Shown here: positions 1 through 64,000 of the stretch, piece by piece
Position numbering within the stretch: position 1 is the first letter of the stretch
Layout of the letters: each line of letters begins with the position of its first letter
NCBI GenBank assembly: GCA_000511875.1
Contig: AZIN01000003.1
Span: 25,034-89,033 of the forward strand
Source: Gammaproteobacteria bacterium MOLA455
GTDB lineage: Bacteria; Pseudomonadota; Gammaproteobacteria; Pseudomonadales; Porticoccaceae
Reading direction: 5' to 3'
Length of the DNA stretch: 64,000 nt
Translations under genes and position numbers: made by a program
Notes under the pieces: model-generated
Database searches by the model: none
The model's input: the letters and a program-made list of their open reading frames with translations, nothing else
What the model was told of the DNA's origin: nothing

Positions 1-13
1 TAGATGCAGTATG

Positions 14-37
14 AAGGGGCCTAGCGGCCCCTTTTTT
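14..37 (+). terminator. Rho-independent terminator of upstream gene
   Basis: A 6-bp GGGGCC/GGCCCC stem (16-21 with 26-31) closes a TAGC loop and is followed by six T. It ends a transcript entering from the left. The gene is outside the window; in many gammaproteobacteria it is tuf of the str operon, but that cannot be seen here. Confidence 0.85.
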
Positions 38-109
38 GACCCCTGGCCAAAGTGGCAGCATGCTTTGGCTTAGGGCCTTTAATTAATTTAGCTTCAGGTG
101 TAATTAAGC

Positions 110-138
110 TTGACAGTCTCAGGGCGCGGCACTAGAAT
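110..138 (+). promoter_or_regulatory. Sigma70 promoter of the S10 operon
   Basis: A perfect -35 TTGACA (110-115) lies 17 bp before a -10 TAGAAT (133-138). AT-rich sequence upstream (79-105) could act as an UP element, and the bases after the -10 are GC-rich (TCGCGC), a discriminator type usual at stringently controlled ribosomal promoters. Transcription would start near 145, giving a leader of about 65 nt before rpsJ. The stringent-control reading is inference. Confidence 0.75.
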
Positions 139-210
139 TCGCGCTCCTTTTTCGGGGCTAGAAGTTGTTTAACCCTGAAGTTTTAGTAGAGATAGCGGAG
201 TTTTGATTAC

Positions 211-522
211 ATGCAAAACCAAAGCATCAGGATTCGCCTTAAGGCTTTTGATCACAAGTTGATCGATACGTCGACACAGGAAATCGTTGAAACGGCAAGG
301 CGCACAGGCGCGCAGATTCGCGGCCCAATCCCATTGCCAACTCGGAAAGAGAAGTTCACGATACTTATCTCTCCACACGTAAATAAGGACGCGCGCGATC
401 AGTACGAAATTCGCACGCACAAGCGCTTAATCGACATTGTTGAGCCAACAGAGAAGACCGTTGATGCGCTTATGAAATTGAATCTTGCGGCAGGCGTTGA
501 AGTACAAATCAGCTTAAGCTGA
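211..522 (+). CDS. rpsJ: 30S ribosomal protein S10
   Basis: Small-subunit protein S10, which also pairs with NusB in rRNA antitermination in the known family. The 103 residues match the usual length and carry the family sequence throughout, including the loop around [24 protein letters not shown] about 10 nt upstream serves the ATG start. It is the first gene of the S10 operon, directly behind the promoter at 110-138. The 109-bp gap to rplC is long for this operon and holds no other gene. Confidence 0.98.
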
Positions 523-631
523 AAACGACTGTAGCGGTTCGGCAGTAATGCCGGGCAAACACTAAAGTGTAATGTCTTGAAATAGACAGCCGTAGCGGGT
601 AACAGCCCCGTACACTTAAGAGGTTAATAAA

Positions 632-1267
632 ATGAGTATAGGAATAGTTGGTCGCAAATGCGGCATGACTCGCGTATTCACTGAAGATGGTGTGTCTATC
701 CCTGTGACTGTTGTCGAGGCGACACCTAATCATGTTACCCAGATAAAGTCAGTTGAGACTGATGGCTATTCAGCCATTCAGATCACTACTGGTTCTCGTA
801 AAGCATCCCGAGTAAGCAAGGCCCAAGCAGGTCACTACGCCAAAGCAGGTGTAGAGGCTGGTCGCGGTCAATGGGAATTTCGTACCGAAGGCAGCAGCGA
901 TGAATTCGCGGTAGGTGGTTCACTTACTGTAGAGCGTTTCGAAGCAGGTCAAATGGTCGACGTTACTGGTACTTCTAAAGGTAAAGGTTTTCAAGGCGGT
1001 GTTAAGCGTTGGAACTTTGCCATGCAAGATGCTACTCACGGTAACTCGCTATCCCACAGAGCACCAGGTTCGATTGGTCAAAACCAGTCGCCAGGTAAGG
1101 TCTTCAAAGGCAAGAAGATGGCCGGTCAAATGGGTAATGCGCAAGTTACTACACAAAATCTTGAAATTGTACGTGTCGATGCTGAGCGCAATTTGCTGTT
1201 AATCAAGGGTGCCGTACCTGGCGCGCCTGGTGGCAATGTTGTTGTTCGTCCGGCAGTCAAGGCTTAA
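632..1267 (+). CDS. rplC: 50S ribosomal protein L3
   Basis: Large-subunit protein L3, an early assembly protein near the peptidyl transferase centre. At 211 residues it is about two longer than E. coli L3. The conserved stretch GVKRWNF followed by [17 protein letters not shown] is present, including the Gln that PrmB methylates in E. coli. An AAGAGG ribosome binding site precedes the ATG. The stop lies 12 nt before the rplD start used here. Confidence 0.98.
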
Positions 1268-1279
1268 AGGGGAGTGTCC

Positions 1280-1894
1280 ATGGAATTAGCAATTGCGACA
1301 CCCAAAGGTAATAAGGGAACTGTTGAAGTTTCTGAGTTAGCGTTTGGAACAGAGTTCAACCAGGATCTGGTTCACCAGACTGTAGTAGCCTTTCTAGCCG
1401 GTGCCCGTCAGGGAACTCGCGCTCAGAAAAATCGTTCAGCCGTTTCTGGTGGTGGCCGTAAGCCGCATGCTCAGAAGGGTACTGGTCGGGCGAGAGCTGG
1501 TACTATTCGTAGCCCAATCTGGCGCGGGGGCGGTGTTACATTTGCTGCAACTCCGCAGGATCACAGCCAGAAGCTGAACCGTAAGATGTATCGCTCTGCG
1601 ATGCGCTCTATCGTTTCTGAGTTGGCGCGTCAGGATCGTCTTATTGTTGTTGAAGAGTTTGATATCGACGCACCTAAGACCAAGCTTTTGATTGCTAAGC
1701 TGCAAGAGTTCAGCTTGACCGAAGTGATGATTGTTACTGAAGAGGTCAGTGAGTTTCTGTATCTGGCTTCGCGCAACCTGCACAAGGTTGATGTCCGTGA
1801 CGCAGCTGCAGTGGATCCGGTTAGCCTGATTAATTTTGACAAGGTGTTGGTAACTGTTCCAGCGCTGAAAAAACTTGAGGAGCTTCTGGTATGA
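1280..1894 (+). CDS. rplD: 50S ribosomal protein L4
   Basis: Large-subunit protein L4. In E. coli it also represses its own operon through the S10 leader; the 65-nt leader here is shorter than the E. coli one, so that control is not evident. I start at ATG 1280, six nt after the GGAG of AAGGGGAG, giving 204 residues beginning [10 protein letters not shown]; the in-frame GTG at 1274 sits inside the binding site. The conserved loop with [18 protein letters not shown] is present. The 3' end overlaps rplW by 4 nt (ATGA), implying coupled translation. Confidence 0.97.
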
Positions 1895-2187
1895 ACCAAG
1901 AAAGAGTCTTCAAAGTGTTGTTAGGGCCGCACATTACTGAGAAATCAGCAATGGCTTCAGGTGCTGCAACCCAAATCGTGTTTAAAGTTGCTACCGATTC
2001 CACCAAGCTGGAAGTCAAGCGAGCTGTAGAGCAGCTGTTTGAAGTTCAGGTTGATGATGTTCGAGTGGTCAACGTCAAGGGTAAGACGCGTCGCACTAGA
2101 ACTGGTGTTGGCCGTCGCAGTGACTGGAAAAAGGCGTATGTTCGTCTTGCTGAAGGTCAAGACATTGACTTTGCAGTAGCGGAATAA
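1891..2187 (+). CDS. rplW: 50S ribosomal protein L23
   Basis: L23 lies at the peptide exit tunnel and is the docking site for trigger factor and SRP. The 98-residue protein starts with a family-typical segment, [10 protein letters not shown], and has the basic tip [20 protein letters not shown] that binds 23S rRNA. Its ATG overlaps the rplD stop by 4 nt, and 10 nt separate it from rplB. Confidence 0.97.
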
Positions 2188-2197
2188 GGGTTTAGTC

Positions 2198-3019
2198 ATG
2201 GCAGTTATTAAGAGAAAACCAACATCTCCGGGTCGTCGCTTTGTAGTAAGCGTAGTAACTCCGGATTTGCACAAGGGCGCGCCATATGGTCCTTTGTTAG
2301 CGCCGAAGAAAAGAAGCGGTGGACGTAACAGCAGTGGTCGCATTACCGTGCGTCACATTGGTGGTGGTCACAAGCAGCATTACCGTATTATTGACTTCAA
2401 GCGCAACAAAGACGGCATTCCGGCGACTGTTGAGCGTTTAGAGTACGATCCAAACCGCAGTGCGCACATTGCACTGTTATGTTATGCCGACGGTGAGCGT
2501 CGTTATATTATCGCTCCCAAAGGTGTCTCTGCTGGCGATACAGTTCAGTCAGGTGAAGACTCCCCGATCAAGGTCGGTAATACTCTTCCGCTGTTGAAAA
2601 TTCCAGTTGGTTCCACAGTGCACTGTGTTGAGATGAAGCCAGGCAAGGGTGCGCAGATTGCGCGTAGTGCTGCCGCTTCGGTTCAATTGGTTGCTCGTGA
2701 CGCCAGCTATGCCACAGTGAGGTTACGCAGTGGTGAGATGCGTAAGCTGCCAGTCGGCTGTCGTGCAACTCTCGGTGAAGTTTGTAACAGTGAGCACAGT
2801 CTGCGCTCATTGGGTAAGGCTGGTGCATCCCGCTGGCGTGGTATTCGCCCAACCGTTCGCGGTGTGGCGATGAACCCAGTCGATCACCCACATGGTGGTG
2901 GTGAGGGGCGTACTTCGGGCGGCCGTCATCCAGTATCTCCATGGGGTATGCCGACCAAAGGTTATAAGACGCGCAAGAACAAGCGCACTGACAAATACAT
3001 TATTCGTCGCCGCAAATAA
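2198..3019 (+). CDS. rplB: 50S ribosomal protein L2
   Basis: L2 is one of the most conserved large-subunit proteins and is needed for subunit association and peptidyl transferase activity. The 273 residues match the family exactly in length. The C-terminal signature [20 protein letters not shown], with the functionally important His, is intact, and the end is strongly basic ([14 protein letters not shown]). It follows rplW by 10 nt within the S10 operon. Confidence 0.98.
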
Positions 3020-3055
3020 GCGCTGACTAAAACAGAATAGAAGAGGAAAGCAAAC

Positions 3056-3331
3056 GTGCCACGCTCTCTAAAGAAAGGACCATTCATCGACCTTCATCTC
3101 GCGAAGAAGGTTGAGGTAGCGGCAGCAGCAAACGACCGTCGCCCAATTAAAACTTGGTCACGTCGTTCGATGATCTTACCGGATTTCGTTGGTCTTACGA
3201 TCGCTGTTCATAACGGTCGTCAACATATTCCTGTTTTAGTCAACGAAGAAATGGTTGGCCATAAGCTGGGTGAATTTTCTCCAACACGTACCTATAAGGG
3301 TCACGTGGCGGATAAAAAAGCCAAGCGTTAA
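3056..3331 (+). CDS. rpsS: 30S ribosomal protein S19
   Basis: S19 sits in the head of the 30S subunit with S13. The 91-residue protein begins [18 protein letters not shown] after a GTG start, preceded by AGAGGAAAG. The family motif [22 protein letters not shown] is complete. It lies between rplB and rplV as in nearly all bacteria. Confidence 0.97.
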
Positions 3332-3342
3332 GCGAAGGGGTT

Positions 3343-3681
3343 ATGACTGTGGAAGTACAAGCAAAATTAAGAGGGGCCAAGATGTCCGCGCAGAAAGCGC
3401 GATTGGTCGCCGATCAAATTCGCGGTAAGTCTGTTGAAAGTGCGCTGGATATTTTGCAATTCAGTAGCAAGAAGGGCGCGGATATTATTAAAAAGGTGCT
3501 TGAGTCGGCAATTGCCAACGCCGAGCATAACGATGGTGCAGATGTAGATGAGCTGCGGGTTTCGACGATCTTTGTCGACGAAGGCATGACTATGAAGCGC
3601 ATTAGGCCGAGAGCTAAGGGCCGTGCAGATAGAATTCTTAAGCGCAGTTGTCACATCACTGTAAAAGTCGCTGAAAAGTAG
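3343..3681 (+). CDS. rplV: 50S ribosomal protein L22
   Basis: L22 lines the narrow part of the peptide exit tunnel, and its beta-hairpin is a site of macrolide resistance mutations. The 112-residue sequence has the conserved core [18 protein letters not shown] and the hairpin [18 protein letters not shown]. The AGGGG at 3336-3340 leaves only 2 nt to the ATG, so the GTG at 3349 is a possible alternative start. Confidence 0.96.
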
Positions 3682-3704
3682 AATTAGGTTCAGGAGACCA
3701 TTCC

Positions 3705-4394
3705 ATGGGTCAAAAAGTACATCCAACTGGCATCCGTCTGGGTATTGTTAAGAAACATACTTCGACTTGGTATGCAGGTAATAAGGACTACGCAGACAAG
3801 CTCCATCAGGACTTGACTGTACGAGAGTTTATTCGCACTAGATTGGCGCACGCTTCTGTAAGCCGCGTCGATATCGAGCGCCCATCTGACAGTGCTCGTA
3901 TCACTATTCACACGGCGCGCCCAGGTATCGTTATCGGTAAGAAAGGCGAAGACGTTGAGAAGCTGCGCAATGAGATCGGTAACAAGATGGGTTGCCCTGT
4001 CACGATCAATATTGAGGAGATTCGCAAGCCTGATCTGGATGCGAACCTAGTTGCTCAGAATGTGGCACAGCAACTTGAGCGGCGTGTTATGTTCCGTCGC
4101 GCTATGAAGCGTGCGGTTCAGAATGCAATGCGCGGTGGTGCTCTAGGCGTTAAGATTCAGGTCGGTGGCCGTTTGGGCGGTGCAGAAATCGCACGCTCTG
4201 AGTGGTACCGTGAAGGTCGGGTTCCATTGCACACTCTGCGTGCGGACATTGACTATGCAGCTGCTGAAGGTAATACCACGTACGGCATTATTGGCGTCAA
4301 GGTGTGGATCTTCAAAGGTGAAGTTTTGGGTGGTGAGGAAGCTGAGACAGCGCCTGCCAAGAAACAAGACACAAGAAACAAGCGACAAGGGTAA
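3705..4394 (+). CDS. rpsC: 30S ribosomal protein S3
   Basis: S3 is at the mRNA entry channel and contributes to helicase activity. The 229-residue protein has an N-terminal KH type-2 domain with the GKKG loop ([14 protein letters not shown], about residues 73-86) and a C-terminal domain ending in a short charged tail ([19 protein letters not shown]). The ATG follows a CAGGAGA binding site, and rplP begins 6 nt after the stop. Confidence 0.98.
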
Positions 4395-4400
4395 AGCGAA

Positions 4401-4814
4401 ATGCTGCAACCAAAACGTACAAAATTCCGCAAGATGCACAAAGGCCGTAATCGTGGCCTGGCGCAGCGCGGCAGTAAGGTCAGCTTTGGCGAGTTCGGTT
4501 TAAAAGCCTCTGGCCGCGGACGTCTGACTGCGCGTCAAATTGAAGCTGCTCGTCGTGCGATGACCCGTCACATCAAGCGTGGTGGTAAAATCTGGATTCG
4601 TGTTTTTCCAGACAAGCCAATTACACAGAAGCCGCTTGAAGTTCGAATGGGTAAAGGTAAAGGTAATGTCGAGTATTGGGTCGCATTGATCCAGCCAGGC
4701 AAAGTTCTTTATGAAATGGAAGGTGTTAGTGAAGAGATGGCGCGTGAAGCCTTTGCTCTTGCTTCGGCCAAGTTGCCGATCGCAACCACCTTTGTTAGAC
4801 GAACGGTGATGTGA
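4401..4814 (+). CDS. rplP: 50S ribosomal protein L16
   Basis: L16 organises the A-site region of the 50S subunit. The 137 residues start [19 protein letters not shown], typical of the family. The motif [22 protein letters not shown] surrounds the arginine hydroxylated by YcfD in E. coli. The stop codon (4812-4814) lies 2 nt before the rpmC ATG used here. Confidence 0.98.
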
Positions 4815-4816
4815 AG

Positions 4817-5008
4817 ATGAAAGCTAACGAATTGCGTGAAAAGACAAGTGAAGAGCTGGAGGCCGCGTTGATTGGCGAGCTCAAGCAGCAGTTTAATCTG
4901 CGTATGCAGTTGTCCACTGGTCAGTTAAACGAGAGTCACAAAATTAAGCAGGCGCGCCGCAATATTGCGCGCATTAAGACCATGCTTAAGCAAAAGGCAG
5001 GGGTGTAA
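4817..5008 (+). CDS. rpmC: 50S ribosomal protein L29
   Basis: L29 is a small helical protein at the tunnel exit next to L23. I chose ATG 4817, which gives 63 residues beginning MKANELREK, the same length and opening as E. coli L29. The in-frame GTG at 4811 would add only two residues and overlap the rplP stop. Two helices with the conserved segment [12 protein letters not shown] can be read. The rpsQ start follows 2 nt after the stop. Confidence 0.95.
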
Positions 5009-5010
5009 CT

Positions 5011-5277
5011 ATGTCTGAATTACAAGCTAGCTCACGTACTCTGACTGGTCGTATCGTCAGTGACAAGATGGACAAGACAATAACGGTCTTGGTTGAGCGA
5101 CGTGTCAAGCACCCGGTCTACGGTAAGTTCTTGACTAAGTCGACAAAGATTAAGGCGCACGATCAAGAAAATGGTGCGCGAACAGGCGATTTAGTAACTA
5201 TCGCAGAGTGCCGTCCTGTATCTAAGGACAAGGCGTGGACACTGGTCAACATTGACGAGCGTGCTGTAGCAGGTTAA
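5011..5277 (+). CDS. rpsQ: 30S ribosomal protein S17
   Basis: S17 is a primary 16S rRNA binder of the 30S body with an OB fold. The 88-residue sequence shows the family pattern [30 protein letters not shown] and ends a few residues longer than E. coli S17. This is the last gene of the S10 operon in the E. coli arrangement; only 33 bp separate it from rplN, so the S10 and spc operons may be read as one transcript here. Confidence 0.97.
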
Positions 5278-5310
5278 GTCTGTATACGGTAAAGGGTTCG
5301 GAGTAAGAAA

Positions 5311-5679
5311 ATGATTCAAACAGAAAGTTATCTTGATGTAGCAGACAACAGCGGTGCACGTCGCGTTATGTGTATCAAAGTACTGGGTGGTTCACACCGT
5401 CGTTATGCTCGTGTCGGTGATGTTATTAAGGTCACTGTCAAGGAAGCGATTCCACGTGGCAAGGTAAAGAAAGGCCAGGTAATGAGTGCGGTTGTTGTGC
5501 GCACTAAGAAAGGTCTGCGTAGGCAGGATGGTAGCTTGATCAAGTTCGACGACAACGCAGCCGTACTGTTGAATGCCAACTTGGCGCCTATTGGCACAAG
5601 AATTTTTGGGCCGGTAACTCGTGAACTTCGCACTGAGAAGTTTATGCGAATTATCTCCCTAGCACCTGAAGTGCTGTAA
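5311..5679 (+). CDS. rplN: 50S ribosomal protein L14
   Basis: L14 contacts 16S rRNA in an intersubunit bridge and is the target of the RsfS silencing factor. The 122-residue sequence is conserved from the start ([27 protein letters not shown], here in parts) to the C-terminal segment [19 protein letters not shown]. It is the first gene of the spc operon. The upstream bases GGTTCGGAG supply the binding site. Confidence 0.98.
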
Positions 5680-5693
5680 GCGAGGATTTAGAA

Positions 5694-6017
5694 ATGGCAA
5701 TGCTCAAAATTAAGCGCGATGACGAAGTTATTGTTGTTGCTGGCAAAGATAAAGGTAAGCGCGGTAAGGTTCTGAAAGTTTTGGAAAACGGTCGCTTGCT
5801 GGTATCTGGTATTCAGATGATTAAAAAGCATCAGAAGCCAAATCCCCAGGCTGGAATAGCTGGTGGGATTATTGAGAAAGAAGCTCCAATCCAGGGTTCT
5901 AATGTGGCCCTATTCAATGGCGCGACGAATAAAGCAGATCGGGTTGGCTTTAAGATTCTGGAAGATAACACGAAGATTCGTATCTTCAAGTCTACCGGCG
6001 ACGCCGTAGACGCTTAG
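5694..6017 (+). CDS. rplX: 50S ribosomal protein L24
   Basis: L24 initiates assembly of the 50S subunit near the tunnel exit. A KOW motif, [16 protein letters not shown], occupies about residues 14-29 of 107. The ATG at 5694 is followed by a second in-frame ATG at 5700 ([10 protein letters not shown]); the first is preferred because GAGG lies 8 nt upstream of it. Downstream rplE follows in 16 nt. Confidence 0.96.
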
Positions 6018-6033
6018 GAAATAGGTAATCGAA

Positions 6034-6573
6034 ATGGCAAGGCTTAAAGAATTGTACAAGAACGAGTTGGCACCGGCGCTGCAAAAAGAGCTCGGGCTGG
6101 CTAACGTGATGGAAATTCCGCGCATCACCAAGATCACTCTGAATATGGGTGTTGGTGAAGCTATAGGTGACAAGAAGTCGCTTGAGAATGCGGTTGCTGA
6201 TTTAACTTTGATCGCGGCGCAGAAGCCGGTGATCAACAATGCGCGCAAGTCTATTGCTGGATTTAAAGTCCGTCAGGGATGGCCCATTGGTACCAAGGTA
6301 ACTTTGCGTGCAGATCGTATGTATGAATTCCTTGAGCGTTTGGTCGGCATTGCAATTCCACGTATTCGTGATTTCCGTGGTATTAGCCCAAAGCAGTTTG
6401 ATGGGCGCGGTAACTTCTCTATGGGTGTAAGTGAGCAAATCATTTTCCCTGAGATCGATTACGAGAAAATTGATAAGTTGCGTGGTCTTGATATCACTAT
6501 CACGACAACTGCTCGAAACGATGACGAAGGCCGTGCTCTACTGCGCGCCTTTAACTTCCCGCTGAAAAGTTGA
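6034..6573 (+). CDS. rplE: 50S ribosomal protein L5
   Basis: L5 binds 5S rRNA and touches the P-site tRNA and the S13 bridge. The 179 residues match E. coli L5 in length and show the family segments [33 protein letters not shown] (read in parts) and the C-terminal [17 protein letters not shown]. It stands between rplX and rpsN as in the usual spc order. Confidence 0.98.
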
Positions 6574-6585
6574 GGTTGTAGGTAA

Positions 6586-6891
6586 ATGGCAAAAGAATCC
6601 ATGATTCAGCGCGAGCATAAGCGCACCAGAACAGTTGCTAAATTCGCTGAAAAGCGTGCTGCTATTAAAGCGGTGATTAGCGATGTAAATGCATCTGACG
6701 AAGATCGTTGGAATGCACAAGTAAGTTTGCAAAAGTTGCCGCGTGATGCGAGCCCAGTTCGTCAGCGTAACCGCTGCAGAGTTACTGGTCGTCCGCACGG
6801 TGTGTACCGAAAGTTTGGCCTGTGCCGAAACAAACTGCGTGAGTCAGCTATGCGCGGTGAAGTTCCTGGCCTGGTTAAATCCAGCTGGTAA
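6586..6891 (+). CDS. rpsN: 30S ribosomal protein S14 (zinc-independent type)
   Basis: S14 is a head protein of the 30S subunit. The 101-residue length and the [20 protein letters not shown] region mark the long C-minus form: the two CxxC pairs of the short zinc-binding form are absent, so no zinc is required. The C-terminus [11 protein letters not shown] is typical. The gene sits between rplE and rpsH. Confidence 0.97.
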
Positions 6892-6910
6892 GTTTGAGGA
6901 GCCAAACGTT

Positions 6911-7303
6911 ATGAGTATGCAAGATCCTTTATCCGATATGTTGACTCGCATTCGCAATGCGCATCACCGCAGTCACCCGCAAGTGTCCATGCCTGCTTCA
7001 AAGCTTAAAGCGTCTGTCGCTAAAGTTTTGCAGGAGGAAGGCTATATTGATGGGTTCTCTGTCTCTGATGACGTTAAGCCAACTATGACAGTTGCGCTTA
7101 AGTATTTCGAAGGCAAGCCAGTAATTGAAGAAATAACACGTATTAGCAAGCCAGGTTTACGCCAGTACAAGGGTAGCTCGGACATTGTTAAAGTTCGCAG
7201 TGGTTTGGGCATTGCCATAGTCTCCACCAGCAATGGTGTGATGACTGACCGCGCGGCCCGCGCTGCCGGTATCGGCGGTGAAGTGCTTTGCACCGTATTC
7301 TGA
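6911..7303 (+). CDS. rpsH: 30S ribosomal protein S8
   Basis: S8 is a primary 16S rRNA binder and, in E. coli, the translational repressor of the spc operon through a site near rplE. I start at ATG 6911 ([17 protein letters not shown]), which gives 130 residues, the E. coli length. The open frame extends upstream to 6743, but that part lies inside rpsN and is unrelated to S8. The conserved C-terminal [20 protein letters not shown] is present. Confidence 0.97.
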
Positions 7304-7315
7304 TAGGAAAACGAG

Positions 7316-7849
7316 ATGTCTAGAGTTGCAAATAATCCAGTAGAGCTGCCCAGTGGTGTTCAAGTCACCATCGCCGGCTCTGAGATAACAGTCAAAGGAA
7401 AGATTGGCTCATTAGTGATGCCAATCAATCCAGAAGTTGAAATTGTTCAGGACGAAAGCGTATTAACGTTTTCGGCTCGGTCAAGTGCTAAGTTCGCCCG
7501 CGCTATGTCTGGTACTACCAGAGCGTTGGTTAGCAATATGGTGACTGGTGTTTCAAAAGGTTTTGAAAAGAAGCTTGATTTGATCGGTGTTGGTTATCGT
7601 GCACAGGTTCAGGGTAGCAAGATTAATCTGACCTTAGGCTTTTCTCATCCAGTGGTGTATGACTTGCCACAGGGTGTGACTGCTGAAACGCCAAGCCAGA
7701 CTGAAATTTTACTTAAATCCTCGGACAAGCAGGTGTTGGGTCAAGCCGCAGCTGAAATCCGCGCCTTCCGTCCGCCAGAGCCTTACAAAGGTAAGGGAGT
7801 TAGAATCTCCGGTGAGCACGTAAGACGCAAAGAGGCCAAGAAGAAGTAA
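7316..7849 (+). CDS. rplF: 50S ribosomal protein L6
   Basis: L6 lies next to the sarcin-ricin loop at the factor-binding site. The 177-residue protein has two related L6 folds; the second contains the signature [24 protein letters not shown] at the C-terminus. The start is preceded by a GGAAAACGAG purine stretch. It follows rpsH by 12 nt. Confidence 0.97.
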
Positions 7850-7861
7850 TAGGGTAATACG

Positions 7862-8212
7862 ATGAGCGATAAGAAAGTATCACGTCAGCGTCGCGCTAAG
7901 CGCGTACGCATGAAGATCCGCGAATTAGGTGCTAACCGTCTGTGCATAAATAGGACTCCACGTCATATCTATGCCCAGGTTATTGCCGCAGATGGCGATC
8001 GTGTTTTGGCTACTGCCTCCACGCTGGAGAAGGATCTGCGCAGTGGTAGCACTGGTAACACAGATGCAGCTACGGTTGTTGGCAAATTGGTTGCCGAGCG
8101 CGCTGTTGCCGCGGGTGTCACTAAAGTGGCGTTCGACCGCAGTGGCTTCAAATACCATGGCCGTGTAAAAGCACTGGCTGACGCCGCGCGTGAAGCCGGC
8201 CTCGAATTTTAA
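7862..8212 (+). CDS. rplR: 50S ribosomal protein L18
   Basis: L18 binds 5S rRNA together with L5. The 116 residues show a basic N-terminus ([21 protein letters not shown], in parts) and the family core [28 protein letters not shown]. The C-terminal [26 protein letters not shown] is nearly invariant in bacteria. The gaps to rplF and rpsE are 12 nt each. Confidence 0.97.
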
Positions 8213-8224
8213 TAGGTAGAAGAT

Positions 8225-8731
8225 ATGGCTCTTACAGATCAGAAAGATGCAGCTGAAGGAATGATGGAGAAGCTGGTTCAGGTTAACCGCGTTGCTAAGA
8301 CGGTTAAAGGTGGACGGATATTTGCTTTTACTGCACTGACTGTTGTTGGTGATGGCAATGGTAAAGTTGGTTTCGGTCGTGGCAAGGCGCGTGAAGTGCC
8401 CCAGGCGATTCAGAAGGCGATGGAGTCCGCTCGTCGCAACATGATTGATGTTGCTCTCGATGGCAACACCATTCAGTATCCGACTAAAGGCATTCACGCG
8501 GCATCAAAGATTTACATGCAGCCAGCCTCTGATGGTACTGGTGTAATTGCCGGCGGCGCAATGCGCTCTGTGTTAGAACTGGCCGGTGTACAGAATGTTC
8601 TGGCTAAGTGTTACGGTTCAACTAACCCAGTAAACGTAGTTCGCGCGACTTTCAAGGCGCTGCGAGATATGAAATCACCGGAAGATGTTGCAGCGAAGCG
8701 TGGCAAATCTGTCGACGAAATCCTCAACTAA
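8225..8731 (+). CDS. rpsE: 30S ribosomal protein S5
   Basis: S5 works at the decoding centre and mRNA entry site, where mutations alter fidelity and spectinomycin sensitivity. The 168-residue protein has an N-terminal dsRBD-like domain with [30 protein letters not shown] (read in parts) and a C-terminal domain with [33 protein letters not shown] 38-bp spacer with a short GCTAA/TTAGC inverted repeat separates it from rpmD. Confidence 0.97.
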
Positions 8732-8769
8732 GTGACCGCTAATTTAGCGTCAGTTATTGGAAGTAGATC

Positions 8770-8964
8770 ATGGCAAAAGCGAAATTGAAGAAAATTAAGG
8801 TAACTCAGACCAAAAGCATCATCGGTCGTTTACAGAATCACAAGGCCTGTGTTTCTGGTTTGGGTTTGCGTCGGATCGGTCACACTGTTGAAGTAGAAGA
8901 TACTCCGTCAGTTCGTGGCATGATCAATAAAGTTCACTATATGTTGCAGGTTGAGGAAGCTTAA
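8770..8964 (+). CDS. rpmD: 50S ribosomal protein L30
   Basis: L30 is a small large-subunit protein found in most but not all bacteria. The 64 residues are a few longer than E. coli L30, with a basic lead [20 protein letters not shown] and the conserved core [34 protein letters not shown]. The stop is 1 nt before the rplO ATG, which indicates coupled translation. Confidence 0.96.
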
Positions 8965-8965
8965 G

Positions 8966-9400
8966 ATGCGTCTGAATACCCTTAGCCCAGCACCGGGCCG
9001 AATTAAAGAAGCCAAACGCGTCGGACGCGGTATTGGTAGTGGAATTGGTAAGACTGGTGGCCGTGGTCACAAAGGTCAGAAAGCGCGCTCTGGTGGCGGT
9101 ATCCGTCCCGGTTTTGAAGGCGGTCAGATGCCTTTGCAGAAGCGTCTTCCTAAGTATGGCTTTACGTCGCGCTTGGCTGCTGTAACTGCAGAGATCCGTC
9201 TTTCTGAGTTGGATAAAGTTGAAGGCGGCATAGTCACAATCGATAGCCTGCGTGCAGCTGGATTGATCAACTGTAGCATCACCCGAGCAAAAGTTTTTGC
9301 TTCTGGTGTGGTTACAAAAGCAGTAACGCTGCAAGGTGTCGGAGTCACTAAAGGTGCTCTGGTTGCTATTGAAGCCGCTGGCGGAAAGGTAGAAGTCTAA
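8966..9400 (+). CDS. rplO: 50S ribosomal protein L15
   Basis: L15 is a late assembly protein of the 50S subunit. The start at ATG 8966 gives 144 residues ([22 protein letters not shown] onward, in parts), the E. coli length; the frame is open to 8951 but that part overlaps rpmD. The glycine-rich segment [22 protein letters not shown] is typical. It is immediately followed by secY, 2 nt downstream. Confidence 0.97.
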
Positions 9401-9402
9401 TA

Positions 9403-10722
9403 ATGTCGAAGCCGGGAAACATGCCAGCAGGCAACACTAAAGGTTTAGGCGAGCTTTGGGCTCGTCTTCGTTTTTTGTTTGCAGCGATTATTATTTATCG
9501 CATTGGTACGCATATTCCCGTTCCCGGATTTGATCCGGATCGCTTGGCGGAACTGTTTACGCAGAACCAGGGTACGTATCTGGGATTGTTCAATATGTTC
9601 TCCGGCGGTGCGCTTGAGAGGATGAGTATATTGGCTCTTGGCGTAATGCCCTACATCTCGGCATCGATCATTATGCAGCTTCTGTCCGCGACAGTACCTG
9701 CGCTAGAGCAGCTAAAGAAAGAAGGTGACAGCGGTCGCCGCAAGATTAATCAGTACACTAGATATGGCACTGTATTTCTCGCTCTTATCCAGGGTACGGC
9801 CATGGCAGTTGGCTTCGCTTCTCAGGGTTTAGCCTACGAAGTGAATAGCATGTTTTACATGGTAGCGATCTCATCCCTAGTGGCTGGCGCCGTATTCCTG
9901 ATGTGGCTCGGAGAGCAGATCACAGAACGCGGTATTGGCAATGGTATCTCGATGTTGATATTTGCCGGCATCGTAGCAGGCATTCCCGGCGCAATAGGCC
10001 AGGCACTTGAGTCGGCCAGGCAGGGCGATTTGAACTCGTTGATCTTAGTGTTCGTTCTGGTTATTGCCGTTGCTGTGGTCTACTTTGTTGTGTTTATAGA
10101 GCGCGGTCAGCGTCGTCTGACGGTCAACTATGCTCAGCGTCAGGGTCGTCAGGCCTATAACGCTCAGAGCTCGCATCTTCCCCTCAAGGTGAACATGGCG
10201 GGTGTTATTCCGGCGATTTTCGCCAGTAGTTTATTATTATTTCCAGCCTCTATAAGTCAGTGGTTTGGGTCTGCAGCCAACGCACCTGATTGGTTACAGG
10301 ATATTTCATTACTAATAGGTCCAGGGCAGCCACTTTATGTGTTGATGTTCTCGAGCTTGATTATTTTCTTCAGTTTCTTCTACACGGCGTTGATGTACAA
10401 CCCAAGGGAAGTGGCTGATAACTTGAAAAAAGGTGGTGCTTATCTACCCGGGATTCGTCCTGGAGAGCACACCGCAAAATATATCGATAGTGTGACTACA
10501 CGTTTAACATTGATCGGCGGTATTTATATCACCTTGATTTGTTTAATGCCTCAGTTCTTGAATGTGTACTTTAATGTTCCTTTCTACTTGGGCGGTACAT
10601 CACTATTGATTGCGGTTGTTGTGTCAATGGATTTTATGGCTCAAGTGCAGTCACATCTAATGTCGCAGCAGTATGATTCGCTGATGAAAAAGGCCAACCT
10701 TAAAAATGTTGGCCGTAAATAA
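9403..10722 (+). CDS. secY: Preprotein translocase subunit SecY
   Basis: SecY is the channel subunit of the SecYEG translocon in the inner membrane. The 439-residue protein has the expected ten hydrophobic segments. Family motifs visible include [13 protein letters not shown] near the first segment, [16 protein letters not shown], the cytoplasmic [12 protein letters not shown] loop and the C-terminal [22 protein letters not shown]. It is embedded between rplO and rpmJ, the standard end of the spc operon. Confidence 0.98.
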
Positions 10723-10734
10723 AGAGGTGATGGC

Positions 10735-10851
10735 GTGAAAGTACGTGCATCGGTTAAAAAGATTTGTCGAAATTGTAAAGTTGTACGCCGTAAAGGTGTG
10801 GTTCGTGTCATCTGTAACGTAGAGCCGCGTCATAAACAGCGCCAGGGATAA
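10735..10851 (+). CDS. rpmJ: 50S ribosomal protein L36
   Basis: A 38-residue zinc-ribbon ribosomal protein that starts with GTG. It reads [14 protein letters not shown] at the N-terminus and ends PRHKQRQG. Cys11, Cys14, Cys27 and His33 are the zinc ligands of the C+ form, so this copy needs zinc. It follows secY by 12 nt and is the last gene before the alpha-operon leader, as in E. coli. Confidence 0.95.
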
Positions 10852-10865
10852 TCTGGTTGATTTTT

Positions 10866-10914
10866 GGTAGTTCTGTCGGTATTCTACCGCGCCTTTTCGC
10901 AGTGTTGCGGAAAG
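10866..10914 (+). promoter_or_regulatory. Paired hairpins in the alpha-operon leader
   Basis: Two inverted repeats lie between rpmJ and rpsM: GGTAG/CTACC (10866-10870 with 10884-10888), then a 9-bp stem CTTTTCGCA/TGCGGAAAG (10893-10901 with 10906-10914) closed by a GTGT loop. In E. coli, S4 represses the alpha operon by binding a pseudoknot in this position. The location fits, but I could not match the E. coli fold, so the role is inference. Confidence 0.4.
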
Positions 10915-10959
10915 TATAGAGACTACTGATAAAACCCTAGTATAAGTGGAGTAATGTGA

Positions 10960-11316
10960 ATGGCCCGTATTGCCGGTGTCAACATTCCTGATAACAAGCA
11001 CGCAGTGATTTCGCTGACGTACGTGTTTGGTATTGGTCGTCCTACCGCCAGAAAGATCTGTGCGGATGTGGGCATTGCAGAAGACACAAAGATCGCTGCA
11101 TTAGATGAGGCGCAGCTTGATTTGTTGCGTGCTGCCGTAGGAACCAACGAAGTTGAAGGTGATCTGCGCAGAGAAAATAGCATGAATATCAAGCGTCTGA
11201 TGGATTTGGGTTGCTATCGCGGCCTTCGTCACCGTCGGAATTTGCCTGTACGCGGACAACGTACTAAGACGAACGCACGCACCCGTAAAGGGCCGCGTCG
11301 TCCCATTAAAAGATAA
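10960..11316 (+). CDS. rpsM: 30S ribosomal protein S13
   Basis: S13 in the 30S head contacts the P-site tRNA and forms intersubunit bridges with L5. The 118 residues begin [20 protein letters not shown], contain the helix-two-turn-helix region [14 protein letters not shown] and end with the basic tail [21 protein letters not shown]. It is the first gene of the alpha operon, 108 bp after rpmJ. Confidence 0.98.
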
Positions 11317-11331
11317 TTCCTAGGAATAGTA

Positions 11332-11724
11332 ATGGCAAAATCAGCAACTAAGACCACCCGTAAAAAGGTCAAGAAGACAGTAATTGACGGTGTCGCGCAT
11401 ATCTATGCGTCGTTTAACAACACTATCGTTACTATCACTGACCGTCAGGGCAATGCACTTTCGTGGGCTACCTCTGGTGGTTCCGGTTTCCGCGGGTCTC
11501 GTAAGAGTACTCCTTTCGCTGCGCAGGTTGCAGCAGAGCGTGCCGGGGAAGCAGCAAAAGACTATGGTTTAAAAAACCTCGATGTTCAAGTTAAGGGTCC
11601 TGGCCCCGGTCGCGAATCAGCGGTCCGTGCACTGAACAATGCCGGTTATAAGATCACCAATATTACGGATGTGACGCCTGTGCCACACAATGGCTGTCGT
11701 CCACCCAAAAAGCGTCGCGTGTAA
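11332..11724 (+). CDS. rpsK: 30S ribosomal protein S11
   Basis: S11 forms the platform of the 30S subunit near the E site. The 130-residue sequence shows [38 protein letters not shown] (read in parts) and the C-terminal [16 protein letters not shown]. The -PHNG- context is where an Asn is isomerised in E. coli S11. It lies 15 nt after rpsM and 12 nt before rpsD. Confidence 0.98.
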
Positions 11725-11736
11725 GAGAGAAAGAGA

Positions 11737-12357
11737 ATGGCTAGATATCTTGGACCAACTTGTAAATTGTCACGCCGCGAAGGAACAGATTTGTTCCTCA
11801 AGAGTGGTGTTAGACCATTAGAATCTAAATGTCGTGCAGATAGCGCACCTGGCCAGCACGGTCAGCGTCGCGGTCGTTTATCTGACTACGGTGTTCAGCT
11901 GCGTGAAAAGCAGAAAGTACGTCGTATTTACGGTGTATTGGAAAAGCAGTTCCGCAACTACTATAAAGATGCTGCGCGTCAGAAGGGTAATACAGGCGAG
12001 AATCTGTTAACTCTGTTAGAGCGTCGTCTTGATAACGTTGTTTACCGAATGGGCTTTGGCGCTACTCGTGCCGAATCGCGTCAGCTGGTTGCTCACAATG
12101 CAATTGTGGTCAATGGTCAGAAGGTCAACATTCCCTCTTTCAAAGTTCAGGAAGGTGATGTTGTTGGTCTGCGCGAGAAGTCTAAGAAGCAATTGCGCGT
12201 TCAGACCGCTCTGCAATTGGCTGCACAACGTGGTGAAGTTGAGTGGATGAATGTAGACAGTAGCAAGATGGAAGGCACGTTCACGCGCAATCCAGATCGC
12301 TCTGATCTGCCAGCTGAGATCAACGAAAACCTGATCGTCGAACTATACTCGAAGTAA
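11737..12357 (+). CDS. rpsD: 30S ribosomal protein S4
   Basis: S4 nucleates 30S assembly and in E. coli represses the alpha operon. The 206 residues match E. coli length. It opens [20 protein letters not shown], and an S4 RNA-binding domain follows at about residues 97-160 ([38 protein letters not shown], in parts). The spacer to rpoA is 25 nt. Confidence 0.98.
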
Positions 12358-12382
12358 TTTTTGAGATCACACGGGTAAAAAT

Positions 12383-13378
12383 ATGCAAAATTCTGCGAAC
12401 GAATTTCTGACGCCACGCAATATTGACGTCACGTCTTACAGCCCTACACACGCCAAGGTTGTTTTGGAGCCGCTGGAACGCGGGTTCGGACACACTCTGG
12501 GTAATGCGCTACGTCGCATTCTGCTCTCTTCAATGTCTGGCTGTGCCATCGTTGAGGTTGAGATTGAAGGTGTAGAGCACGAATACAGTGCTATCGAAGG
12601 TGTCCATGAAGATGTCATGGGTATCCTGTTGAACCTTAAGGGTGTTGCAGTAGTGATGGAAGGTCGCGATGAGACCACTGTGTCCCTGAGCGTTAAAGGC
12701 CCTTGTGTTGTAACTGCAGCGGATATTGAAGTTGATAGCCATGTAGAAATTATGAATCCAGAGCATGTGATTGCCACGATCTCTGATAAGTGTACTTTGA
12801 ACATTCAGTTGAGAATTGAGCGCGGTCGTGGATACCAGCCGTCGGACGCAAGAATCTCCGATGAAGAGAATCGCACTATTGGTCGTCTGCAGTTGGACGC
12901 CTCTTTTAGCCCGATTCACAAAGTGTCTTACAGCGTAGAAAATGCTCGTGTTGAGAACCGTACGGATCTTGATAAGTTGGTTCTCGAGTTAGAGACCAAT
13001 GGCACTATAGATCCTGAAGAGTCTATCCGTCGCGCTGCCACTATCTTGCAACAGCAGATGGCCGTGTTCGTGAACTTGGAAGGCGAAACTGCTGCTGAGC
13101 CAGAAGAGAAAGAAGAAGAGATCGATCCAATTCTGTTACGTCCAGTTGACGATCTTGAGCTGACAGTGCGTTCAGCCAACTGTCTCAAAGCAGAGAGCAT
13201 TTATTATATTGGTGACCTTATCCAGCGCACTGAAGTTGAGCTGTTAAAGACACCGAATCTTGGCAAGAAGTCTCTGACTGAAATTAAAGATGTATTGGCT
13301 TCACGCGGTCTTTCTCTGGGCATGCGCCTCGAGAACTGGCCACCAGCCAGTCTGAAAAGTGAACGTGAGCTCGTTTAA
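12383..13378 (+). CDS. rpoA: DNA-directed RNA polymerase subunit alpha
   Basis: The alpha subunit dimerises to nucleate RNA polymerase and reads UP elements and activators. The 331-residue protein has the N-terminal domain (about 1-235, with [20 protein letters not shown]), an acidic linker near residue 240 ([13 protein letters not shown]) and the C-terminal domain (about 250-331) with [30 protein letters not shown]. Length and order match E. coli. rplQ follows after 74 bp. Confidence 0.98.
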
Positions 13379-13452
13379 GCGGTTTTAGGATCGTTTAGTG
13401 ACAAGTTGACATATATCATTGCTGAGAAAGCAACGAATTAAGGAATAAGAAC

Positions 13453-13851
13453 ATGCGTCATCGCTATAGTGGCCGCAAGCTAAATAAGACCGGCACTCAC
13501 AAGAGAGCTATGTTTCGTAACATGACTGCTTCACTCATTGAGCACGAGCTGATTAAAACCACTCTGCCCAAGGCTAAAGAGCTGCGTCGTTTTGCTGAGC
13601 CGTTCATCACGCTTGCTAAAGAAGATAGCGTCGCTAATCGTCGCTTAGCTTTCGATCGTCTGCGTAACAAAGCAACTGTCGGCAAGCTTTTCACCGATCT
13701 GGGTCCACGCTTCCTTGAGCGCCCAGGCGGTTATGTGCGCATCCTAAAGTGCGGTAATCGTAGTGGTGATAATGCGCCTATGGCCTACGTTGAATTAGTA
13801 GACCGTGCAGCTAACGATATGGCCGATGTTGCAGAGACAACTGGCGAATAA
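13453..13851 (+). CDS. rplQ: 50S ribosomal protein L17
   Basis: L17 closes the alpha operon. The 132-residue sequence opens [24 protein letters not shown] (here in parts), has the central [28 protein letters not shown] and ends slightly longer and more acidic than E. coli L17. The binding site is TAAGGAATAAGA before the ATG. A strong terminator follows at 13873. Confidence 0.98.
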
Positions 13852-13872
13852 GTTCGATCTTTCGCAGTTACG

Positions 13873-13907
13873 AAAACCGGGCGCCGAATAGTCGTCCGGT
13901 TTTTTTT
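13873..13907 (+). terminator. Rho-independent terminator of the alpha operon
   Basis: AAAACCGG (13873-13880) pairs with CCGGTTTT (13896-13903) around a 15-nt loop, and the T run continues to 13907. It ends the long ribosomal transcript 22 nt after rplQ. On the opposite strand the T run is only four long, so it is mainly a plus-strand terminator, facing the convergent peptidase gene. Confidence 0.9.
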
Positions 13908-13985
13908 CGTCTCCAGTTTTTTACTGTCTGGACATTATCAGAGATCTTTCTTACGTCGGAGCAAAGATCGATAAGGGGGTTAGTC

Positions 13986-16031
13986 TTACCAGATCTTAAC
14001 CCGCTGCTGCTGAGGCAAGAATAAGTCGTCCCCTGGTTGCACATCATAGGTGTCATAGAACGCAGGCATATTGGGAAACACGCCATTGATTCTATAGACA
14101 TCGGGTGAGTGGGGATCGGTTCTAACAATAATCTCAAGGATCTGGTCACGCCATTTAATTCGGCTGGATTGCGCATTGCCGAGAAAGAAGCGTTGTTCGC
14201 CACTGAAGCCATCAATCACCGGCGATGGCTTACCCTTGAGCGACATGCGATAAGCTTTGAGGGCGATGCTGGTGCCCCCCAAATCACCTATATTCTCACC
14301 TAGGGTGAGCTCGCCATTCACAAACAAGCCAGGCAGTGCTTCAAATTGACTAAACTGTTTCACCAAGCCCTTGGTGCGAGCTTCAAATTGCTCTCGATCT
14401 GAATCAGTCCACCAACTGACAAGGTTGCCATCGCCATCGTACTTGCTACCTTGGTCGTCAAAGCCGTGTCCAATCTCGTGTCCGATGGTTGATCCAATGG
14501 TGCCATAGTTATAGGCATCCTCAGCGCTGGGTATAAAGTTTGGCGGTTGCAGATAGGCAGCGGGAAAGACAATTTCATTGAGCCCAGGGTTGTAATAGGC
14601 ATTCACTTCCTGAGGTGCCATAAACCATTCAGTGCGATCTATGGGTGATCCTAGTTTAGCCATATTCTGATGGTGCGCAAATGTGCGTGCCCGCCTAATA
14701 TTGCCCGCTAGATCATCGGCATTAATAGTCAGTGCCGAATAATCTTTCCATGTGTCTGGATAGCCAATCTTAGGAGTGAACTTGGAGAGCTTTATCAGGG
14801 ATTGTTGCTTAGTCTCTTCGCTCATCCAGTCCAGTTCTTTAATCGACTCGGCGTAGGCGGCAATAAGGTTATCCACCATAGTGGTCATGCGTGCCTTGGA
14901 TTCGGGAGCAAAGTGTTTGGCGACATAGAGCTGTCCTAGGAGTTCTCCAATATTACCGTTGATGGAGCTCACCGCTTTGCGCCATCTCGGCTGCTGCTGT
15001 TCACGACCATAGAGAAATTTGGAGTAGAAATCGAAGTGTGCGTCGCCAAATAGCTTAGGAAGATAATTGGCGTAACTAGAAAGTACCTTCGCACGCAGAT
15101 AATCTTTCCAAACCGCGAGTTCAACGTCTCTAAACAGCTGATTAAAGGCTGACAGATAGCTAGGCTGGCCGACAAGTAAATAGTCAGGCAGGGTCACGCC
15201 TATACCAGTCATATAGCCCTCTAGGTTAAATGCGGAGAGCAACTCCCTGAACTCAGCAGCGGATAGTTTGTTGTAACGTTTGTCTGCATCACGGTTGTCC
15301 ACCTTGTCCCATTGATGCTCTGCAAGGCGTGTCTCCAACGCTAAGATACGCTGTGCGCCAGCCTTCGGTTGATCATGGCCAGATAGAGCGAGTAGCTGTT
15401 CAATATATTGCTGGTATCGAGCAGTTATGTCTTTGCCGCGCTCTGACTGGTCACTGTAATAATCTCGATCTGGCAGCCCAAGACCGGATTCAACAAAGTG
15501 TAATATATAGCTGGTGGCTTCTTTATCATCCTGTGCCACATAGAGATTAAACGGTCCGTCGATACCCGCTGGGTTTATCCTGCCGAGAAATTCGGCTACC
15601 TGATCATGATCCTTTAGCTTGCTGATACTACTGAGGAAACCACTGATCGGTGCCAGACCTAGATTCTCTATTTGCTGTTCATTAATAAAGGCGTTGTAGT
15701 AGTCGCCAATTTTGCGCTTGGCGAGGTCATCGCCTGAGTCCCTGGCCGCTTCTTCCACTATAACCCGAGACTGCTCGAGGCTCTTTTTACGCAATGTCAT
15801 GTAGCTGCCCCACCCCACTTCATCGGCAGGTATATCGGTGCTAGCGAGCCAGCCGCCATTGGCATAGTGATAGAAGTCGTCCTGAGGCCTCACCGACCTG
15901 TCCATACCAACCTTGTCTATGCCTGAGATCAATCCTGCAGGCTCAACCGTCGGCTGCTCCTCTGCGCAGCCGCCAAGCAGAGCTACACTGAATAATGAAA
16001 TGGTTAATTTAGTTAAAGATAAATGGCGCAT
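13986..16031 (-). CDS. M13 (neprilysin-type) zinc metallopeptidase lipoprotein
   Basis: A 681-residue endopeptidase of family M13, also called PepO or neprilysin-like. The lipobox LLGGC puts the acylated cysteine at residue 22, so the protein is probably membrane-anchored and faces the periplasm or outside. The zinc site is complete: HEIGH at 518-522 and the third ligand in ENIGD (Glu579, with Asp583). The upstream substrate-site motif NAYYNPGLNEIVFP and the C-terminal ending -KIW fit the family. The gene converges on rplQ and lies 29 bp downstream of apaH on the same strand, so it may be read with the lptD-apaH operon. The natural substrate is unknown. Confidence 0.93.
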   Translation of the reverse strand: MRHLSLTKLTISLFSVALLGGCAEEQPTVEPAGLISGIDKVGMDRSVRPQDDFYHYANGGWLASTDIPADEVGWGSYMTLRKKSLEQSRVIVEEAARDSGDDLAKRKIGDYYNAFINEQQIENLGLAPISGFLSSISKLKDHDQVAEFLGRINPAGIDGPFNLYVAQDDKEATSYILHFVESGLGLPDRDYYSDQSERGKDITARYQQYIEQLLALSGHDQPKAGAQRILALETRLAEHQWDKVDNRDADKRYNKLSAAEFRELLSAFNLEGYMTGIGVTLPDYLLVGQPSYLSAFNQLFRDVELAVWKDYLRAKVLSSYANYLPKLFGDAHFDFYSKFLYGREQQQPRWRKAVSSINGNIGELLGQLYVAKHFAPESKARMTTMVDNLIAAYAESIKELDWMSEETKQQSLIKLSKFTPKIGYPDTWKDYSALTINADDLAGNIRRARTFAHHQNMAKLGSPIDRTEWFMAPQEVNAYYNPGLNEIVFPAAYLQPPNFIPSAEDAYNYGTIGSTIGHEIGHGFDDQGSKYDGDGNLVSWWTDSDREQFEARTKGLVKQFSQFEALPGLFVNGELTLGENIGDLGGTSIALKAYRMSLKGKPSPVIDGFSGEQRFFLGNAQSSRIKWRDQILEIIVRTDPHSPDVYRINGVFPNMPAFYDTYDVQPGDDLFLPQQQRVKIW

Positions 16032-16060
16032 CTACTACCTCATTAAATAAATAGGGATCA

Positions 16061-16891
16061 CTATTGGGAGTTGTTCGACGGTGCACTTTGCTCAATATAG
16101 TCAGCGCTACTGAGGTTCATCAGGCGCATTGCGCCACCCCAAACATAGCCTGTATCAAGGGGGAAAAGATTGTTGCCAAGATGTCTTCCTTCAAGCGCGG
16201 CCCAGTGACCAAAGATGATGTTATCGTCAACCGTCTTTCTCGTCGGATAACTGAACCAAGGTGCAAATTGTGCAGTGAGTTGTTTCGCTTGTTGGCCTGG
16301 CGCAGTCTTGGCCTGTAATTCTAACTGACCTGAGGCTGTGCAGTAGCGCATCCGGGTCAGGTAGTTGGTAATCAGTCGCCAGCGCGCTGGGCCTCTAAGA
16401 TCATCAGACCACTTATCTGGTTGATCGCCATACATACCTTGAAAATAACTCTGAGCACGATCTGAGCGCAGCGCTTGCTCAACCTCTGCGGCTAATGTTT
16501 GCGCAGTGCTAATAGTCCAGTTCGGAGGTATGCCCGCATGCACTATTGTGTATTGACAGACTCTGAGGAGAAGGGGTTGTTGCTGTAGCCAGCTGACAAG
16601 TTGATCGCGATCACTGGCCTTAAGAATTCCATCTAAGGTGTCTTTTGGGGTTGGCTTTCTAATGCCATGGGCAATCGCCAACAGGTGTAGATCGTGGTTG
16701 CCGAGTACTGTTTTAAAAGCACTGCCGAGACCCATGCAAAAGCGCAGTGTCTCTAGAGATTGGGGCCCGCGGTTGATTAGATCACCGGTGGCAATCAAAC
16801 GATCTGTGGTGGGCTCAAACTGCACTCTATCCAACAGCTTGAGCAGCGGATCTAGGCAGCCTTGGATGTCGCCAACCACATAGTCAGTCAT
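16061..16891 (-). CDS. apaH: Symmetrical bis(5'-nucleosyl)-tetraphosphatase
   Basis: ApaH cleaves diadenosine tetraphosphate symmetrically to two ADP and also acts on Np4-capped RNA in E. coli. The 276-residue protein carries the metallophosphatase motifs in order: GDIQGC (residues 7-12), GDLINRGP (37-44) and GNHDLH (about 65-70). The stop of apaG directly abuts the start. It is the last gene of the lptD-surA-pdxA-rsmA-apaG-apaH series seen in many gammaproteobacteria. Confidence 0.96.
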   Translation of the reverse strand: MTDYVVGDIQGCLDPLLKLLDRVQFEPTTDRLIATGDLINRGPQSLETLRFCMGLGSAFKTVLGNHDLHLLAIAHGIRKPTPKDTLDGILKASDRDQLVSWLQQQPLLLRVCQYTIVHAGIPPNWTISTAQTLAAEVEQALRSDRAQSYFQGMYGDQPDKWSDDLRGPARWRLITNYLTRMRYCTASGQLELQAKTAPGQQAKQLTAQFAPWFSYPTRKTVDDNIIFGHWAALEGRHLGNNLFPLDTGYVWGGAMRLMNLSSADYIEQSAPSNNSQ

Positions 16892-17266
16892 TTAGTTCAC
16901 AGCGTGGGGTGTTGAAAGTAAGAAGGGCTCTATGGTGGCATCAAACTCACAGCCCGCATCATCGCGCATCTTGTAGCAACCCTGCATGGTACCTATGGGC
17001 GTGTCGAGCATTACGCCACTGCTGTACTTGTAGGACTGCCCTGGACCAATCATTGGTTGCTCGCCGACAACACCGGCTCCACGAACTTCCTGTTTAGCGT
17101 CGTTGGCATCTGTGATTATCCAGTGGCGCCCAAGCAGCTGCGCCGGATTCTCACTCTGATTGTGTATGGTGATGTGGTAGGCAAAGGCAAATTGAGACTC
17201 GTCAGGCTTTGACTGTTTTAAAAGATATTCGGTTTTAACGTTTACGGTGATGGCGTCGAGGCTCAT
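16892..17266 (-). CDS. apaG: Co2+/Mg2+ efflux-associated protein ApaG
   Basis: ApaG is a 124-residue immunoglobulin-like beta-sandwich protein of unclear biochemical role, linked genetically to cobalt resistance and Ap4A levels. The signature GAGVVGEQPMIGPGQSYKY followed by SSGVMLDTPIGTMQGCYKM is complete. The start overlaps the rsmA stop by 4 nt, implying coupled translation. Confidence 0.96.
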   Translation of the reverse strand: MSLDAITVNVKTEYLLKQSKPDESQFAFAYHITIHNQSENPAQLLGRHWIITDANDAKQEVRGAGVVGEQPMIGPGQSYKYSSGVMLDTPIGTMQGCYKMRDDAGCEFDATIEPFLLSTPHAVN

Positions 17267-18063
17267 TTTTTACTCATTATACTTTGATTGACATAGTTCG
17301 ACAGGGCGACAAATTCAGCCACTGATAGCTGCTCGGCACGACGCGATAAGTCTACAATCTCGTCCACACCAACGAGATGTTCTGCATAGGCGCGAATGCC
17401 ATTGCGCAGGGTTTTACGACGCTGCTGGAAGCCCAGGCTAACTATTTGACTAAGCAACTCTTCATTCTCGGCGACACAGGGTTTGGTGCTATGGGGTTTA
17501 AGCCGCACAATCGCTGACTGAACCTTGGGTTCCGGACGAAAAGCTGAGGGTGGTACAGGTATCAGCGGCATAACTCGACAGTGATACTGCACCATAATCG
17601 ATAGGCGACCATAGGTCTTGTTACCTGGTGCGGCACTCAGCCGATCTACCACTTCCCGCTGCAGCATAAAGTGCATATCTTTAATTAGTGTGCGATTGTT
17701 TAATAGATGAAAGAGAATTGGCGTCGAAATATTGTAGGGCAGGTTGCCGACAAGGCGCATCTGCCGCCCCTTATGAAACTGGGAGAAATCAGTTTTGAGG
17801 GCGTCGCCACTAAATATACTAAAGTCTGGGTAGTCGGCAAATTTCTCGGTCAGGAAGCTCACTAAATCACGATCCAGTTCCACCACTTTCATCGACGGGC
17901 AGCGCTGAATTAAGTGTTCGGTAAGAGCCGCTGTACCTGGACCGATCTCAATCAAATTGTCGTCAGCGCTGGGGCCAATGGCAGTAATAATCTGGCCAAT
18001 AATATGCTGATCGACGAGAAAGTTCTGACCGAAACGTTTTCTAGCCTGATGTTGAATTGTCAT
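17263..18063 (-). CDS. rsmA: 16S rRNA (adenine1518/1519-N6)-dimethyltransferase
   Basis: RsmA (KsgA) dimethylates two adjacent adenines in helix 45 of 16S rRNA during late 30S assembly. The 266 residues start HQARKRFGQNFLVD after a short lead and contain the SAM-binding loop EIGPGTAALTEHL (about residues 39-51) and the catalytic motif NLPYNIS. A 3-bp gap separates it from pdxA and a 4-nt overlap joins it to apaG. Confidence 0.97.
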   Translation of the reverse strand: MTIQHQARKRFGQNFLVDQHIIGQIITAIGPSADDNLIEIGPGTAALTEHLIQRCPSMKVVELDRDLVSFLTEKFADYPDFSIFSGDALKTDFSQFHKGRQMRLVGNLPYNISTPILFHLLNNRTLIKDMHFMLQREVVDRLSAAPGNKTYGRLSIMVQYHCRVMPLIPVPPSAFRPEPKVQSAIVRLKPHSTKPCVAENEELLSQIVSLGFQQRRKTLRNGIRAYAEHLVGVDEIVDLSRRAEQLSVAEFVALSNYVNQSIMSKK

Positions 18064-18066
18064 TAT

Positions 18067-19053
18067 TTAACCGCGCGGGGTTTGATGGGTCGCCATGGCG
18101 ACGGCGACTTGAATAGCTGTGTGCAGACTGCCTTGATCAGCCTTACCGCTGCCGGCAAGATCCAGCGCTGTGCCGTGATCCACAGAGGTGCGAATAATTG
18201 GCAGGCCCAGTGTGATATTGGCGGCGCGGCCAAAGCCTTGGTATTTCAATACGGGTAAGCCCTGATCGTGATACATAGCCAATACGGCATCCGCATTATC
18301 CAGATACTTTGGGGTAAACAATGTATCAGCGGGCAGAGGTCCAATCAGATTGACACCCTGCTGGCGATACTCGGCCAGCAGAGGTTCAATCACGTCGATT
18401 TCTTCACGTCCCAAATGACCGTTCTCGCCCGCGTGGGGGTTTAGTCCGCAGACCAGAATCGATGGGGCTGTAATGCCGAACTTAGTTTTAAGATCGCTAA
18501 TTAAAATGTCAATAACCTGGCGCAGTGATGACCCTGTAATGCTGTCGGCTACATCCCGCAAGGGAAGGTGAGTTGTTGCTAGGGCAACCCGCAGTTCTGT
18601 GGTTGCCAGCATCATCACCACTACAGGAGTGGACGTTTTATCGGCAAGGTATTCGGTGTGACCTGAAAAGGCGTAGCCAGCATCATTGATAATCGATTTC
18701 TGCACTGGGCCTGTAACCATGGCCTGACAGTAGTCTGTCTTACAGGCATCTATAGCGGCATCTAGGCAGGCCAGTACATAGGGTGCATTGACTTTATTTA
18801 GCTGGCCGGCAATAGCAGGCTGCGCCAAGGCAATGGGAATGATCGCTAGTTCACCTGGCGCCAGAGGCTGTGCCGTTGCGCCTGGCGTACGCAGTGTAAG
18901 AGCCAGCCCAAGCTGTTTGGCGCGCTGTTGCATTAGCTGTGGATCAGCATAGGCAACCAGCTCGTGGTCACAGCCGCTCTGCACCAGGCTGATCAATATA
19001 TCAGCGCCAATGCCAGAGGGCTCTCCCGGCGTCAGCGCCAACCTCAGGGTCAT
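18067..19053 (-). CDS. pdxA: 4-hydroxythreonine-4-phosphate dehydrogenase
   Basis: PdxA oxidises 4-phosphohydroxy-L-threonine in the DXP-dependent pyridoxal phosphate pathway, needing NAD and a divalent metal. The 328-residue sequence opens [15 protein letters not shown] and shows the three metal-ligand histidine contexts [22 protein letters not shown] and [15 protein letters not shown]. The start overlaps surA by 4 nt. Coupling of vitamin B6 synthesis to surA is a known gammaproteobacterial arrangement. Confidence 0.97.
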
Positions 19054-20369
19054 GTCTCTGCAGACTCTTTAATTTCAACAAAGGCTTCGTCGCGGATCTC
19101 TTGTAGCCAGACCTGAAGTTCTTCTTCGTACTTGCGCTGGCGCAGGAGGTTTTGCGCGCGATTGCGGGTAATGTTTTCGCTAAAGTCTTGCTTGCGGCGC
19201 TCGGTGACTTGCAGTATGTGCCAGCCAAATTGCGATAGGAACGGGGCGCTGACTTCGTTTAGCTCAATGCCGCTCATGGTCTGCTCAAACTCGGGAACAA
19301 ACATTCCCGGAGTTGACCAACCTAGTTCGCCACCGTTGAGTGCAGAGCCAGGATCTTCGGAAAATTCTTTTGCTAAGAGGGCGAAATCTTCGCCGGCTTT
19401 GACGCGCTCGCGCAGATCAGTTAGTTGGCTAATCGCAGTTGCTTCATCGCGGATTTCATTTGGCTTGATCAGGATGTGACGGGCAAAGTGTTGCTCAATT
19501 AGTTGCTCACCGCCGCCTTTGCGCCCATAGAGTTTAATCAGGTGATAGCCGGCATCACTGCGGATCGGCTCAGATACCTGGCCGATTTCCAAGCCTTCTA
19601 CCGCTTCAATAAATACTCCCGGCAGCTGAGCCATTTTGCGCCAGCCTAAATCACCGCCTTGAAGAGCGGTCTGATCTGCTGAGTTGGCAATCGCCAGTTG
19701 ACGGAAGTCGGTACCATTGTTGGCTTCATCGAGCAGTCCCTGAGCGCGCTGGAGAATCGCCTTGACCTCATCGCTATTTTTACCGCTAGGCACGGGCAAC
19801 AAAATATGGCCCACGTTGACGTCTGGAGAGGTCATAAAGCGACCCTCTTCAGAGTTGAGAAAGTTATCTAATTCTTGGCTGCTGATACGAATGCGGCGCA
19901 TCACCTGACCCTGTTGCACACGCATCAAAATCATTTCGTTGCGAATCTCTTCGCGCACATTGGCCAGAGTTGAGCCAGAGGCATGGACCTGTTCGGCATA
20001 CTGCTCCATGGTCAACTGATTGCTGCTGGCAATGCGAGCCATGGCCTCGTTAAGCTCCGCGTCAGTAATACGGATACCGGCGTTGTAACCCATGTTTAGC
20101 TGGAGACGCTCCGAGATCAAACGCTCTAGAACTTGCTGGACGACAATTTCCTGAGGCGGTGGCTGAGTGCCAGAGTTCTGAATCTGAGCGTATATGGTAG
20201 CCAAGCGACGCTGCACTTCACTCTCAAGCACCACGTCTTCATCAACTATGGCAACCACCTTATCGAGAATTTCGACCTGGGCGCTGGCAGTGACTGAAAA
20301 AGCAGCGAGGAGTACTGCGAGTAGAGCTGTATTACAAGTTTTCTTGAGATCCATAACCGTAGATACCAT
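19050..20369 (-). CDS. surA: Periplasmic chaperone and peptidyl-prolyl isomerase SurA
   Basis: SurA escorts outer-membrane proteins, including LptD, across the periplasm. A signal peptide occupies about the first 30 residues, ending ASA before [22 protein letters not shown]. The SurA N-domain follows to about residue 175, then two parvulin domains starting at NVGHILLPV and ARHILIKP, then a C-terminal helix. Two starts are possible: ATG 20369, or ATG 20354, which gives the more usual short lead MDLKKTCN. Both overlap the lptD 3' end. Confidence 0.96.
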
Positions 20370-22962
20370 TTTTTAGCATTGAATCAACCCGACCATTTGC
20401 ACCGGCCAGACCTTTAAATTGTATTTGGAAAAAGATGCCATTAGTCAGCTTTAAATCTTCTTCCGGCAAGAGTATTTCATCTTTTCTATCCAGAGATCGC
20501 CGTGCAACTAAACTCGCCCGCCAGCAGCAGCTGTTATATTCAAATCCGGCAAAGACATCGAGCATACGGCTATTGGTAAAATCATGATTCCAGCGTCCTA
20601 CCAGATTGAAGTTGCCTTGCAGGGGCACAAGCCCAGATATATCGGCTTGCTTTATATTTTGGTCTAAAGGCGCTCCATCAAATAGTCTCGGCGCTCGGCG
20701 AGTTGAGTTATAGCTGACATTTAACAACCGATTCTGGCGATCATTGTAGCGTAATGCAATGCTACTTTTGGCCAGATCATTATCGTGGGTGTCGTAAACA
20801 ACATCACTGCTAAAGCGCCAGCTCTTATTCAACCGGCCAGCGAGTTTGATCGCTAGGGGGGATTGCCTGCGAGCTAACTCCCCGATCTCGTCTTCAGAGG
20901 GATTGGATGACAGGGTTACCCTGCGGTCAATATAGTTAATTGCTTGGGCGATACTGGCACTAAAGCGCTCTTGGCCAGATTTGCTGTCGATATAGCGAGT
21001 AGTTAGAGCAATGGTTAAACGCTCTTCGTCAGATATGCGGTCACCACCATTAAAACGCTCATCGCGAAATAGCAGGTCATAAGAGGGGGTAAACTCACGA
21101 GTGTCAAAATCAGGAAGTCCAGACTGATCTCTAAATTTCGATTTCACATAGTAGAGTCGCGGTTCTAAGGTTTGGGTATAGCCGTCGAAAAAGCTCGCAG
21201 GACGCTCCAGGAATAAGCTGGCATCCAGCGACGATACTGGGATAGTTATGGCCGAATTATTGATGTTTTGCTGGCTGCCAGTCTGGTTATCAAGATTATA
21301 AGCTAGGTGTTTAAGACGGTACTGAGGTCGAAAATAACCCCAGGTCCAGCGCTTGTCCCAACTTATGCCGTAATCGAGACGGTGTCTATCGCCGGTGACA
21401 AAACCTGGGTCATCATGATCAAAGCGTGCGGTTTGGTTATTTAAATCGACGACTAGATTGTTATCAAAGCGATAGTGGCCGTTGGCGGTGACCTTGGGTA
21501 GCACCGAGTACTGCTCTTCAAGCCCATCAACAATAATTTGATGGTCCTGAGCTTCGACTCGATAATCCCAATTGTCGGTTTTGTAGCTCATACCGGCGAC
21601 CCGGCGAAGGTTAATCCGACTCCTTGACTCCTGACCTAGGCTGCCGAAATCATTAAAGTAGTCGTTATCGGAAACATTATTCAGATCAAGGAAGGTCGAC
21701 CAGGCTTTGCCTATGCCGCCGAGATGAGTCAGTCCAGCTAGATAGCGATCCTCGCCAAGGTGTTCCGGCAGGCCGGTGTCCACATCTATATTCTCTTCGT
21801 CGCTGCCGCCTTTGTCACTGCCCAAAAAGGCAGCGGTCGCGGTGGTCTCAGAATGGCGCGATAGATGGCGAAGTTCGACTTCAATACCTACGCCGCGCTC
21901 CTGCATCAGTCTTGGGGTAATGGTCGCATCGTAGTCTGGCGCCAGATTCCAATAGATCGGCTGGGCGTAATCAAAACCATTGTCGGTACTGGAATTAATA
22001 GTGGGGAATAACAATCCCGAGCTGCGTTGATCGTTAATCGGAAATTTAATCCAGGGAAAGTAAAACACCGGGATATCTTTGACTCGCAGCCGGGCATTTT
22101 TCACCGTGGCAAATCCGGATTGCTGATCAATGGCAATCTCGGTGGTCGCCATCTGCCAGGTTGAGTCTCCAGGCTCGCAGGTTGAATAGGTCGCATCATT
22201 AATTGTGATCACGCCATCATTGGTCCGAATCAGGGTTTTGGCACTGCCGCGCACTGCTGCTTCATGAAGCACGTAGGTGGCGTTATTTATCGTCACCTCT
22301 TTACTGTCGATATCAATCTCTGCATTGCTGCCCAGTAGCAACATACCGGGTTCGCGAAACTGCACATTGCCCTGCAGATCAACATTGCGGTTGGTCTGAT
22401 CTATGCGCGCACTGTTGCTGCGAATTTGACGGTAGCCTTGAGATATTTGCACATCGCCCTCCAACACGGCGACATTATTTTCCAGTGCCTCGGTGGAGTT
22501 AGCATTTACTTGCAGCGACGCCTCTTCAGGGTTGAGATCGGCGTCGGGATAGTCCCGCGGCGGCTCCACATAAGCACCGCAGCAGTTGCCTTCAATTCTT
22601 AAGCGCTGCTCCCCGGTCATTTGATCTTCTTCCAGCCAGTCTAGGTTGCGCACGGCGGCAACTCTTGGTTCATCTGAAGTGGCTAGGTTGGGGGTATTCG
22701 CTCGCGCTGGGCGGTTTCGACTAGAGGCGACAATCTGCTCCTCGTTACACAGCCACTGATTGTCGGGGCCAGCGGCGCAATTCCAGGTCACATGAACTTC
22801 ATCTGCTGAGACATTGAATGACAGGCCAACAGACAGAAAGGATAATATTATCGTTGCCAACAGCGCGTGACGACTGACCTTAACCTGCTCTGAACAGGCA
22901 AAGCCCAGGCTCTGAATCAGAGAGGAAATAGGACTTAATTTAAGGTTGAAAATAGGGCTCAA
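20332..22962 (-). CDS. lptD: LPS-assembly outer-membrane protein LptD
   Basis: LptD is the beta-barrel of the LptDE translocon that inserts lipopolysaccharide into the outer leaflet. The 876-residue precursor has a long N-terminal region with a hydrophobic signal segment (about residues 33-53, ending VSADEV). An OstA-type jellyroll domain follows (about 145-260), then a C-terminal barrel. Cysteines in the N-terminal part (WNCAAG, WLCNEEQ, GNCCGAY) and a CC pair late in the barrel (NSCCWRAS) can form the interdomain disulfides known in the family. The partner LptE is encoded at 28255. Confidence 0.96.
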   Translation of the reverse strand: MSPIFNLKLSPISSLIQSLGFACSEQVKVSRHALLATIILSFLSVGLSFNVSADEVHVTWNCAAGPDNQWLCNEEQIVASSRNRPARANTPNLATSDEPRVAAVRNLDWLEEDQMTGEQRLRIEGNCCGAYVEPPRDYPDADLNPEEASLQVNANSTEALENNVAVLEGDVQISQGYRQIRSNSARIDQTNRNVDLQGNVQFREPGMLLLGSNAEIDIDSKEVTINNATYVLHEAAVRGSAKTLIRTNDGVITINDATYSTCEPGDSTWQMATTEIAIDQQSGFATVKNARLRVKDIPVFYFPWIKFPINDQRSSGLLFPTINSSTDNGFDYAQPIYWNLAPDYDATITPRLMQERGVGIEVELRHLSRHSETTATAAFLGSDKGGSDEENIDVDTGLPEHLGEDRYLAGLTHLGGIGKAWSTFLDLNNVSDNDYFNDFGSLGQESRSRINLRRVAGMSYKTDNWDYRVEAQDHQIIVDGLEEQYSVLPKVTANGHYRFDNNLVVDLNNQTARFDHDDPGFVTGDRHRLDYGISWDKRWTWGYFRPQYRLKHLAYNLDNQTGSQQNINNSAITIPVSSLDASLFLERPASFFDGYTQTLEPRLYYVKSKFRDQSGLPDFDTREFTPSYDLLFRDERFNGGDRISDEERLTIALTTRYIDSKSGQERFSASIAQAINYIDRRVTLSSNPSEDEIGELARRQSPLAIKLAGRLNKSWRFSSDVVYDTHDNDLAKSSIALRYNDRQNRLLNVSYNSTRRAPRLFDGAPLDQNIKQADISGLVPLQGNFNLVGRWNHDFTNSRMLDVFAGFEYNSCCWRASLVARRSLDRKDEILLPEEDLKLTNGIFFQIQFKGLAGANGRVDSMLKNGIYGYGSQENL

Positions 22963-23125
22963 AGGCGCGCCTGATTGCTGGTTGCTAATGTTCTGGCATT
23001 TTACCTGATATCTTGCCAGAGTAGAGGCCTGAATTAGCCTAATTACTCTAGATTGATATTTTTTGTCCGCTGTTAGTGGCTGTCAGGCAAGCGGCGTTAA
23101 AAACAGCATTAAGGAATAGAACACC

Positions 23126-24217
23126 ATCGACCCATTAACCACTCAACGTCGCCAGAATTTTATCCATTGGATAGAGACCTGCCTGCCCCAGTCGCACCAG
23201 ATTGACCTGCCGCTGCTACTGCAACCCCTTGCCGGTGACGCAGGGTTTAGACGTTATTTTAGGCTCGCGGGACAGACCTCACTGATCGCTGTTGACTCGC
23301 CACCAGACAAAGAGAATAACCCCGCTTATATTCATGTCGCCATGGCATTCCAGCGCCATGGGGTCAGCACACCGAAAATACTCGCAGTGGACTTTGCCAA
23401 TGGGTTTTTCTTGCTAGAGGATTTTGGACGCCAGCTGTTGCATGCGGAATTGTTGGCTGGCAGTGTCGCTGAGGAGCGTTCACCGGCGCGACTATCCGCG
23501 GCTAATTATTACCAACTGGCTGAATCAGTGCTGTTGGATATTCAAGCTGTGGAGCCGAATCCCAAGGTATTTTTCGCTTACGATGCTCAGCGCCTGCAGT
23601 TAGAGATGGATCTGTTCGCCGATTGGTTTGTCGGCCAGTTATTGGGAATTCAACTAGACGACCAAGAGCGCGGTATGCTCAGTAAGCTATTTTCCCGATT
23701 GATCGAAAGTGCACTGGAGCAACCACAGGTGGTTGTGCACCGGGATTATCATTCGCGCAATTTAATGCTCTTGGACGATGGCGCTCTAGGGGTGATCGAT
23801 TTTCAGGATGCGGTGGTTGGACCTATTACTTATGACTTGGTATCCCTGCTCAAAGACTGCTATCTGCGGTTACCTCGAGAGCAGGTGATCAGTCGCGCGC
23901 TGAATTATAAAAAGCGTCTGGAGACAGACCTATTAATGGTTCCGGTGAGCGACGATCAATTTATGCGCTGGTTTGATCTGATCGGGTTGCAGCGCCACAT
24001 TAAGGTGCTGGGTATCTTTGCCCGCCTGTCTCTGCGGGATGGCAAACAGGCCTATCTGAAGGATCTGCCTCTTGTGATTCGCTATACTCTTGAAACAGCT
24101 CAGGGGGATGCAGCTGGTCACGCTTTCTACAGCTGGTTTATCGAGCGGATTGGACCGCTGCTGCCAGAACAGAGCTGGTATAGCGACTGGCGTAGTGCCG
24201 GAGATAATCACCGATGA
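23126..24217 (+). CDS. amgK: N-acetylmuramate/N-acetylglucosamine kinase AmgK
   Basis: AmgK phosphorylates the anomeric position of MurNAc (and GlcNAc) in the cell-wall recycling route that bypasses de novo UDP-MurNAc synthesis and confers fosfomycin tolerance. The kinase-like APH fold is visible: N-terminal PLAGDAGFRRYFRL, the Brenner motif HRDYHSRN and the metal motif DFQDAVVGP. The first ATG in frame (23342) lies 72 codons inside the conserved domain. Upstream to the stop at 23117 there is no ATG, GTG or TTG; the best-placed codon is ATC 23126, 10 nt after AAGGA. This predicts 363 residues opening (M/I)DPLTTQRRQNF. The gene overlaps murU by 4 nt. Confidence 0.85.
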   Translation: MDPLTTQRRQNFIHWIETCLPQSHQIDLPLLLQPLAGDAGFRRYFRLAGQTSLIAVDSPPDKENNPAYIHVAMAFQRHGVSTPKILAVDFANGFFLLEDFGRQLLHAELLAGSVAEERSPARLSAANYYQLAESVLLDIQAVEPNPKVFFAYDAQRLQLEMDLFADWFVGQLLGIQLDDQERGMLSKLFSRLIESALEQPQVVVHRDYHSRNLMLLDDGALGVIDFQDAVVGPITYDLVSLLKDCYLRLPREQVISRALNYKKRLETDLLMVPVSDDQFMRWFDLIGLQRHIKVLGIFARLSLRDGKQAYLKDLPLVIRYTLETAQGDAAGHAFYSWFIERIGPLLPEQSWYSDWRSAGDNHR

Positions 24218-24888
24218 AAGCTATGATACTGGCCGCTGGACGCGGTGAAAGACTGCGCCCACTCACTGACAGCATCCCGAAACCCATGTTGCAGGTGGCA
24301 GGTAAGCCCTTGCTTGAACATCATTTGCTGCGTCTAGCGGCGGCAGGCATCACCGATATAGTGATCAATACCAGCTGGCTGGCAGAGCAGATTGAAGAGT
24401 ACTTTAGTGATTGCGAAAAACGCCTTGGCGTGACTATCAGCTGGTCGCGTGAAGTCATGGCTCTAGAAACCGGGGGTGGCATTGCCAGAGCACTACCACT
24501 GTTGGGGAATGAGCCTTTTATACTGCTTAATGGCGATGTGTGGAGCGATTATCCGCTTACTGACTTGCTTGATAACAAGCTCTCCGATGGTCTGGACGCC
24601 TGGTTGTTGTTGGTCGGCAATCCGACTCATAATCCCCATGGGGATTTCGCGCTGCAAGCTGGTCGAGTCAACTATGCTGAGGACCATGCAGCCACCTTTA
24701 GCGGTATCAGCTTGATCCGACCAGCACTGTTTACAAATCACCTTGAGCGCAATAGTGCATTTCCACTGCGCGATATTTTGCGCCCGGCTATAGTTGCCGG
24801 CAGGGTAGGTGGCGAAATTTACACTGGCAGCTGGTGCGATGTTGGAACCCTTGAGCGCTATGAGCAACTAAAGGCGTTGCTGGAATAA
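24214..24888 (+). CDS. murU: N-acetylmuramate 1-phosphate uridylyltransferase MurU
   Basis: MurU transfers UMP to MurNAc-1-phosphate, giving UDP-MurNAc that re-enters peptidoglycan synthesis. The 224-residue protein has the nucleotidyltransferase signature AAGRGERLRPLTDSIPKPML at residues 6-25 and the acidic metal-site context LLNGDVW. It is the standard partner of amgK, with an ATGA overlap, which supports the specific assignment over a general sugar nucleotidyltransferase. Confidence 0.92.
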   Translation: MKAMILAAGRGERLRPLTDSIPKPMLQVAGKPLLEHHLLRLAAAGITDIVINTSWLAEQIEEYFSDCEKRLGVTISWSREVMALETGGGIARALPLLGNEPFILLNGDVWSDYPLTDLLDNKLSDGLDAWLLLVGNPTHNPHGDFALQAGRVNYAEDHAATFSGISLIRPALFTNHLERNSAFPLRDILRPAIVAGRVGGEIYTGSWCDVGTLERYEQLKALLE

Positions 24889-24955
24889 TACAAAGGCCTA
24901 CTTAACAGTCCTAAGAAAAGGATCGCAAAACTAAATCAAAGGAAAGCGAAACAAA

Positions 24956-25306
24956 ATGACCACTGTTGCCAAGTACCAAATTCTCTTTTGGCTGTGCCTG
25001 ATTGGCACGATATTTTTGTCGCTAATGCCGGTGGCCTTGAATGGCGCGCAGCTTTTCGAGCTGCAGGATAAGGTGGGTCACAGTAGTATTTATGCCGCGC
25101 TGTTTTTTCTCTGCGCCAGTGCTTACGGGCGTCGCTATCCTCTAGCTCTGCTGGCAGTTGTTCTCGCGGCCTTTGGTCTATGTATGGAAATTGCTCAGTC
25201 TATGACGACTTATCGGCAGGGTGATCACTGGGACATGCTGGCTAACTTAAGCGGTATTTTGGCGGTCTGGGCGGTGATGGCTTGGAGGCGCATGAATCAT
25301 GATTGA
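24956..25306 (+). CDS. VanZ-like membrane protein
   Basis: A 116-residue protein with about four hydrophobic segments. It carries the VanZ-family pattern: a conserved DKVGHSSIYAALFF early and GDHWDMLANLSG late, around a central helix with EIAQ. The founding member VanZ raises teicoplanin resistance, but chromosomal relatives such as this are mostly uncharacterised. Its place after amgK-murU hints at an envelope role, which is only inference. It overlaps the next gene by 8 nt. Confidence 0.8.
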   Translation: MTTVAKYQILFWLCLIGTIFLSLMPVALNGAQLFELQDKVGHSSIYAALFFLCASAYGRRYPLALLAVVLAAFGLCMEIAQSMTTYRQGDHWDMLANLSGILAVWAVMAWRRMNHD

Positions 25307-25529
25307 AGTGTATCGCGGCAGTGATTATTTCGAAGCCCAGCTGCTCAAGGGGTTGATGGAGCAGGATGGACTGCAGGTGTTTTTACACGGTGCAGCACTG
25401 CAGGGCGGTTTGGGCGAAGTTCCCGCGCTGGGCCATCTGTCGATCGCGGTGAATGACGCCGATGGAGACCTAGCTGGTGAGATTATTCGCGCCTATGAAC
25501 GTGGTGATTTTTCTTTAGGGGATGACTAA
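25299..25529 (+). CDS. DUF2007-type putative signal-transducing protein
   Basis: A 76-residue cytoplasmic protein whose pattern (MIEVYRGSDYFEAQLLKGLMEQ, in parts, then a hydrophobic/Gly region and VNDADGDLAGEIIRAYE) matches the small DUF2007 fold. The fold resembles PII-like domains and is of unknown function. It overlaps the VanZ-like gene by 8 nt and shares one base of its stop with the next start, so the three genes are probably co-translated. Confidence 0.75.
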   Translation: MIEVYRGSDYFEAQLLKGLMEQDGLQVFLHGAALQGGLGEVPALGHLSIAVNDADGDLAGEIIRAYERGDFSLGDD

Positions 25530-26932
25530 TGACACCTAAACTTCGGCGTCTTTCAATAGGGTTAGCTCCACTGATTGCACTGTCAGTGACGCTCTTGATG
25601 ATGAGTGCGGGGTGGGCGAGAGAGGGCGCTCTAGTCGGCGGTTTGACCGTACTCTGCGCCCTGTGGTGGATCTTTGAACCGATCCCGATCCCCGCCACAG
25701 CCATGATTCCTTTAGGCGTGTTTCCATTGCTGGGTATTCTCGATGGCAAGCAAGTAGCCCAGGCCTATGGCGACCCGCTGATTATTCTGTTGATGGGCGG
25801 CGCCATGCTATCTAAGGCCATGGAAAAGAGCGGTGCCCATCGGCGGCTGGCCCTCTATATGGTCAATCTATTTGGTGGTGATAGCCAGCGGCGACTGGTG
25901 TTGGGTTTCATGGTGGCATCGGCGGCACTGAGTATGTGGGTGTCCAATACTGCTACCACCCTAATGTTATTGCCGGTAGCCTATGCGGTTCTTCAGAGCA
26001 TCGATAGTAAGGGCGCTAATGCCGCTGATGCCAGGAAGCTCGCCGTGCCACTGTTTTTAGGTGTCGCTTACGCTGCCAGTATCGGTGGTCTAGGCACGCC
26101 GATCGGGTCGCCGCCCAATATTGTTTTTCTAAAGATTTATGGCGAAGCCACAGGTTCGATTCCCAGCTTTACCCAGTGGATGCTCTGGGGGCTGCCCGTG
26201 GTGATATTGCTGCTACCTCTCGCCGCGCTATGGATTACTCGCAATCTCGGTGATGCCGCACCGCTGAAAATTCCACAGGCTGGGGCCTGGCGCAGTGAAG
26301 AAACGCGGGTGCTGGTGATATTTTTTGTTACTGCTATGGCCTGGATTACTCTGCGCGAACCCTTTGGCGGTTGGAGCCAGTGGCTCAATGTTCCCAGTGC
26401 TAACTATGCAGCAGTGGCTTTAACGTCAGTGATACTGATGTTTATTCTGCCCAATGGACAGGGCGGCAAACTCCTCGATTGGGAGTCTGCGTCGGCTATT
26501 CACTGGGGAGTGCTGTTGTTATTTGCTGGGGGTATCGCTATTGCCAAAGCCTTTACCGTTACCGGTATTAGTGCCTCAATTGGCGAGTCGCTATCCGCTG
26601 TCACAAGATTGTCGATTATCGCGTTGATTTTGGTGGTTGCTCTAACCGTGACCTTTCTCACCGAAATCACCAGCAATACAGCAACCACAACCTTGTTGAT
26701 GCCAATTCTCGCCGCCGCGTCACTGGGAGCGGGCTTCGATCCGGCTCTATTGATGTTACCCGCAGCCCTGTCGGCTAGTTGCGCCTTTATGCTACCGGTG
26801 GCCACTGCTCCCAATGCCATTGTCTTTGGTACTGGGGAAATCACTGTTGAGCAGATGGTCCGTGAGGGCTTTGCCCTCAATTTAATTGCAGTAGTGGTGA
26901 TCTCCGCAGTGGTTTTCTTCTGGCTTGGCTAA
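25529..26932 (+). CDS. SLC13/DASS-family sodium-coupled anion symporter
   Basis: A 467-residue inner-membrane carrier of the divalent anion:Na+ symporter family, which imports C4-dicarboxylates, citrate or sulfate with Na+. Both Ser-Asn-Thr motifs that form the Na+ and substrate sites are present: WVSNTATTLML (about residue 135) and ITSNTATTTLLMP (about residue 387), the hallmark of the inverted-repeat fold. The segment GTPIGSPPN is also typical. Substrate cannot be fixed from sequence. The stop/start TAATG joins it to the DUF2007 gene. It converges on holA. Confidence 0.88.
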   Translation: MTPKLRRLSIGLAPLIALSVTLLMMSAGWAREGALVGGLTVLCALWWIFEPIPIPATAMIPLGVFPLLGILDGKQVAQAYGDPLIILLMGGAMLSKAMEKSGAHRRLALYMVNLFGGDSQRRLVLGFMVASAALSMWVSNTATTLMLLPVAYAVLQSIDSKGANAADARKLAVPLFLGVAYAASIGGLGTPIGSPPNIVFLKIYGEATGSIPSFTQWMLWGLPVVILLLPLAALWITRNLGDAAPLKIPQAGAWRSEETRVLVIFFVTAMAWITLREPFGGWSQWLNVPSANYAAVALTSVILMFILPNGQGGKLLDWESASAIHWGVLLLFAGGIAIAKAFTVTGISASIGESLSAVTRLSIIALILVVALTVTFLTEITSNTATTTLLMPILAAASLGAGFDPALLMLPAALSASCAFMLPVATAPNAIVFGTGEITVEQMVREGFALNLIAVVVISAVVFFWLG

Positions 26933-26940
26933 TAGTTAAT

Positions 26941-26970
26941 AGTTAAAAGTTAAAAGTTAAAAGTTAAAAG
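26941..26970 (+). repeat. Heptanucleotide tandem repeat
   Basis: About four copies of AGTTAAA stand in a row just after the symporter stop, and a related TAGTTAA lies immediately before them. The run is a likely slipped-strand hotspot in the convergent spacer. No function is evident. Confidence 0.8.
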
Positions 26971-26984
26971 CTATTGGTTACCTG

Positions 26985-27176
26985 TTAAACGCGACAGGGA
27001 AACTTCATGCCAAAGGTAAAGTCCGATAGGTTCAGCCCCATTTCCTGATTGTCACTGCTAAAACTATGGCCCTCATAAACATTGATATCTATGTTGATAG
27101 CAACGTTGGAATCTGGGCCATGATCGTTACCGCCATCGCTATCATCTGCGATCGTCGCGTCTATGGAGGGCTCTTT
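26985..27176 (-). other. Open frame without start codon, possible gene remnant
   Basis: Reading the minus strand from 27176 to a TAA at 26985-26987 gives 63 open codons. The product is acidic and Asp/Asn/Gly-rich (for example ADDSDGGNDHGPDSNVAINI) and ends FTFGMKFPCRV. It has no ATG, GTG or TTG start and an in-frame TAA just upstream. It could be the worn 3' end of a lost gene or chance. It sits between the symporter and holA, where many relatives carry other genes. Confidence 0.2.
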
Positions 27177-27204
27177 TTAGTCCCAGCAAGGGCGCTTTGC
27201 GGCT

Positions 27205-28251
27205 TTAGTTTTGCAATAAAATCTTAATATTACCCGGCTGCAGTGTTTGACTGCCAGCGAAGGACAGCACTAGAGTGGCCAGTTCGTCCCACACATCTGC
27301 GTCGCGCATACCTTTAATGCCGCGATCTATAGCGCCGGCCTGACGCAATAGCATGCGTAGGTGAGCCGGGCGTAAACGCTGCAGCGCGCCTTTAAATAGC
27401 GGCAAACGTTTTTCCCAGACCCCGGAATTTTTCAGTGCCCAGTCGCTGTGTTCGCCGCCGGCAACCAGGTCACTGGCTTTGACCAAAATACGCAGTTCTC
27501 TGGTGATCGCCCACAGCAGAGGAATAGCATCTGTACCCTCATTCTGCAGGCCGCGCAGTGACCGGGCCGCAGATTGGGCGTCGCCGATAAGGATCTTATC
27601 GACAAATTCAAAGAGATTGTAACGGGCGCTATCGGCAACCACCGATGACATGGTGCTGCCATCCACTGTGCCGTCTGTCGCCAGTAACTTAAGTTTCTCA
27701 ATTTCCTGAACGGCGGCCAAAAGATTGCCCTCAACTCGGTCGGCGAGAATTTGCACCGCTTCTTGGCTGGCATTGATATTGGCGCTGCGCAGCCGCTGTT
27801 GAATCCAGCGTGGCATCTGCTTGGCATCCACGGGCCAGACCTGAATATGGCCGCCTGCGGCTTCAAGATTTTTCAGCCACTTGCTGTTCTGGGCACTGCG
27901 CTCCAGTTTCGGCAGAATCACCAGTACCAGATTGTCTGGATTAGGGTTGACGCAGAGTTCGTTGAGAGCCGCCGCACCTTTGTCGCCGGGCTTGCCGGTG
28001 GTGATTCGTATCTCCAGAATTTTTTTGTCAGAGAAAAGCGACAGTGCACTGGATTCGTTGAGTATTTGGTTCCAGTCGAAGTTGCCCTCGGCATGGAAAA
28101 TATCGCGCTCGGTAAACCCTTGGGCCCGCGCACCGCCGCGAATAGTGTCTGCGACTTCCTGAGTTAACAGCGGATCGCCGCCGCTTATCACATAGACCGG
28201 CAATAGCTGTTTTTTGATTTGATCTTGAAGTTGCTCAGCGCGTATTTTCAT
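27205..28251 (-). CDS. holA: DNA polymerase III subunit delta
   Basis: The delta subunit opens the beta clamp in the clamp loader complex. The 348-residue protein opens MKIRAEQLQDQIKKQLLPVYVISGGDPLL, where the segment LLPVYVISGGDPLL is a family hallmark, and has the AAA+ fold without functional Walker motifs, as usual for delta. The C-terminal collar domain follows. It lies 3 nt after lptE in the leuS-lptE-holA order known from E. coli; nadD, often next, is absent here. Confidence 0.94.
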   Translation of the reverse strand: MKIRAEQLQDQIKKQLLPVYVISGGDPLLTQEVADTIRGGARAQGFTERDIFHAEGNFDWNQILNESSALSLFSDKKILEIRITTGKPGDKGAAALNELCVNPNPDNLVLVILPKLERSAQNSKWLKNLEAAGGHIQVWPVDAKQMPRWIQQRLRSANINASQEAVQILADRVEGNLLAAVQEIEKLKLLATDGTVDGSTMSSVVADSARYNLFEFVDKILIGDAQSAARSLRGLQNEGTDAIPLLWAITRELRILVKASDLVAGGEHSDWALKNSGVWEKRLPLFKGALQRLRPAHLRMLLRQAGAIDRGIKGMRDADVWDELATLVLSFAGSQTLQPGNIKILLQN

Positions 28252-28254
28252 CGC

Positions 28255-28812
28255 TTATTGCTCGATTGGCTCGGGCGTTTCAGCGGTTTCACGTTGAGAG
28301 GCCTCAGAAGCCTCAGCTACATCACTTTGGTTTGGCAAGACTTTCAGACGATTGAGTATCTGGCGCACAATTTCCTGACGCATTTCTCGCTTAATCAATC
28401 GCTCTTCATTTTCCGAAGACAGCAAATCTCGCTCTTCAATTTCATAATTGCGTTCGACCGAGGCGGTGAACAGACTGGTCAGAGGTGTGCCAATGGCGTT
28501 GGCGATTAAAAAGTCCACGTCTTCATTGAGCTGAAATTCGGCTACTCTTCCGCTGGCGTTCAATGTGCCGACGAATCGGTTTTGGCGGAAATCGACAATC
28601 ACCACGGAGTAATCTGCCGCCGCCGCGGAGGCAACCACTTCCACGCCATAGACGTCCAGCGCCCGGGTCAACTCACTGACGAAATCGCGATCAGCCAGTT
28701 GGGTGGCAATATGCAAGCTGCCGATACTTTGCGGCACCACTTGGGCGTCGCGGAGTTGCCAGCCACAGGCGCAGAGCAGGGTAATCATTGTCGCTAATAG
28801 AATATTTTGCAT
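28255..28812 (-). CDS. lptE: LPS-assembly lipoprotein LptE
   Basis: LptE plugs the LptD barrel and binds LPS. The start chosen is ATG 28812 (MQNILLATMITLLCACGWQL), giving 185 residues; a GTG at 28821 is an alternative. The lipobox LCAC sets the lipidated cysteine at about residue 16, followed by GWQLRD, which is typical of LptE. The C-terminal tail is rich in Glu and Ala. It lies between leuS and holA. Confidence 0.93.
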   Translation of the reverse strand: MQNILLATMITLLCACGWQLRDAQVVPQSIGSLHIATQLADRDFVSELTRALDVYGVEVVASAAAADYSVVIVDFRQNRFVGTLNASGRVAEFQLNEDVDFLIANAIGTPLTSLFTASVERNYEIEERDLLSSENEERLIKREMRQEIVRQILNRLKVLPNQSDVAEASEASQRETAETPEPIEQ

Positions 28813-28846
28813 TGTCCTCACCCTACTTATCCCTCTTGGCTGCAGC

Positions 28847-31456
28847 CTAGTTGGCTACTATATTAACCAGTCTTCCTGGAACAACAATTACTTTTCGAAC
28901 GCTGACACCGTCGGTGAAGCGCTGTACATTGGTATCCGCCAGCGCCAGTTGCTCAATACTCTCTTTGGAGGCATCGGCGGCCACTTCGATTTTGCCGCGA
29001 ACTTTACCGTTTACCTGTATCACCAATTCAATCGAGCTGCGCACAAGTGCAGCTTCGTCTAGCGTAGGCCATGCCGCATCGGCCACGGCTTCACTATTAC
29101 CCAGTGCGGGCCACAGGCTATGACAAATATGCGGCGCGATGGGAGCCAGCAACAGCACAGCACTACTCAGGGCTTCATGGCGTACGGCAACACTTTGAGC
29201 GTCATTATCGCTGTGTTTAGCCACTTCATTTAACAGCTCCATCACCGCGGCAATTGCCGTGTTAAAGGTGTTGCGACGACCGTAGTCATCGTTGACTTTA
29301 TTGATGGTTTCATGGGTCTTGCGACGCAAATCTTTGTGGCTAGCAGTAAATAATTCTGGATTCAGTTGAGCTGGTTTACCGCCCGCTGCAGCCTGATCCA
29401 AATGACTGTGAACCATGGTCCAGAGCTTGCGCAAAAAACGGTTAGCACCGGACACACCATCGTCGCTCCACTCCAGAGTCTGCTCTGGGGGCGCTGCGAA
29501 CATGGTAAACAGACGCACTGTGTCGGCGCCGTGCTTGTCGATAGCGGTCTGTGGATCTACACCGTTGTTCTTCGATTTAGACATCTTAGTGATGCCGCCA
29601 CTGATGACCTCTTCTCCGGTGGCCGTCTCAACTGCCTTGAGGGTTTTGCCCTTGGCATCCCGCTCAACAGTGACTTCATTGGGGTACAACCACTGCTTGC
29701 GGCCGCCATTGTCTTTGTAAAAAGACTCAGCCAAGACCATACCCTGACAGAGCAGGCTTTTGAACGGTTCGTTGCTGTTAACCAGGCCCTCGTCGCGCAG
29801 CAGTTTGTGGTAAAAACGGGCATAGAGCAGGTGCAAAATTGCGTGTTCGATACCGCCAACATATTGATCCACCGGCAACCAGTAATCGGCGCGCTCCGGG
29901 TCGAGCATGGCGCTGTCCAGGTCGGAGCAGGTAAAGCGGGCGTAGTACCAAGAGGATTCCATAAAGGTATCAAAGGTATCGGTCTCACGCTCCACGGCCT
30001 GACCGTCGATAGTATCTTTTTTCCATTCCAGATCTGCTTTGATCGGCGATTGAATGCCGTCCATCTCCACGTCAGTGGGCAGCAGCATCGGCAGTCTATC
30101 CAGCGGCACAGGAATTTCGCCGCCATCCGCTAGATTAAACATTGGGATCGGTGCACCCCAATAGCGCTGACGACTAACACCCCAGTCACGCAGGCGATAG
30201 TTAGTAGTCATGGTGCCATGGTCACAGGCTTCAAGAGCGGCAGCTATAGCGTCAAAGGCAGCATCAAACTTCAGGCCATCATAGACCCCGGAATTAACTA
30301 GGATGCCCTTGTCGGTAAAGGCTTCACTGTCTATATCGCAGGGTTCGTCGCCAGTGGGAGCAATCACCTGCTTGATGGCGAGCTGATATTTTTTGGCAAA
30401 TTCATAATCCCGCTGATCGTGGGCAGGCACAGCCATTACCGCGCCAGAGCCATATTCCATCAATACATAGTTGCCCACCCAAACTGGAACCGTCTCGCCA
30501 GTCAATGGATGAATAGCGGTGATGCCCGTATCCATGCCGCGCTTTTCCATGGTCGCCATCTCGGCTTCAGAGCTCTGCTGGGTTTTGCACTCGCCAATAA
30601 AGGCCGCCAGCTCAGGGTTGGATTCAGCAACAGTTAACGCAATCGGATGTTGCGTCGCCAGGGTCAGATAGGTCACACCCATCAGCGTATCTGGGCGCGT
30701 GGTGTAGACATCAAAGCTGGGGTAATCGCCAACGGCAGAAGACAGATCAAAGGTCATGGTCACGCCACGACTTTTGCCAATCCAATTGCGCTGCATGGTC
30801 TTAACCTGTTCGGGCCAATGCTCCAGCTCATCGAGATCGTTGAGCAGTTGCTCAGCGTAATCGGTAATGCGGATAAACCACTGGGGAATTTCTTTGCGCT
30901 CTACTGGGCTGTCGCAGCGCCAGCAGCAGCCGTCAACAACCTGTTCATTGGCCAGCACTGTGGCATCGTGAGGGCACCAGTTCACTGCGCTGGTCTTTTT
31001 ATAGACCATGCCCTTTTCATAGAGCTTGGTGAAAAACCACTGTTCCCATTTGTAATAGTCAGGATCGCAGGTGGCCAACTCACGTGACCAGTCGATACCA
31101 AAGCCGAGAGACTTCAGCTGTGCCTTCATGTAGGCAATGTTCTCATGAGTCCACTTCGCCGGAGCGGTCTTGTTTTGAATCGCTGCATTCTCAGCGGGCA
31201 GACCAAAGGCATCCCACCCCATGGGGTGCAGCACGTTCTTGCCCTGCATACGCTGATAGCGAGCGATTACATCGGTAATTGTATAGTTGCGCACATGGCC
31301 CATATGCAGCTTGCCGCTGGGGTAGGGGAACATGGCAAGGCAGTAAAACTTCTCGCGATCAGGATCTTCAGTGACCTCAAAGGTCTTGTTCTCGGTCCAG
31401 TATTGCTGCGCGTCACGCTCTAATTCAGCGGGGAGATAGGGATGTTCCATGGTCAT
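28847..31456 (-). CDS. leuS: Leucyl-tRNA synthetase
   Basis: A class Ia synthetase charging tRNA-Leu, with a CP1 editing domain that removes mischarged norvaline and isoleucine. The 869 residues fit the bacterial enzyme (about 860). Catalytic motifs HMGH (residues 51-54) and KMSKS (about residue 630) are present, as is the editing-site context [13 protein letters not shown]. The start may be ATG 31456 or ATG 31450. It heads the leuS-lptE-holA operon. Confidence 0.97.
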
Positions 31457-31643
31457 GAAGAGTCACTGCTTATTGAATTGGAAAGAAGCGCGAATTATAA
31501 GGTAACAGGGGTCTATATAGATAGGTTTGGGTCTTCTGGGCAGCAGGTAGTTTTGAGTAGTCTGGAGCGCGGCTTATCCTGGTCTAAGATTAACCAAAGT
31601 ATCTAGTGGCGACTATCAGCGATAAATCAGTGAGCAATAAATA

Positions 31644-32180
31644 ATGTATAAAGAAATTATAAAATTTTGGTTTGAAGAAATCAGTCAGAAACAGTGGTGG
31701 AAAAAGGATTTTCAGTTCGATCAACTTATCGCCAGACGGTTTATAAATGTCCATGGACAAGCCTCTCGCTGCGAGCTCAATCGGTGGCGTGAAACCGCAG
31801 AGGGGCGCTTGGCTGAGATTTTAGTGTTGGATCAGTTTTCGCGGAATATCTACCGCGAGACTCCTCTCTCATTCGCAACGGATTCACTGGCCTTGGCGCT
31901 GGCACAAGAAGCTATTCGTTCAGGTGCGGATAAAGCTGTGCCTGAGGTCATGAGAAGCTTTTTTTATATGCCATTTATGCACAGCGAGTCGGCGCTAGTA
32001 CATGAAGAGGCGGTTGTACTCTATGAGGCGTATGGGAATGAGGGAAATCTACACTTTGAATTGCGCCACAAGGCGATCATTGATCGATTTGGCCGCTACC
32101 CTCACAGAAATGAAATTTTAGGGCGGGATTCAACAGTAGAAGAAATTGAGTTTTTATCCCAGCCAGGGTCTCGGTTTTAA
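31644..32180 (+). CDS. DUF924 family protein
   Basis: A 178-residue, mostly helical protein of the TPR-like DUF924 family. The family pattern is clear: FWFEEISQKQWWKKDFQFDQLI, LVLDQFSRNIYRETPLSFATD, YMPFMHSE and RYPHRNEILGRDST. No biochemical function is established for the family. It is divergent from leuS and followed by a broken antitoxin gene. Confidence 0.88.
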   Translation: MYKEIIKFWFEEISQKQWWKKDFQFDQLIARRFINVHGQASRCELNRWRETAEGRLAEILVLDQFSRNIYRETPLSFATDSLALALAQEAIRSGADKAVPEVMRSFFYMPFMHSESALVHEEAVVLYEAYGNEGNLHFELRHKAIIDRFGRYPHRNEILGRDSTVEEIEFLSQPGSRF

Positions 32181-32220
32181 TCCAAAGGCTAAAAGGTCAC
32201 GGGTTAGGAGGAGATGCAGG

Positions 32221-32454
32221 ATGAGCGGTTTATCTAATAAATTCACGGTCTATTTCGAACCTGCGAGCTATCAGGCCTTGCGGGTTTAGGCTATATATTC
32301 ACAATTGTCGATATCTGAAATAGTTGATGAGACTGCGCCAGTTCAGTTGGCGCAAGACCTGAAGGATTTGTCAGCATTTGACGGAAGAGCTGGGGAGTCC
32401 GAAATCTCTTATGTCGCTTTGCTAAAAGATTTCGAGACTAATGCCAAAAAGTAA
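32221..32454 (+). pseudogene. Broken ribbon-helix-helix type antitoxin gene
   Basis: An AGGAGGAG binding site precedes an ATG that reads MSGLSNKFTVYFEPASYQALRV and then hits TAG at 32287-32289. After the stop the same frame continues without interruption for 54 codons (AIYSQLSISEIVDETAPVQL onward) to TAA at 32454. The whole resembles 75-80-residue CopG/RHH antitoxins: an N-terminal strand for DNA binding, then SISEIVDE and ISYVALLKDF near the end. A single base change of a Lys codon (AAG to TAG) explains the stop. No toxin gene follows. Confidence 0.7.
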
Positions 32455-32473
32455 GCCTAGCTATTCATAATGC

Positions 32474-33001
32474 TTAACTGGTTGCTCTTGCCGGCACACC
32501 TAATTCTTTCAACTTCGCTGCCATATCTTCAGCCGATGTAGCAGGGCGAATATTCTTGTCGATAAACAGAATCTTGCCATCGGTGCCTATATAAAACGTA
32601 TGGCGCTTGGGCAGACCGTAGAGCGCAAGCACATCATAGGCTTTGGCCGCTTCCTTAGTGGGATCGCTCAGCAGAGGGAAGTCTGCTTTATAGGCCTCGG
32701 CAAATTCAATATTTTTTTCGATGGGGTCGACGCTGGCCATAAAGTAAGCCACTTCTAACCCTTTTAGTAAGTGGCCATTGTCCGCAAGAGATTTGCACTC
32801 AATGGTGCAGCCGCCAGTAAAGGCTTTCGGATACCAGGCGATGACTACGGTTTCTTTGTCCTTAAATTGGCTGACGCTGTAAGACTTGCCGTCTGTGCCT
32901 TCGAGTAAAAAGTCTGGTGCCTGATCGCCAATTTCTAATGCCATGGTCGTGCTGGCGGCCAAGCTAAATGCGATCGCTGTAATCAATGTTTTAAAGTTCA
33001 T
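32474..33001 (-). CDS. Exported peroxiredoxin (AhpC/TSA, BCP-like)
   Basis: A 175-residue thiol peroxidase with a signal peptide (about residues 1-21, ending TMA before LEIGDQAPDF), so it acts in the periplasm. The active-site PxxxTxxC motif is YPKAFTGGC with the peroxidatic cysteine at residue 65, and Cys69 is the likely resolving cysteine (CTIEC). Arg in LPKRHTFYIG completes the site. The reductant in the periplasm is unknown. It stands alone between the pseudogene and lnt. Confidence 0.9.
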   Translation of the reverse strand: MNFKTLITAIAFSLAASTTMALEIGDQAPDFLLEGTDGKSYSVSQFKDKETVVIAWYPKAFTGGCTIECKSLADNGHLLKGLEVAYFMASVDPIEKNIEFAEAYKADFPLLSDPTKEAAKAYDVLALYGLPKRHTFYIGTDGKILFIDKNIRPATSAEDMAAKLKELGVPARATS

Positions 33002-33023
33002 GTTCGGTTCCCCTAATTTGTAT

Positions 33024-34544
33024 TCAGTGTCGACTTGATTGTTGTTTTAAGAGTCTTCTAATTATTAAACCGGCGCAAATTAGCAGCGCCATGATCACCG
33101 CTGGCCACGAGCCAGTCTGTGCAAAAAGTGTCTGCCCGACTCTTGGCGTTATATTGCCGCTGAGCTCACCGGCACTAAACTGTTCCAGCTGCCGCTCTAT
33201 CTTGCCGCGATGGTCAACTATAGCGGTAACACCATTGCTTGTACCGCGCAGCATTGGCTTGGCATTTTCGATGGCGCGCATGCGAGCCATTTGCATATGT
33301 TGCTGCGGGGCAAAGGAATCGCCAAACCAGGCGTCGTTGCTGACGGTTAGGATCATGGTTGCCTCGCGACTGACGCGGGCGACCAGATCCGGGTAGACAA
33401 TCTCATAACAGATTGCCGTGGCCATGGGCTCCCCTGCGATTTCCAGCAGTGCCTGATCCTTGGCGCCTAGGGAAAACGATGACATGGGCAAGTTAAAAAA
33501 TCGAATCAAGCCGCGAAGCACCCCTTCTAATGGTACATATTCGCCGAAGGGCACTAGACGGGTCTTATCGTACTGTCCCTTAGCTGTACCTAAAGCCAAC
33601 ACCGAATTGTAATATTTACCGCTACTCCAGTCTTGGGTAGGTATACCAGTTAAAAGGGCGGTTTGGTTCACTTCTGCTGTCTTGTCTATACCGATGAGAA
33701 AGTCACTGACGCGCGTTGGTGTTGCCGGGATCGCGGCTTCTGGCCAGATGATGAGGTCGGCGCCCCAGTGCGGTTCGCTCTGTTCTTGCAGTTGCTCGAG
33801 TATGCCCTGACGTTCGCTGGTAGACCATTTTATATTTTGATCGGTGTTCGGCTGAACTAGCACCACGGAGAGGATTTTACCGGTTTCTTGAGTCCAGTTG
33901 GCCGACTGGAGTAAGTACCCGCTTACACTTAATAATGCCAAAACAGAGCAGGATAGCTTCACGCCTAGTTGGATAGAGGGCTTCTTTTCAAGCAGCTGCG
34001 AGCCTAGCTGTGCAAGGGTCGCCGCAGCCAGTGCAGTAATAAAACTCAGCCACATTACGCCGCCAATCGGCGCCCAGCCACTGAACCAGGTGTCGGTGTG
34101 AATATAGCCAGCATAGAGCCAGGGGAAACCGGTAAAGATCCAGCTGCGAAACCATTCGCTGAGCACCCATATTGCAGGCAGTCCCAGCAGCCAAGAGACT
34201 GAGGTCTGTGGGATTAGCGCCGCGATGGCGAAAGGCAGGGCAAAGAGTAAGGCGAGAAACAGGCAGAAAAGCGCGGTTGCCAGTAGCGCCAGGGGCGCGG
34301 GGATAAAGCCGTGTTCATGGATGCTGACATAGACCCAGCTGACGCCGGAAAAAAACATGGCAAAGGCAAATACGCCGGCTTTGACTACGGCTTGTTTAAT
34401 CGTTTGATGCTGTAACTTGTAAAACAGCAGGGCAATGCAGGGAATTGCTATGGGCCAAAAATTAAACGGCGCCAGCGCCAGAGGCAGTAGAGCCCCCGAG
34501 GCAAATAATAGGAGAAATGTTTGCCCGCGGGCTGAGCGCATCAT
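33024..34544 (-). CDS. lnt: Apolipoprotein N-acyltransferase
   Basis: Lnt adds the third acyl chain to the N-terminal cysteine of lipoproteins in the inner membrane. The 506-residue protein has several N-terminal membrane segments and a periplasmic nitrilase-like domain with the Glu-Lys-Cys triad: Glu in IIWPEAAIPATP, Lys in YDKTRLVPFGEYVP, Cys in TAICYEIVYPD. A last hydrophobic segment lies near the C-terminus. It overlaps corC by 4 nt. Confidence 0.96.
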   Translation of the reverse strand: MMRSARGQTFLLLFASGALLPLALAPFNFWPIAIPCIALLFYKLQHQTIKQAVVKAGVFAFAMFFSGVSWVYVSIHEHGFIPAPLALLATALFCLFLALLFALPFAIAALIPQTSVSWLLGLPAIWVLSEWFRSWIFTGFPWLYAGYIHTDTWFSGWAPIGGVMWLSFITALAAATLAQLGSQLLEKKPSIQLGVKLSCSVLALLSVSGYLLQSANWTQETGKILSVVLVQPNTDQNIKWSTSERQGILEQLQEQSEPHWGADLIIWPEAAIPATPTRVSDFLIGIDKTAEVNQTALLTGIPTQDWSSGKYYNSVLALGTAKGQYDKTRLVPFGEYVPLEGVLRGLIRFFNLPMSSFSLGAKDQALLEIAGEPMATAICYEIVYPDLVARVSREATMILTVSNDAWFGDSFAPQQHMQMARMRAIENAKPMLRGTSNGVTAIVDHRGKIERQLEQFSAGELSGNITPRVGQTLFAQTGSWPAVIMALLICAGLIIRRLLKQQSSRH

Positions 34545-35380
34545 GAACTAATTTTAGTGACTTCCAGTTTGGTGATTTTGCGATTATCGCCATCTGCGAC
34601 TTTAAAGGTGAAGCCATCAAAGTCGATGCTTTCATTAATTTCGGGCAGTCTTCCAAAGGCGTGCAGTACTAGGCCGCCGATGGTATCAAACTCATCGTCG
34701 ACCAAGCCTACATCAAAGAATTCATTAAACTCGCTAATTTCGGCGATCGCTTCTACATCAAAGCCGCCGTTTGCGGTGGCTTTGATCGGTGCCTCTTCAT
34801 GCTCATCAGTTTCATCTTCAATTTCCCCGACAATCTCTTCAAGAATATCTTCGATGGTCAGTAGCCCAGAGACGCCACCGTATTCGTCCACAACAATGGC
34901 CATGTGATAGCGCTGTTCGCGAAACTCTTGCAGAAGTACATTGAGGCGCTTGCTCTCTGGAATAATGGTGGCGGGTCGCAGTAGGGATTTAAGGTCAAAG
35001 GAGTCATTTCCAGAAAGCAGCAGCGGCAGCATTTCTTTAGCTAACAGAATGCCTTTGATGTCGTCGGAGGATTCACCTACCACAGGGAAGCGCGAGTGCT
35101 GAGAGCTAATAACGACTTCAAGTACCTGCTCAAGGGTAAAGTCGTCGTCAATAATGACCATCTGCGAGCGCGGGATCATAATCTCACGGGCCTGCTGGTC
35201 AGAGACTTTTAGCGCCCCTTCCATGATTTGTAGCACGCTGGCATCGATGATCGACTCATTCTCCGCACTGCGCAACATGTCGGCGACATCTTCACTGTTG
35301 CGTGGTGTTTGAGAAAAGGCCCGGCCAATCCGTTCAAAAAGCGATTTTTCGGGTGTGCCATTGGCGGTTTCTTCATTCAT
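34541..35380 (-). CDS. corC: CorC/HlyC-type CBS-domain protein
   Basis: A 279-residue soluble protein with two CBS domains (about residues 65-190, starting REIMIPRSQMVII) and a C-terminal CorC_HlyC domain (about 200-279, with DEFDTIGGLVLHAFGRLPE). In E. coli (YbeX) it is linked to Mg2+/Co2+ efflux and ribosome metabolism. It lies 2 nt after ybeY and overlaps lnt, matching the E. coli order. Confidence 0.94.
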   Translation of the reverse strand: MNEETANGTPEKSLFERIGRAFSQTPRNSEDVADMLRSAENESIIDASVLQIMEGALKVSDQQAREIMIPRSQMVIIDDDFTLEQVLEVVISSQHSRFPVVGESSDDIKGILLAKEMLPLLLSGNDSFDLKSLLRPATIIPESKRLNVLLQEFREQRYHMAIVVDEYGGVSGLLTIEDILEEIVGEIEDETDEHEEAPIKATANGGFDVEAIAEISEFNEFFDVGLVDDEFDTIGGLVLHAFGRLPEINESIDFDGFTFKVADGDNRKITKLEVTKISS

Positions 35381-35382
35381 GT

Positions 35383-35877
35383 TTAGTTGCTCGTGACTTC
35401 AATAGGGTCGTCGGAGGACTCGTCGAGAATCCGGTAGGGGGGAGGGAAGTCTAGAACCAGCATAATCTCTGTTTCTAAACTCTCCATCTGCTCGGCGTCT
35501 TGATCTTCAATATGATCGTAACCGAGCAGGTGCAATACGCCATGGATCACAATATGTGCCCAATGTGCGGTAATTGTTTTGTCTTGCTCTGAGGCCTCGC
35601 GGACCAAAACCGGTGCGCAGATCACCAGATCGCCGAGAATCGGCAATGGCTCTGGGGTCACTGCATCAAAGGGGAAGCTGAGGACGTTGGTGGCACCGTT
35701 TTTACCGCGGTAGCGCTGGTTGAAATCGGCACTTTCTTGCTCGTCGACAATACGAATGCTCAGCTCGCATTCATCCCGCTCGTCACGTATGGCAGCGCTT
35801 ACCCAGCGCTTTATACTGTCTTCGTCGGGGGAATCTTCAGAGGCACAGACCTTCTGAATGTCGATAGATAGATTCAT
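35383..35877 (-). CDS. ybeY: Endoribonuclease YbeY
   Basis: YbeY is a zinc-dependent single-strand RNase acting in 16S rRNA 3' end maturation and ribosome quality control. The metal motif H-x3-H-x5-H is intact as HGVLHLLGYDH, and the N-terminal RGKNGATNVLSFPF is typical. The 164-residue length is near E. coli (155). It lies between ybeZ and corC. Confidence 0.96.
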   Translation of the reverse strand: MNLSIDIQKVCASEDSPDEDSIKRWVSAAIRDERDECELSIRIVDEQESADFNQRYRGKNGATNVLSFPFDAVTPEPLPILGDLVICAPVLVREASEQDKTITAHWAHIVIHGVLHLLGYDHIEDQDAEQMESLETEIMLVLDFPPPYRILDESSDDPIEVTSN

Positions 35878-35888
35878 TTATAGGGTAT

Positions 35889-37007
35889 TTATTCAGTTTT
35901 CTCGTGGGCATCATAGGCATCTACGATGCTTTGGACAATAGGGTGACGTACGACATCTCGAGATATGAAGTGAGTGAAGCTCACTTCCTGTACATTTTTC
36001 AGCACTTCGCAGGCGTGAACCAGCCCTGAATTGACGCCTCTAGGCAGATCAACCTGTGACATATCACCAGTGATAACCGCAGTTGAGCCAAAGCCTATGC
36101 GGGTTAAAAACATTTTCATCTGCTCGCGAGTGGTGTTCTGCGCCTCATCAAGCAAAATATAGGCGCCATTGAGGGTGCGGCCGCGCATATAAGCCAGAGG
36201 TGCAATCTCAATAACGTTGCGCTCCTGAAGTTTTGTCACGGTTTCAAAGCCGAGCATTTCATGCAGTGCGTCATAGAGCGGGCGCAGATAGGGGTCGACT
36301 TTTTGTGCTAGATCGCCAGGCAAAAAGCCCAGTCGTTCGCCGGCTTCTACCGCTGGGCGCACCAGCAAGATGCGCTCAACTTCATTTCTGAGCAGTGCTT
36401 CAACGGCACAGGCAACTGCGAGATAGGTCTTGCCGGTGCCGGCCGGGCCAATACCAAAATTGACATCATGGGTTTGAACCGCGCGCACATAGCGCTGCTG
36501 ATTGATACCGCGAGGCTTGATATTGCCTTTTTTGGTACGAATAATGCTGAAGTTCTCGGCGTTCTCTATAGGCTGAGGGCTACTCACTGGGGGTGTTTGC
36601 ATAAACGACGCCTCTTTACGAGATGGGTTGCCGGTGGAATTGATTTGCTCTCTGGAGTGTTTGTTCGAGGGCTTATTAGAGGCCTGTTTGGGAACCTGCT
36701 GATCAGATTCCTGCTCAGGCGATGGTTGGCTCTGACGCAAGTTGAGGTGTACCTCTGCGGCGGACAGTTCAGCGTAATGTGCGGTTTGCTGGTAGAGATT
36801 ATAAATAACCGCCGTTGCCTGATTTGCCGCTGCAAGATCGCCATAGGCGGCAAAAAAATTATCTCGCGAGCGAATATCGACGTCGAGTCGCTGTTCGATA
36901 AGGCGAATATTTTCATCAAATTGGCCACAGAGTGCGGCAAGACGGCGAGCATCATTGGGCTCGAGAGTGAGCGTCGAGGCAGATGGTTGGTTATCCGATC
37001 TTTTCAA
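35889..37007 (-). CDS. ybeZ: PhoH-family ATPase YbeZ
   Basis: A PhoH-type NTPase and probable RNA helicase partner of YbeY. Walker A is [11 protein letters not shown] and Walker B is YILLDEAQN. An N-terminal RNA-binding-like segment (about 1-95) is followed by a low-complexity Gln/Ser/Pro/Lys-rich linker (about residues 95-145, for example [18 protein letters not shown]) that is longer than in E. coli YbeZ. Total 372 residues. It starts the ybeZ-ybeY-corC-lnt run, with its own candidate promoter at 37096. Confidence 0.95.
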
Positions 37008-37095
37008 TGAGTGCTTTTGTACCTAAAATTAAGAAGAGTTGACGCTAGCATAGCGCGATCCGTGAAGCAGGGTAAACCCTTTAGCTTGTTCAAAT

Positions 37096-37101
37096 ATTAT
37101 A
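37096..37101 (-). promoter_or_regulatory. Candidate -10 box for ybeZ-lnt operon
   Basis: A perfect TATAAT on the minus strand lies in the 135-bp spacer between miaB and ybeZ. The matching -35 is weak (TTACGT, 16 bp away). It could restart transcription downstream of miaB. About 90 nt separate it from the ybeZ start. Confidence 0.35.
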
Positions 37102-37142
37102 AGAACGTGATCCCTTAACGTAATTGCTTATATGCAGGCTAG

Positions 37143-38489
37143 CTAGGCTAATTCGCCTCGCAGTGAGTTGCGCAGTGCCTCGGTGACAATGCTGTCGACA
37201 AAGGTGCCTATCAGGGCGTGATTATCACTGCGGAAATTTACCACCCGATTGTTCTCTGTACGCCCCTGCAGTTGCCCCGGATCTTTCTTCGAAATGCCGG
37301 TGACTAACAGTTTGTGATGTTTGCCTACCATACGCCGACTGATTTCGGCAGCGTTCTGGCTGATGCGATCCTGAAGAATTTTCAGGCGCTGCTTTTTGAC
37401 TGCTTCCGGTGTGCTATCGGGCAGATCTGCGGCTGGTGTTCCGGGTCGGGCACTGTAAATAAAACTAAATGACGTATCAAAGCCAATATCACTGATTAAC
37501 TTCATGGTGGCGGAGAAATCCTCTTCGCTCTCATTGGGGAAGCCAATAATAAAATCGGAGGAAATGCTGATATCCGGACGCACTTCACGCAGGCGGCGGA
37601 TTTTTGACTTGTACTCAATCGCCGTATGACCACGTTTCATGGCCATCAAGATTTTATCTGAGCCGCTCTGTACTGGCAGGTGCAGATGACTGACTAGCTC
37701 GGGTACGCGGGCGTATACGTCAATCAAGCGATCAGAAAATTCAACCGGATGAGAAGTGGTATAGCGGATTCTATCTATGCCTTCGATGTCGGCCACATAG
37801 GGCAATAACTCAGCAAAATCACAAATTGAGCCGTCGGGCATCTCGCCGAGATATGCATTGACGTTTTGGCCCAGCAGATTAACTTCACGTACACCTTGAT
37901 CGGCGAGGGCGCTAATCTCGACGAGCACGTCAGCCATGGGGCGACTAACTTCTTCGCCGCGGGTATAAGGCACTACACAAAATGAACAGTACTTAGAGCA
38001 GCCTTCCATAATCGAGACAAAGGCGGATACGCCATCGGCCTCTGGTGTTGGCAGGCGGTCAAATTTTTCGATTTCTGGAAAGCTGATGTCGACAATTACG
38101 GTGCCATCGGCTTTGCTAGTTTCCATCATCTCTGGCAGGCGGTGCAGAGTTTGCGGACCAAATACCAGGTCGACAAAGGGTGCGCGCTTGGCAATGGCCG
38201 CGCCTTCCTGGCTGGCAACACAGCCGCCCACGCCAATAACTAAATCCGGATTAGCTTCTTTGAGATGCTTCCAGCGACCGAGCTGATGAAAGACTTTTTC
38301 CTGTGCCTTCTCGCGAATCGAGCAGGTGTTGAGCAGAATAACGTCTGCATCTGCTGCATCATCAGTGGCAATCATCTGATGGCTGTCACCGAGCAAATCG
38401 CGCATGCGCGCAGAATCATACTCATTCATTTGACAGCCATGAGTGACTATATGGAGCTTTTTAATCGGTTTGGTCGCAGTTTCGGTCAT
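37143..38489 (-). CDS. miaB: tRNA-2-methylthio-N6-dimethylallyladenosine synthase
   Basis: MiaB is a radical-SAM methylthiotransferase modifying i6A37 in tRNA. The 448-residue protein has the N-terminal MTTase domain with three conserved cysteines (HGCQMNE, NTCSIRE, GGCVAS), the radical-SAM cluster CSKYCSFC, and a C-terminal TRAM domain (about 380-440). It precedes ybeZ on the same strand, as in many relatives, and diverges from the DUF1820 gene. Confidence 0.97.
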
Positions 38490-38655
38490 GAAATTGGTTA
38501 ATCTTTGATCAATTAAAGAGGTCGAGCATTATAGCCCTGCACGCCCAATTCGCAACATAAAGCCGCTATTTAGGGTGGCCATTTAATGCCGCTATATAAA
38601 AACATCTTGTGCTATTATTGTCGCTCTTTAAACGCACCGAATTGGCAGAAAATTA

Positions 38656-39003
38656 ATGTCCAGCGAACCCATCTATCGAATCACCTTTTTCAACCAGGGA
38701 CAGGTCTACGAAATCTATGCACGACATGTCTTTCAGAGTGATCTATGGGGCTTTCTCGAGGTCGAAGAATTTATATTTGGTGAACGCTCACAGATGATCG
38801 TTGATCCCGCCGAAGAGAAGCTCAAAAATGAGTTCTCCGGGATCAAGCGCAGCTTTATTCCGATGCAGTCGATTGTGCGCATTGATGAAGTGGAGAAAGA
38901 GGGTACCTGCAAAATTACCGAGGCCAGTGCTAACGCTTCCGGTGGCAATGTGCGACCATTTCCGTTCCCGTCTATGGCCTCAAATAAGCCGTCTAAAGAC
39001 TAG
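38656..39003 (+). CDS. DUF1820 family protein
   Basis: A 115-residue protein whose first 85 residues (YRITFFNQGQVYEIYARHVFQSD onward, in parts, with VDPAEEKLKNEF and IPMQSIVRIDEVEKEG) match the gammaproteobacterial DUF1820 family. Function is unknown; no membrane segment or signal is seen. It is divergent from miaB, a common neighbour. The C-terminal 25 residues are loosely structured and Ser/Pro-rich. Confidence 0.85.
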   Translation: MSSEPIYRITFFNQGQVYEIYARHVFQSDLWGFLEVEEFIFGERSQMIVDPAEEKLKNEFSGIKRSFIPMQSIVRIDEVEKEGTCKITEASANASGGNVRPFPFPSMASNKPSKD

Positions 39004-39146
39004 CGGGCGAGTCTGATTAGTAGCTGTGGGTTGCGCGCTTAGTCATGTATCCTTAGAGCTCATTATGATAACGTTCGGGGCTTACAAATCTGCCCACAAA
39101 TCGCAATTAACGACGTGATACTGAAATCAAAAAAACAGAGGTGCCA

Positions 39147-40610
39147 ATGACAGAAGAAGCGCTCGATTTACTGCCCTACGAATTTGCGCGGGTTAACCGA
39201 GTACTGTTGCGCACCGCTGAAAGTGATTTGCTGTTGGCGCCAGATGCGCCAGATTGGGCTGTCAGTGAAGTTGTTCGTATGAGCAATGGCAAGCTGGCTG
39301 TTCACGCCGTCGCCGATCAAGAGTTTGACGCGCAGTTGAGCCAGCTATACAGCGGTCGACAGAATTCTTCTGAATCGGTTATGGCCGACATGAAAGACTT
39401 TGTTGACATGGAATCTGCCGCCGCAGAACTTGAAGACGCCGGTGACCTTTTAGATGCTGAGAACGATGCGCCAATTGTGCGTCTGCTCAACGCAGTGATC
39501 GCCGAATCCCTAAAAGAAAATGCCTCAGACATCCATATCGAACCCTACGAGAAAGAAGCGCTGGTGCGTTTTCGTCTCGATGGCGTATTGCGCACAGTGC
39601 TGTCCCCTTCGATTCAAATTGCACCGCTGCTAATTTCGCGGATCAAGGTGATGTCAAAGCTGGATATTGCCGAGCGTCGCTTGCCTCAGGATGGCCGCAT
39701 GAGTGTGCGCCTAGGTGGTCGCAGTATAGATCTGCGTGTTTCCACCATGCCCTCCAGTCATGGTGAGCGAGTGGTGATGCGGCTGCTGGATAAAGATGCT
39801 GGCAAGCTCAAGACCGATGATCTGGGTATGCCTCAAGATACTAAAGCCGAGCTGGTGGATCTGGTCTCACGTCCCCATGGGATTATCCTAGTCACCGGCC
39901 CCACCGGTTCAGGTAAAACCACTACCCTCTATGCCGCCCTGCAGCAGATGGATCGCAAGCAGCGCAATATTATGACGGTCGAAGATCCAGTAGAATACGA
40001 TCTTCCTGGCATTAGCCAAACGCAGATTAATCTCCGCGCCGGTATGACCTTTGCCCGAGGCCTGCGCGCTATTTTGCGTCAGGATCCGGATGTGATTTTG
40101 ATCGGTGAAATTCGCGATGGCGAAACCGCCGAAATTGCCACCCAGGCCAGTTTGACCGGTCACCTGGTGCTCTCAACCCTTCACACCAATACTGCCGCCG
40201 GGGCCATCACCCGACTGCAAGATCTCGGTGTCGACAGCTTTTTACTGGCTTCCACCGTGCGCGGTATTGTCTCTCAGCGTCTGCTGCGAAAACTCTGCAG
40301 CGATTGCCGGGTAGCTGAGCAGCCCAACGACTTTAATCGCAACTTATTGCAACTGCAGCCCGGTGAAGAGACTTTCCAGTCCTCTGGTTGCACTGAATGT
40401 AATAACACTGGCTTTAAAGGCCGTCAGGCACTCTTTGAACTGGTCTCGGTTGATGCCAATTTGCAAACCCTGATCCACGAAAATGCTGGCGAATTAGAAC
40501 TTGAAACTGCCATTCGCAAAACCGTGCCCAGTATCCGCGATGCCGGCTTCGAGTTGGTGCGCCGCGGCGTCACCACTATCGAAGAAGTGCTTCGCGTCAC
40601 CAGCGTTTAA
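39147..40610 (+). CDS. gspE: Type II secretion ATPase GspE
   Basis: GspE is the cytoplasmic hexameric ATPase that drives pseudopilus assembly. I use ATG 39147 (MTEEALDLLPYEFARVN), 5 nt after GAGG; a GTG at 39141 would add two residues. The 487-residue protein has an N-terminal GspL-binding domain, Walker A GPTGSGKTTT, an Asp box, Walker B context VILIGEIRDGETAEIA, and two CxxC pairs (CSDC and CTEC) of the zinc domain. It opens the T2SS cluster. Confidence 0.97.
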   Translation: MTEEALDLLPYEFARVNRVLLRTAESDLLLAPDAPDWAVSEVVRMSNGKLAVHAVADQEFDAQLSQLYSGRQNSSESVMADMKDFVDMESAAAELEDAGDLLDAENDAPIVRLLNAVIAESLKENASDIHIEPYEKEALVRFRLDGVLRTVLSPSIQIAPLLISRIKVMSKLDIAERRLPQDGRMSVRLGGRSIDLRVSTMPSSHGERVVMRLLDKDAGKLKTDDLGMPQDTKAELVDLVSRPHGIILVTGPTGSGKTTTLYAALQQMDRKQRNIMTVEDPVEYDLPGISQTQINLRAGMTFARGLRAILRQDPDVILIGEIRDGETAEIATQASLTGHLVLSTLHTNTAAGAITRLQDLGVDSFLLASTVRGIVSQRLLRKLCSDCRVAEQPNDFNRNLLQLQPGEETFQSSGCTECNNTGFKGRQALFELVSVDANLQTLIHENAGELELETAIRKTVPSIRDAGFELVRRGVTTIEEVLRVTSV

Positions 40611-40625
40611 CGCAGGGCCCTAATC

Positions 40626-41834
40626 ATGCCAGCCTTTGACTATGCAGCCTACGACCTCTCCGGTAAGCAAGTAAGCGGGGTAATCTCCGCTGACTCCGAA
40701 CGCCACGCCCGACGTCTGTTAAAAGAAAAAAAACTGCTGCCCTCAAAGCTCTCGGAAGTCAGCCAAACTAAGACGAAAAAGTCTGACTCCCGTCGCGAAG
40801 CGCGAGTGAATAATTTTGATCTGTCGTTACTGCTGCAGCAACAGGCGATTCTGATAGAGTCCGGCCTGCCTCTGGAAGACGCCCTGCGTATGACTATCGA
40901 ACAGGCGGAAACGGAAAAGCAGCGCCGCATGCTGCAGAGCTGGCGCAGTGAAATTATAGAAGGGCGCAGTTTCTCTGACGCCCTGCGTCGCTCCCCCTAC
41001 AAAATTCCTGATAGCATTGTCGCCGGTATTAGTGTGGGTGAAGAGAGTGGCCATCTGCATAAAGTATTAATGCGCATCGCCGAAGATCTGGAGAGCAGTG
41101 CAGAAAATCGCAAGACCATCAGTCGCGCTATGATCTATCCCGCGACGCTCATCAGCACCTCGATTATCGTGGTCGCCATCATGATGGTTTGGGTGGTGCC
41201 CAAAATTACGGCTATTTTTATGAGCTCCAATCGCGAGCTACCACTGATCACAAGAATCATTGTAAATCTCAGTGAATTTACCCAGAGTTATGGATTGTTT
41301 GTGTTGATTTTATTGGTCGGACTCTATTTCGGCTTTGTTCAGGCTATGAAAGATCCCCAGCGCCATCAGCGCTGGCACGAGTTTATGCTGACCATGCCGG
41401 GTCTTGGGCGCTGGATTCGTATGGCCAACATTGCTGATTGGTCTCGCAGCCTCGGGGTGCTTTTAAGCAACGGTGTGCCAGCATTGGCGGCGTTGAAAAT
41501 ATCCTCCTCTGTAGTCACTAATCTCCATTTGCGCAGTAAAATGGAGGGCGTTACTGAGGCTATGCGTCAGGGCTCGACTCTGCATAAGGCACTCTTGGAA
41601 GGCGATGTGGGCAGCGGGTTTCTGGTGCATATGGTGGGCAGCGGTGAGGCGTCTAGTGAACTGGATAAGATGCTGTTGCGGGTGTCGGATTATTATTCGC
41701 TGCGGCTGAATAATGCGGTGGAAGTGTTTTTGAAATTGATCAATCCGGTTTTGATTGTTTTTATGGGGGTGATTATTCTCTCTGTCGTAGCAGCAGTGAT
41801 GCTCCCAATAATGGATATGAACAATATGATCTGA
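40626..41834 (+). CDS. gspF: Type II secretion inner-membrane platform protein GspF
   Basis: GspF is the polytopic inner-membrane protein at the centre of the secretion platform. The 402 residues contain two homologous cytoplasmic GspF domains and three membrane segments (about 170-192, 220-242, 375-398). The opening MPAFDYAAYDLSGKQVSGVI is typical. It is followed not by gspG directly but by a 128-bp repeat array, which may uncouple the two halves of the cluster. Confidence 0.96.
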   Translation: MPAFDYAAYDLSGKQVSGVISADSERHARRLLKEKKLLPSKLSEVSQTKTKKSDSRREARVNNFDLSLLLQQQAILIESGLPLEDALRMTIEQAETEKQRRMLQSWRSEIIEGRSFSDALRRSPYKIPDSIVAGISVGEESGHLHKVLMRIAEDLESSAENRKTISRAMIYPATLISTSIIVVAIMMVWVVPKITAIFMSSNRELPLITRIIVNLSEFTQSYGLFVLILLVGLYFGFVQAMKDPQRHQRWHEFMLTMPGLGRWIRMANIADWSRSLGVLLSNGVPALAALKISSSVVTNLHLRSKMEGVTEAMRQGSTLHKALLEGDVGSGFLVHMVGSGEASSELDKMLLRVSDYYSLRLNNAVEVFLKLINPVLIVFMGVIILSVVAAVMLPIMDMNNMI

Positions 41835-41839
41835 TTGTG

Positions 41840-42198
41840 GGGGATCTTTTTCCCCATGGCGGTGTTGAAAATGTACTCAGTCGGTCACTTACAACAAGTA
41901 AGCTCCCTCATTCCGTGCATTTTCGCCTTGCCCTGGGAAAAAATCTCTCCCCACAATAAGTAGAAGTGGGGATCTTTATTTCCATGGCGGTGTTTAAAAT
42001 GTACTCAGTCGGTCACTTACAACAAGTAAGCTCCCTCATTCCGTGCATTTTCGCCTTGCCCTGGGAAAAAATATCTCCCCACAATGAGTAGAAATGGGGA
42101 TCTTTTTTCCATGGCGGCGTTGAAAATGTACTCAGTCGGTCACTTACACCAAGTAAGCTCCTTTGATCCGTGCATTTTCGCCTTGCCACAGAAAAAAG
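41840..42198. repeat. Array of 2.8 tandem copies of a 128-bp palindromic unit
   Basis: This fills most of the 460-bp spacer between gspF and gspG. Units start at GGGGATC positions 41840, 41968 and 42096, a 128-bp period; the third copy is shorter and more diverged. Each has a palindromic core (41867-41924, 41995-42052, 42122-42179): GAAAATGTAC pairs with GTGCATTTTC at the outside and CTTAC with GTAAG at the centre. No protein is encoded. Palindrome plus flanking GGCAAGGCG-type bases look like a dispersed intergenic element, but its family cannot be named from this window. Confidence 0.9.
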
Positions 42199-42294
42199 TC
42201 CTGCTCGTAATCGTTCTAAATTGGGTTGGGTTCGATATAAATTTTGGTGGGTGATTTGCCGGCAGGGTAGAAATAAATTTAAGAGGTGTTAGGA

Positions 42295-42720
42295 ATGGTA
42301 TCTAGGAACAAGCAAGCGGGTTTTACGCTGATTGAAATGATGGTTGTGGTGGTGGTAATTGCGCTGTTGGGTGCAATGATTGGGCCGACACTTTTTAAGA
42401 AGGTACAGCAGGCAGAGCGGACACGGATTGCTCAGGATATTCGGGTGATCGAGGGAGCGCTGAAGTTTTATCGGTTGGATAACTATCGTTACCCGAAACA
42501 GAGTCAGGGTCTAGAAGCCTTGATGACTAACCCCGGTGGCGCAGATAATTGGAATGGTCCCTATCTTGAGAAAGAGCCCCTAGACCCCTGGGGTGAGGCC
42601 TACCAGTACAGTAACCCGAGCCAGCACAGTAAAGATGTTGATGTCTATACACTGGGGGCCGATGGTCAACAGGGGGGCGAAGGCTCTGATGCGGATTGGG
42701 GTAACTGGAATATAAAGTAG
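42295..42720 (+). CDS. gspG: Major pseudopilin GspG
   Basis: GspG polymerises into the pseudopilus that pushes substrates through the secretin. The start at ATG 42295 has AAGAGG 8 nt upstream and gives 141 residues with a 9-residue leader, cleaved by prepilin peptidase at QAG|FTLIE; Glu5 of the mature protein is present. The C-terminal calcium-site region (DVDVYTLGADGQQGGEG) is typical. The gspG stop is 1 nt before gspH. Confidence 0.96.
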   Translation: MVSRNKQAGFTLIEMMVVVVVIALLGAMIGPTLFKKVQQAERTRIAQDIRVIEGALKFYRLDNYRYPKQSQGLEALMTNPGGADNWNGPYLEKEPLDPWGEAYQYSNPSQHSKDVDVYTLGADGQQGGEGSDADWGNWNIK

Positions 42721-42721
42721 C

Positions 42722-43267
42722 ATGAGGTCTTTCCCGAGTCGCCAAGCAGGTTTTACGCTGATCGAGATTGCGGTGGTGGTGGTTATTCTCGCCACCATAT
42801 CGGGGATGAGTGTGTTTGCGATTAATCAGGCCTTTGATCGACGCTACCAAAGTCAGGCAGAGAATTTGCTCACTTGGCTCAATCAGCTCTCTGAACAGGC
42901 TGCCCTTGAGGGTGTTGCCTACGGCATTTTTGGCGATGCCGAACAGCCCCAAGAGAGCGAAAAATTACAGCCAGCGGCCTACTTTCGCCAGCACTGGTTC
43001 GTTACTAGCTATCCTGAGGCCTTTGTCCTCGACAATGAGGCCAAGACCGAGTGGTCGGTCTATAGCAGTGTCGAATACGATGAGATTGAAGATCCTCTGG
43101 CCGCTGAAGAATATGCAGTGATACCGCTGGTTGCCATGATGCCGGATGGTTTTATGGAGCCTGCTGGTGAGATGCTATTGAGTTTTTCCTCAAGTCCTTT
43201 GATCTATAGCTACAGCTGGGATGATGAAACGTCATCCGTGGTTATGAAGAAGATATCAAAACCATGA
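42722..43267 (+). CDS. gspH: Minor pseudopilin GspH
   Basis: GspH is a minor pseudopilin. The 181-residue protein has the prepilin leader MRSFPSRQAG|FTLIEIAVVVVIL followed by a hydrophobic helix and a soluble beta domain ending with SSPLIYSYSWDDE. It lies between gspG and gspI in the canonical order and overlaps gspI by 4 nt. Confidence 0.92.
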   Translation: MRSFPSRQAGFTLIEIAVVVVILATISGMSVFAINQAFDRRYQSQAENLLTWLNQLSEQAALEGVAYGIFGDAEQPQESEKLQPAAYFRQHWFVTSYPEAFVLDNEAKTEWSVYSSVEYDEIEDPLAAEEYAVIPLVAMMPDGFMEPAGEMLLSFSSSPLIYSYSWDDETSSVVMKKISKP

Positions 43268-43665
43268 AAAGTACTCATTCATTGCGTCATGCTCGCGGTT
43301 TTACCCTGATTGAAGTGGCTGTTGCCCTGGCGATTCTCGGCTGGGTAATGGGCAGTGCGCTCTATTTGGTGCAGCAGTACGCCGATGAACGTATGCGTCT
43401 GCGGGAGCGCTTTTATTCATCCCAGGTGTCTTGGAATCGCCTTTTAGAACGCTACCAGAATTCGGAAAAGTGGCTGCTCAGTGGTCAGAGTGCCGGCCTT
43501 CCAAGCAAAGGTGTGGCCAGTCAGGGCGATCAAGAATGGCGCTGGCAGGTGGAGATTAAAGAGGCTATGGGCAACGACCTCTATCGCTATCAGGCAAAAG
43601 TGGGTGCCAAAGGTGCCGAGCGGGATAGTGCGAGGCTATTTGTCTATTTGGTTGAGAAAAACTGA
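43264..43665 (+). CDS. gspI: Minor pseudopilin GspI
   Basis: GspI with GspJ and GspK forms the pseudopilus tip. The 133-residue precursor has a 12-residue leader and cleavage site ARG|FTLIEVAVALAILGW. The soluble part is short, as usual for GspI. The start overlaps gspH by 4 nt (ATGA) and its TGA stop shares one base with the gspJ ATG. Confidence 0.92.
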   Translation: MKSTHSLRHARGFTLIEVAVALAILGWVMGSALYLVQQYADERMRLRERFYSSQVSWNRLLERYQNSEKWLLSGQSAGLPSKGVASQGDQEWRWQVEIKEAMGNDLYRYQAKVGAKGAERDSARLFVYLVEKN

Positions 43666-44381
43666 TGTTTGTGGCGGCGCGTTCGCGCAGTCCTCAGTTC
43701 GGCAGACGCGGTCAGACCGGTTTTACGCTGATCGAAGCGGTAGTTTCATTGATGCTGCTGGCTGTGATGTCGGTGATGTCTTATCAGGCCGTTGAAGTGA
43801 TTCTTGGGGCCAATGATCGCAGTCGCGGTCAGCTGGAGGATGAATCCCAGCTGCATCGCGCCTGGCAAGTCATCAGCCGCGACATTATGCACCTGCGTCC
43901 ACGGACCTTTGCCGATGGCTTGGGCGGCGTTGAGCGCGCCTATCTAACTGATCCCAGTGACTTTGGCCTGCGCTTTAGTCGTGGTGGCGGCCCCATGGTG
44001 CGATCGAACCCCACGGGTATCAGTCGTATTGAATACCGTATCAACAGTGAGGATCAGCTGGAGCGTCTGTCTTGGCCGATTACCGCAGCGGCTCTGAACA
44101 CTGAGGGCAACCGCGTGATCCTGGTTAATAATGTGATCGATGTGGAAGTTGAACAATTCTCCAGGGGCAATATTTTTTCCCCTGACTGGCCGCCGACTAA
44201 CGAAAGCCATCATCTGCTCAGTTTGCCAAGAATGATTCGCATCACCATCATCTTGGCAGATGGCTCTGAAACCACGCGCCTATTGCCGGGGCTCGATTTC
44301 GATCCCAATCCAACCACAGGCTTGACCGGCTCAGATTCTGGTACGGTTCCAAGTGGAGGCACGGATGTCAATGGGAACTAA
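43665..44381 (+). CDS. gspJ: Minor pseudopilin GspJ
   Basis: GspJ is the largest of the type-IV-like tip pseudopilins after GspK. The 238-residue protein has a rather long leader of 19 residues ahead of QTG|FTLIEAVVSLMLLAVMS. The C-terminal soluble domain ends in a Gly/Ser/Thr-rich tail (LTGSDSGTVPSGGTDVNGN). It overlaps gspK by 17 nt with the gspK start used here. Confidence 0.92.
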   Translation: MFVAARSRSPQFGRRGQTGFTLIEAVVSLMLLAVMSVMSYQAVEVILGANDRSRGQLEDESQLHRAWQVISRDIMHLRPRTFADGLGGVERAYLTDPSDFGLRFSRGGGPMVRSNPTGISRIEYRINSEDQLERLSWPITAAALNTEGNRVILVNNVIDVEVEQFSRGNIFSPDWPPTNESHHLLSLPRMIRITIILADGSETTRLLPGLDFDPNPTTGLTGSDSGTVPSGGTDVNGN

Positions 44382-45591
44382 ACAGGCCGCGCTGGATGGC
44401 GTCGGTCGCTGCTCTCGTTCTCGCCCTCAGCGCCAGAGTGGCGTGGCGCTGCTGGCAACGCTGATTTTGGTCTTGGCCCTGACGCTGATTCTCGGCAATA
44501 TTTTTTATCGTCATCAGATTGATGTCTCACAGGCAACCGGTTCTCTCCATGGTGATCAGGCGATGCTCTTAGCTATTAGTGCTGAGAGTTGGGCCAGAGA
44601 CCTGCTTGCCTCGGATAATGATGACCCTGAGGTGGACCACTTTGGCGAGGACTGGGCTCAGGCGATTCCTTTATTGCCAGTTGATGGTGGCACTATTGTC
44701 GGCTGTCTGGTGGATCTTGAATCCCGCGTTAATATCAATAACTTTTCCTCCTATACTGATACCAGTCTGAGGGCAGAGCGCAGTGCCAATGCCAACAATA
44801 TGGGCTTGGTTAAGCTGTGGGAGAACCTGCTCCAGAATATGGGTTTTGTTGTCGATGAGAGCCGCGTGTCGGTGATTGTCGATTGGCTCGATAAGGGTGA
44901 TGAGTTAATCGGCCCTGCTGGTGCAGAGCAATCAGATTACAGCGGTTTCAATCCGCCACGTTTCCCCGCCAACACATATATAGCTGATACCGCTGAGCTG
45001 GCTGCCATGGCCGGCTACAGTTTGGCCGAAGTGCAGCGTCTCATGCCCTTAATGAGTGCATTACCTGGCCCCACAACAATCAATATCAACAGCGCACCTG
45101 AACCGGTATTAATGGCCTTGAGTGGTGATTTGGGAATTGATTTTGTCGATATGGTTTTGGATAACAGGCCTTTTTTGACTCTGCAGGAATTTTATCAGGC
45201 TATAGATATTCGCTTGATGGTCGGTGAACCGGCGCTGGCTATACGCTGGCCGGCCAAGCTAATTGATGTGAAATCAGATTTTTTTCAACTTAATCTCGAA
45301 GTCACATTAGGGCAGTCAAGACTAGAAGTAAAAAGTATAATGCAACGCGGTGAGAGTGGCCGCCCAGCAGTTATTCGCAGGGAGATAACGGTTGTACCTG
45401 CGGGTGTCACGACTGTACCATCTAGATCTATTGACACCGATGATGAAAATGCCGCCGATTTTAGCGGTTCAGGCAGGGATAGATTTTCAGATCCAGATGA
45501 ATATGACCGCGAATATTACCTGCGCCCGATTTGTGAAATCGCGGACAGTTATACCACTGGCGATCTAGATGACTCTGGTGAACAGTTTTAA
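44365..45591 (+). CDS. gspK: Tip pseudopilin GspK
   Basis: GspK caps the pseudopilus. ATG 44365 is chosen because GGAGG lies 5 nt upstream; it gives 408 residues. The class III cleavage context is RQSG|VALLATLILVLALTLIL; the usual Glu5 is missing, as is normal in GspK. Two SAM-like and alpha-domain segments follow (TININSAPEPVLMALS). A Ser/Asp-rich tail ends the protein. Confidence 0.93.
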   Translation: MSMGTKQAALDGVGRCSRSRPQRQSGVALLATLILVLALTLILGNIFYRHQIDVSQATGSLHGDQAMLLAISAESWARDLLASDNDDPEVDHFGEDWAQAIPLLPVDGGTIVGCLVDLESRVNINNFSSYTDTSLRAERSANANNMGLVKLWENLLQNMGFVVDESRVSVIVDWLDKGDELIGPAGAEQSDYSGFNPPRFPANTYIADTAELAAMAGYSLAEVQRLMPLMSALPGPTTININSAPEPVLMALSGDLGIDFVDMVLDNRPFLTLQEFYQAIDIRLMVGEPALAIRWPAKLIDVKSDFFQLNLEVTLGQSRLEVKSIMQRGESGRPAVIRREITVVPAGVTTVPSRSIDTDDENAADFSGSGRDRFSDPDEYDREYYLRPICEIADSYTTGDLDDSGEQF

Positions 45592-45633
45592 ACAACCGCG
45601 CTACTAAATAGCAATAACCAGGAATTTGTAACA

Positions 45634-46740
45634 ATGACACAATCTGTTGATCATCTTCATCACCTAGACCGGCATCTGCTCGGCGGTGGTGACGCTAACA
45701 GAGCGATGGCGCTATGGGTCCCGTCCCAGCGCATCTGCCTGCATGTCATTGACGCCCCCACTGCACCTCAGCGCAAATGGGCCGAGTTGATTCCTTGGAT
45801 CCTCGAAGACCGAATTTTGCAGCCAGTAGACGAAATGCACTTTGTTCTCGGTGAGAGTTTTATCTCAGAGGGCAAAAAACAGCTTAGCGTCTCGGTTATC
45901 AGCAAACAGGATATGCGCGAATGGCTGCGTATTGCTGACAATGCCGGCGCTACGGCCACTGCTATGGTGGCCGATTATTTCGCACTGCCTTTTGAGTCAG
46001 GTCGCATTAGCATGGCGTGGCGCGAGGGCCAATTTTTGGTGCGCAGCGGCACTGACAGTGGCTTTTCTGCAGCCCCGGACCTAGCCTGGTTATTGGTGCG
46101 TCGCCTGCAAGAGCGGGCCGAAATTGCACCGCGACTGTCTATCTCTATACCAGATGCAAATTTGATTCCCGACGATCTGCGCGCCGCCGCCGACATTAAT
46201 GATGCTGAGATTGACTGGCAGTTTTCCGATATGCCCATGACAGCCAACCTGTTAACCGATGAGTTTAAGCCTCAGGCCAGGGATATCTCTTCATCCACAT
46301 GGCTGTCTACAGCGGCCCTGTTAGTACTGGCTATAGTTCTTGGTTTTGGTTATCTGCAGCTCTCCAATGTCCGATTCGAAGAGCGCATTGCCGAGCTTGA
46401 AACTCAGGCCAGCGCCGGTTTCAGTAATTTATTTTTAGGCAAGCGTGCGCAGCCAGAAGATATCCGCAGCAGCGGCGAGCTGTTATTGGCGGATATGTTT
46501 AAACAGCGCGAGAGCTTGCATGCCCCGATTATGAAAGCTCTTGTAGCTTCGGACCCGATAATGACTAACTGTGGTTGTGAATTAGAGTCTCTGGTTGCCA
46601 GTGATTCCGGGTTCAGTTTGGGGCTGAAAAACGTTGCCAGCGGTAAGGCCAAGTTCACTAATCTGGCGGGCTTTGAGGTGGATCGCCAAGTCGCTGATGG
46701 GTTGACCACAGTGTCATTGCGCAAGGTGGGCCAACAATGA
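45634..46740 (+). CDS. gspL: Type II secretion protein GspL
   Basis: GspL links the ATPase GspE to the inner-membrane platform. The 368-residue protein has a cytoplasmic actin-like domain (1-220; for example KWAELIPWILEDRIL), one membrane segment (about 222-245) and a periplasmic ferredoxin-like domain. It overlaps gspM by 4 nt. The fit rests on position and architecture, since GspL diverges widely. Confidence 0.9.
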   Translation: MTQSVDHLHHLDRHLLGGGDANRAMALWVPSQRICLHVIDAPTAPQRKWAELIPWILEDRILQPVDEMHFVLGESFISEGKKQLSVSVISKQDMREWLRIADNAGATATAMVADYFALPFESGRISMAWREGQFLVRSGTDSGFSAAPDLAWLLVRRLQERAEIAPRLSISIPDANLIPDDLRAAADINDAEIDWQFSDMPMTANLLTDEFKPQARDISSSTWLSTAALLVLAIVLGFGYLQLSNVRFEERIAELETQASAGFSNLFLGKRAQPEDIRSSGELLLADMFKQRESLHAPIMKALVASDPIMTNCGCELESLVASDSGFSLGLKNVASGKAKFTNLAGFEVDRQVADGLTTVSLRKVGQQ

Positions 46741-47237
46741 AAGGGTTGAACTTTGTGAGTGGCATTAACAGTTGGTTGGCACAGCGTCAGCCACGTGAAC
46801 GACGAATTGTGATGGTTGGCGTCGGCATTGTCTTTTTGGCTGCAGTCTATCTGGTTCTGCTACCGAGTTTGGAGCGATCCACTGAGCTGCAAGAACGTCA
46901 TCGGATTTTGCAAGCCGACCTTCAATGGTTGAGCGAGCAGAGCGCCAGCGTCAGCCGACTGAGCAATAGCTGTGTCGATAAAACCATTAACAAGGGCGCC
47001 ACCAAAGATGTCATAAATCGATTGGTTCGACGCAACCAAATTAAGCTGGTTAGGTTTGCCGAGCAGGCTCAGGGCAAGTATGCACTGTATCTGGAAAGCG
47101 CCAATGCCAATCGCCTATTACAGTTGGCCCATCAATTAGCCTGTCAGGGGCTGAAAATAAACCTTCTCGATGTCCGTCGCCCGGATGCTGCCGCGACTAA
47201 TTATGTGGTGCGCATGGAGGTTCAGCATGTCGACTAA
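46737..47237 (+). CDS. gspM: Type II secretion protein GspM
   Basis: GspM is the small partner of GspL. The 166 residues have a short cytoplasmic part (WLAQRQPRERRIVMVGVG), one membrane segment (about 25-44) and a periplasmic ferredoxin-like domain. The start overlaps gspL by 4 nt and the end overlaps gspC by 11 nt. Confidence 0.9.
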   Translation: MKGLNFVSGINSWLAQRQPRERRIVMVGVGIVFLAAVYLVLLPSLERSTELQERHRILQADLQWLSEQSASVSRLSNSCVDKTINKGATKDVINRLVRRNQIKLVRFAEQAQGKYALYLESANANRLLQLAHQLACQGLKINLLDVRRPDAAATNYVVRMEVQHVD

Positions 47238-48078
47238 AAGCGCTAAAATACAAGCCTATCTGCAACGTTCGATATCGGGTTCGCCAGTACAAAAATTGCT
47301 GCTACTGAGCAATGTGTTACTCATGGCGTTAGTCTTTACGCTGCTTATTGCCATTGCTCTGATGGTTGTTGAAGACAAGCCAGAAGCCAAGGCAATTTCT
47401 CGAATATCGACTCCAGTGGGAGCGAGTTTGCGCTGGAATTGGTTTAGCGGGGTCGAGGTCGCTGCGCCGGTTGTCGAAGCAGATTCTAGTAATCTCGTCG
47501 ATGCGAATGTCAACGCCACACTTGTCGGCGTTATGCTCAGTGAGAGTACCTCCTCAGCCACCATTTCATTTAATGGACGCCCGGAGCAGGTTTATCATAT
47601 TGGTGATAAGCTCGGATCGTCGGTCGTGATTGAGCAGATTCAGGCATTTCGTATAATCGTTGAGCAAAATGGCGCCAGGCGGCAAATCACGCTGAAGAAG
47701 CCAGAAAACGTCATGCAGACTGAAGAGGCTCCTGACAGTGACAGCGCTAGCGACAATCAGTCTGACGATGACGGTTTTTCCATGGCCAATATGTTTGGTG
47801 CGCTGCCGGTTAAGGTAGATAATTACGGTAGCGGCTTTAAACTCAACAAGCTCTCCGATGAAATGAAAATGTTAGCCGATATTGAAGAAGGCGATGTAGT
47901 TGTAGATATTGATGGCATCGGGGTTCAGGCGCTGATGTCGGACCCTGCAGGCTGGATTAAATACAGCGGCCAAACCAGTTTGCCGGTTACTGTGATTCGC
48001 AACGGTGAAGAAGTCGTTGTCTATGTTAATGCCGCGAGCTTGTCGGCTAAAATGTTACCTAAGTTCGGATTGAACTAA
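47227..48078 (+). CDS. gspC: Type II secretion protein GspC with PDZ domain
   Basis: GspC connects the platform to the secretin. ATG 47227 (MSTKSAKIQAYLQRS) with GGAGG upstream gives 283 residues; the open frame runs further upstream but inside gspM. One membrane segment (about 24-48) is followed by the HR domain (about 95-155, NATLVGVMLSE... VYHIGDKLG) and a PDZ domain (about 195-280, EEGDVVVDIDGI). Its place after gspM, not at the front, resembles the xps order of Xanthomonas, where the gene is called xpsN. Confidence 0.9.
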   Translation: MSTKSAKIQAYLQRSISGSPVQKLLLLSNVLLMALVFTLLIAIALMVVEDKPEAKAISRISTPVGASLRWNWFSGVEVAAPVVEADSSNLVDANVNATLVGVMLSESTSSATISFNGRPEQVYHIGDKLGSSVVIEQIQAFRIIVEQNGARRQITLKKPENVMQTEEAPDSDSASDNQSDDDGFSMANMFGALPVKVDNYGSGFKLNKLSDEMKMLADIEEGDVVVDIDGIGVQALMSDPAGWIKYSGQTSLPVTVIRNGEEVVVYVNAASLSAKMLPKFGLN

Positions 48079-48092
48079 CTACGTCTAAAACT

Positions 48093-48113
48093 GCTAACTA
48101 TTAAATTGTTAGC
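48093..48113. other. Short AT-rich hairpin between gspC and gspD
   Basis: GCTAAC (48093-48098) pairs with GTTAGC (48108-48113) around a 9-nt AT loop, in a 71-bp very AT-rich spacer. No T run follows, so it is not a clear terminator. It could set relative gspC/gspD expression. Confidence 0.3.
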
Positions 48114-48149
48114 TATAAAATCATTAAATATAAATAGTTAATAAATAAA

Positions 48150-50057
48150 ATGAGAAAAATAATGACCGGCCAGAAGACGACTTTTGCCAAACGAACCATC
48201 CGCCTACTAGGGGCCCTAAGCATCGTGCTGAGTATGATTGCAGAGGTCAGTGCCGGTGAAGTTGTGCGAATTAATTTTCGCGATGCGGATATTCGCAGCG
48301 TCATTGAAAGCGTAGCAGAAATTACCGGTAAATCATTTGTTCTCGACCCGCGCGTAAAAGGCAAGGTCACGATTATCGCTCCTGAAGCAATCGATTCAGA
48401 CCTGCTTTATGAGGCGGTTCTCTCAGCTATTCAGGTGCAGGGCTTTCAGGCAATCGAAGATGGCGTGGTGACACGGATTGTGCCGTTTAATCAGGCGTTC
48501 AACTTTGCCGGTGGCACGGGCGACAATCAGCTGATTACAAAAGTGATTCAAATTGAAAATGTTCAGGTTGCCACATTGGTTCCTGTGCTCAAACCGGTGA
48601 TGAGTTCTGGTGCGCGACTAAATGCCTTTGCGCAGAGCAACTCTATGGTGGTCACCGATGTGCAGTCCAATATTTTGCGCCTTGAGTCGCTGATCGCAGA
48701 GCTCGACGACCCAGCCTTAAATGCGGTTGAAGTTATTAGCCTAACGCATATTTCAGCTGGTGAAGCCGTGTATATCGCTGGGCAGTTAAAACAGCTAAAA
48801 AACCAGGATCTGTCTCTGGTTGAAGATGGCATGAACAACCGTGTCATTGTCAGCGGTCCGGCCTCCGCTCGTCGCGTGTTTAAAGCGATGCTGGAAACTC
48901 TCGATCAGCCTTTGACGAAAAAGGGGCGCGTCGAGGTTATCTACCTGGATTATTCTCGCGCCGTAGAGATGAAGCCCATCGTTGAAGGCATGTTGCAGTC
49001 CGATGTGTTTCTTCAGCTTGCCGGTGAAGCTGTGGCGGATAAGAAAGCCAAAAGCGCATACCAGATCCAGATTGATGAACTCAACAATGCTCTGGTCGTG
49101 GCTGCTCCGACAGCGGTTATTCGCGAAATCAAAAATGTCGTGGCTCAGCTCGATCGCTCACGACCCCAAGTATTGATTGAAGCAGTTATTGCCGAGTTGT
49201 CAGAAGATCAAGCCAAAGAATTGAGTGCTCAGCTCGCCTACAGCAGTAAAAATCGCGGTGGTTACCTGACCAATTTTGACGGGCTTCTGGCTACTTTGAC
49301 TGGTGTGGGACTTTCTGGGGTGACTCCCTCGGCCGCTGAGTTGGGTTTAATACCCAAGAAGGTAATGGCTGTGGCAGGAGATTTTGACTCTGAGACAGGT
49401 AAAGGCATTGGCCTGTTAATCCAGGCATTAAAAACTGATGGCAGCACCAAAATCCTTTCAACTCCTTCAGTAGTCACTCTAGACAATGAAGAGGCGACCT
49501 TATCTGTAGGCGAAGAAGTGCCCTTTCAGACCGGTAGCTTTACCAGTAGCAACAATGGCAGTAACAACCCTTTCACCACGATTAATCGTGAAGAAGTGGG
49601 TATCAAGCTGAAGGTTAAACCGCAAATTAGCAAAGGCGATTCGGTACGTCTGGAGATAGAACAGGAAAGCTCCAAAGTCAAAGTAGGTAGTGGCGGCGTA
49701 GGCCTTCAGACCACTTCAAAAAGTACCATGCAGACCAATGTATTGATTCAGGATGGCGAGATGCTAATCCTCGGCGGCTTAATTGAAGACCAGACCGGCG
49801 GCAGTGCCACTAAGGTACCACTGCTGGGTGATATTCCACTGCTTGGTCGTCTGTTCCGCTCGACTAGTAAGAGTGACTCGCAATCGGTATTGATGATGTT
49901 TATTCGCCCGACGATTATTCGCACCGCGGAAGATGCGCGCAAGCTGTCTGACATTAAATACCGCCATCTAATCAAGCGTGATTTGGACAGTGAAGAGAGT
50001 GGCTTAATACAGCCAGTGCTCGAGGAATTTCTCAATCAAGGGCAGGACCAAGACTAA
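48150..50057 (+). CDS. gspD: Type II secretion outer-membrane secretin GspD
   Basis: GspD is the multimeric outer-membrane gate. The 635-residue precursor has a signal peptide (about 1-35, ending VSAGEVVRINF), an N0 domain, three N1-N3 repeats (for example VVTDVQSNILRLESLIAELD) and the secretin domain (about 360-590) with VEVIAELSED-like and VPLLGDIPLLGRLFRS motifs. The C-terminal S-domain is short, and no pilotin gene is seen nearby. Confidence 0.97.
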   Translation: MRKIMTGQKTTFAKRTIRLLGALSIVLSMIAEVSAGEVVRINFRDADIRSVIESVAEITGKSFVLDPRVKGKVTIIAPEAIDSDLLYEAVLSAIQVQGFQAIEDGVVTRIVPFNQAFNFAGGTGDNQLITKVIQIENVQVATLVPVLKPVMSSGARLNAFAQSNSMVVTDVQSNILRLESLIAELDDPALNAVEVISLTHISAGEAVYIAGQLKQLKNQDLSLVEDGMNNRVIVSGPASARRVFKAMLETLDQPLTKKGRVEVIYLDYSRAVEMKPIVEGMLQSDVFLQLAGEAVADKKAKSAYQIQIDELNNALVVAAPTAVIREIKNVVAQLDRSRPQVLIEAVIAELSEDQAKELSAQLAYSSKNRGGYLTNFDGLLATLTGVGLSGVTPSAAELGLIPKKVMAVAGDFDSETGKGIGLLIQALKTDGSTKILSTPSVVTLDNEEATLSVGEEVPFQTGSFTSSNNGSNNPFTTINREEVGIKLKVKPQISKGDSVRLEIEQESSKVKVGSGGVGLQTTSKSTMQTNVLIQDGEMLILGGLIEDQTGGSATKVPLLGDIPLLGRLFRSTSKSDSQSVLMMFIRPTIIRTAEDARKLSDIKYRHLIKRDLDSEESGLIQPVLEEFLNQGQDQD

Positions 50058-50080
50058 GATTAAGACAACGCTGAGGCGCT

Positions 50081-51856
50081 ATGAGCATCTACCTGCAACA
50101 TTTTGCCCTTGCCCGAGAGCCCTTCTCGATAGTCCCTGATCCTGGGTTTCTCTATCCCAGTATTTATCACCGCCAAGCGGTCGCCCATTTAAAATATGGT
50201 CTCGACCGCGAAGGGGGGTTTATCTTGCTCACCGGCGAGGTGGGTACAGGTAAAACCACCCTCACTCGCACCATGATCAAACGTATTCCACCTCATGTGC
50301 GGGTTGCCTATATTCTCAACAGCAAGCTCAATGTCGCGGACGTGTTGGCCAGTATCTGTGACGAGCTGGATATAGATCTGCCCAATGCCTCTGAGCTGTC
50401 CCTGACCAAACAGTCTTTCACTAAGCAATGTATAGACGCGCTGAATCGCAATTTGCTCGCCGCCCACGCGGATGGCAAAAAGACATTAATCGTTCTCGAA
50501 GAGGCGCAGAATCTGACTGCTGAAGTACTGGAAGCGCTGCGACTGCTAAGTAATCTTGAAACCAGCAGCGATAAACTTTTGCACATATTATTGGTTGGCC
50601 AGCCCGAGCTATTGGATATTCTTGCCCAGCAAGAGCTGCGTCAGTTAAATCAGCGGGTGGTCTCCCGATTCCACTTATCGCCCCTGGATAAGAATGATCT
50701 CTCCAACTATATCAATCATCGACTGCATCGCGCCGGCGCCAAAAGAGCGATCTTTGACAGCGGCTGCGCGGCAGTTTTGTTTCGCCTTACTGGTGGTGTG
50801 CCGCGGCTGATAAATCTAGTTTGTCACCAGTCTTTGGTCGCTGCTTATTCCACCGGAGCGCAGACGGTTTCGGCAAAGCTGGTCAAACAAGCCGCCAGTG
50901 AAATACTCAGTGAAGAGCAAAAATCTCCAAGAAAAATGGTCTGGTTATTGGCCATTGTTGTCGCCCTGGGGTTGAGTGGCGGCCTGATATTGACGCTCTC
51001 GCCAGCAGAATTATTAAATCAATTTTCTCCAGTTATGGCGCAGCTGGATGCGCCTAAAGAGATACCTGATGTGGCTAATGACCAGGCGCTAGGTCTAGTG
51101 GGTGAAATGTCTAGTGGCCAACTTGATGGCGTCATAGAACCAATTCTCCCGGAGCCTATTGTCGAGCTATCAGTTACGCGGGAGGTTAGCCTTCAGCCAG
51201 AGCCGCTAGCCCCGCCGGCTAATGCCAACCCCTTCGTGGGTTTGTTAGCTCTTTGGGGTACCGAAGCTGCGGATGTATACAGCGAAGAAGAACTGACCGC
51301 AGCTGCCAGTCTGGCTATGCTGCGGAGTGAAAAGGTCACCACAGCGGATATGGACACCCTAGAGCAGATCAATCGTCCTGGGATTGTTTGGTTGTTAGAG
51401 GAAACTGGGTATTTAAAGTCCTATGTCCTAGAACGATTAGATCTTGGCATGGTCAGCTTGCAAGACCGGCAGGGTACTGTGGATATCCCTGTGGAAGATT
51501 TCCGGCAGCGCTGGAATGGCAGTTACCTCTATCTGTGGCGTCCACCCCAGAGCTATGTCTCGCCGTTGAGTGCGACTAGTTATGCTATTGAAAATATCAG
51601 CAACCCAGAGTTGGTTGATTGGCTCCAGGCGCAATTAGCCGCTCTGGATAACAGCCGCGATATTATTATCAGCGGTGGTCGCTATACTGAGGCCATTGCA
51701 CAGCAGGTGTTGGGTTTTCAAAAACAGCAGGGCCTGGCGGCCGACGGTATTTTAGGGCGCGAGACATTGATGCGTTTGGCGCAGTTGAGCGGTGACAATA
51801 TTCCGCGTCTGCGAGAAGCTGAGTCTAGAGAAGCTGGCTCGAGAGAGGCCAACTAA
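50081..51856 (+). CDS. gspA: ExeA/GspA-type AAA ATPase with peptidoglycan-binding domain
   Basis: Together with GspB this ATPase helps the secretin assemble through the peptidoglycan in Aeromonas and Vibrio. The 591-residue protein opens MSIYLQHFALAREPFSIVPDPGFLY and has Walker A GEVGTGKTTLT (residues 51-61). An AAA domain extends to about residue 275, with one membrane segment near 286-306 and a periplasmic part ending in a PG_binding_1 domain (VLGFQKQQGLAADGILGRETLMRL). It shares the TAATG junction with gspB. Confidence 0.93.
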   Translation: MSIYLQHFALAREPFSIVPDPGFLYPSIYHRQAVAHLKYGLDREGGFILLTGEVGTGKTTLTRTMIKRIPPHVRVAYILNSKLNVADVLASICDELDIDLPNASELSLTKQSFTKQCIDALNRNLLAAHADGKKTLIVLEEAQNLTAEVLEALRLLSNLETSSDKLLHILLVGQPELLDILAQQELRQLNQRVVSRFHLSPLDKNDLSNYINHRLHRAGAKRAIFDSGCAAVLFRLTGGVPRLINLVCHQSLVAAYSTGAQTVSAKLVKQAASEILSEEQKSPRKMVWLLAIVVALGLSGGLILTLSPAELLNQFSPVMAQLDAPKEIPDVANDQALGLVGEMSSGQLDGVIEPILPEPIVELSVTREVSLQPEPLAPPANANPFVGLLALWGTEAADVYSEEELTAAASLAMLRSEKVTTADMDTLEQINRPGIVWLLEETGYLKSYVLERLDLGMVSLQDRQGTVDIPVEDFRQRWNGSYLYLWRPPQSYVSPLSATSYAIENISNPELVDWLQAQLAALDNSRDIIISGGRYTEAIAQQVLGFQKQQGLAADGILGRETLMRLAQLSGDNIPRLREAESREAGSREAN

Positions 51857-52407
51857 TGTCTTACATTCTCAATGCCCTAAAAAAAGCCGAGCGCGATAGA
51901 TCCCGGGAAGAGCCGGAAAATCTCGATGATTTTGTCAACTCTGGCTGGGATCCCTACGAAAAAACGGTGCCACGTTCTTCGGGATATTGGTTGCCGATTG
52001 CCATCCTAGTGGTTGCAGGGGGGTTGTTTTACGGGTTCTCAAGCCTGACATCCCAGGTTGAGATAAGGCCTACAGAAACTGTTTCGGATATTGAAAAAGC
52101 CGTTTTAGCCAGCGCAACAGCGGAGGCTGTGGTCGAGACGCCTGCAGTGGCAGAAAAGCCTGAGAGGTCGCAGAGTGACAATTCGTCAGTCACTGCTGCG
52201 CCAGTGGTGACTAAATCATTACCTGATGTAAATATTACCGGGCACATATTTATTCGCAGTGGCTCGCGATTAAATCGAATATTTATCGGTGAAAGCACTT
52301 ACCATGTGGGCGACAAACTAGATTCAAATTGGGTGATTGAATCGATTAATAGCGACAGTCTAGAGGTTCGTTCCGGAACCCAGACTACAGAGCTGCCGCT
52401 GCGATAA
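51856..52407 (+). CDS. gspB: Type II secretion protein GspB
   Basis: GspB forms an inner-membrane complex with GspA. The 183-residue protein begins MSYILNALKKAERDRSREEP, a conserved opening, and has one membrane segment at about 43-62. A Pro/Ala/Val/Glu-rich periplasmic linker follows, then a C-terminal domain (HIFIRSGSRLNRIFIGESTYHVGD) that resembles the GspC HR fold. It ends the cluster 24 bp from the convergent aceK. Confidence 0.92.
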   Translation: MSYILNALKKAERDRSREEPENLDDFVNSGWDPYEKTVPRSSGYWLPIAILVVAGGLFYGFSSLTSQVEIRPTETVSDIEKAVLASATAEAVVETPAVAEKPERSQSDNSSVTAAPVVTKSLPDVNITGHIFIRSGSRLNRIFIGESTYHVGDKLDSNWVIESINSDSLEVRSGTQTTELPLR

Positions 52408-52431
52408 TCCTGTTGGTCTTCAGTTAGAAAT

Positions 52432-54210
52432 CTAGTCCGAAAACACTTCAAGACCAGACTCTTTACCCCGATCGAAACGCTTGGCACGGCGATAGGGGAA
52501 CACGTCGAGTACAAAGCCATCGCGAATTTTCGCCTGTAGGCCCTGCCAGAAATCCACATCGTAGAGATCACTGTGCATCTCTTCAAACATCTTTCGCGCT
52601 TTGGTATTGCCAGAGAAGAACAGTCTAAACTCTTCTGGGAAAATATCGTCTGGTCCCACGGTATACCAGGTGCCGGCCTGCATCTCTTCCTCTTCGGTGC
52701 GCGGTTGAGGAATCTTGCGAAAGTTACAGTCGGTGAGTGCGGCAATCTCATCGTAATCGTAAAACACTACGCGGGCGTGGCGGGTCACCCCAAAGTTCTT
52801 TAGTGGCCTATCGCCAGGAAAAATATTGGCTGCTGCCAATTGTTTAATACAGTTGCCGTACTCTTCCATGGCACTGCGAATTTGTTCGTCACTGGCTGAT
52901 TCCAGATAGATATTTAACGGCGTCATATAGCGTTCGGTGTAGAGATGCTTAATAACTAGCTTGTCACCGCGAATTTCAATGGTTGAGGCGGCAACTTTCT
53001 GCAACTCTTCGAGCAGCGCCGGTGAAAAACGATCTAAAGGGAAAACCAGATTATCAAAATCTTGAGTATCGGCCATACGACCGATACGGTCGTGACGGGA
53101 AACCAAGCGATACTTATCTCTCACTGTCTGGTGAGTTACTTCCTTCGGTGGGGCAAACTTATCTTTAATAATTTTAAATACAATATTGTATGAGGGAAGC
53201 ATAAACACCGTCATCACCATACCCTTAATGCCAGGGGCAATCACAAACTGATCGTTTGAGCTCTCCAAATGATGAACTAGTTGACGGTAAAATTCGGTTT
53301 TTGCATGCTTGGGGAAACCCAGAGAATTATAAATTTCATAATCCAATTTTTTCGGCATCAGTGTTTTCAAAAAGTGCGCGTACTGATAGGGCAGCGGTGC
53401 ATCAACCATAAAGTGGTTGCGAGTAAAGCTGAAAATAACACTGAGATCATCGGTATTAAAGATCGCTGTATCTACGTAGAGCTGACCCCTTTCATTATTC
53501 AAAATTACAATCGCCATGGGGAAGGTCTGATCCCCATCTATAACACGGCCCACCATATAAGCGGCTTTGCTGCGGTAGAAAGTCGATTCCAATAGATCAA
53601 ATTTGAGGTCATCTGGCGAGCCAGTCAGATTGGGTGTTACTTCGCTACAGAAAACGCTGAGGATACAATCCAGATCTAGCTCTATATCTTCGCCGGGCAG
53701 AGAAAACTCAGATTCCTTCAGGATACGACGAAAAATATCGCGGCGATCGTTACCTTCATAGCGCACAAAGATACTGTATTCAGCGGCTGGCGCTTCAATC
53801 ATATGAGACGATAGTACATAAATAATATCGTCGCTAATCTTGTCGTGATCATGGAGGTCGGCAAAAACCGAATTAAAAAAGGTCTCGGCAATTTCGAAAT
53901 TGGGAAAGTTAAAGACCAGCTGGGTATAGGCTTTTTTTGATTCAGCCCAGAGATCCAGATCGGCAATATCCTTATTGGTTACCATACCCAAATACATCAC
54001 CGTCTGAGCGACCTTGGCCTTGTACATCTCAAGGCGATCGACATTGGCCTGCTGCACCCCGTGCCAATCGGCTTTCTCAAAGCGCGCTTTGGCACTGAGA
54101 GTGGAATTTAAATAGTCGGCAAAATAACTGCGAAAACCATTGAGGATGGTCTTCGCCATACGACGCGCGGTGGAGTTATGAATCAGTGGAGTTTGCGCCA
54201 TAGGGATCAT
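52432..54210 (-). CDS. aceK: Isocitrate dehydrogenase kinase/phosphatase
   Basis: AceK phosphorylates and dephosphorylates isocitrate dehydrogenase, switching carbon between the TCA cycle and the glyoxylate shunt, which implies aceA and aceB elsewhere. The 592-residue protein fits the family (about 580). The ATP-binding loop APGIKGMVMTVFMLPSY and later segments LYTERYMTPLNIYLE and FPGDRPLKNFGVTRHARVVFYDYDEI are typical. The start is ATG 54210 or ATG 54201. It is a single gene facing gspB. Confidence 0.96.
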   Translation of the reverse strand: MIPMAQTPLIHNSTARRMAKTILNGFRSYFADYLNSTLSAKARFEKADWHGVQQANVDRLEMYKAKVAQTVMYLGMVTNKDIADLDLWAESKKAYTQLVFNFPNFEIAETFFNSVFADLHDHDKISDDIIYVLSSHMIEAPAAEYSIFVRYEGNDRRDIFRRILKESEFSLPGEDIELDLDCILSVFCSEVTPNLTGSPDDLKFDLLESTFYRSKAAYMVGRVIDGDQTFPMAIVILNNERGQLYVDTAIFNTDDLSVIFSFTRNHFMVDAPLPYQYAHFLKTLMPKKLDYEIYNSLGFPKHAKTEFYRQLVHHLESSNDQFVIAPGIKGMVMTVFMLPSYNIVFKIIKDKFAPPKEVTHQTVRDKYRLVSRHDRIGRMADTQDFDNLVFPLDRFSPALLEELQKVAASTIEIRGDKLVIKHLYTERYMTPLNIYLESASDEQIRSAMEEYGNCIKQLAAANIFPGDRPLKNFGVTRHARVVFYDYDEIAALTDCNFRKIPQPRTEEEEMQAGTWYTVGPDDIFPEEFRLFFSGNTKARKMFEEMHSDLYDVDFWQGLQAKIRDGFVLDVFPYRRAKRFDRGKESGLEVFSD

Positions 54211-54258
54211 TCTCGGCAGGTTAGCTGATAATTAATTTTAAATTACTTCTTATCCATA

Positions 54259-54290
54259 GCTCTTGTAGATGGCTCTTGTAGATGGCTCTT
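54259..54290. repeat. 13-bp direct repeat near aceK
   Basis: GCTCTTGTAGATG occurs twice in tandem and a third copy is cut after GCTCTT. It lies between aceK and the P-like replication gene and has no evident role. Confidence 0.75.
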
Positions 54291-54294
54291 CTCG

Positions 54295-54960
54295 CTAGCC
54301 CAACAGCTGCTTTAAATTATCCAGCTCGGTTAATGCCCGTTCTTTACTCGCCTTCTTCATTGAAGTCTCGGGCAATGCTGCCGGCGGCTCTACGCTAAAT
54401 ACTTCACCGCTGATTACTCGCTCGCAGTACTGCTGGTAGGTCTCAGCAAACTGGGGAAAGGCTTTGCTCTCAGCTGTATTAGCCAGAAAGTGCCAACCGC
54501 AGTCACGGCCAGCGGCATAGACCGCTGGATGAGACCACTTCTGCGCCGCCTTTGGGCTTGGCATATTACAGACTTCAAGATAGGCCTTGCGCGGCGCTGG
54601 TAGCCCGGCGGGCATGCCCACAGCGCGGCAGGCCTTAATCATTTTATGGAGCGTTGGCAGGTAGTCGTTGTCGGCGATTATTTTTTCCGCAGCCAATAAA
54701 ATAACGTTTGGGGCGAAATCACCCAGAGTTGACAGCCACAGTTTTTTTGCCATTCCAACAGATTCGTTTTTATCGCCAAAGGCCGCGTAATACTGGTTGT
54801 GATAATTGACGCGAAACAGGGCAAAGGTCTGATTGATTGCATCAATCAGTTCCGCAGTAGCAGGGGCCTTTTTAGCTTGCCCAGCTGCGGTCGGTGAGAT
54901 CTTCGACGAAGCTGCGATCTCGGATGCGACCGTTTGGATTAGATCCTTGTTGTTTGCCAT
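54295..54960 (-). CDS. Phage lambda P-like replication protein (helicase loader)
   Basis: A 221-residue protein of the replication protein P type. Lambda P binds DnaB helicase and delivers it to the origin. The start is ATG 54960 (MANNKDLIQTVASEIAAS); the frame is open further upstream only because it reads through the preceding gene. Family segments: VNYHNQYYAAFGD, AKKLWLSTLGDFAPNVILLAAEKI, KWSHPAVYAAGRDCGWHFLA and TYQQYCERVISGE. There is no ATPase motif, unlike DnaC. The first 89 nt overlap the end of the DnaT-like gene, so the two are surely coupled. No integrase or structural phage genes are nearby. Confidence 0.75.
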   Translation of the reverse strand: MANNKDLIQTVASEIAASSKISPTAAGQAKKAPATAELIDAINQTFALFRVNYHNQYYAAFGDKNESVGMAKKLWLSTLGDFAPNVILLAAEKIIADNDYLPTLHKMIKACRAVGMPAGLPAPRKAYLEVCNMPSPKAAQKWSHPAVYAAGRDCGWHFLANTAESKAFPQFAETYQQYCERVISGEVFSVEPPAALPETSMKKASKERALTELDNLKQLLG

Positions 54961-56080
54961 GTGCTGTATCCGTTGACGAAGGTTGAATATGTCGCGCCCA
55001 CTGGCGCTTGACGAACTGAAGAAACTTGGTGCTCCAAGAGCTCTGGGGCATACCATTCTCTTGCCAGTACAAAATAAATTCCGGCACCAACTGCTCGGCG
55101 AACTGACGATTGATATTGGCCATTTGCAGTACATCATAGACCGAGGCTTTAGGCTGCCAATTGGCTTCAATTTTCCGCGGCATACTGTCCTGATCCATCA
55201 TCCCAGTATAGAACTGCCACTGGCGACGAATATGCTGGATAAACTTCGAGTCCCAGGTGCTCGAGACATCGCCGCGGTCGCGCCAGTAGAGAATAAATTC
55301 GGGAATCGAATCGTCAATAAAATTGCTATTGATACCGCCCTGGCCAATCAAAATCTGCAGGGCATCTCGCGACGGCCGCCACTCATCGGTGAGAGTGACT
55401 TCCTGACGTCGGCGATGGGAGGTGGCTTCGGCTTGCTGCCACTGACGCCAAACCTCTTTGATGAATTTTGACTCCCAGCTGTGGCGCGGCACATTGCGCT
55501 CTCGCCAATAGGCAACAAACTGGGGAATCTGCTGCTGGGCAAAGGCCTGAGTCACACCCAGCTGACTGAGTTGACGCAGGGCATCCTGACTCGGCTGCCA
55601 GCTATTGCCCATAGTCTTGGCCGAGGTGGGCATGCCATTGGATGGGACAGCTGTTGGTGCACTGTGGTTATAAGCGGGCTGTTGGCGTTGATTACTGTTC
55701 TGTTGAGAACTGAGTTGAGAGCTGAGTTGAGAGCTAGATCGAGAGCTTGCTTGAGCACTCTGAGCAGTACTCGCTGCCACAGCATCATTAAAGGCAAAGC
55801 GAAAGTCTCGCTGAGAGGAAAAGGGAGCGCCGCCAATCAACAGCAGGCCCTTTTCATGCAGTCCCGCCGAGAGCCGCAAAATATCTTCCTCGCGCCAGAA
55901 GGGTGCCAGACTCAGCAGTTTCTCTGAGGCCACCGTAAACCATTCAAAACCTTGGTTTTGCTCAGGCGTGCCATGACTGCGACACTCCTGCAAAAGTTGC
56001 AGCAACACGGTCTCTTCCAGGCCGATGGTAGCGGCCAGAGTAGGTGAAATAGTGATCGGTTTTTCGGGTATCAATGACAT
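54872..56080 (-). CDS. DnaT-like primosomal protein with three DnaT domains
   Basis: A 402-residue protein. Residues 1-105 form a winged-helix-like domain resembling DnaD/replisome organisers (TIGLEETVLLQLLQECRSHG, HEKGLLLIGG). A Ser/Gln-rich linker follows (about 105-160), then three DnaT-type repeats starting at WQPSQDALRQLSQLG, EWRPSRDALQILIG and NWQPKASVYDVLQM. Each has the pattern IPEFxxYW and ends SWxSKFIxxVxRQW. In E. coli DnaT helps load DnaC-bound DnaB during replication restart. Most DnaT-like proteins have one repeat, so three is notable. The 3' end overlaps the P-like gene. Confidence 0.78.
   Translation of the reverse strand: MSLIPEKPITISPTLAATIGLEETVLLQLLQECRSHGTPEQNQGFEWFTVASEKLLSLAPFWREEDILRLSAGLHEKGLLLIGGAPFSSQRDFRFAFNDAVAASTAQSAQASSRSSSQLSSQLSSQQNSNQRQQPAYNHSAPTAVPSNGMPTSAKTMGNSWQPSQDALRQLSQLGVTQAFAQQQIPQFVAYWRERNVPRHSWESKFIKEVWRQWQQAEATSHRRRQEVTLTDEWRPSRDALQILIGQGGINSNFIDDSIPEFILYWRDRGDVSSTWDSKFIQHIRRQWQFYTGMMDQDSMPRKIEANWQPKASVYDVLQMANINRQFAEQLVPEFILYWQENGMPQSSWSTKFLQFVKRQWARHIQPSSTDTAHGKQQGSNPNGRIRDRSFVEDLTDRSWAS
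55711..55746. repeat. 12-bp tandem repeat in the DnaT-like linker
   Basis: TGAGTTGAGAGC occurs twice in tandem and a third, diverged copy follows. It encodes the Ser/Gln linker (SSRSSSQLSSQLSSQQNS). A length-variable spacer between the winged-helix part and the DnaT repeats is the likely outcome. Confidence 0.75.
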
Positions 56081-56183
56081 CGCATTACTTTATCAGAAAG
56101 CTAACTCGTGGACGAGGTTAAGATTTTTTTGTCTCGGGTTTTTTAGTCTGGAACCAATACGCTCAACCCTTTACGCCAGTACT

Positions 56184-56864
56184 CTAAACCGCCCAGCCCC
56201 CACTCACCGGAAATACCTGACCGACAAAACAATCCGCCGCGTCCGAACAGAGATAAGCGGCAAACAATGCATCCTCACGCAGTGACACCAAGCGCCCCAA
56301 TGGCACATCATTCTCAAGCCGCTGCTGAAACCTGGGGTTGGCCTTGGTCTCTTCGGGAAAATAGGTGGGATTATCGACAAAGTTCTGGGCGATGGCATTG
56401 ATCTGAATACCCTGAGGCGCCATCTCCACACCCATTGCTTTAACATAGGCGAGCTGCGCTCCCCGTGCGGCGCTATAGGTGGATGCACGCTTCATACCGC
56501 GCAGGGCTGAGGCGCTGCCCATCACTAAAATCTTGCCGCCCTGCCGCTCAATCATCTGCGGCAAAACCGCGGTGCAGAGTCTTGGCATGGGATCGACTAC
56601 GGCACGAAAGGTTGCTGACCATTCAGTGTCATCTACTAGCTCACCTTTGGTGAAGGGTGCAGGGATCGCCAGATTGATCACCAGTACATCTATACGCCCG
56701 GCCCGCTGAATAATCTTGGCTGGTAGGGACGGATCGATAAGCAGATTATTATCCGCGATCACCTCAGCACCCATCTCGGTGAAGACCTCGCAGAGGGTCG
56801 GCCCCATAAAGGTATCGGCTTGGGTGACTAGGATACGCTTGCCGGCTAGTTGCGCGCTGTTCAT
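56184..56864 (-). CDS. Halohydrin dehalogenase-like SDR protein
   Basis: A 226-residue short-chain dehydrogenase fold protein with both published signatures of halohydrin dehalogenases. T-x4-F-x-G stands at residues 14-21 (TQADTFMG) in place of the NAD(P) glycine motif, and S-x12-Y-x3-R is formed by Ser117, Tyr130 and Arg134, where ordinary SDRs have Lys. The next segment ANPRFQQRLENDVPLGRL and the NPTYFPEE loop also resemble HheC-type enzymes. These enzymes release halide from vicinal halohydrins and open epoxides, with a halide site instead of a cofactor. The function is inferred from motifs; no substrate is known. The GNAT gene lies 21 bp upstream. Confidence 0.78.
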   Translation of the reverse strand: MNSAQLAGKRILVTQADTFMGPTLCEVFTEMGAEVIADNNLLIDPSLPAKIIQRAGRIDVLVINLAIPAPFTKGELVDDTEWSATFRAVVDPMPRLCTAVLPQMIERQGGKILVMGSASALRGMKRASTYSAARGAQLAYVKAMGVEMAPQGIQINAIAQNFVDNPTYFPEETKANPRFQQRLENDVPLGRLVSLREDALFAAYLCSDAADCFVGQVFPVSGGWAV

Positions 56865-56885
56865 TAACTATCTCCGATACTGATT

Positions 56886-57392
56886 TTAATTGGCTTGTTT
56901 GGCGACGCTTTGCAGCGCCTCGCCAGTCAGGCGGTTAACCGTCCAGCCCTCCATGGGCAATGCGCCCAAGGATTGGTAAAAGTCGATGGCCGGTTGATTC
57001 CAGTCGAGTACCGACCATTCCAAACGACCGCAGTGTCGCGATACCGCGATCTTGGCCAGATGGGTAAGCAGTGCTTTGCCAAAGCCTTTGCCGCGCATGT
57101 TGGCCTCTACAAATAGATCTTCCAAATAGATACCGGGCTGGGCGAGAAAGGTTGAGTAGTTGGTGAAAAATAACGCCAAACCCACGGGCTTGCTCTGATA
57201 CTCGGCAATAATCACCTCGGCGCTGGGGCTGTCGCCAAACAGTGTAGCCGCGAGCTTTTCTTCATCGGCTACCACTTCGTGGGCGAGCTTTTCATACTCT
57301 GCTAGCAGGTGAATGAAATGCAAAATAGTTGAGCAGTCACTGACGCGTGCTGGGCGTATCTTAAATTCAGGGCAATTAGAAGGGAGCTGCAT
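56886..57392 (-). CDS. GNAT-family N-acetyltransferase
   Basis: A 168-residue acetyl-CoA-dependent acetyltransferase. The acetyl-CoA loop is RGKGFGKALL (in VEANMRGKGFGKALLTHLAKIA), preceded by YLEDLFV; the C-terminal strand has FYQSLGALPMEGW. The pattern resembles the diamine/small-amine acetyltransferase branch, but the substrate cannot be named. It lies 21 bp upstream of the dehalogenase-like gene on the same strand and may be co-transcribed. Confidence 0.82.
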   Translation of the reverse strand: MQLPSNCPEFKIRPARVSDCSTILHFIHLLAEYEKLAHEVVADEEKLAATLFGDSPSAEVIIAEYQSKPVGLALFFTNYSTFLAQPGIYLEDLFVEANMRGKGFGKALLTHLAKIAVSRHCGRLEWSVLDWNQPAIDFYQSLGALPMEGWTVNRLTGEALQSVAKQAN

Positions 57393-57522
57393 GATGGTCC
57401 GCTATTTTTATTTTTTTTGAATTTACATCTTAGCCCTCCAAGGTCAAATTGAGAATAGCGGTATAACTGTACATAATCCCAGTAATAAGCTTAAATACGC
57501 CCTATCTTGAAGGAGAAATTGC

Positions 57523-58896
57523 GTGGCCACCAAAGCTAAATCCGCCTTTGTCTGCAATGACTGCGGCGCCGACTACAACAAATGGCAGGGGCAGTGCGCC
57601 GAGTGCCATGCTTGGAATACCCTCTCTGAAATACGTCTAGGATCGCCCTCTCGCGGCGGCAAAACCCTGCGTTCCGGGTTTGCCGGTGCGGTAGACAGTG
57701 CGGTGAAAACCCTTGTCGATATTGCTCTGGACGAGGTCCCCCGCATCAGTACTGGAACTGGCGAGTTAGACCTGGTTCTCGGCGGCGGTCTGGTGCCGGG
57801 CTCCTGTGTCCTGCTCGGCGGTGAGCCGGGGGCGGGCAAGAGTACGGTGCTACTGCAAACGCTATGCAAACTAGCTGAAAATCATTCTGCACTCTATGTC
57901 ACCGGTGAAGAATCACCTCAGCAGATTGCCATGCGCGCCAATCGGCTGGGTCTGCCCACCAATAAGCTTGAGGTGATGGCCGAGACGTCAGTGGAAACGG
58001 TCTGTGCCATTGCCGAGCAAAAACGCCCCAAGATTCTGGTGGTGGATTCGATTCAAGTGATGCATATGGAAGAGGTCGCCTCGGCACCAGGCAGCGTCTC
58101 TCAGGTCCGTGAAAGTGCTGCCATGCTAGTGCGCTTTGCCAAGCAGAGCGGCACTGTATTGATTCTGGTGGGTCATGTTACCAAAGACGGTTCTCTGGCT
58201 GGCCCCAAAGTGCTCGAACATATGATCGACTGCTCGCTGATGCTTGAGGGTTCCAGCGATAATCATTTCCGTACCTTGCGCAGCCACAAAAACCGTTTTG
58301 GTGCGGTCAATGAACTGGGTGTGTTTGCCATGACCGATAAAGGCTTGCGGGAAGTGCCCAACCCCTCGGCAATCTTTTTACAGCGCGCCGAGGAGATCTC
58401 TTCCGGCAGTGTGGTGATGATTATCTGGGAGGGCACCAGACCTTTGTTGGTTGAATTACAGGCATTGGTGGATGACAGCCATCTGGGCAATCCACGTCGG
58501 GTCACTGTCGGGCTGGATCACAATCGTCTGTCCATGCTGCTGGCGGTACTGCACAGACATGGTGGTATTTCGGTTGGCGATCAGGATGTTTTCGTCAATG
58601 TGGTGGGCGGGGTCAAAGTGCTTGAGACCAGCGCTGATCTGGCGTTGATTCTGGCAGTGATCTCGAGCTTTCGTGACAAGACATTACCTCAGGATCTGGT
58701 GGTCTTTGGTGAGGTTGGGCTGGCCGGTGAAATTCGCCCGGTGGCCAATGGTCAGGAGCGACTCCGTGAGGCGGCGAAACATGGCTTTACCCGAGCTATA
58801 GTGCCGGCGGGCAATGTGCCTAAGCAGCCGATTAAGGGAATGACTGTGATTGGTGTGCGCAAGGTGACTGAGGCGCTGGAGGCAGCTTCTTGCTGA
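57523..58896 (+). CDS. radA: DNA repair protein RadA
   Basis: RadA is a RecA-like ATPase that promotes branch migration in recombinational repair. The GTG start has AAGGAG 7 nt upstream. The 457-residue protein has an N-terminal zinc finger (CNDC and CAEC), Walker A GGEPGAGKST (about 100-110), the RadA-specific KNRFG motif and a C-terminal Lon-protease-like domain. It is a lone gene, divergent from the GNAT gene. Confidence 0.97.
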   Translation: MATKAKSAFVCNDCGADYNKWQGQCAECHAWNTLSEIRLGSPSRGGKTLRSGFAGAVDSAVKTLVDIALDEVPRISTGTGELDLVLGGGLVPGSCVLLGGEPGAGKSTVLLQTLCKLAENHSALYVTGEESPQQIAMRANRLGLPTNKLEVMAETSVETVCAIAEQKRPKILVVDSIQVMHMEEVASAPGSVSQVRESAAMLVRFAKQSGTVLILVGHVTKDGSLAGPKVLEHMIDCSLMLEGSSDNHFRTLRSHKNRFGAVNELGVFAMTDKGLREVPNPSAIFLQRAEEISSGSVVMIIWEGTRPLLVELQALVDDSHLGNPRRVTVGLDHNRLSMLLAVLHRHGGISVGDQDVFVNVVGGVKVLETSADLALILAVISSFRDKTLPQDLVVFGEVGLAGEIRPVANGQERLREAAKHGFTRAIVPAGNVPKQPIKGMTVIGVRKVTEALEAASC

Positions 58897-58929
58897 AACC
58901 TGTTGTTAATTTTTTTGTTACATAATGCA

Positions 58930-58994
58930 AAGGGCTTTCTAAGACCAAGAGCTTTCTAAGACCAAGGGCTTTCTAAGGCCAAGGGCTTTCTAGC
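58930..58994. repeat. 17-bp tandem repeat downstream of radA
   Basis: AAGGGCTTTCTAAGACC and close variants recur 3.8 times with a 17-bp period (58930, 58947, 58964, 58981). It occupies the spacer between radA and the ABM gene, on no coding frame. The function is unknown; copy number may vary between strains. Confidence 0.85.
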
Positions 58995-59046
58995 ACGCAA
59001 GGCCAACTGCCTTCATCTTGTCGCAAAACCCTGCCGGTTTGATCTT

Positions 59047-59331
59047 TTAAGCGGTGGTCAATATGGAAATAATCTCTGGTTCCTGCAGCAGTGGCTGGAT
59101 CTGTCCCAGGGCGTCATTGCGCGCTGAAGACTCTTTCCAAGCTTGCCAGTCGGCCAGGGATTCCATCTGAATTAAGGTGTAGCGGATACTGGGTTCACTG
59201 AGGTCTTTAAAGGCTTTACTAGAGATAAACCCTCGTGCGGGCACGGCGGCCTGAATAATTTTCCGTGAAAACTCTTCGTAGGTACTCTCCATTCCGGGAG
59301 CTAGGATTCGTTTAATCAGTACTGCGAGCAT
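59047..59331 (-). CDS. ABM-domain (antibiotic biosynthesis monooxygenase-like) protein
   Basis: A 94-residue dimeric alpha/beta-barrel type protein with the ABM pattern: MLAVLIKRILAPGMESTYEE, GFISSKAFKDLSEP, YTLIQMESLADWQAWKESS. Members include heme-degrading and quinol monooxygenases, and many are stress proteins of unknown substrate. No conserved catalytic set can be named with certainty. It lies convergent with radA. Confidence 0.65.
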   Translation of the reverse strand: MLAVLIKRILAPGMESTYEEFSRKIIQAAVPARGFISSKAFKDLSEPSIRYTLIQMESLADWQAWKESSARNDALGQIQPLLQEPEIISILTTA

Positions 59332-59398
59332 GATTGGTGCGCCTTCTGTTGAATTGGATGCAGATTAACAGTTGTAGGCGTCAGGATAAATACTGAAT

Positions 59399-59432
59399 CT
59401 CAGGGAAATGAATTTGACTTCAATTCTCTGAG
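59399..59432. other. Inverted repeat upstream of the B12 locus
   Basis: CTCAGGGAA (59399-59407) pairs with TTCTCTGAG (59424-59432) with one G-T pair. It stands about 70 bp before the riboswitch. It could be an operator or a terminator stem without a T run; no role is assigned. Confidence 0.35.
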
Positions 59433-59504
59433 CGACTAGATTGCAGGCTCTTGCTTCTGCAATAGGTTCTCAGATTTGGCCAGCTTTGATTTTGGTTAGA
59501 AAAG

Positions 59505-59705
59505 AGTTAAAAGGGAAGTTGGTGCGCTCCTCCATGGTTTGGCCTTTGGAGCTATCCCAACACTGCCCCCGCAACGGTAAATAAGAATGTTTAGTAGTGA
59601 TACCACTGTGTGTTTTTAGCATGGGAAGGTGACTAAGCAGAACAGCGATGTATAAGTAGTATCTCGCTGTTCACTTATGAGTCCGGAGACCGGCCTGTCG
59701 CAACG
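59505..59705 (+). ncRNA. Cobalamin (AdoCbl) riboswitch
   Basis: The conserved core is clear: GCCCCCGCAACGGTAA (59565-59580) and the B12 box with AGTCCGGAGACCGGCCTG (59680-59697). A GGGAAGG segment and a long variable hairpin lie between them. Cobalamin binding in this class turns expression off. It sits 115 nt upstream of btuB, with an apparent terminator hairpin in between. Confidence 0.93.
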
Positions 59706-59736
59706 CAGACAAACCGCGGGGTGCGGTCTTGTGCTG

Positions 59737-59758
59737 ATTGACAGTCTCTGTCAGTTTT
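59737..59758 (+). terminator. Attenuator-type terminator between riboswitch and btuB
   Basis: ATTGACAG (59737-59744) pairs with CTGTCAGT (59748-59755) around a TCT loop, followed by TTTT. Its place just downstream of the riboswitch fits transcription termination when ligand is bound, though the stem is only moderately GC-rich. Confidence 0.6.
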
Positions 59759-59819
59759 CTTGCACGCCCCCGTAAATTAACTTTCAGTCACTCGGGTGTG
59801 AGTGCAAGAGAATCCAAAA

Positions 59820-61751
59820 ATGAAAAATATCCGTTCTATGGCGACAGTTGTTACTGCATCGCTGCTATCTGTATTACCTTTTGCTGCCCAAGGGCAAACC
59901 CCGCAACAAAGCGAAATTGAAGAAGTGCTTGTCAGCGCGTCTCTGCTACCTATTACCGCCTCGCGTTCGGCTAACGCGATCTCTGTGATTGATAGCGAGC
60001 AGCTTAAAAATCGTGCTGCGCTAAGCGTTAGTGATCTGTTGCGAGATGTGCCAGGAATGGCCGTGAGCCGCAGTGGTGTGCAGGGTTCGGCGACTCAGAT
60101 CCGTGTTCGTGGCGCCGAAGCTAACCATTTGTTAGTACTGGTCGATGGGGTCGAAGCCAATGATCCATCTCAGAGTGATGAGCTCAATTGGGGTACGTTG
60201 AGTGCCGCTGATATTGAGCGCATCGAAGTGATTCGCGGGCCGCAGAGTGCTATGCGCGGCAGCGACGCTATGGCCGGTGTGGTGAATATTATTACTCGCC
60301 GTGCCGATCAGCCTCTGAGTGCCAGCGTCTTCACTGAGGCCGGCAGCTTTGGAACTAGCAACAGTGGCTTCAGCGTCGGCAGTAAACAGGGTGACTTTGA
60401 TGCTCGCCTAGGCGTTAACCATATTGAAACTGATGGCGAGAATATTTCTCGCACTGGCAGTGAAAAAGACGGCTACCAAAATACTAACGTAAACCTGAAT
60501 GCTGGTTGGACGGTTAGCGATGAGCTGCGACTTTCCTTTGCCGCACGTCAGTCTGACGGTATGAATGAGTTTGATGCCGACAGTGATTTCGACGGCTTGG
60601 TTGACGATCGGGATAAGGTCTCTGAATTCCGCAATAGCACCATGCGTGTTCAGGGCGACTATGTCTCTGCCGATGGCCGCATCCAGCACAAGCTGGTGAT
60701 CGCTCAATCAAACAATGATAACGAAGCCTTCGATGCTGGTGTGTTGGGTACTTTCACTTCATCAAGCAAAGATCAATATCAGTATATTGGGTCAGTTTTT
60801 TGGGACGAATCGACACAGCGTGTCTCAGTGCTTGCCGAGCGTGAAGAGGAGGATTTCCAGCAGCGTGGGGCAATTGATGACTATGGGATTTATGGGATCT
60901 ATGACCCCAATCAAGATCGCGAGCGCAACACTGACAGTATTGCCATCGAATACCGCAGCGATGTTTCCGAGAGTCTGAGCCTTGCAGCCAGTTCACGTTA
61001 TGACGATAACTCGGAGTTTGATAGTGCCAATACCTTTAGAGTCGAAGCGGTTTATCGGCTCAATGACGGCACTCGTCTACGCAGCGCCTATGGCACCGCG
61101 ATTAAGAATCCGACTTTTACTGAGCGCTTTGGTTTCTATACGAACTTTATTGGCAACCCCAACTTAAAACCTGAAGAGTTGACTGGCTGGGAGCTGGGTG
61201 TTGATCAGATGCTGTTTGATAACAGTCTGACCATATCAGCGACACTATTTGATACTGAGCTTGAAAATGAAATCAATGGCTCTGCTCTCGATCCAGTGAC
61301 ATTTGGCTATACCGCAGTTAATAAAGAGGGCAAAAGCCAGCGCCAGGGTGTTGAACTGACTGCTATTGGAACCCTGAGCAACAGTCTTTCTCTAAATGCG
61401 GCATACACCTACACCGACTCTGTTGAATGGGATGATGAGGACGCTGTTTATATTGACGAAGTCCGTCGTGCCCGCCATATGGCGAGTTTGAATCTGGCTT
61501 GGCAGGCAATGGATAATCTACACATTAATGCCAATGTGCAGCACAACGGTTCTCAAACTGATGTGGTATTCCCCAATATTGTAGATTTAGACAGCTATAC
61601 CTTAGTCAATCTTAACGCCAACTTCAGTGCTACCGAAAAGCTCGATGTCTATCTGCGTTTAGATAATCTGTTCGATGAAGCCTATGAAGAAGTCTTTAGC
61701 TATCAAACTCTGGGGTTCGGCGCCAGCCTCGGCGTGCGGCTCAGGTTATAA
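59820..61751 (+). CDS. btuB: TonB-dependent vitamin B12 receptor BtuB
   Basis: BtuB takes up cobalamin across the outer membrane using TonB energy. ATG 59820 (MKNIRSMATVVTASLL) gives 643 residues with a signal peptide cleaved after about residue 25. A TonB box (EEVLVSAS), the plug domain (DVPGMAVSRSGVQGSATQIRVRG, in parts) and a 22-strand barrel follow. The C-terminal residue is Leu, not the usual aromatic. The riboswitch in front and the B12 genes behind confirm the substrate. Confidence 0.94.
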   Translation: MKNIRSMATVVTASLLSVLPFAAQGQTPQQSEIEEVLVSASLLPITASRSANAISVIDSEQLKNRAALSVSDLLRDVPGMAVSRSGVQGSATQIRVRGAEANHLLVLVDGVEANDPSQSDELNWGTLSAADIERIEVIRGPQSAMRGSDAMAGVVNIITRRADQPLSASVFTEAGSFGTSNSGFSVGSKQGDFDARLGVNHIETDGENISRTGSEKDGYQNTNVNLNAGWTVSDELRLSFAARQSDGMNEFDADSDFDGLVDDRDKVSEFRNSTMRVQGDYVSADGRIQHKLVIAQSNNDNEAFDAGVLGTFTSSSKDQYQYIGSVFWDESTQRVSVLAEREEEDFQQRGAIDDYGIYGIYDPNQDRERNTDSIAIEYRSDVSESLSLAASSRYDDNSEFDSANTFRVEAVYRLNDGTRLRSAYGTAIKNPTFTERFGFYTNFIGNPNLKPEELTGWELGVDQMLFDNSLTISATLFDTELENEINGSALDPVTFGYTAVNKEGKSQRQGVELTAIGTLSNSLSLNAAYTYTDSVEWDDEDAVYIDEVRRARHMASLNLAWQAMDNLHINANVQHNGSQTDVVFPNIVDLDSYTLVNLNANFSATEKLDVYLRLDNLFDEAYEEVFSYQTLGFGASLGVRLRL

Positions 61752-61829
61752 ATGACTATGTCAGCCTCTGCAGAGATCAAGCGCGACGGTTTTATCTATG
61801 CTGATTTGCTTTTGGAGACAGGCCCGTGA
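61752..61829 (+). CDS. Small upstream frame coupled to btuF (25 codons)
   Basis: ATG at 61752 follows the btuB stop directly and reads MTMSASAEIKRDGFIYADLL before ending TGP and TGA at 61827-61829. The TGA overlaps the GTG of the next gene (GTGA), so translation could pass from btuB into btuF. It may be a leader peptide or a trace of a larger gene; no homology can be claimed. Confidence 0.3.
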   Translation: MTMSASAEIKRDGFIYADLLLETGP

Positions 61830-62743
61830 AGATAGTCTCGTTGCTGCCCAGTGCCACTGAATTGGTCTGCGGCCTGGGTCTGCGCGAGCAGCTGGTCGGT
61901 GTCTCTCATGAGTGTGATTATCCACATTCCGTGGTGGGCTTGCCGATTCTTACTAGCTCACGAATTCCCGAAGGTTTGACCAGCGACGAAATTGACAAGC
62001 TGGTTACTGACCAGTTAAAAAATGATCAGGCGCTCTATGATCTGATTATGGGCACCCTGATAGATTTGGCGCCGGATTTAATTGTTACTCAGGCCCTCTG
62101 CGATGTCTGCGCGGTGTCGGGTAATGATGTGGCCAAGGCAATTGGCAGCTTGCCGGGGAATCCCCAGGTGATCAATCTTGAGCCGATTTGTCTCGACGAT
62201 GTTCTAGAGACCGTGACCCTGTTGGCTGAGGCAGCCAATAGGGTAGAGCAGGGTAAAGTCTATGTTGCCGAGCTGCGTGGTCGCATAGATCAGGTTGGTG
62301 AGCGCTCTGAGGCTATTGCTTTAGCCTCCAGGCCAAGAGTAGCTCTGTTAGACTGGCTCGATCCGCTATTTGATGGTGGTCACTGGAGCCCAGAGATTAT
62401 TAATCTGGCTGGTGGCATTCCAGTTTTTGGCGATAAGCGTGAGCCGTCTCAGCGTCGCGAGTGGCAGGATCTGATTGATGCTGAGCCGGACATTATTGTT
62501 ATTGCCCTGTGCGGATTTAATGTTAAGCGCTCAATGCAAGATGTTGAGCTGTTCTTTAAAACCGAGGGCTTCGCCGAATTACAGCAACGCAGTGGCACTC
62601 AGGTCTACCTGGTTGATGGCAATGCTTACTTTAGCCGTCCCGGACCACGCCTGGTGGATGCCTTAGAAATTATGGCGAATGCCTTACACCCTACAATCCA
62701 CCCGCTGCCTGCAGGTATGCCGGCGGCGTTAAAGCAAATTTAG
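61826..62743 (+). CDS. btuF: Cobalamin-binding protein, BtuF-like
   Basis: A 305-residue member of the BtuF/FepB substrate-binding superfamily. It begins directly with the first domain strand, MKIVSLLPSATELVCGLGL, after a GTG start with GGAG about 9 nt upstream. It has no signal peptide, unlike E. coli BtuF. Two lobes joined by a helix are readable, with DVCAVSGNDV and LLDWLDPLFDGGHWSPEIINLAGG. It may stay in the cytoplasm or use another export route. Its position between btuB and cobO supports a cobalamin role. Confidence 0.85.
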   Translation: MKIVSLLPSATELVCGLGLREQLVGVSHECDYPHSVVGLPILTSSRIPEGLTSDEIDKLVTDQLKNDQALYDLIMGTLIDLAPDLIVTQALCDVCAVSGNDVAKAIGSLPGNPQVINLEPICLDDVLETVTLLAEAANRVEQGKVYVAELRGRIDQVGERSEAIALASRPRVALLDWLDPLFDGGHWSPEIINLAGGIPVFGDKREPSQRREWQDLIDAEPDIIVIALCGFNVKRSMQDVELFFKTEGFAELQQRSGTQVYLVDGNAYFSRPGPRLVDALEIMANALHPTIHPLPAGMPAALKQI

Positions 62744-62762
62744 ATAAAGAGTTAAAAATACC

Positions 62763-63377
62763 ATGACAGATAATCAGGATAAAAAGCAGCAGTCTCATCA
62801 GAAGAAGATGGAGAAGCTAAAAGACAGTGTCGACGCCTCAATTGCCGCTGCCAACACGGAGCGCGGGGTGTCGATTTTACTTACCGGCAATGGCAAGGGT
62901 AAATCCAGCTCTGCCTTTGGCATGGTGATGCGTGCCCTAGGTTATGGCTACAAGGTGGGTGTGGTGCAGTTTATTAAGGGTGAGCAGCTGTCCGGAGAAG
63001 AGCTCTATGTTCGCGATCAGTGCCCCCAGGTGACTTTCCATCAGATGGGTACCGGTTTTACTTGGGACACCCAGGATCGTTCCGGTGATATTGCTGCGGC
63101 CAAAACCAGCTGGGCTATAGCTGAAAAAATGCTTGCCGACGACAGCTACCATTTGGTGGTGCTGGATGAGCTTACCTATATGCTGAGCTTTAAGTATCTT
63201 GAAGAGGAGCAAGTTATGACTGCGTTGCAAAATCGCCCCGATAATCAGTCAGTAGTAGTGACCGGTCGTGGTGGTGGCTCTGCGCTCTCAGATTGGGCGG
63301 ATACTGTCTCTGAAATCAAAGAGATTAAGCATGCCTACAACTCTGGCATTATGGCTCGCAAAGGCGTGGACTTCTAA
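62763..63377 (+). CDS. cobO: Cob(I)yrinic acid a,c-diamide adenosyltransferase
   Basis: CobO/BtuR transfers the adenosyl group from ATP to cob(I)alamin, needed to make coenzyme B12 from imported corrinoid. The 204-residue protein has a charged lead (DNQDKKQQSHQKKMEKL), the modified P-loop GNGKGKSSSAFG and the family segments VGVVQFIKGE and VVVTGRGG. It is followed 0 nt later by a btuC frame. Confidence 0.94.
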   Translation: MTDNQDKKQQSHQKKMEKLKDSVDASIAAANTERGVSILLTGNGKGKSSSAFGMVMRALGYGYKVGVVQFIKGEQLSGEELYVRDQCPQVTFHQMGTGFTWDTQDRSGDIAAAKTSWAIAEKMLADDSYHLVVLDELTYMLSFKYLEEEQVMTALQNRPDNQSVVVTGRGGGSALSDWADTVSEIKEIKHAYNSGIMARKGVDF

Positions 63378-64000
63378 TTGCGGCGTATTTCCTCGGCATG
63401 GCTGCTCGCGACACTGGCAATTTTATTGCCGGTGATCGTGCTCTATTCCATGACTGTGGGCACTGTATCTATTTCTATGGCCGAGGCCTTCAGTGCAGCG
63501 GTCGATAGTCTGTTTTCCGACGTCGATAGCGCCGGTCAAACCCAGGTTATTCTGTTTGATATTCGCCTGCCAAGAATCTTACTGGCGCTGTTGGTGGGGG
63601 CTATTTTGGCTAGCACAGGTGCTGTTATGCAGGGTCTGTTTCGCAACCCCTTGGCAGACCCTTCTCTGATCGGTGTCTCTGGTGGTGCCTCAGTGGGTGC
63701 CAGTCTAATGATCGTCTTCGCAGGCGGTGCGATTGAGAGCGGCCTGTTGATGGGTTTGTCTCTGGTAGCGCTAGGGGCTTTTGTCGGCGGTTTTGCTGCG
63801 ACCATTCTGGTCTATCGTCTGGCCACCTCTGGTATAGGCACATCGGTGACCACTATGCTGTTGGCCGGTATTGCTATTGGCGCCTTAGCTGGAGCCCTGA
63901 ATAGTCTGTTAAGTTACTTTGCCGACAATGATATGTTGCGACAGATCAGTCTCTGGCAGATGGGTAATTTGAGTGCCGCCAGCTGGGCCAAGGTGTTGAT
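63378..64000 (+). CDS. btuC: Vitamin B12 ABC transporter permease BtuC (5' part)
   Basis: A FecCD-family inner-membrane permease cut off by the window end after 207 codons. Its TTG start abuts the cobO stop; no closer ATG exists until 63450, which is inside the first membrane helix, so TTG is preferred. Readable motifs: DIRLPRILLALLVGAILA, STGAVMQGLFRNPLADPSLIG and the gate region TMLLAGIAIGALAGA. The ATPase btuD is expected just downstream, outside the window. Confidence 0.9.
   Translation, partial: MRRISSAWLLATLAILLPVIVLYSMTVGTVSISMAEAFSAAVDSLFSDVDSAGQTQVILFDIRLPRILLALLVGAILASTGAVMQGLFRNPLADPSLIGVSGGASVGASLMIVFAGGAIESGLLMGLSLVALGAFVGGFAATILVYRLATSGIGTSVTTMLLAGIAIGALAGALNSLLSYFADNDMLRQISLWQMGNLSAASWAKVL

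Follow-up and report, generated by a model that had tools for sequence, protein, structure and literature searches.

A predicted ortholog of the halohydrin dehalogenase HheD2 in a GNAT-hheD accessory cassette of SAR92-like marine bacteria

Introduction

HheD2, a D-type halohydrin dehalogenase, was found, verified, and crystallized in earlier work (PDB 7b73), as described in the accessible parts of PMC4989007 and PMC5892878, and HheD through HheD6 are listed as experimentally verified in the part of PMC4989007 available to us. Halohydrin dehalogenases are recognized by two fingerprints, T-X4-F/Y-X-G and S-X12-Y-X3-R (excerpts of PMC4989007 and PMC11976700). According to the available text of PMC6922532, marine Pseudomonas of the P. 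pertucinogena lineage carry relatives of HheD12. In the accessible part of PMC4989007, only two known genes of the family share an operon with an epoxide hydrolase, and other physiological functions are therefore considered possible. Our literature search found no work joining halohydrin dehalogenases with SAR92.

Here, a 64,000-nucleotide stretch of the Gammaproteobacteria bacterium MOLA455 genome (the window) was analyzed around a gene that we call hheD. This gene had been proposed, from its sequence, to encode a halohydrin dehalogenase in a marine chromosome.

Results

The hheD ORF carries both halohydrin dehalogenase motifs

The hheD ORF starts with ATG and reads 226 amino acids. Its features are as follows.

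56184..56864, minus strand: hheD2 ortholog, predicted D-type halohydrin dehalogenase, 226 aa (from ORF, motifs, tree, and fold match)
56802..56825, minus strand: motif 1, TQADTFMG, residues 14-21, a nucleophile-pocket loop of the form T-x4-F-x-G that replaces the glycine-rich cofactor loop of SDRs
56463..56516, minus strand: motif 2, the Ser117-x12-Tyr130-x3-Arg134 catalytic triad, from the sequence pattern
56358..56372, minus strand: NPTYF, residues 165-169, a third loop at the SDR PG-motif region

TQADTFMG and the Ser117-Tyr130-Arg134 set lie exactly where the original prediction had placed them. The SDR cofactor loop T-G/A-x3-G/A-x-G and the pattern S-x10-14-Y-x3-K were both absent from the window protein in a pattern search. 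Many SDRs have a PG motif at the region matching NPTYF; the same search found no PG motif in the window protein, and the NPTYF loop may have a pocket role there.

As a control set, the 25 Pfam adh_short_C2 loci of the 2.6-Mb genome were collected, hheD included, and the longest open frame at each of the other 24 loci (SDR paralogs) was read for motifs. Neither motif 1 nor motif 2 was present in any of the 24 paralogs, all of which matched S-x10-14-Y-x3-K, and 16 of which matched the strict SDR cofactor-loop pattern. Both motifs were kept in 80/80 homologs, the best 80 of 363 relatives described below. Among these same 80, N-[PK]-x-Y-F was present in 77 (vs 0/24 paralogs) and the SDR PG pattern in none (vs 15/24 paralogs). 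When the residues of the window protein were shuffled 100,000 times, motif 1 (within the first 40 residues) appeared 729 times, motif 2 appeared 985 times, and the two appeared together 7 times. The use of these motifs as marks of halohydrin dehalogenases, on which the original prediction was built, agrees with both the SDR control set and the fingerprints in the accessible parts of PMC4989007 and PMC11976700.

The window protein is nearly identical to HheD2

In a pairwise count, 212 of the 226 residues of the window protein were identical to those of HheD2 (7b73), and none of the 14 substitutions fell in motif 1 or at Ser117, Tyr130, or Arg134. The HTCC2207 ORF at the equivalent locus (L031) was identical to the 7b73 stretch at 226/226 residues. 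A sequence search of solved structures returned 7b73 as the best match (E 7e-141), followed by 8xxb and then HheB 4zd6.

An AlphaFold2 model was computed from 33 sequences, the window protein plus 32 of its 80 homologs. The mean pLDDT was 82.6, with values below 50 at residues 118-123, directly after Ser117, and at the C-terminal residues 221-226. In a Foldseek search with this model, ranks 1-9 were occupied by four chains of 7b73 (titled halohydrin dehalogenase HheD2), HheD8 with chloride, and four HheB-type chains. FabG-type SDRs started at rank 10, behind these halohydrin dehalogenase chains, and the dehalogenase 6a41 came at rank 15, after some FabG chains; no HheA or HheC chain was among the 50 best matches listed. 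In its structural matches, the model favors a halohydrin dehalogenase (7b73) over the FabG-type SDRs. The Foldseek rmsd between the model and 7b73 was 3.3 A at 94% identity, which probably reflects the modest quality of the monomer model and not a difference in fold.

Phylogenetic analysis groups the protein with D-type enzymes

A tree of 100 rows was constructed, including 13 of the 24 SDR paralogs and leaving out HheE, HheF, and HheG sequences. The 13 paralogs split from the halohydrin dehalogenase rows at 100/98. The window protein, HTCC2207, 7b73, and three further loci formed a six-row group at 100/98, and 16 loci (L030-L045) grouped with the window protein and 7b73 at 100/99. We call these 16 loci SAR92-like because the titles of several name SAR92, HTCC2207, or Porticoccaceae. 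HheA2, HheC, and a partial 6a41 row formed another supported branch (100/91); HheA2 and HheC were identical to the window protein at 70/218 and 65/219 residues, respectively. D-type kinship was also seen in the identities to HheD2 and HheD8 (137/222). In the placement against known types, which had been suggested as a check, the protein groups with D-type 7b73 and apart from HheA2 and HheC, but the tree places HheB among the D rows, its long branch being flagged by the tool as possibly false. HheB is identical to the window protein at 104/224 residues (46%), which misfits the figure of <30% identity between subtypes given in the available part of PMC4989007.

These results suggest that the window gene is an HheD2 ortholog encoding a D-type halohydrin dehalogenase, that is, a cofactor-free enzyme of the SDR fold, with a probability that we put at roughly 0.96. 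The identity with HheD2 carries the halohydrin dehalogenase claim, and the Foldseek ranking and the tree split agree with it, so this part of the original prediction is borne out. Judged by sequence comparison, the gene is a D-type halohydrin dehalogenase ortholog carried by another SAR92-like species. The enzyme is not a discovery, because the ortholog HheD2 has already been crystallized and its D-type sisters have verified activity, and the window sequence adds little beyond HheD2.

hheD lies in a GNAT-hheD cassette at a fixed chromosomal site

The genes surrounding hheD are as follows.

56886..57392, minus strand: GNAT-family acetyltransferase, on the strand of hheD and 21 bases upstream of it
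57523..58896, plus strand: gene that we take to be radA-like, a conserved border of the cassette
54872..56080, minus strand: protein with three DnaT-domain stretches (dnaT), the conserved other border of the cassette

The GNAT gene and hheD probably form a two-gene unit and may be cotranscribed; a promoter and terminator scan at the locus gave consensus matches only. The order radA-gnat-hheD was kept in all 16 SAR92-like loci, and dnaT followed hheD in 14 of them, the exceptions being L030 and L034, the latter of which ends 977 bases beyond hheD. The original prediction had likewise named a neighboring GNAT gene and a conserved region, and the region is indeed conserved in related genomes. In L030, which is from a MAG, a TonB-receptor-like ORF on the opposite strand and an alpha/beta-hydrolase-like ORF (6095-9082) stand in the place of dnaT; the ORF identities come from reading, and the stretch is a candidate insertion or assembly join. 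In the window, the DnaT-domain protein overlaps, in another frame, a gene like that of lambda replication protein P (54295-56080, minus strand). This pair was present in 13/16 SAR92-like loci but was not seen in L030, L034, and L036, and it is possibly a chromosomal primosome/helicase-loader pair.

Among 39 congener genomes, radA was matched in 33 (6 were without a match), and 30 of those 33 junctions were seen (L128-L157). The GNAT gene and hheD were both present at 15 junctions, the GNAT gene only at 3, and neither at 12, where radA adjoins dnaT. The radA match of L133 (G016) contains one in-frame TGA. No match to hheD elsewhere in the genome was found at 1e-30 in 14 of the 15 congeners with an hheD-less junction, G056 being outside the search. 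On the radA protein tree, the three junction states need 3 changes, compared with a shuffled mean of 12.0; therefore, the cassette behaves like an accessory unit that is passed on vertically and rarely gained or lost. The radA-dnaT junction is a clean accessory-cassette site.

Distribution and selection of hheD

Of 56 genomes, own genome included, 14 carried hheD; all 14 were within the genus, to which 35 of the 56 belong. In the order, hheD was present in 19/293 genomes and 7/118 genera (E 1e-60), and it was absent from most genomes of the order searched. When species genomes were scanned, the peptide pattern hit 402 stretches. A relative is encoded by 363 of these at E 1e-3, an upper figure because ordinary SDRs may be counted in it. 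The 80 best of these 363 shared 66-95% identity. With at least 80 loci in this range, all 80 with both motifs, the rarity that the original prediction had ascribed to such enzymes is unsupported in any strong sense.

For dN/dS analysis, four pairs were picked for equal length. The values for hheD were 0.059, 0.041, 0.042, and 0.061 against L030, L031, L033, and L038, respectively, with a dS of 1.8, near saturation, in the L038 pair. hheD is thus under strong purifying selection.

Neighboring genes and partner enzymes

The ORF caller found hheD in 77 of 81 sources (80 loci and the window), and L073, L079, L094, and L097 were left out of the distance and neighbor lists; the neighbor counts are rough because the dnaT ORF of the window itself escaped the caller. 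No neighbor cluster spanned more than five loci outside the SAR92-like clade. Same-strand neighbors within 200 bases of hheD numbered 41 upstream and 29 downstream, and Pfam scans covered 39/41 (L054 and L070, with very long ORFs, were out) and 29/29, respectively. The commonest upstream family was alpha/beta-hydrolase (5/39, among 25 of 53 families listed), and the commonest downstream were photolyase domains and HMGL-like (3/29 each, among 25 of 33 families listed). Among ten chosen upstream neighbors, no dehalogenation enzyme was detected by NCBIfam (E 1e-10), and the sole listed match over its cut-off was an arsenosugar radical SAM protein. In the own genome, the EHN and LEH epoxide hydrolase families had no match at E 0.001, and the 2-haloacid dehalogenase family TIGR01428 had three matches, none over the cut-off.

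Discussion

Alternative explanations

Chance drift of the motifs in an ordinary NAD(P)-dependent SDR would be in keeping with the SDR fold of the window protein and with its family searches, which gave two generic SDR Pfam families over their cut-offs and, among 25 of 178 NCBIfam matches listed, generic SDR families only, none over its own cut-off. Against this, the protein has both halohydrin dehalogenase motifs and lacks the glycine-rich loop, the catalytic Lys pattern, and the PG motif, and its nearest solved structures by sequence as well as by fold are halohydrin dehalogenases. We therefore regard chance drift as highly improbable.

A halohydrin dehalogenase active site could also serve another natural job, namely the detoxification of epoxides with small anions or the conversion of some other metabolite. 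Consistent with such a job are the strong purifying selection on hheD, the small size of neighbor clusters outside the SAR92-like clade, the failure of all three partner families (EHN, LEH, and TIGR01428) to pass in the genome, and the room left for other physiological functions in the accessible part of PMC4989007. However, the active-site signature is unchanged from that of enzymes with measured dehalogenation, and that no partner operon was seen is negative evidence, obtained with a rough ORF caller. General epoxide hydrolases of the alpha/beta-hydrolase type are also possible partners, alpha/beta-hydrolase being the commonest upstream family among those listed. Another natural job is thus possible but, in our judgment, on the unlikely side.

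Proposed chemistry and natural role

The following chemistry for the predicted D-type enzyme is drawn by analogy from published work on HheC and the family. The protein would form a homotetramer, as other family members do. Arg134 would lower the pKa of Tyr130, and Tyr130 would take the proton from the hydroxyl group of a vicinal halohydrin that Ser117 holds. Displacement of the neighboring halide by the resulting alkoxide would give an epoxide, and the halide would exit into a pocket whose lining includes the Thr14-Phe19-Gly21 loop and, probably, the NPTYF loop. In the reverse reaction, small anions (chloride, azide, cyanide, or nitrite) could open epoxides. Comparison of the sequence with 7b73 and 8xxb likewise suggests that the protein does not bind NAD(P) and has a halide/nucleophile pocket in its stead.

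As an accessory gene, hheD most likely serves in the turnover of small halohydrins or epoxides, and a link to marine organohalide turnover is a plausible extension. A more specific proposal, which we consider doubtful, is that D-type enzymes have a noncatabolic housekeeping or detoxification function, for example, with seawater halide or another small anion opening reactive epoxides, and that the GNAT-hheD accessory cassette is under strong selection in SAR92-like bacteria as part of no organohalide pathway. In SAR92-like marine bacteria, HheD2-type enzymes are an accessory trait that is conserved at one chromosomal site beside a GNAT gene, and this fixed site provides a defined setting for asking what HheD2-type biocatalysts do in nature.

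Comparison with known halohydrin dehalogenases

The closest described system is HheD2 of the marine gammaproteobacterium HTCC2207, which shares the locus, gene order, length, motif 1, and catalytic triad with the window gene and differs in its genome and in the 14 substitutions, which are scattered outside both motifs. HheD8 (8xxb, a triple mutant with chloride), the next structure after 7b73, is also D-type, with both motifs readable in the alignment, but only 137 of its 222 aligned residues are identical. HheB (4zd6), the closest non-D type among those compared, is a halohydrin dehalogenase of similar length (227), whereas its identity is limited to the 104/224 residues given above and its motif 1 has Tyr for Phe. 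HheC of A. radiobacter AD1 (1pwx), the model enzyme for the chemistry, has both motifs in common with the window protein; in contrast, it is 254 aa long, is identical at 65/219 residues in a global alignment, and groups with HheA2 and 6a41 on another branch of the tree.
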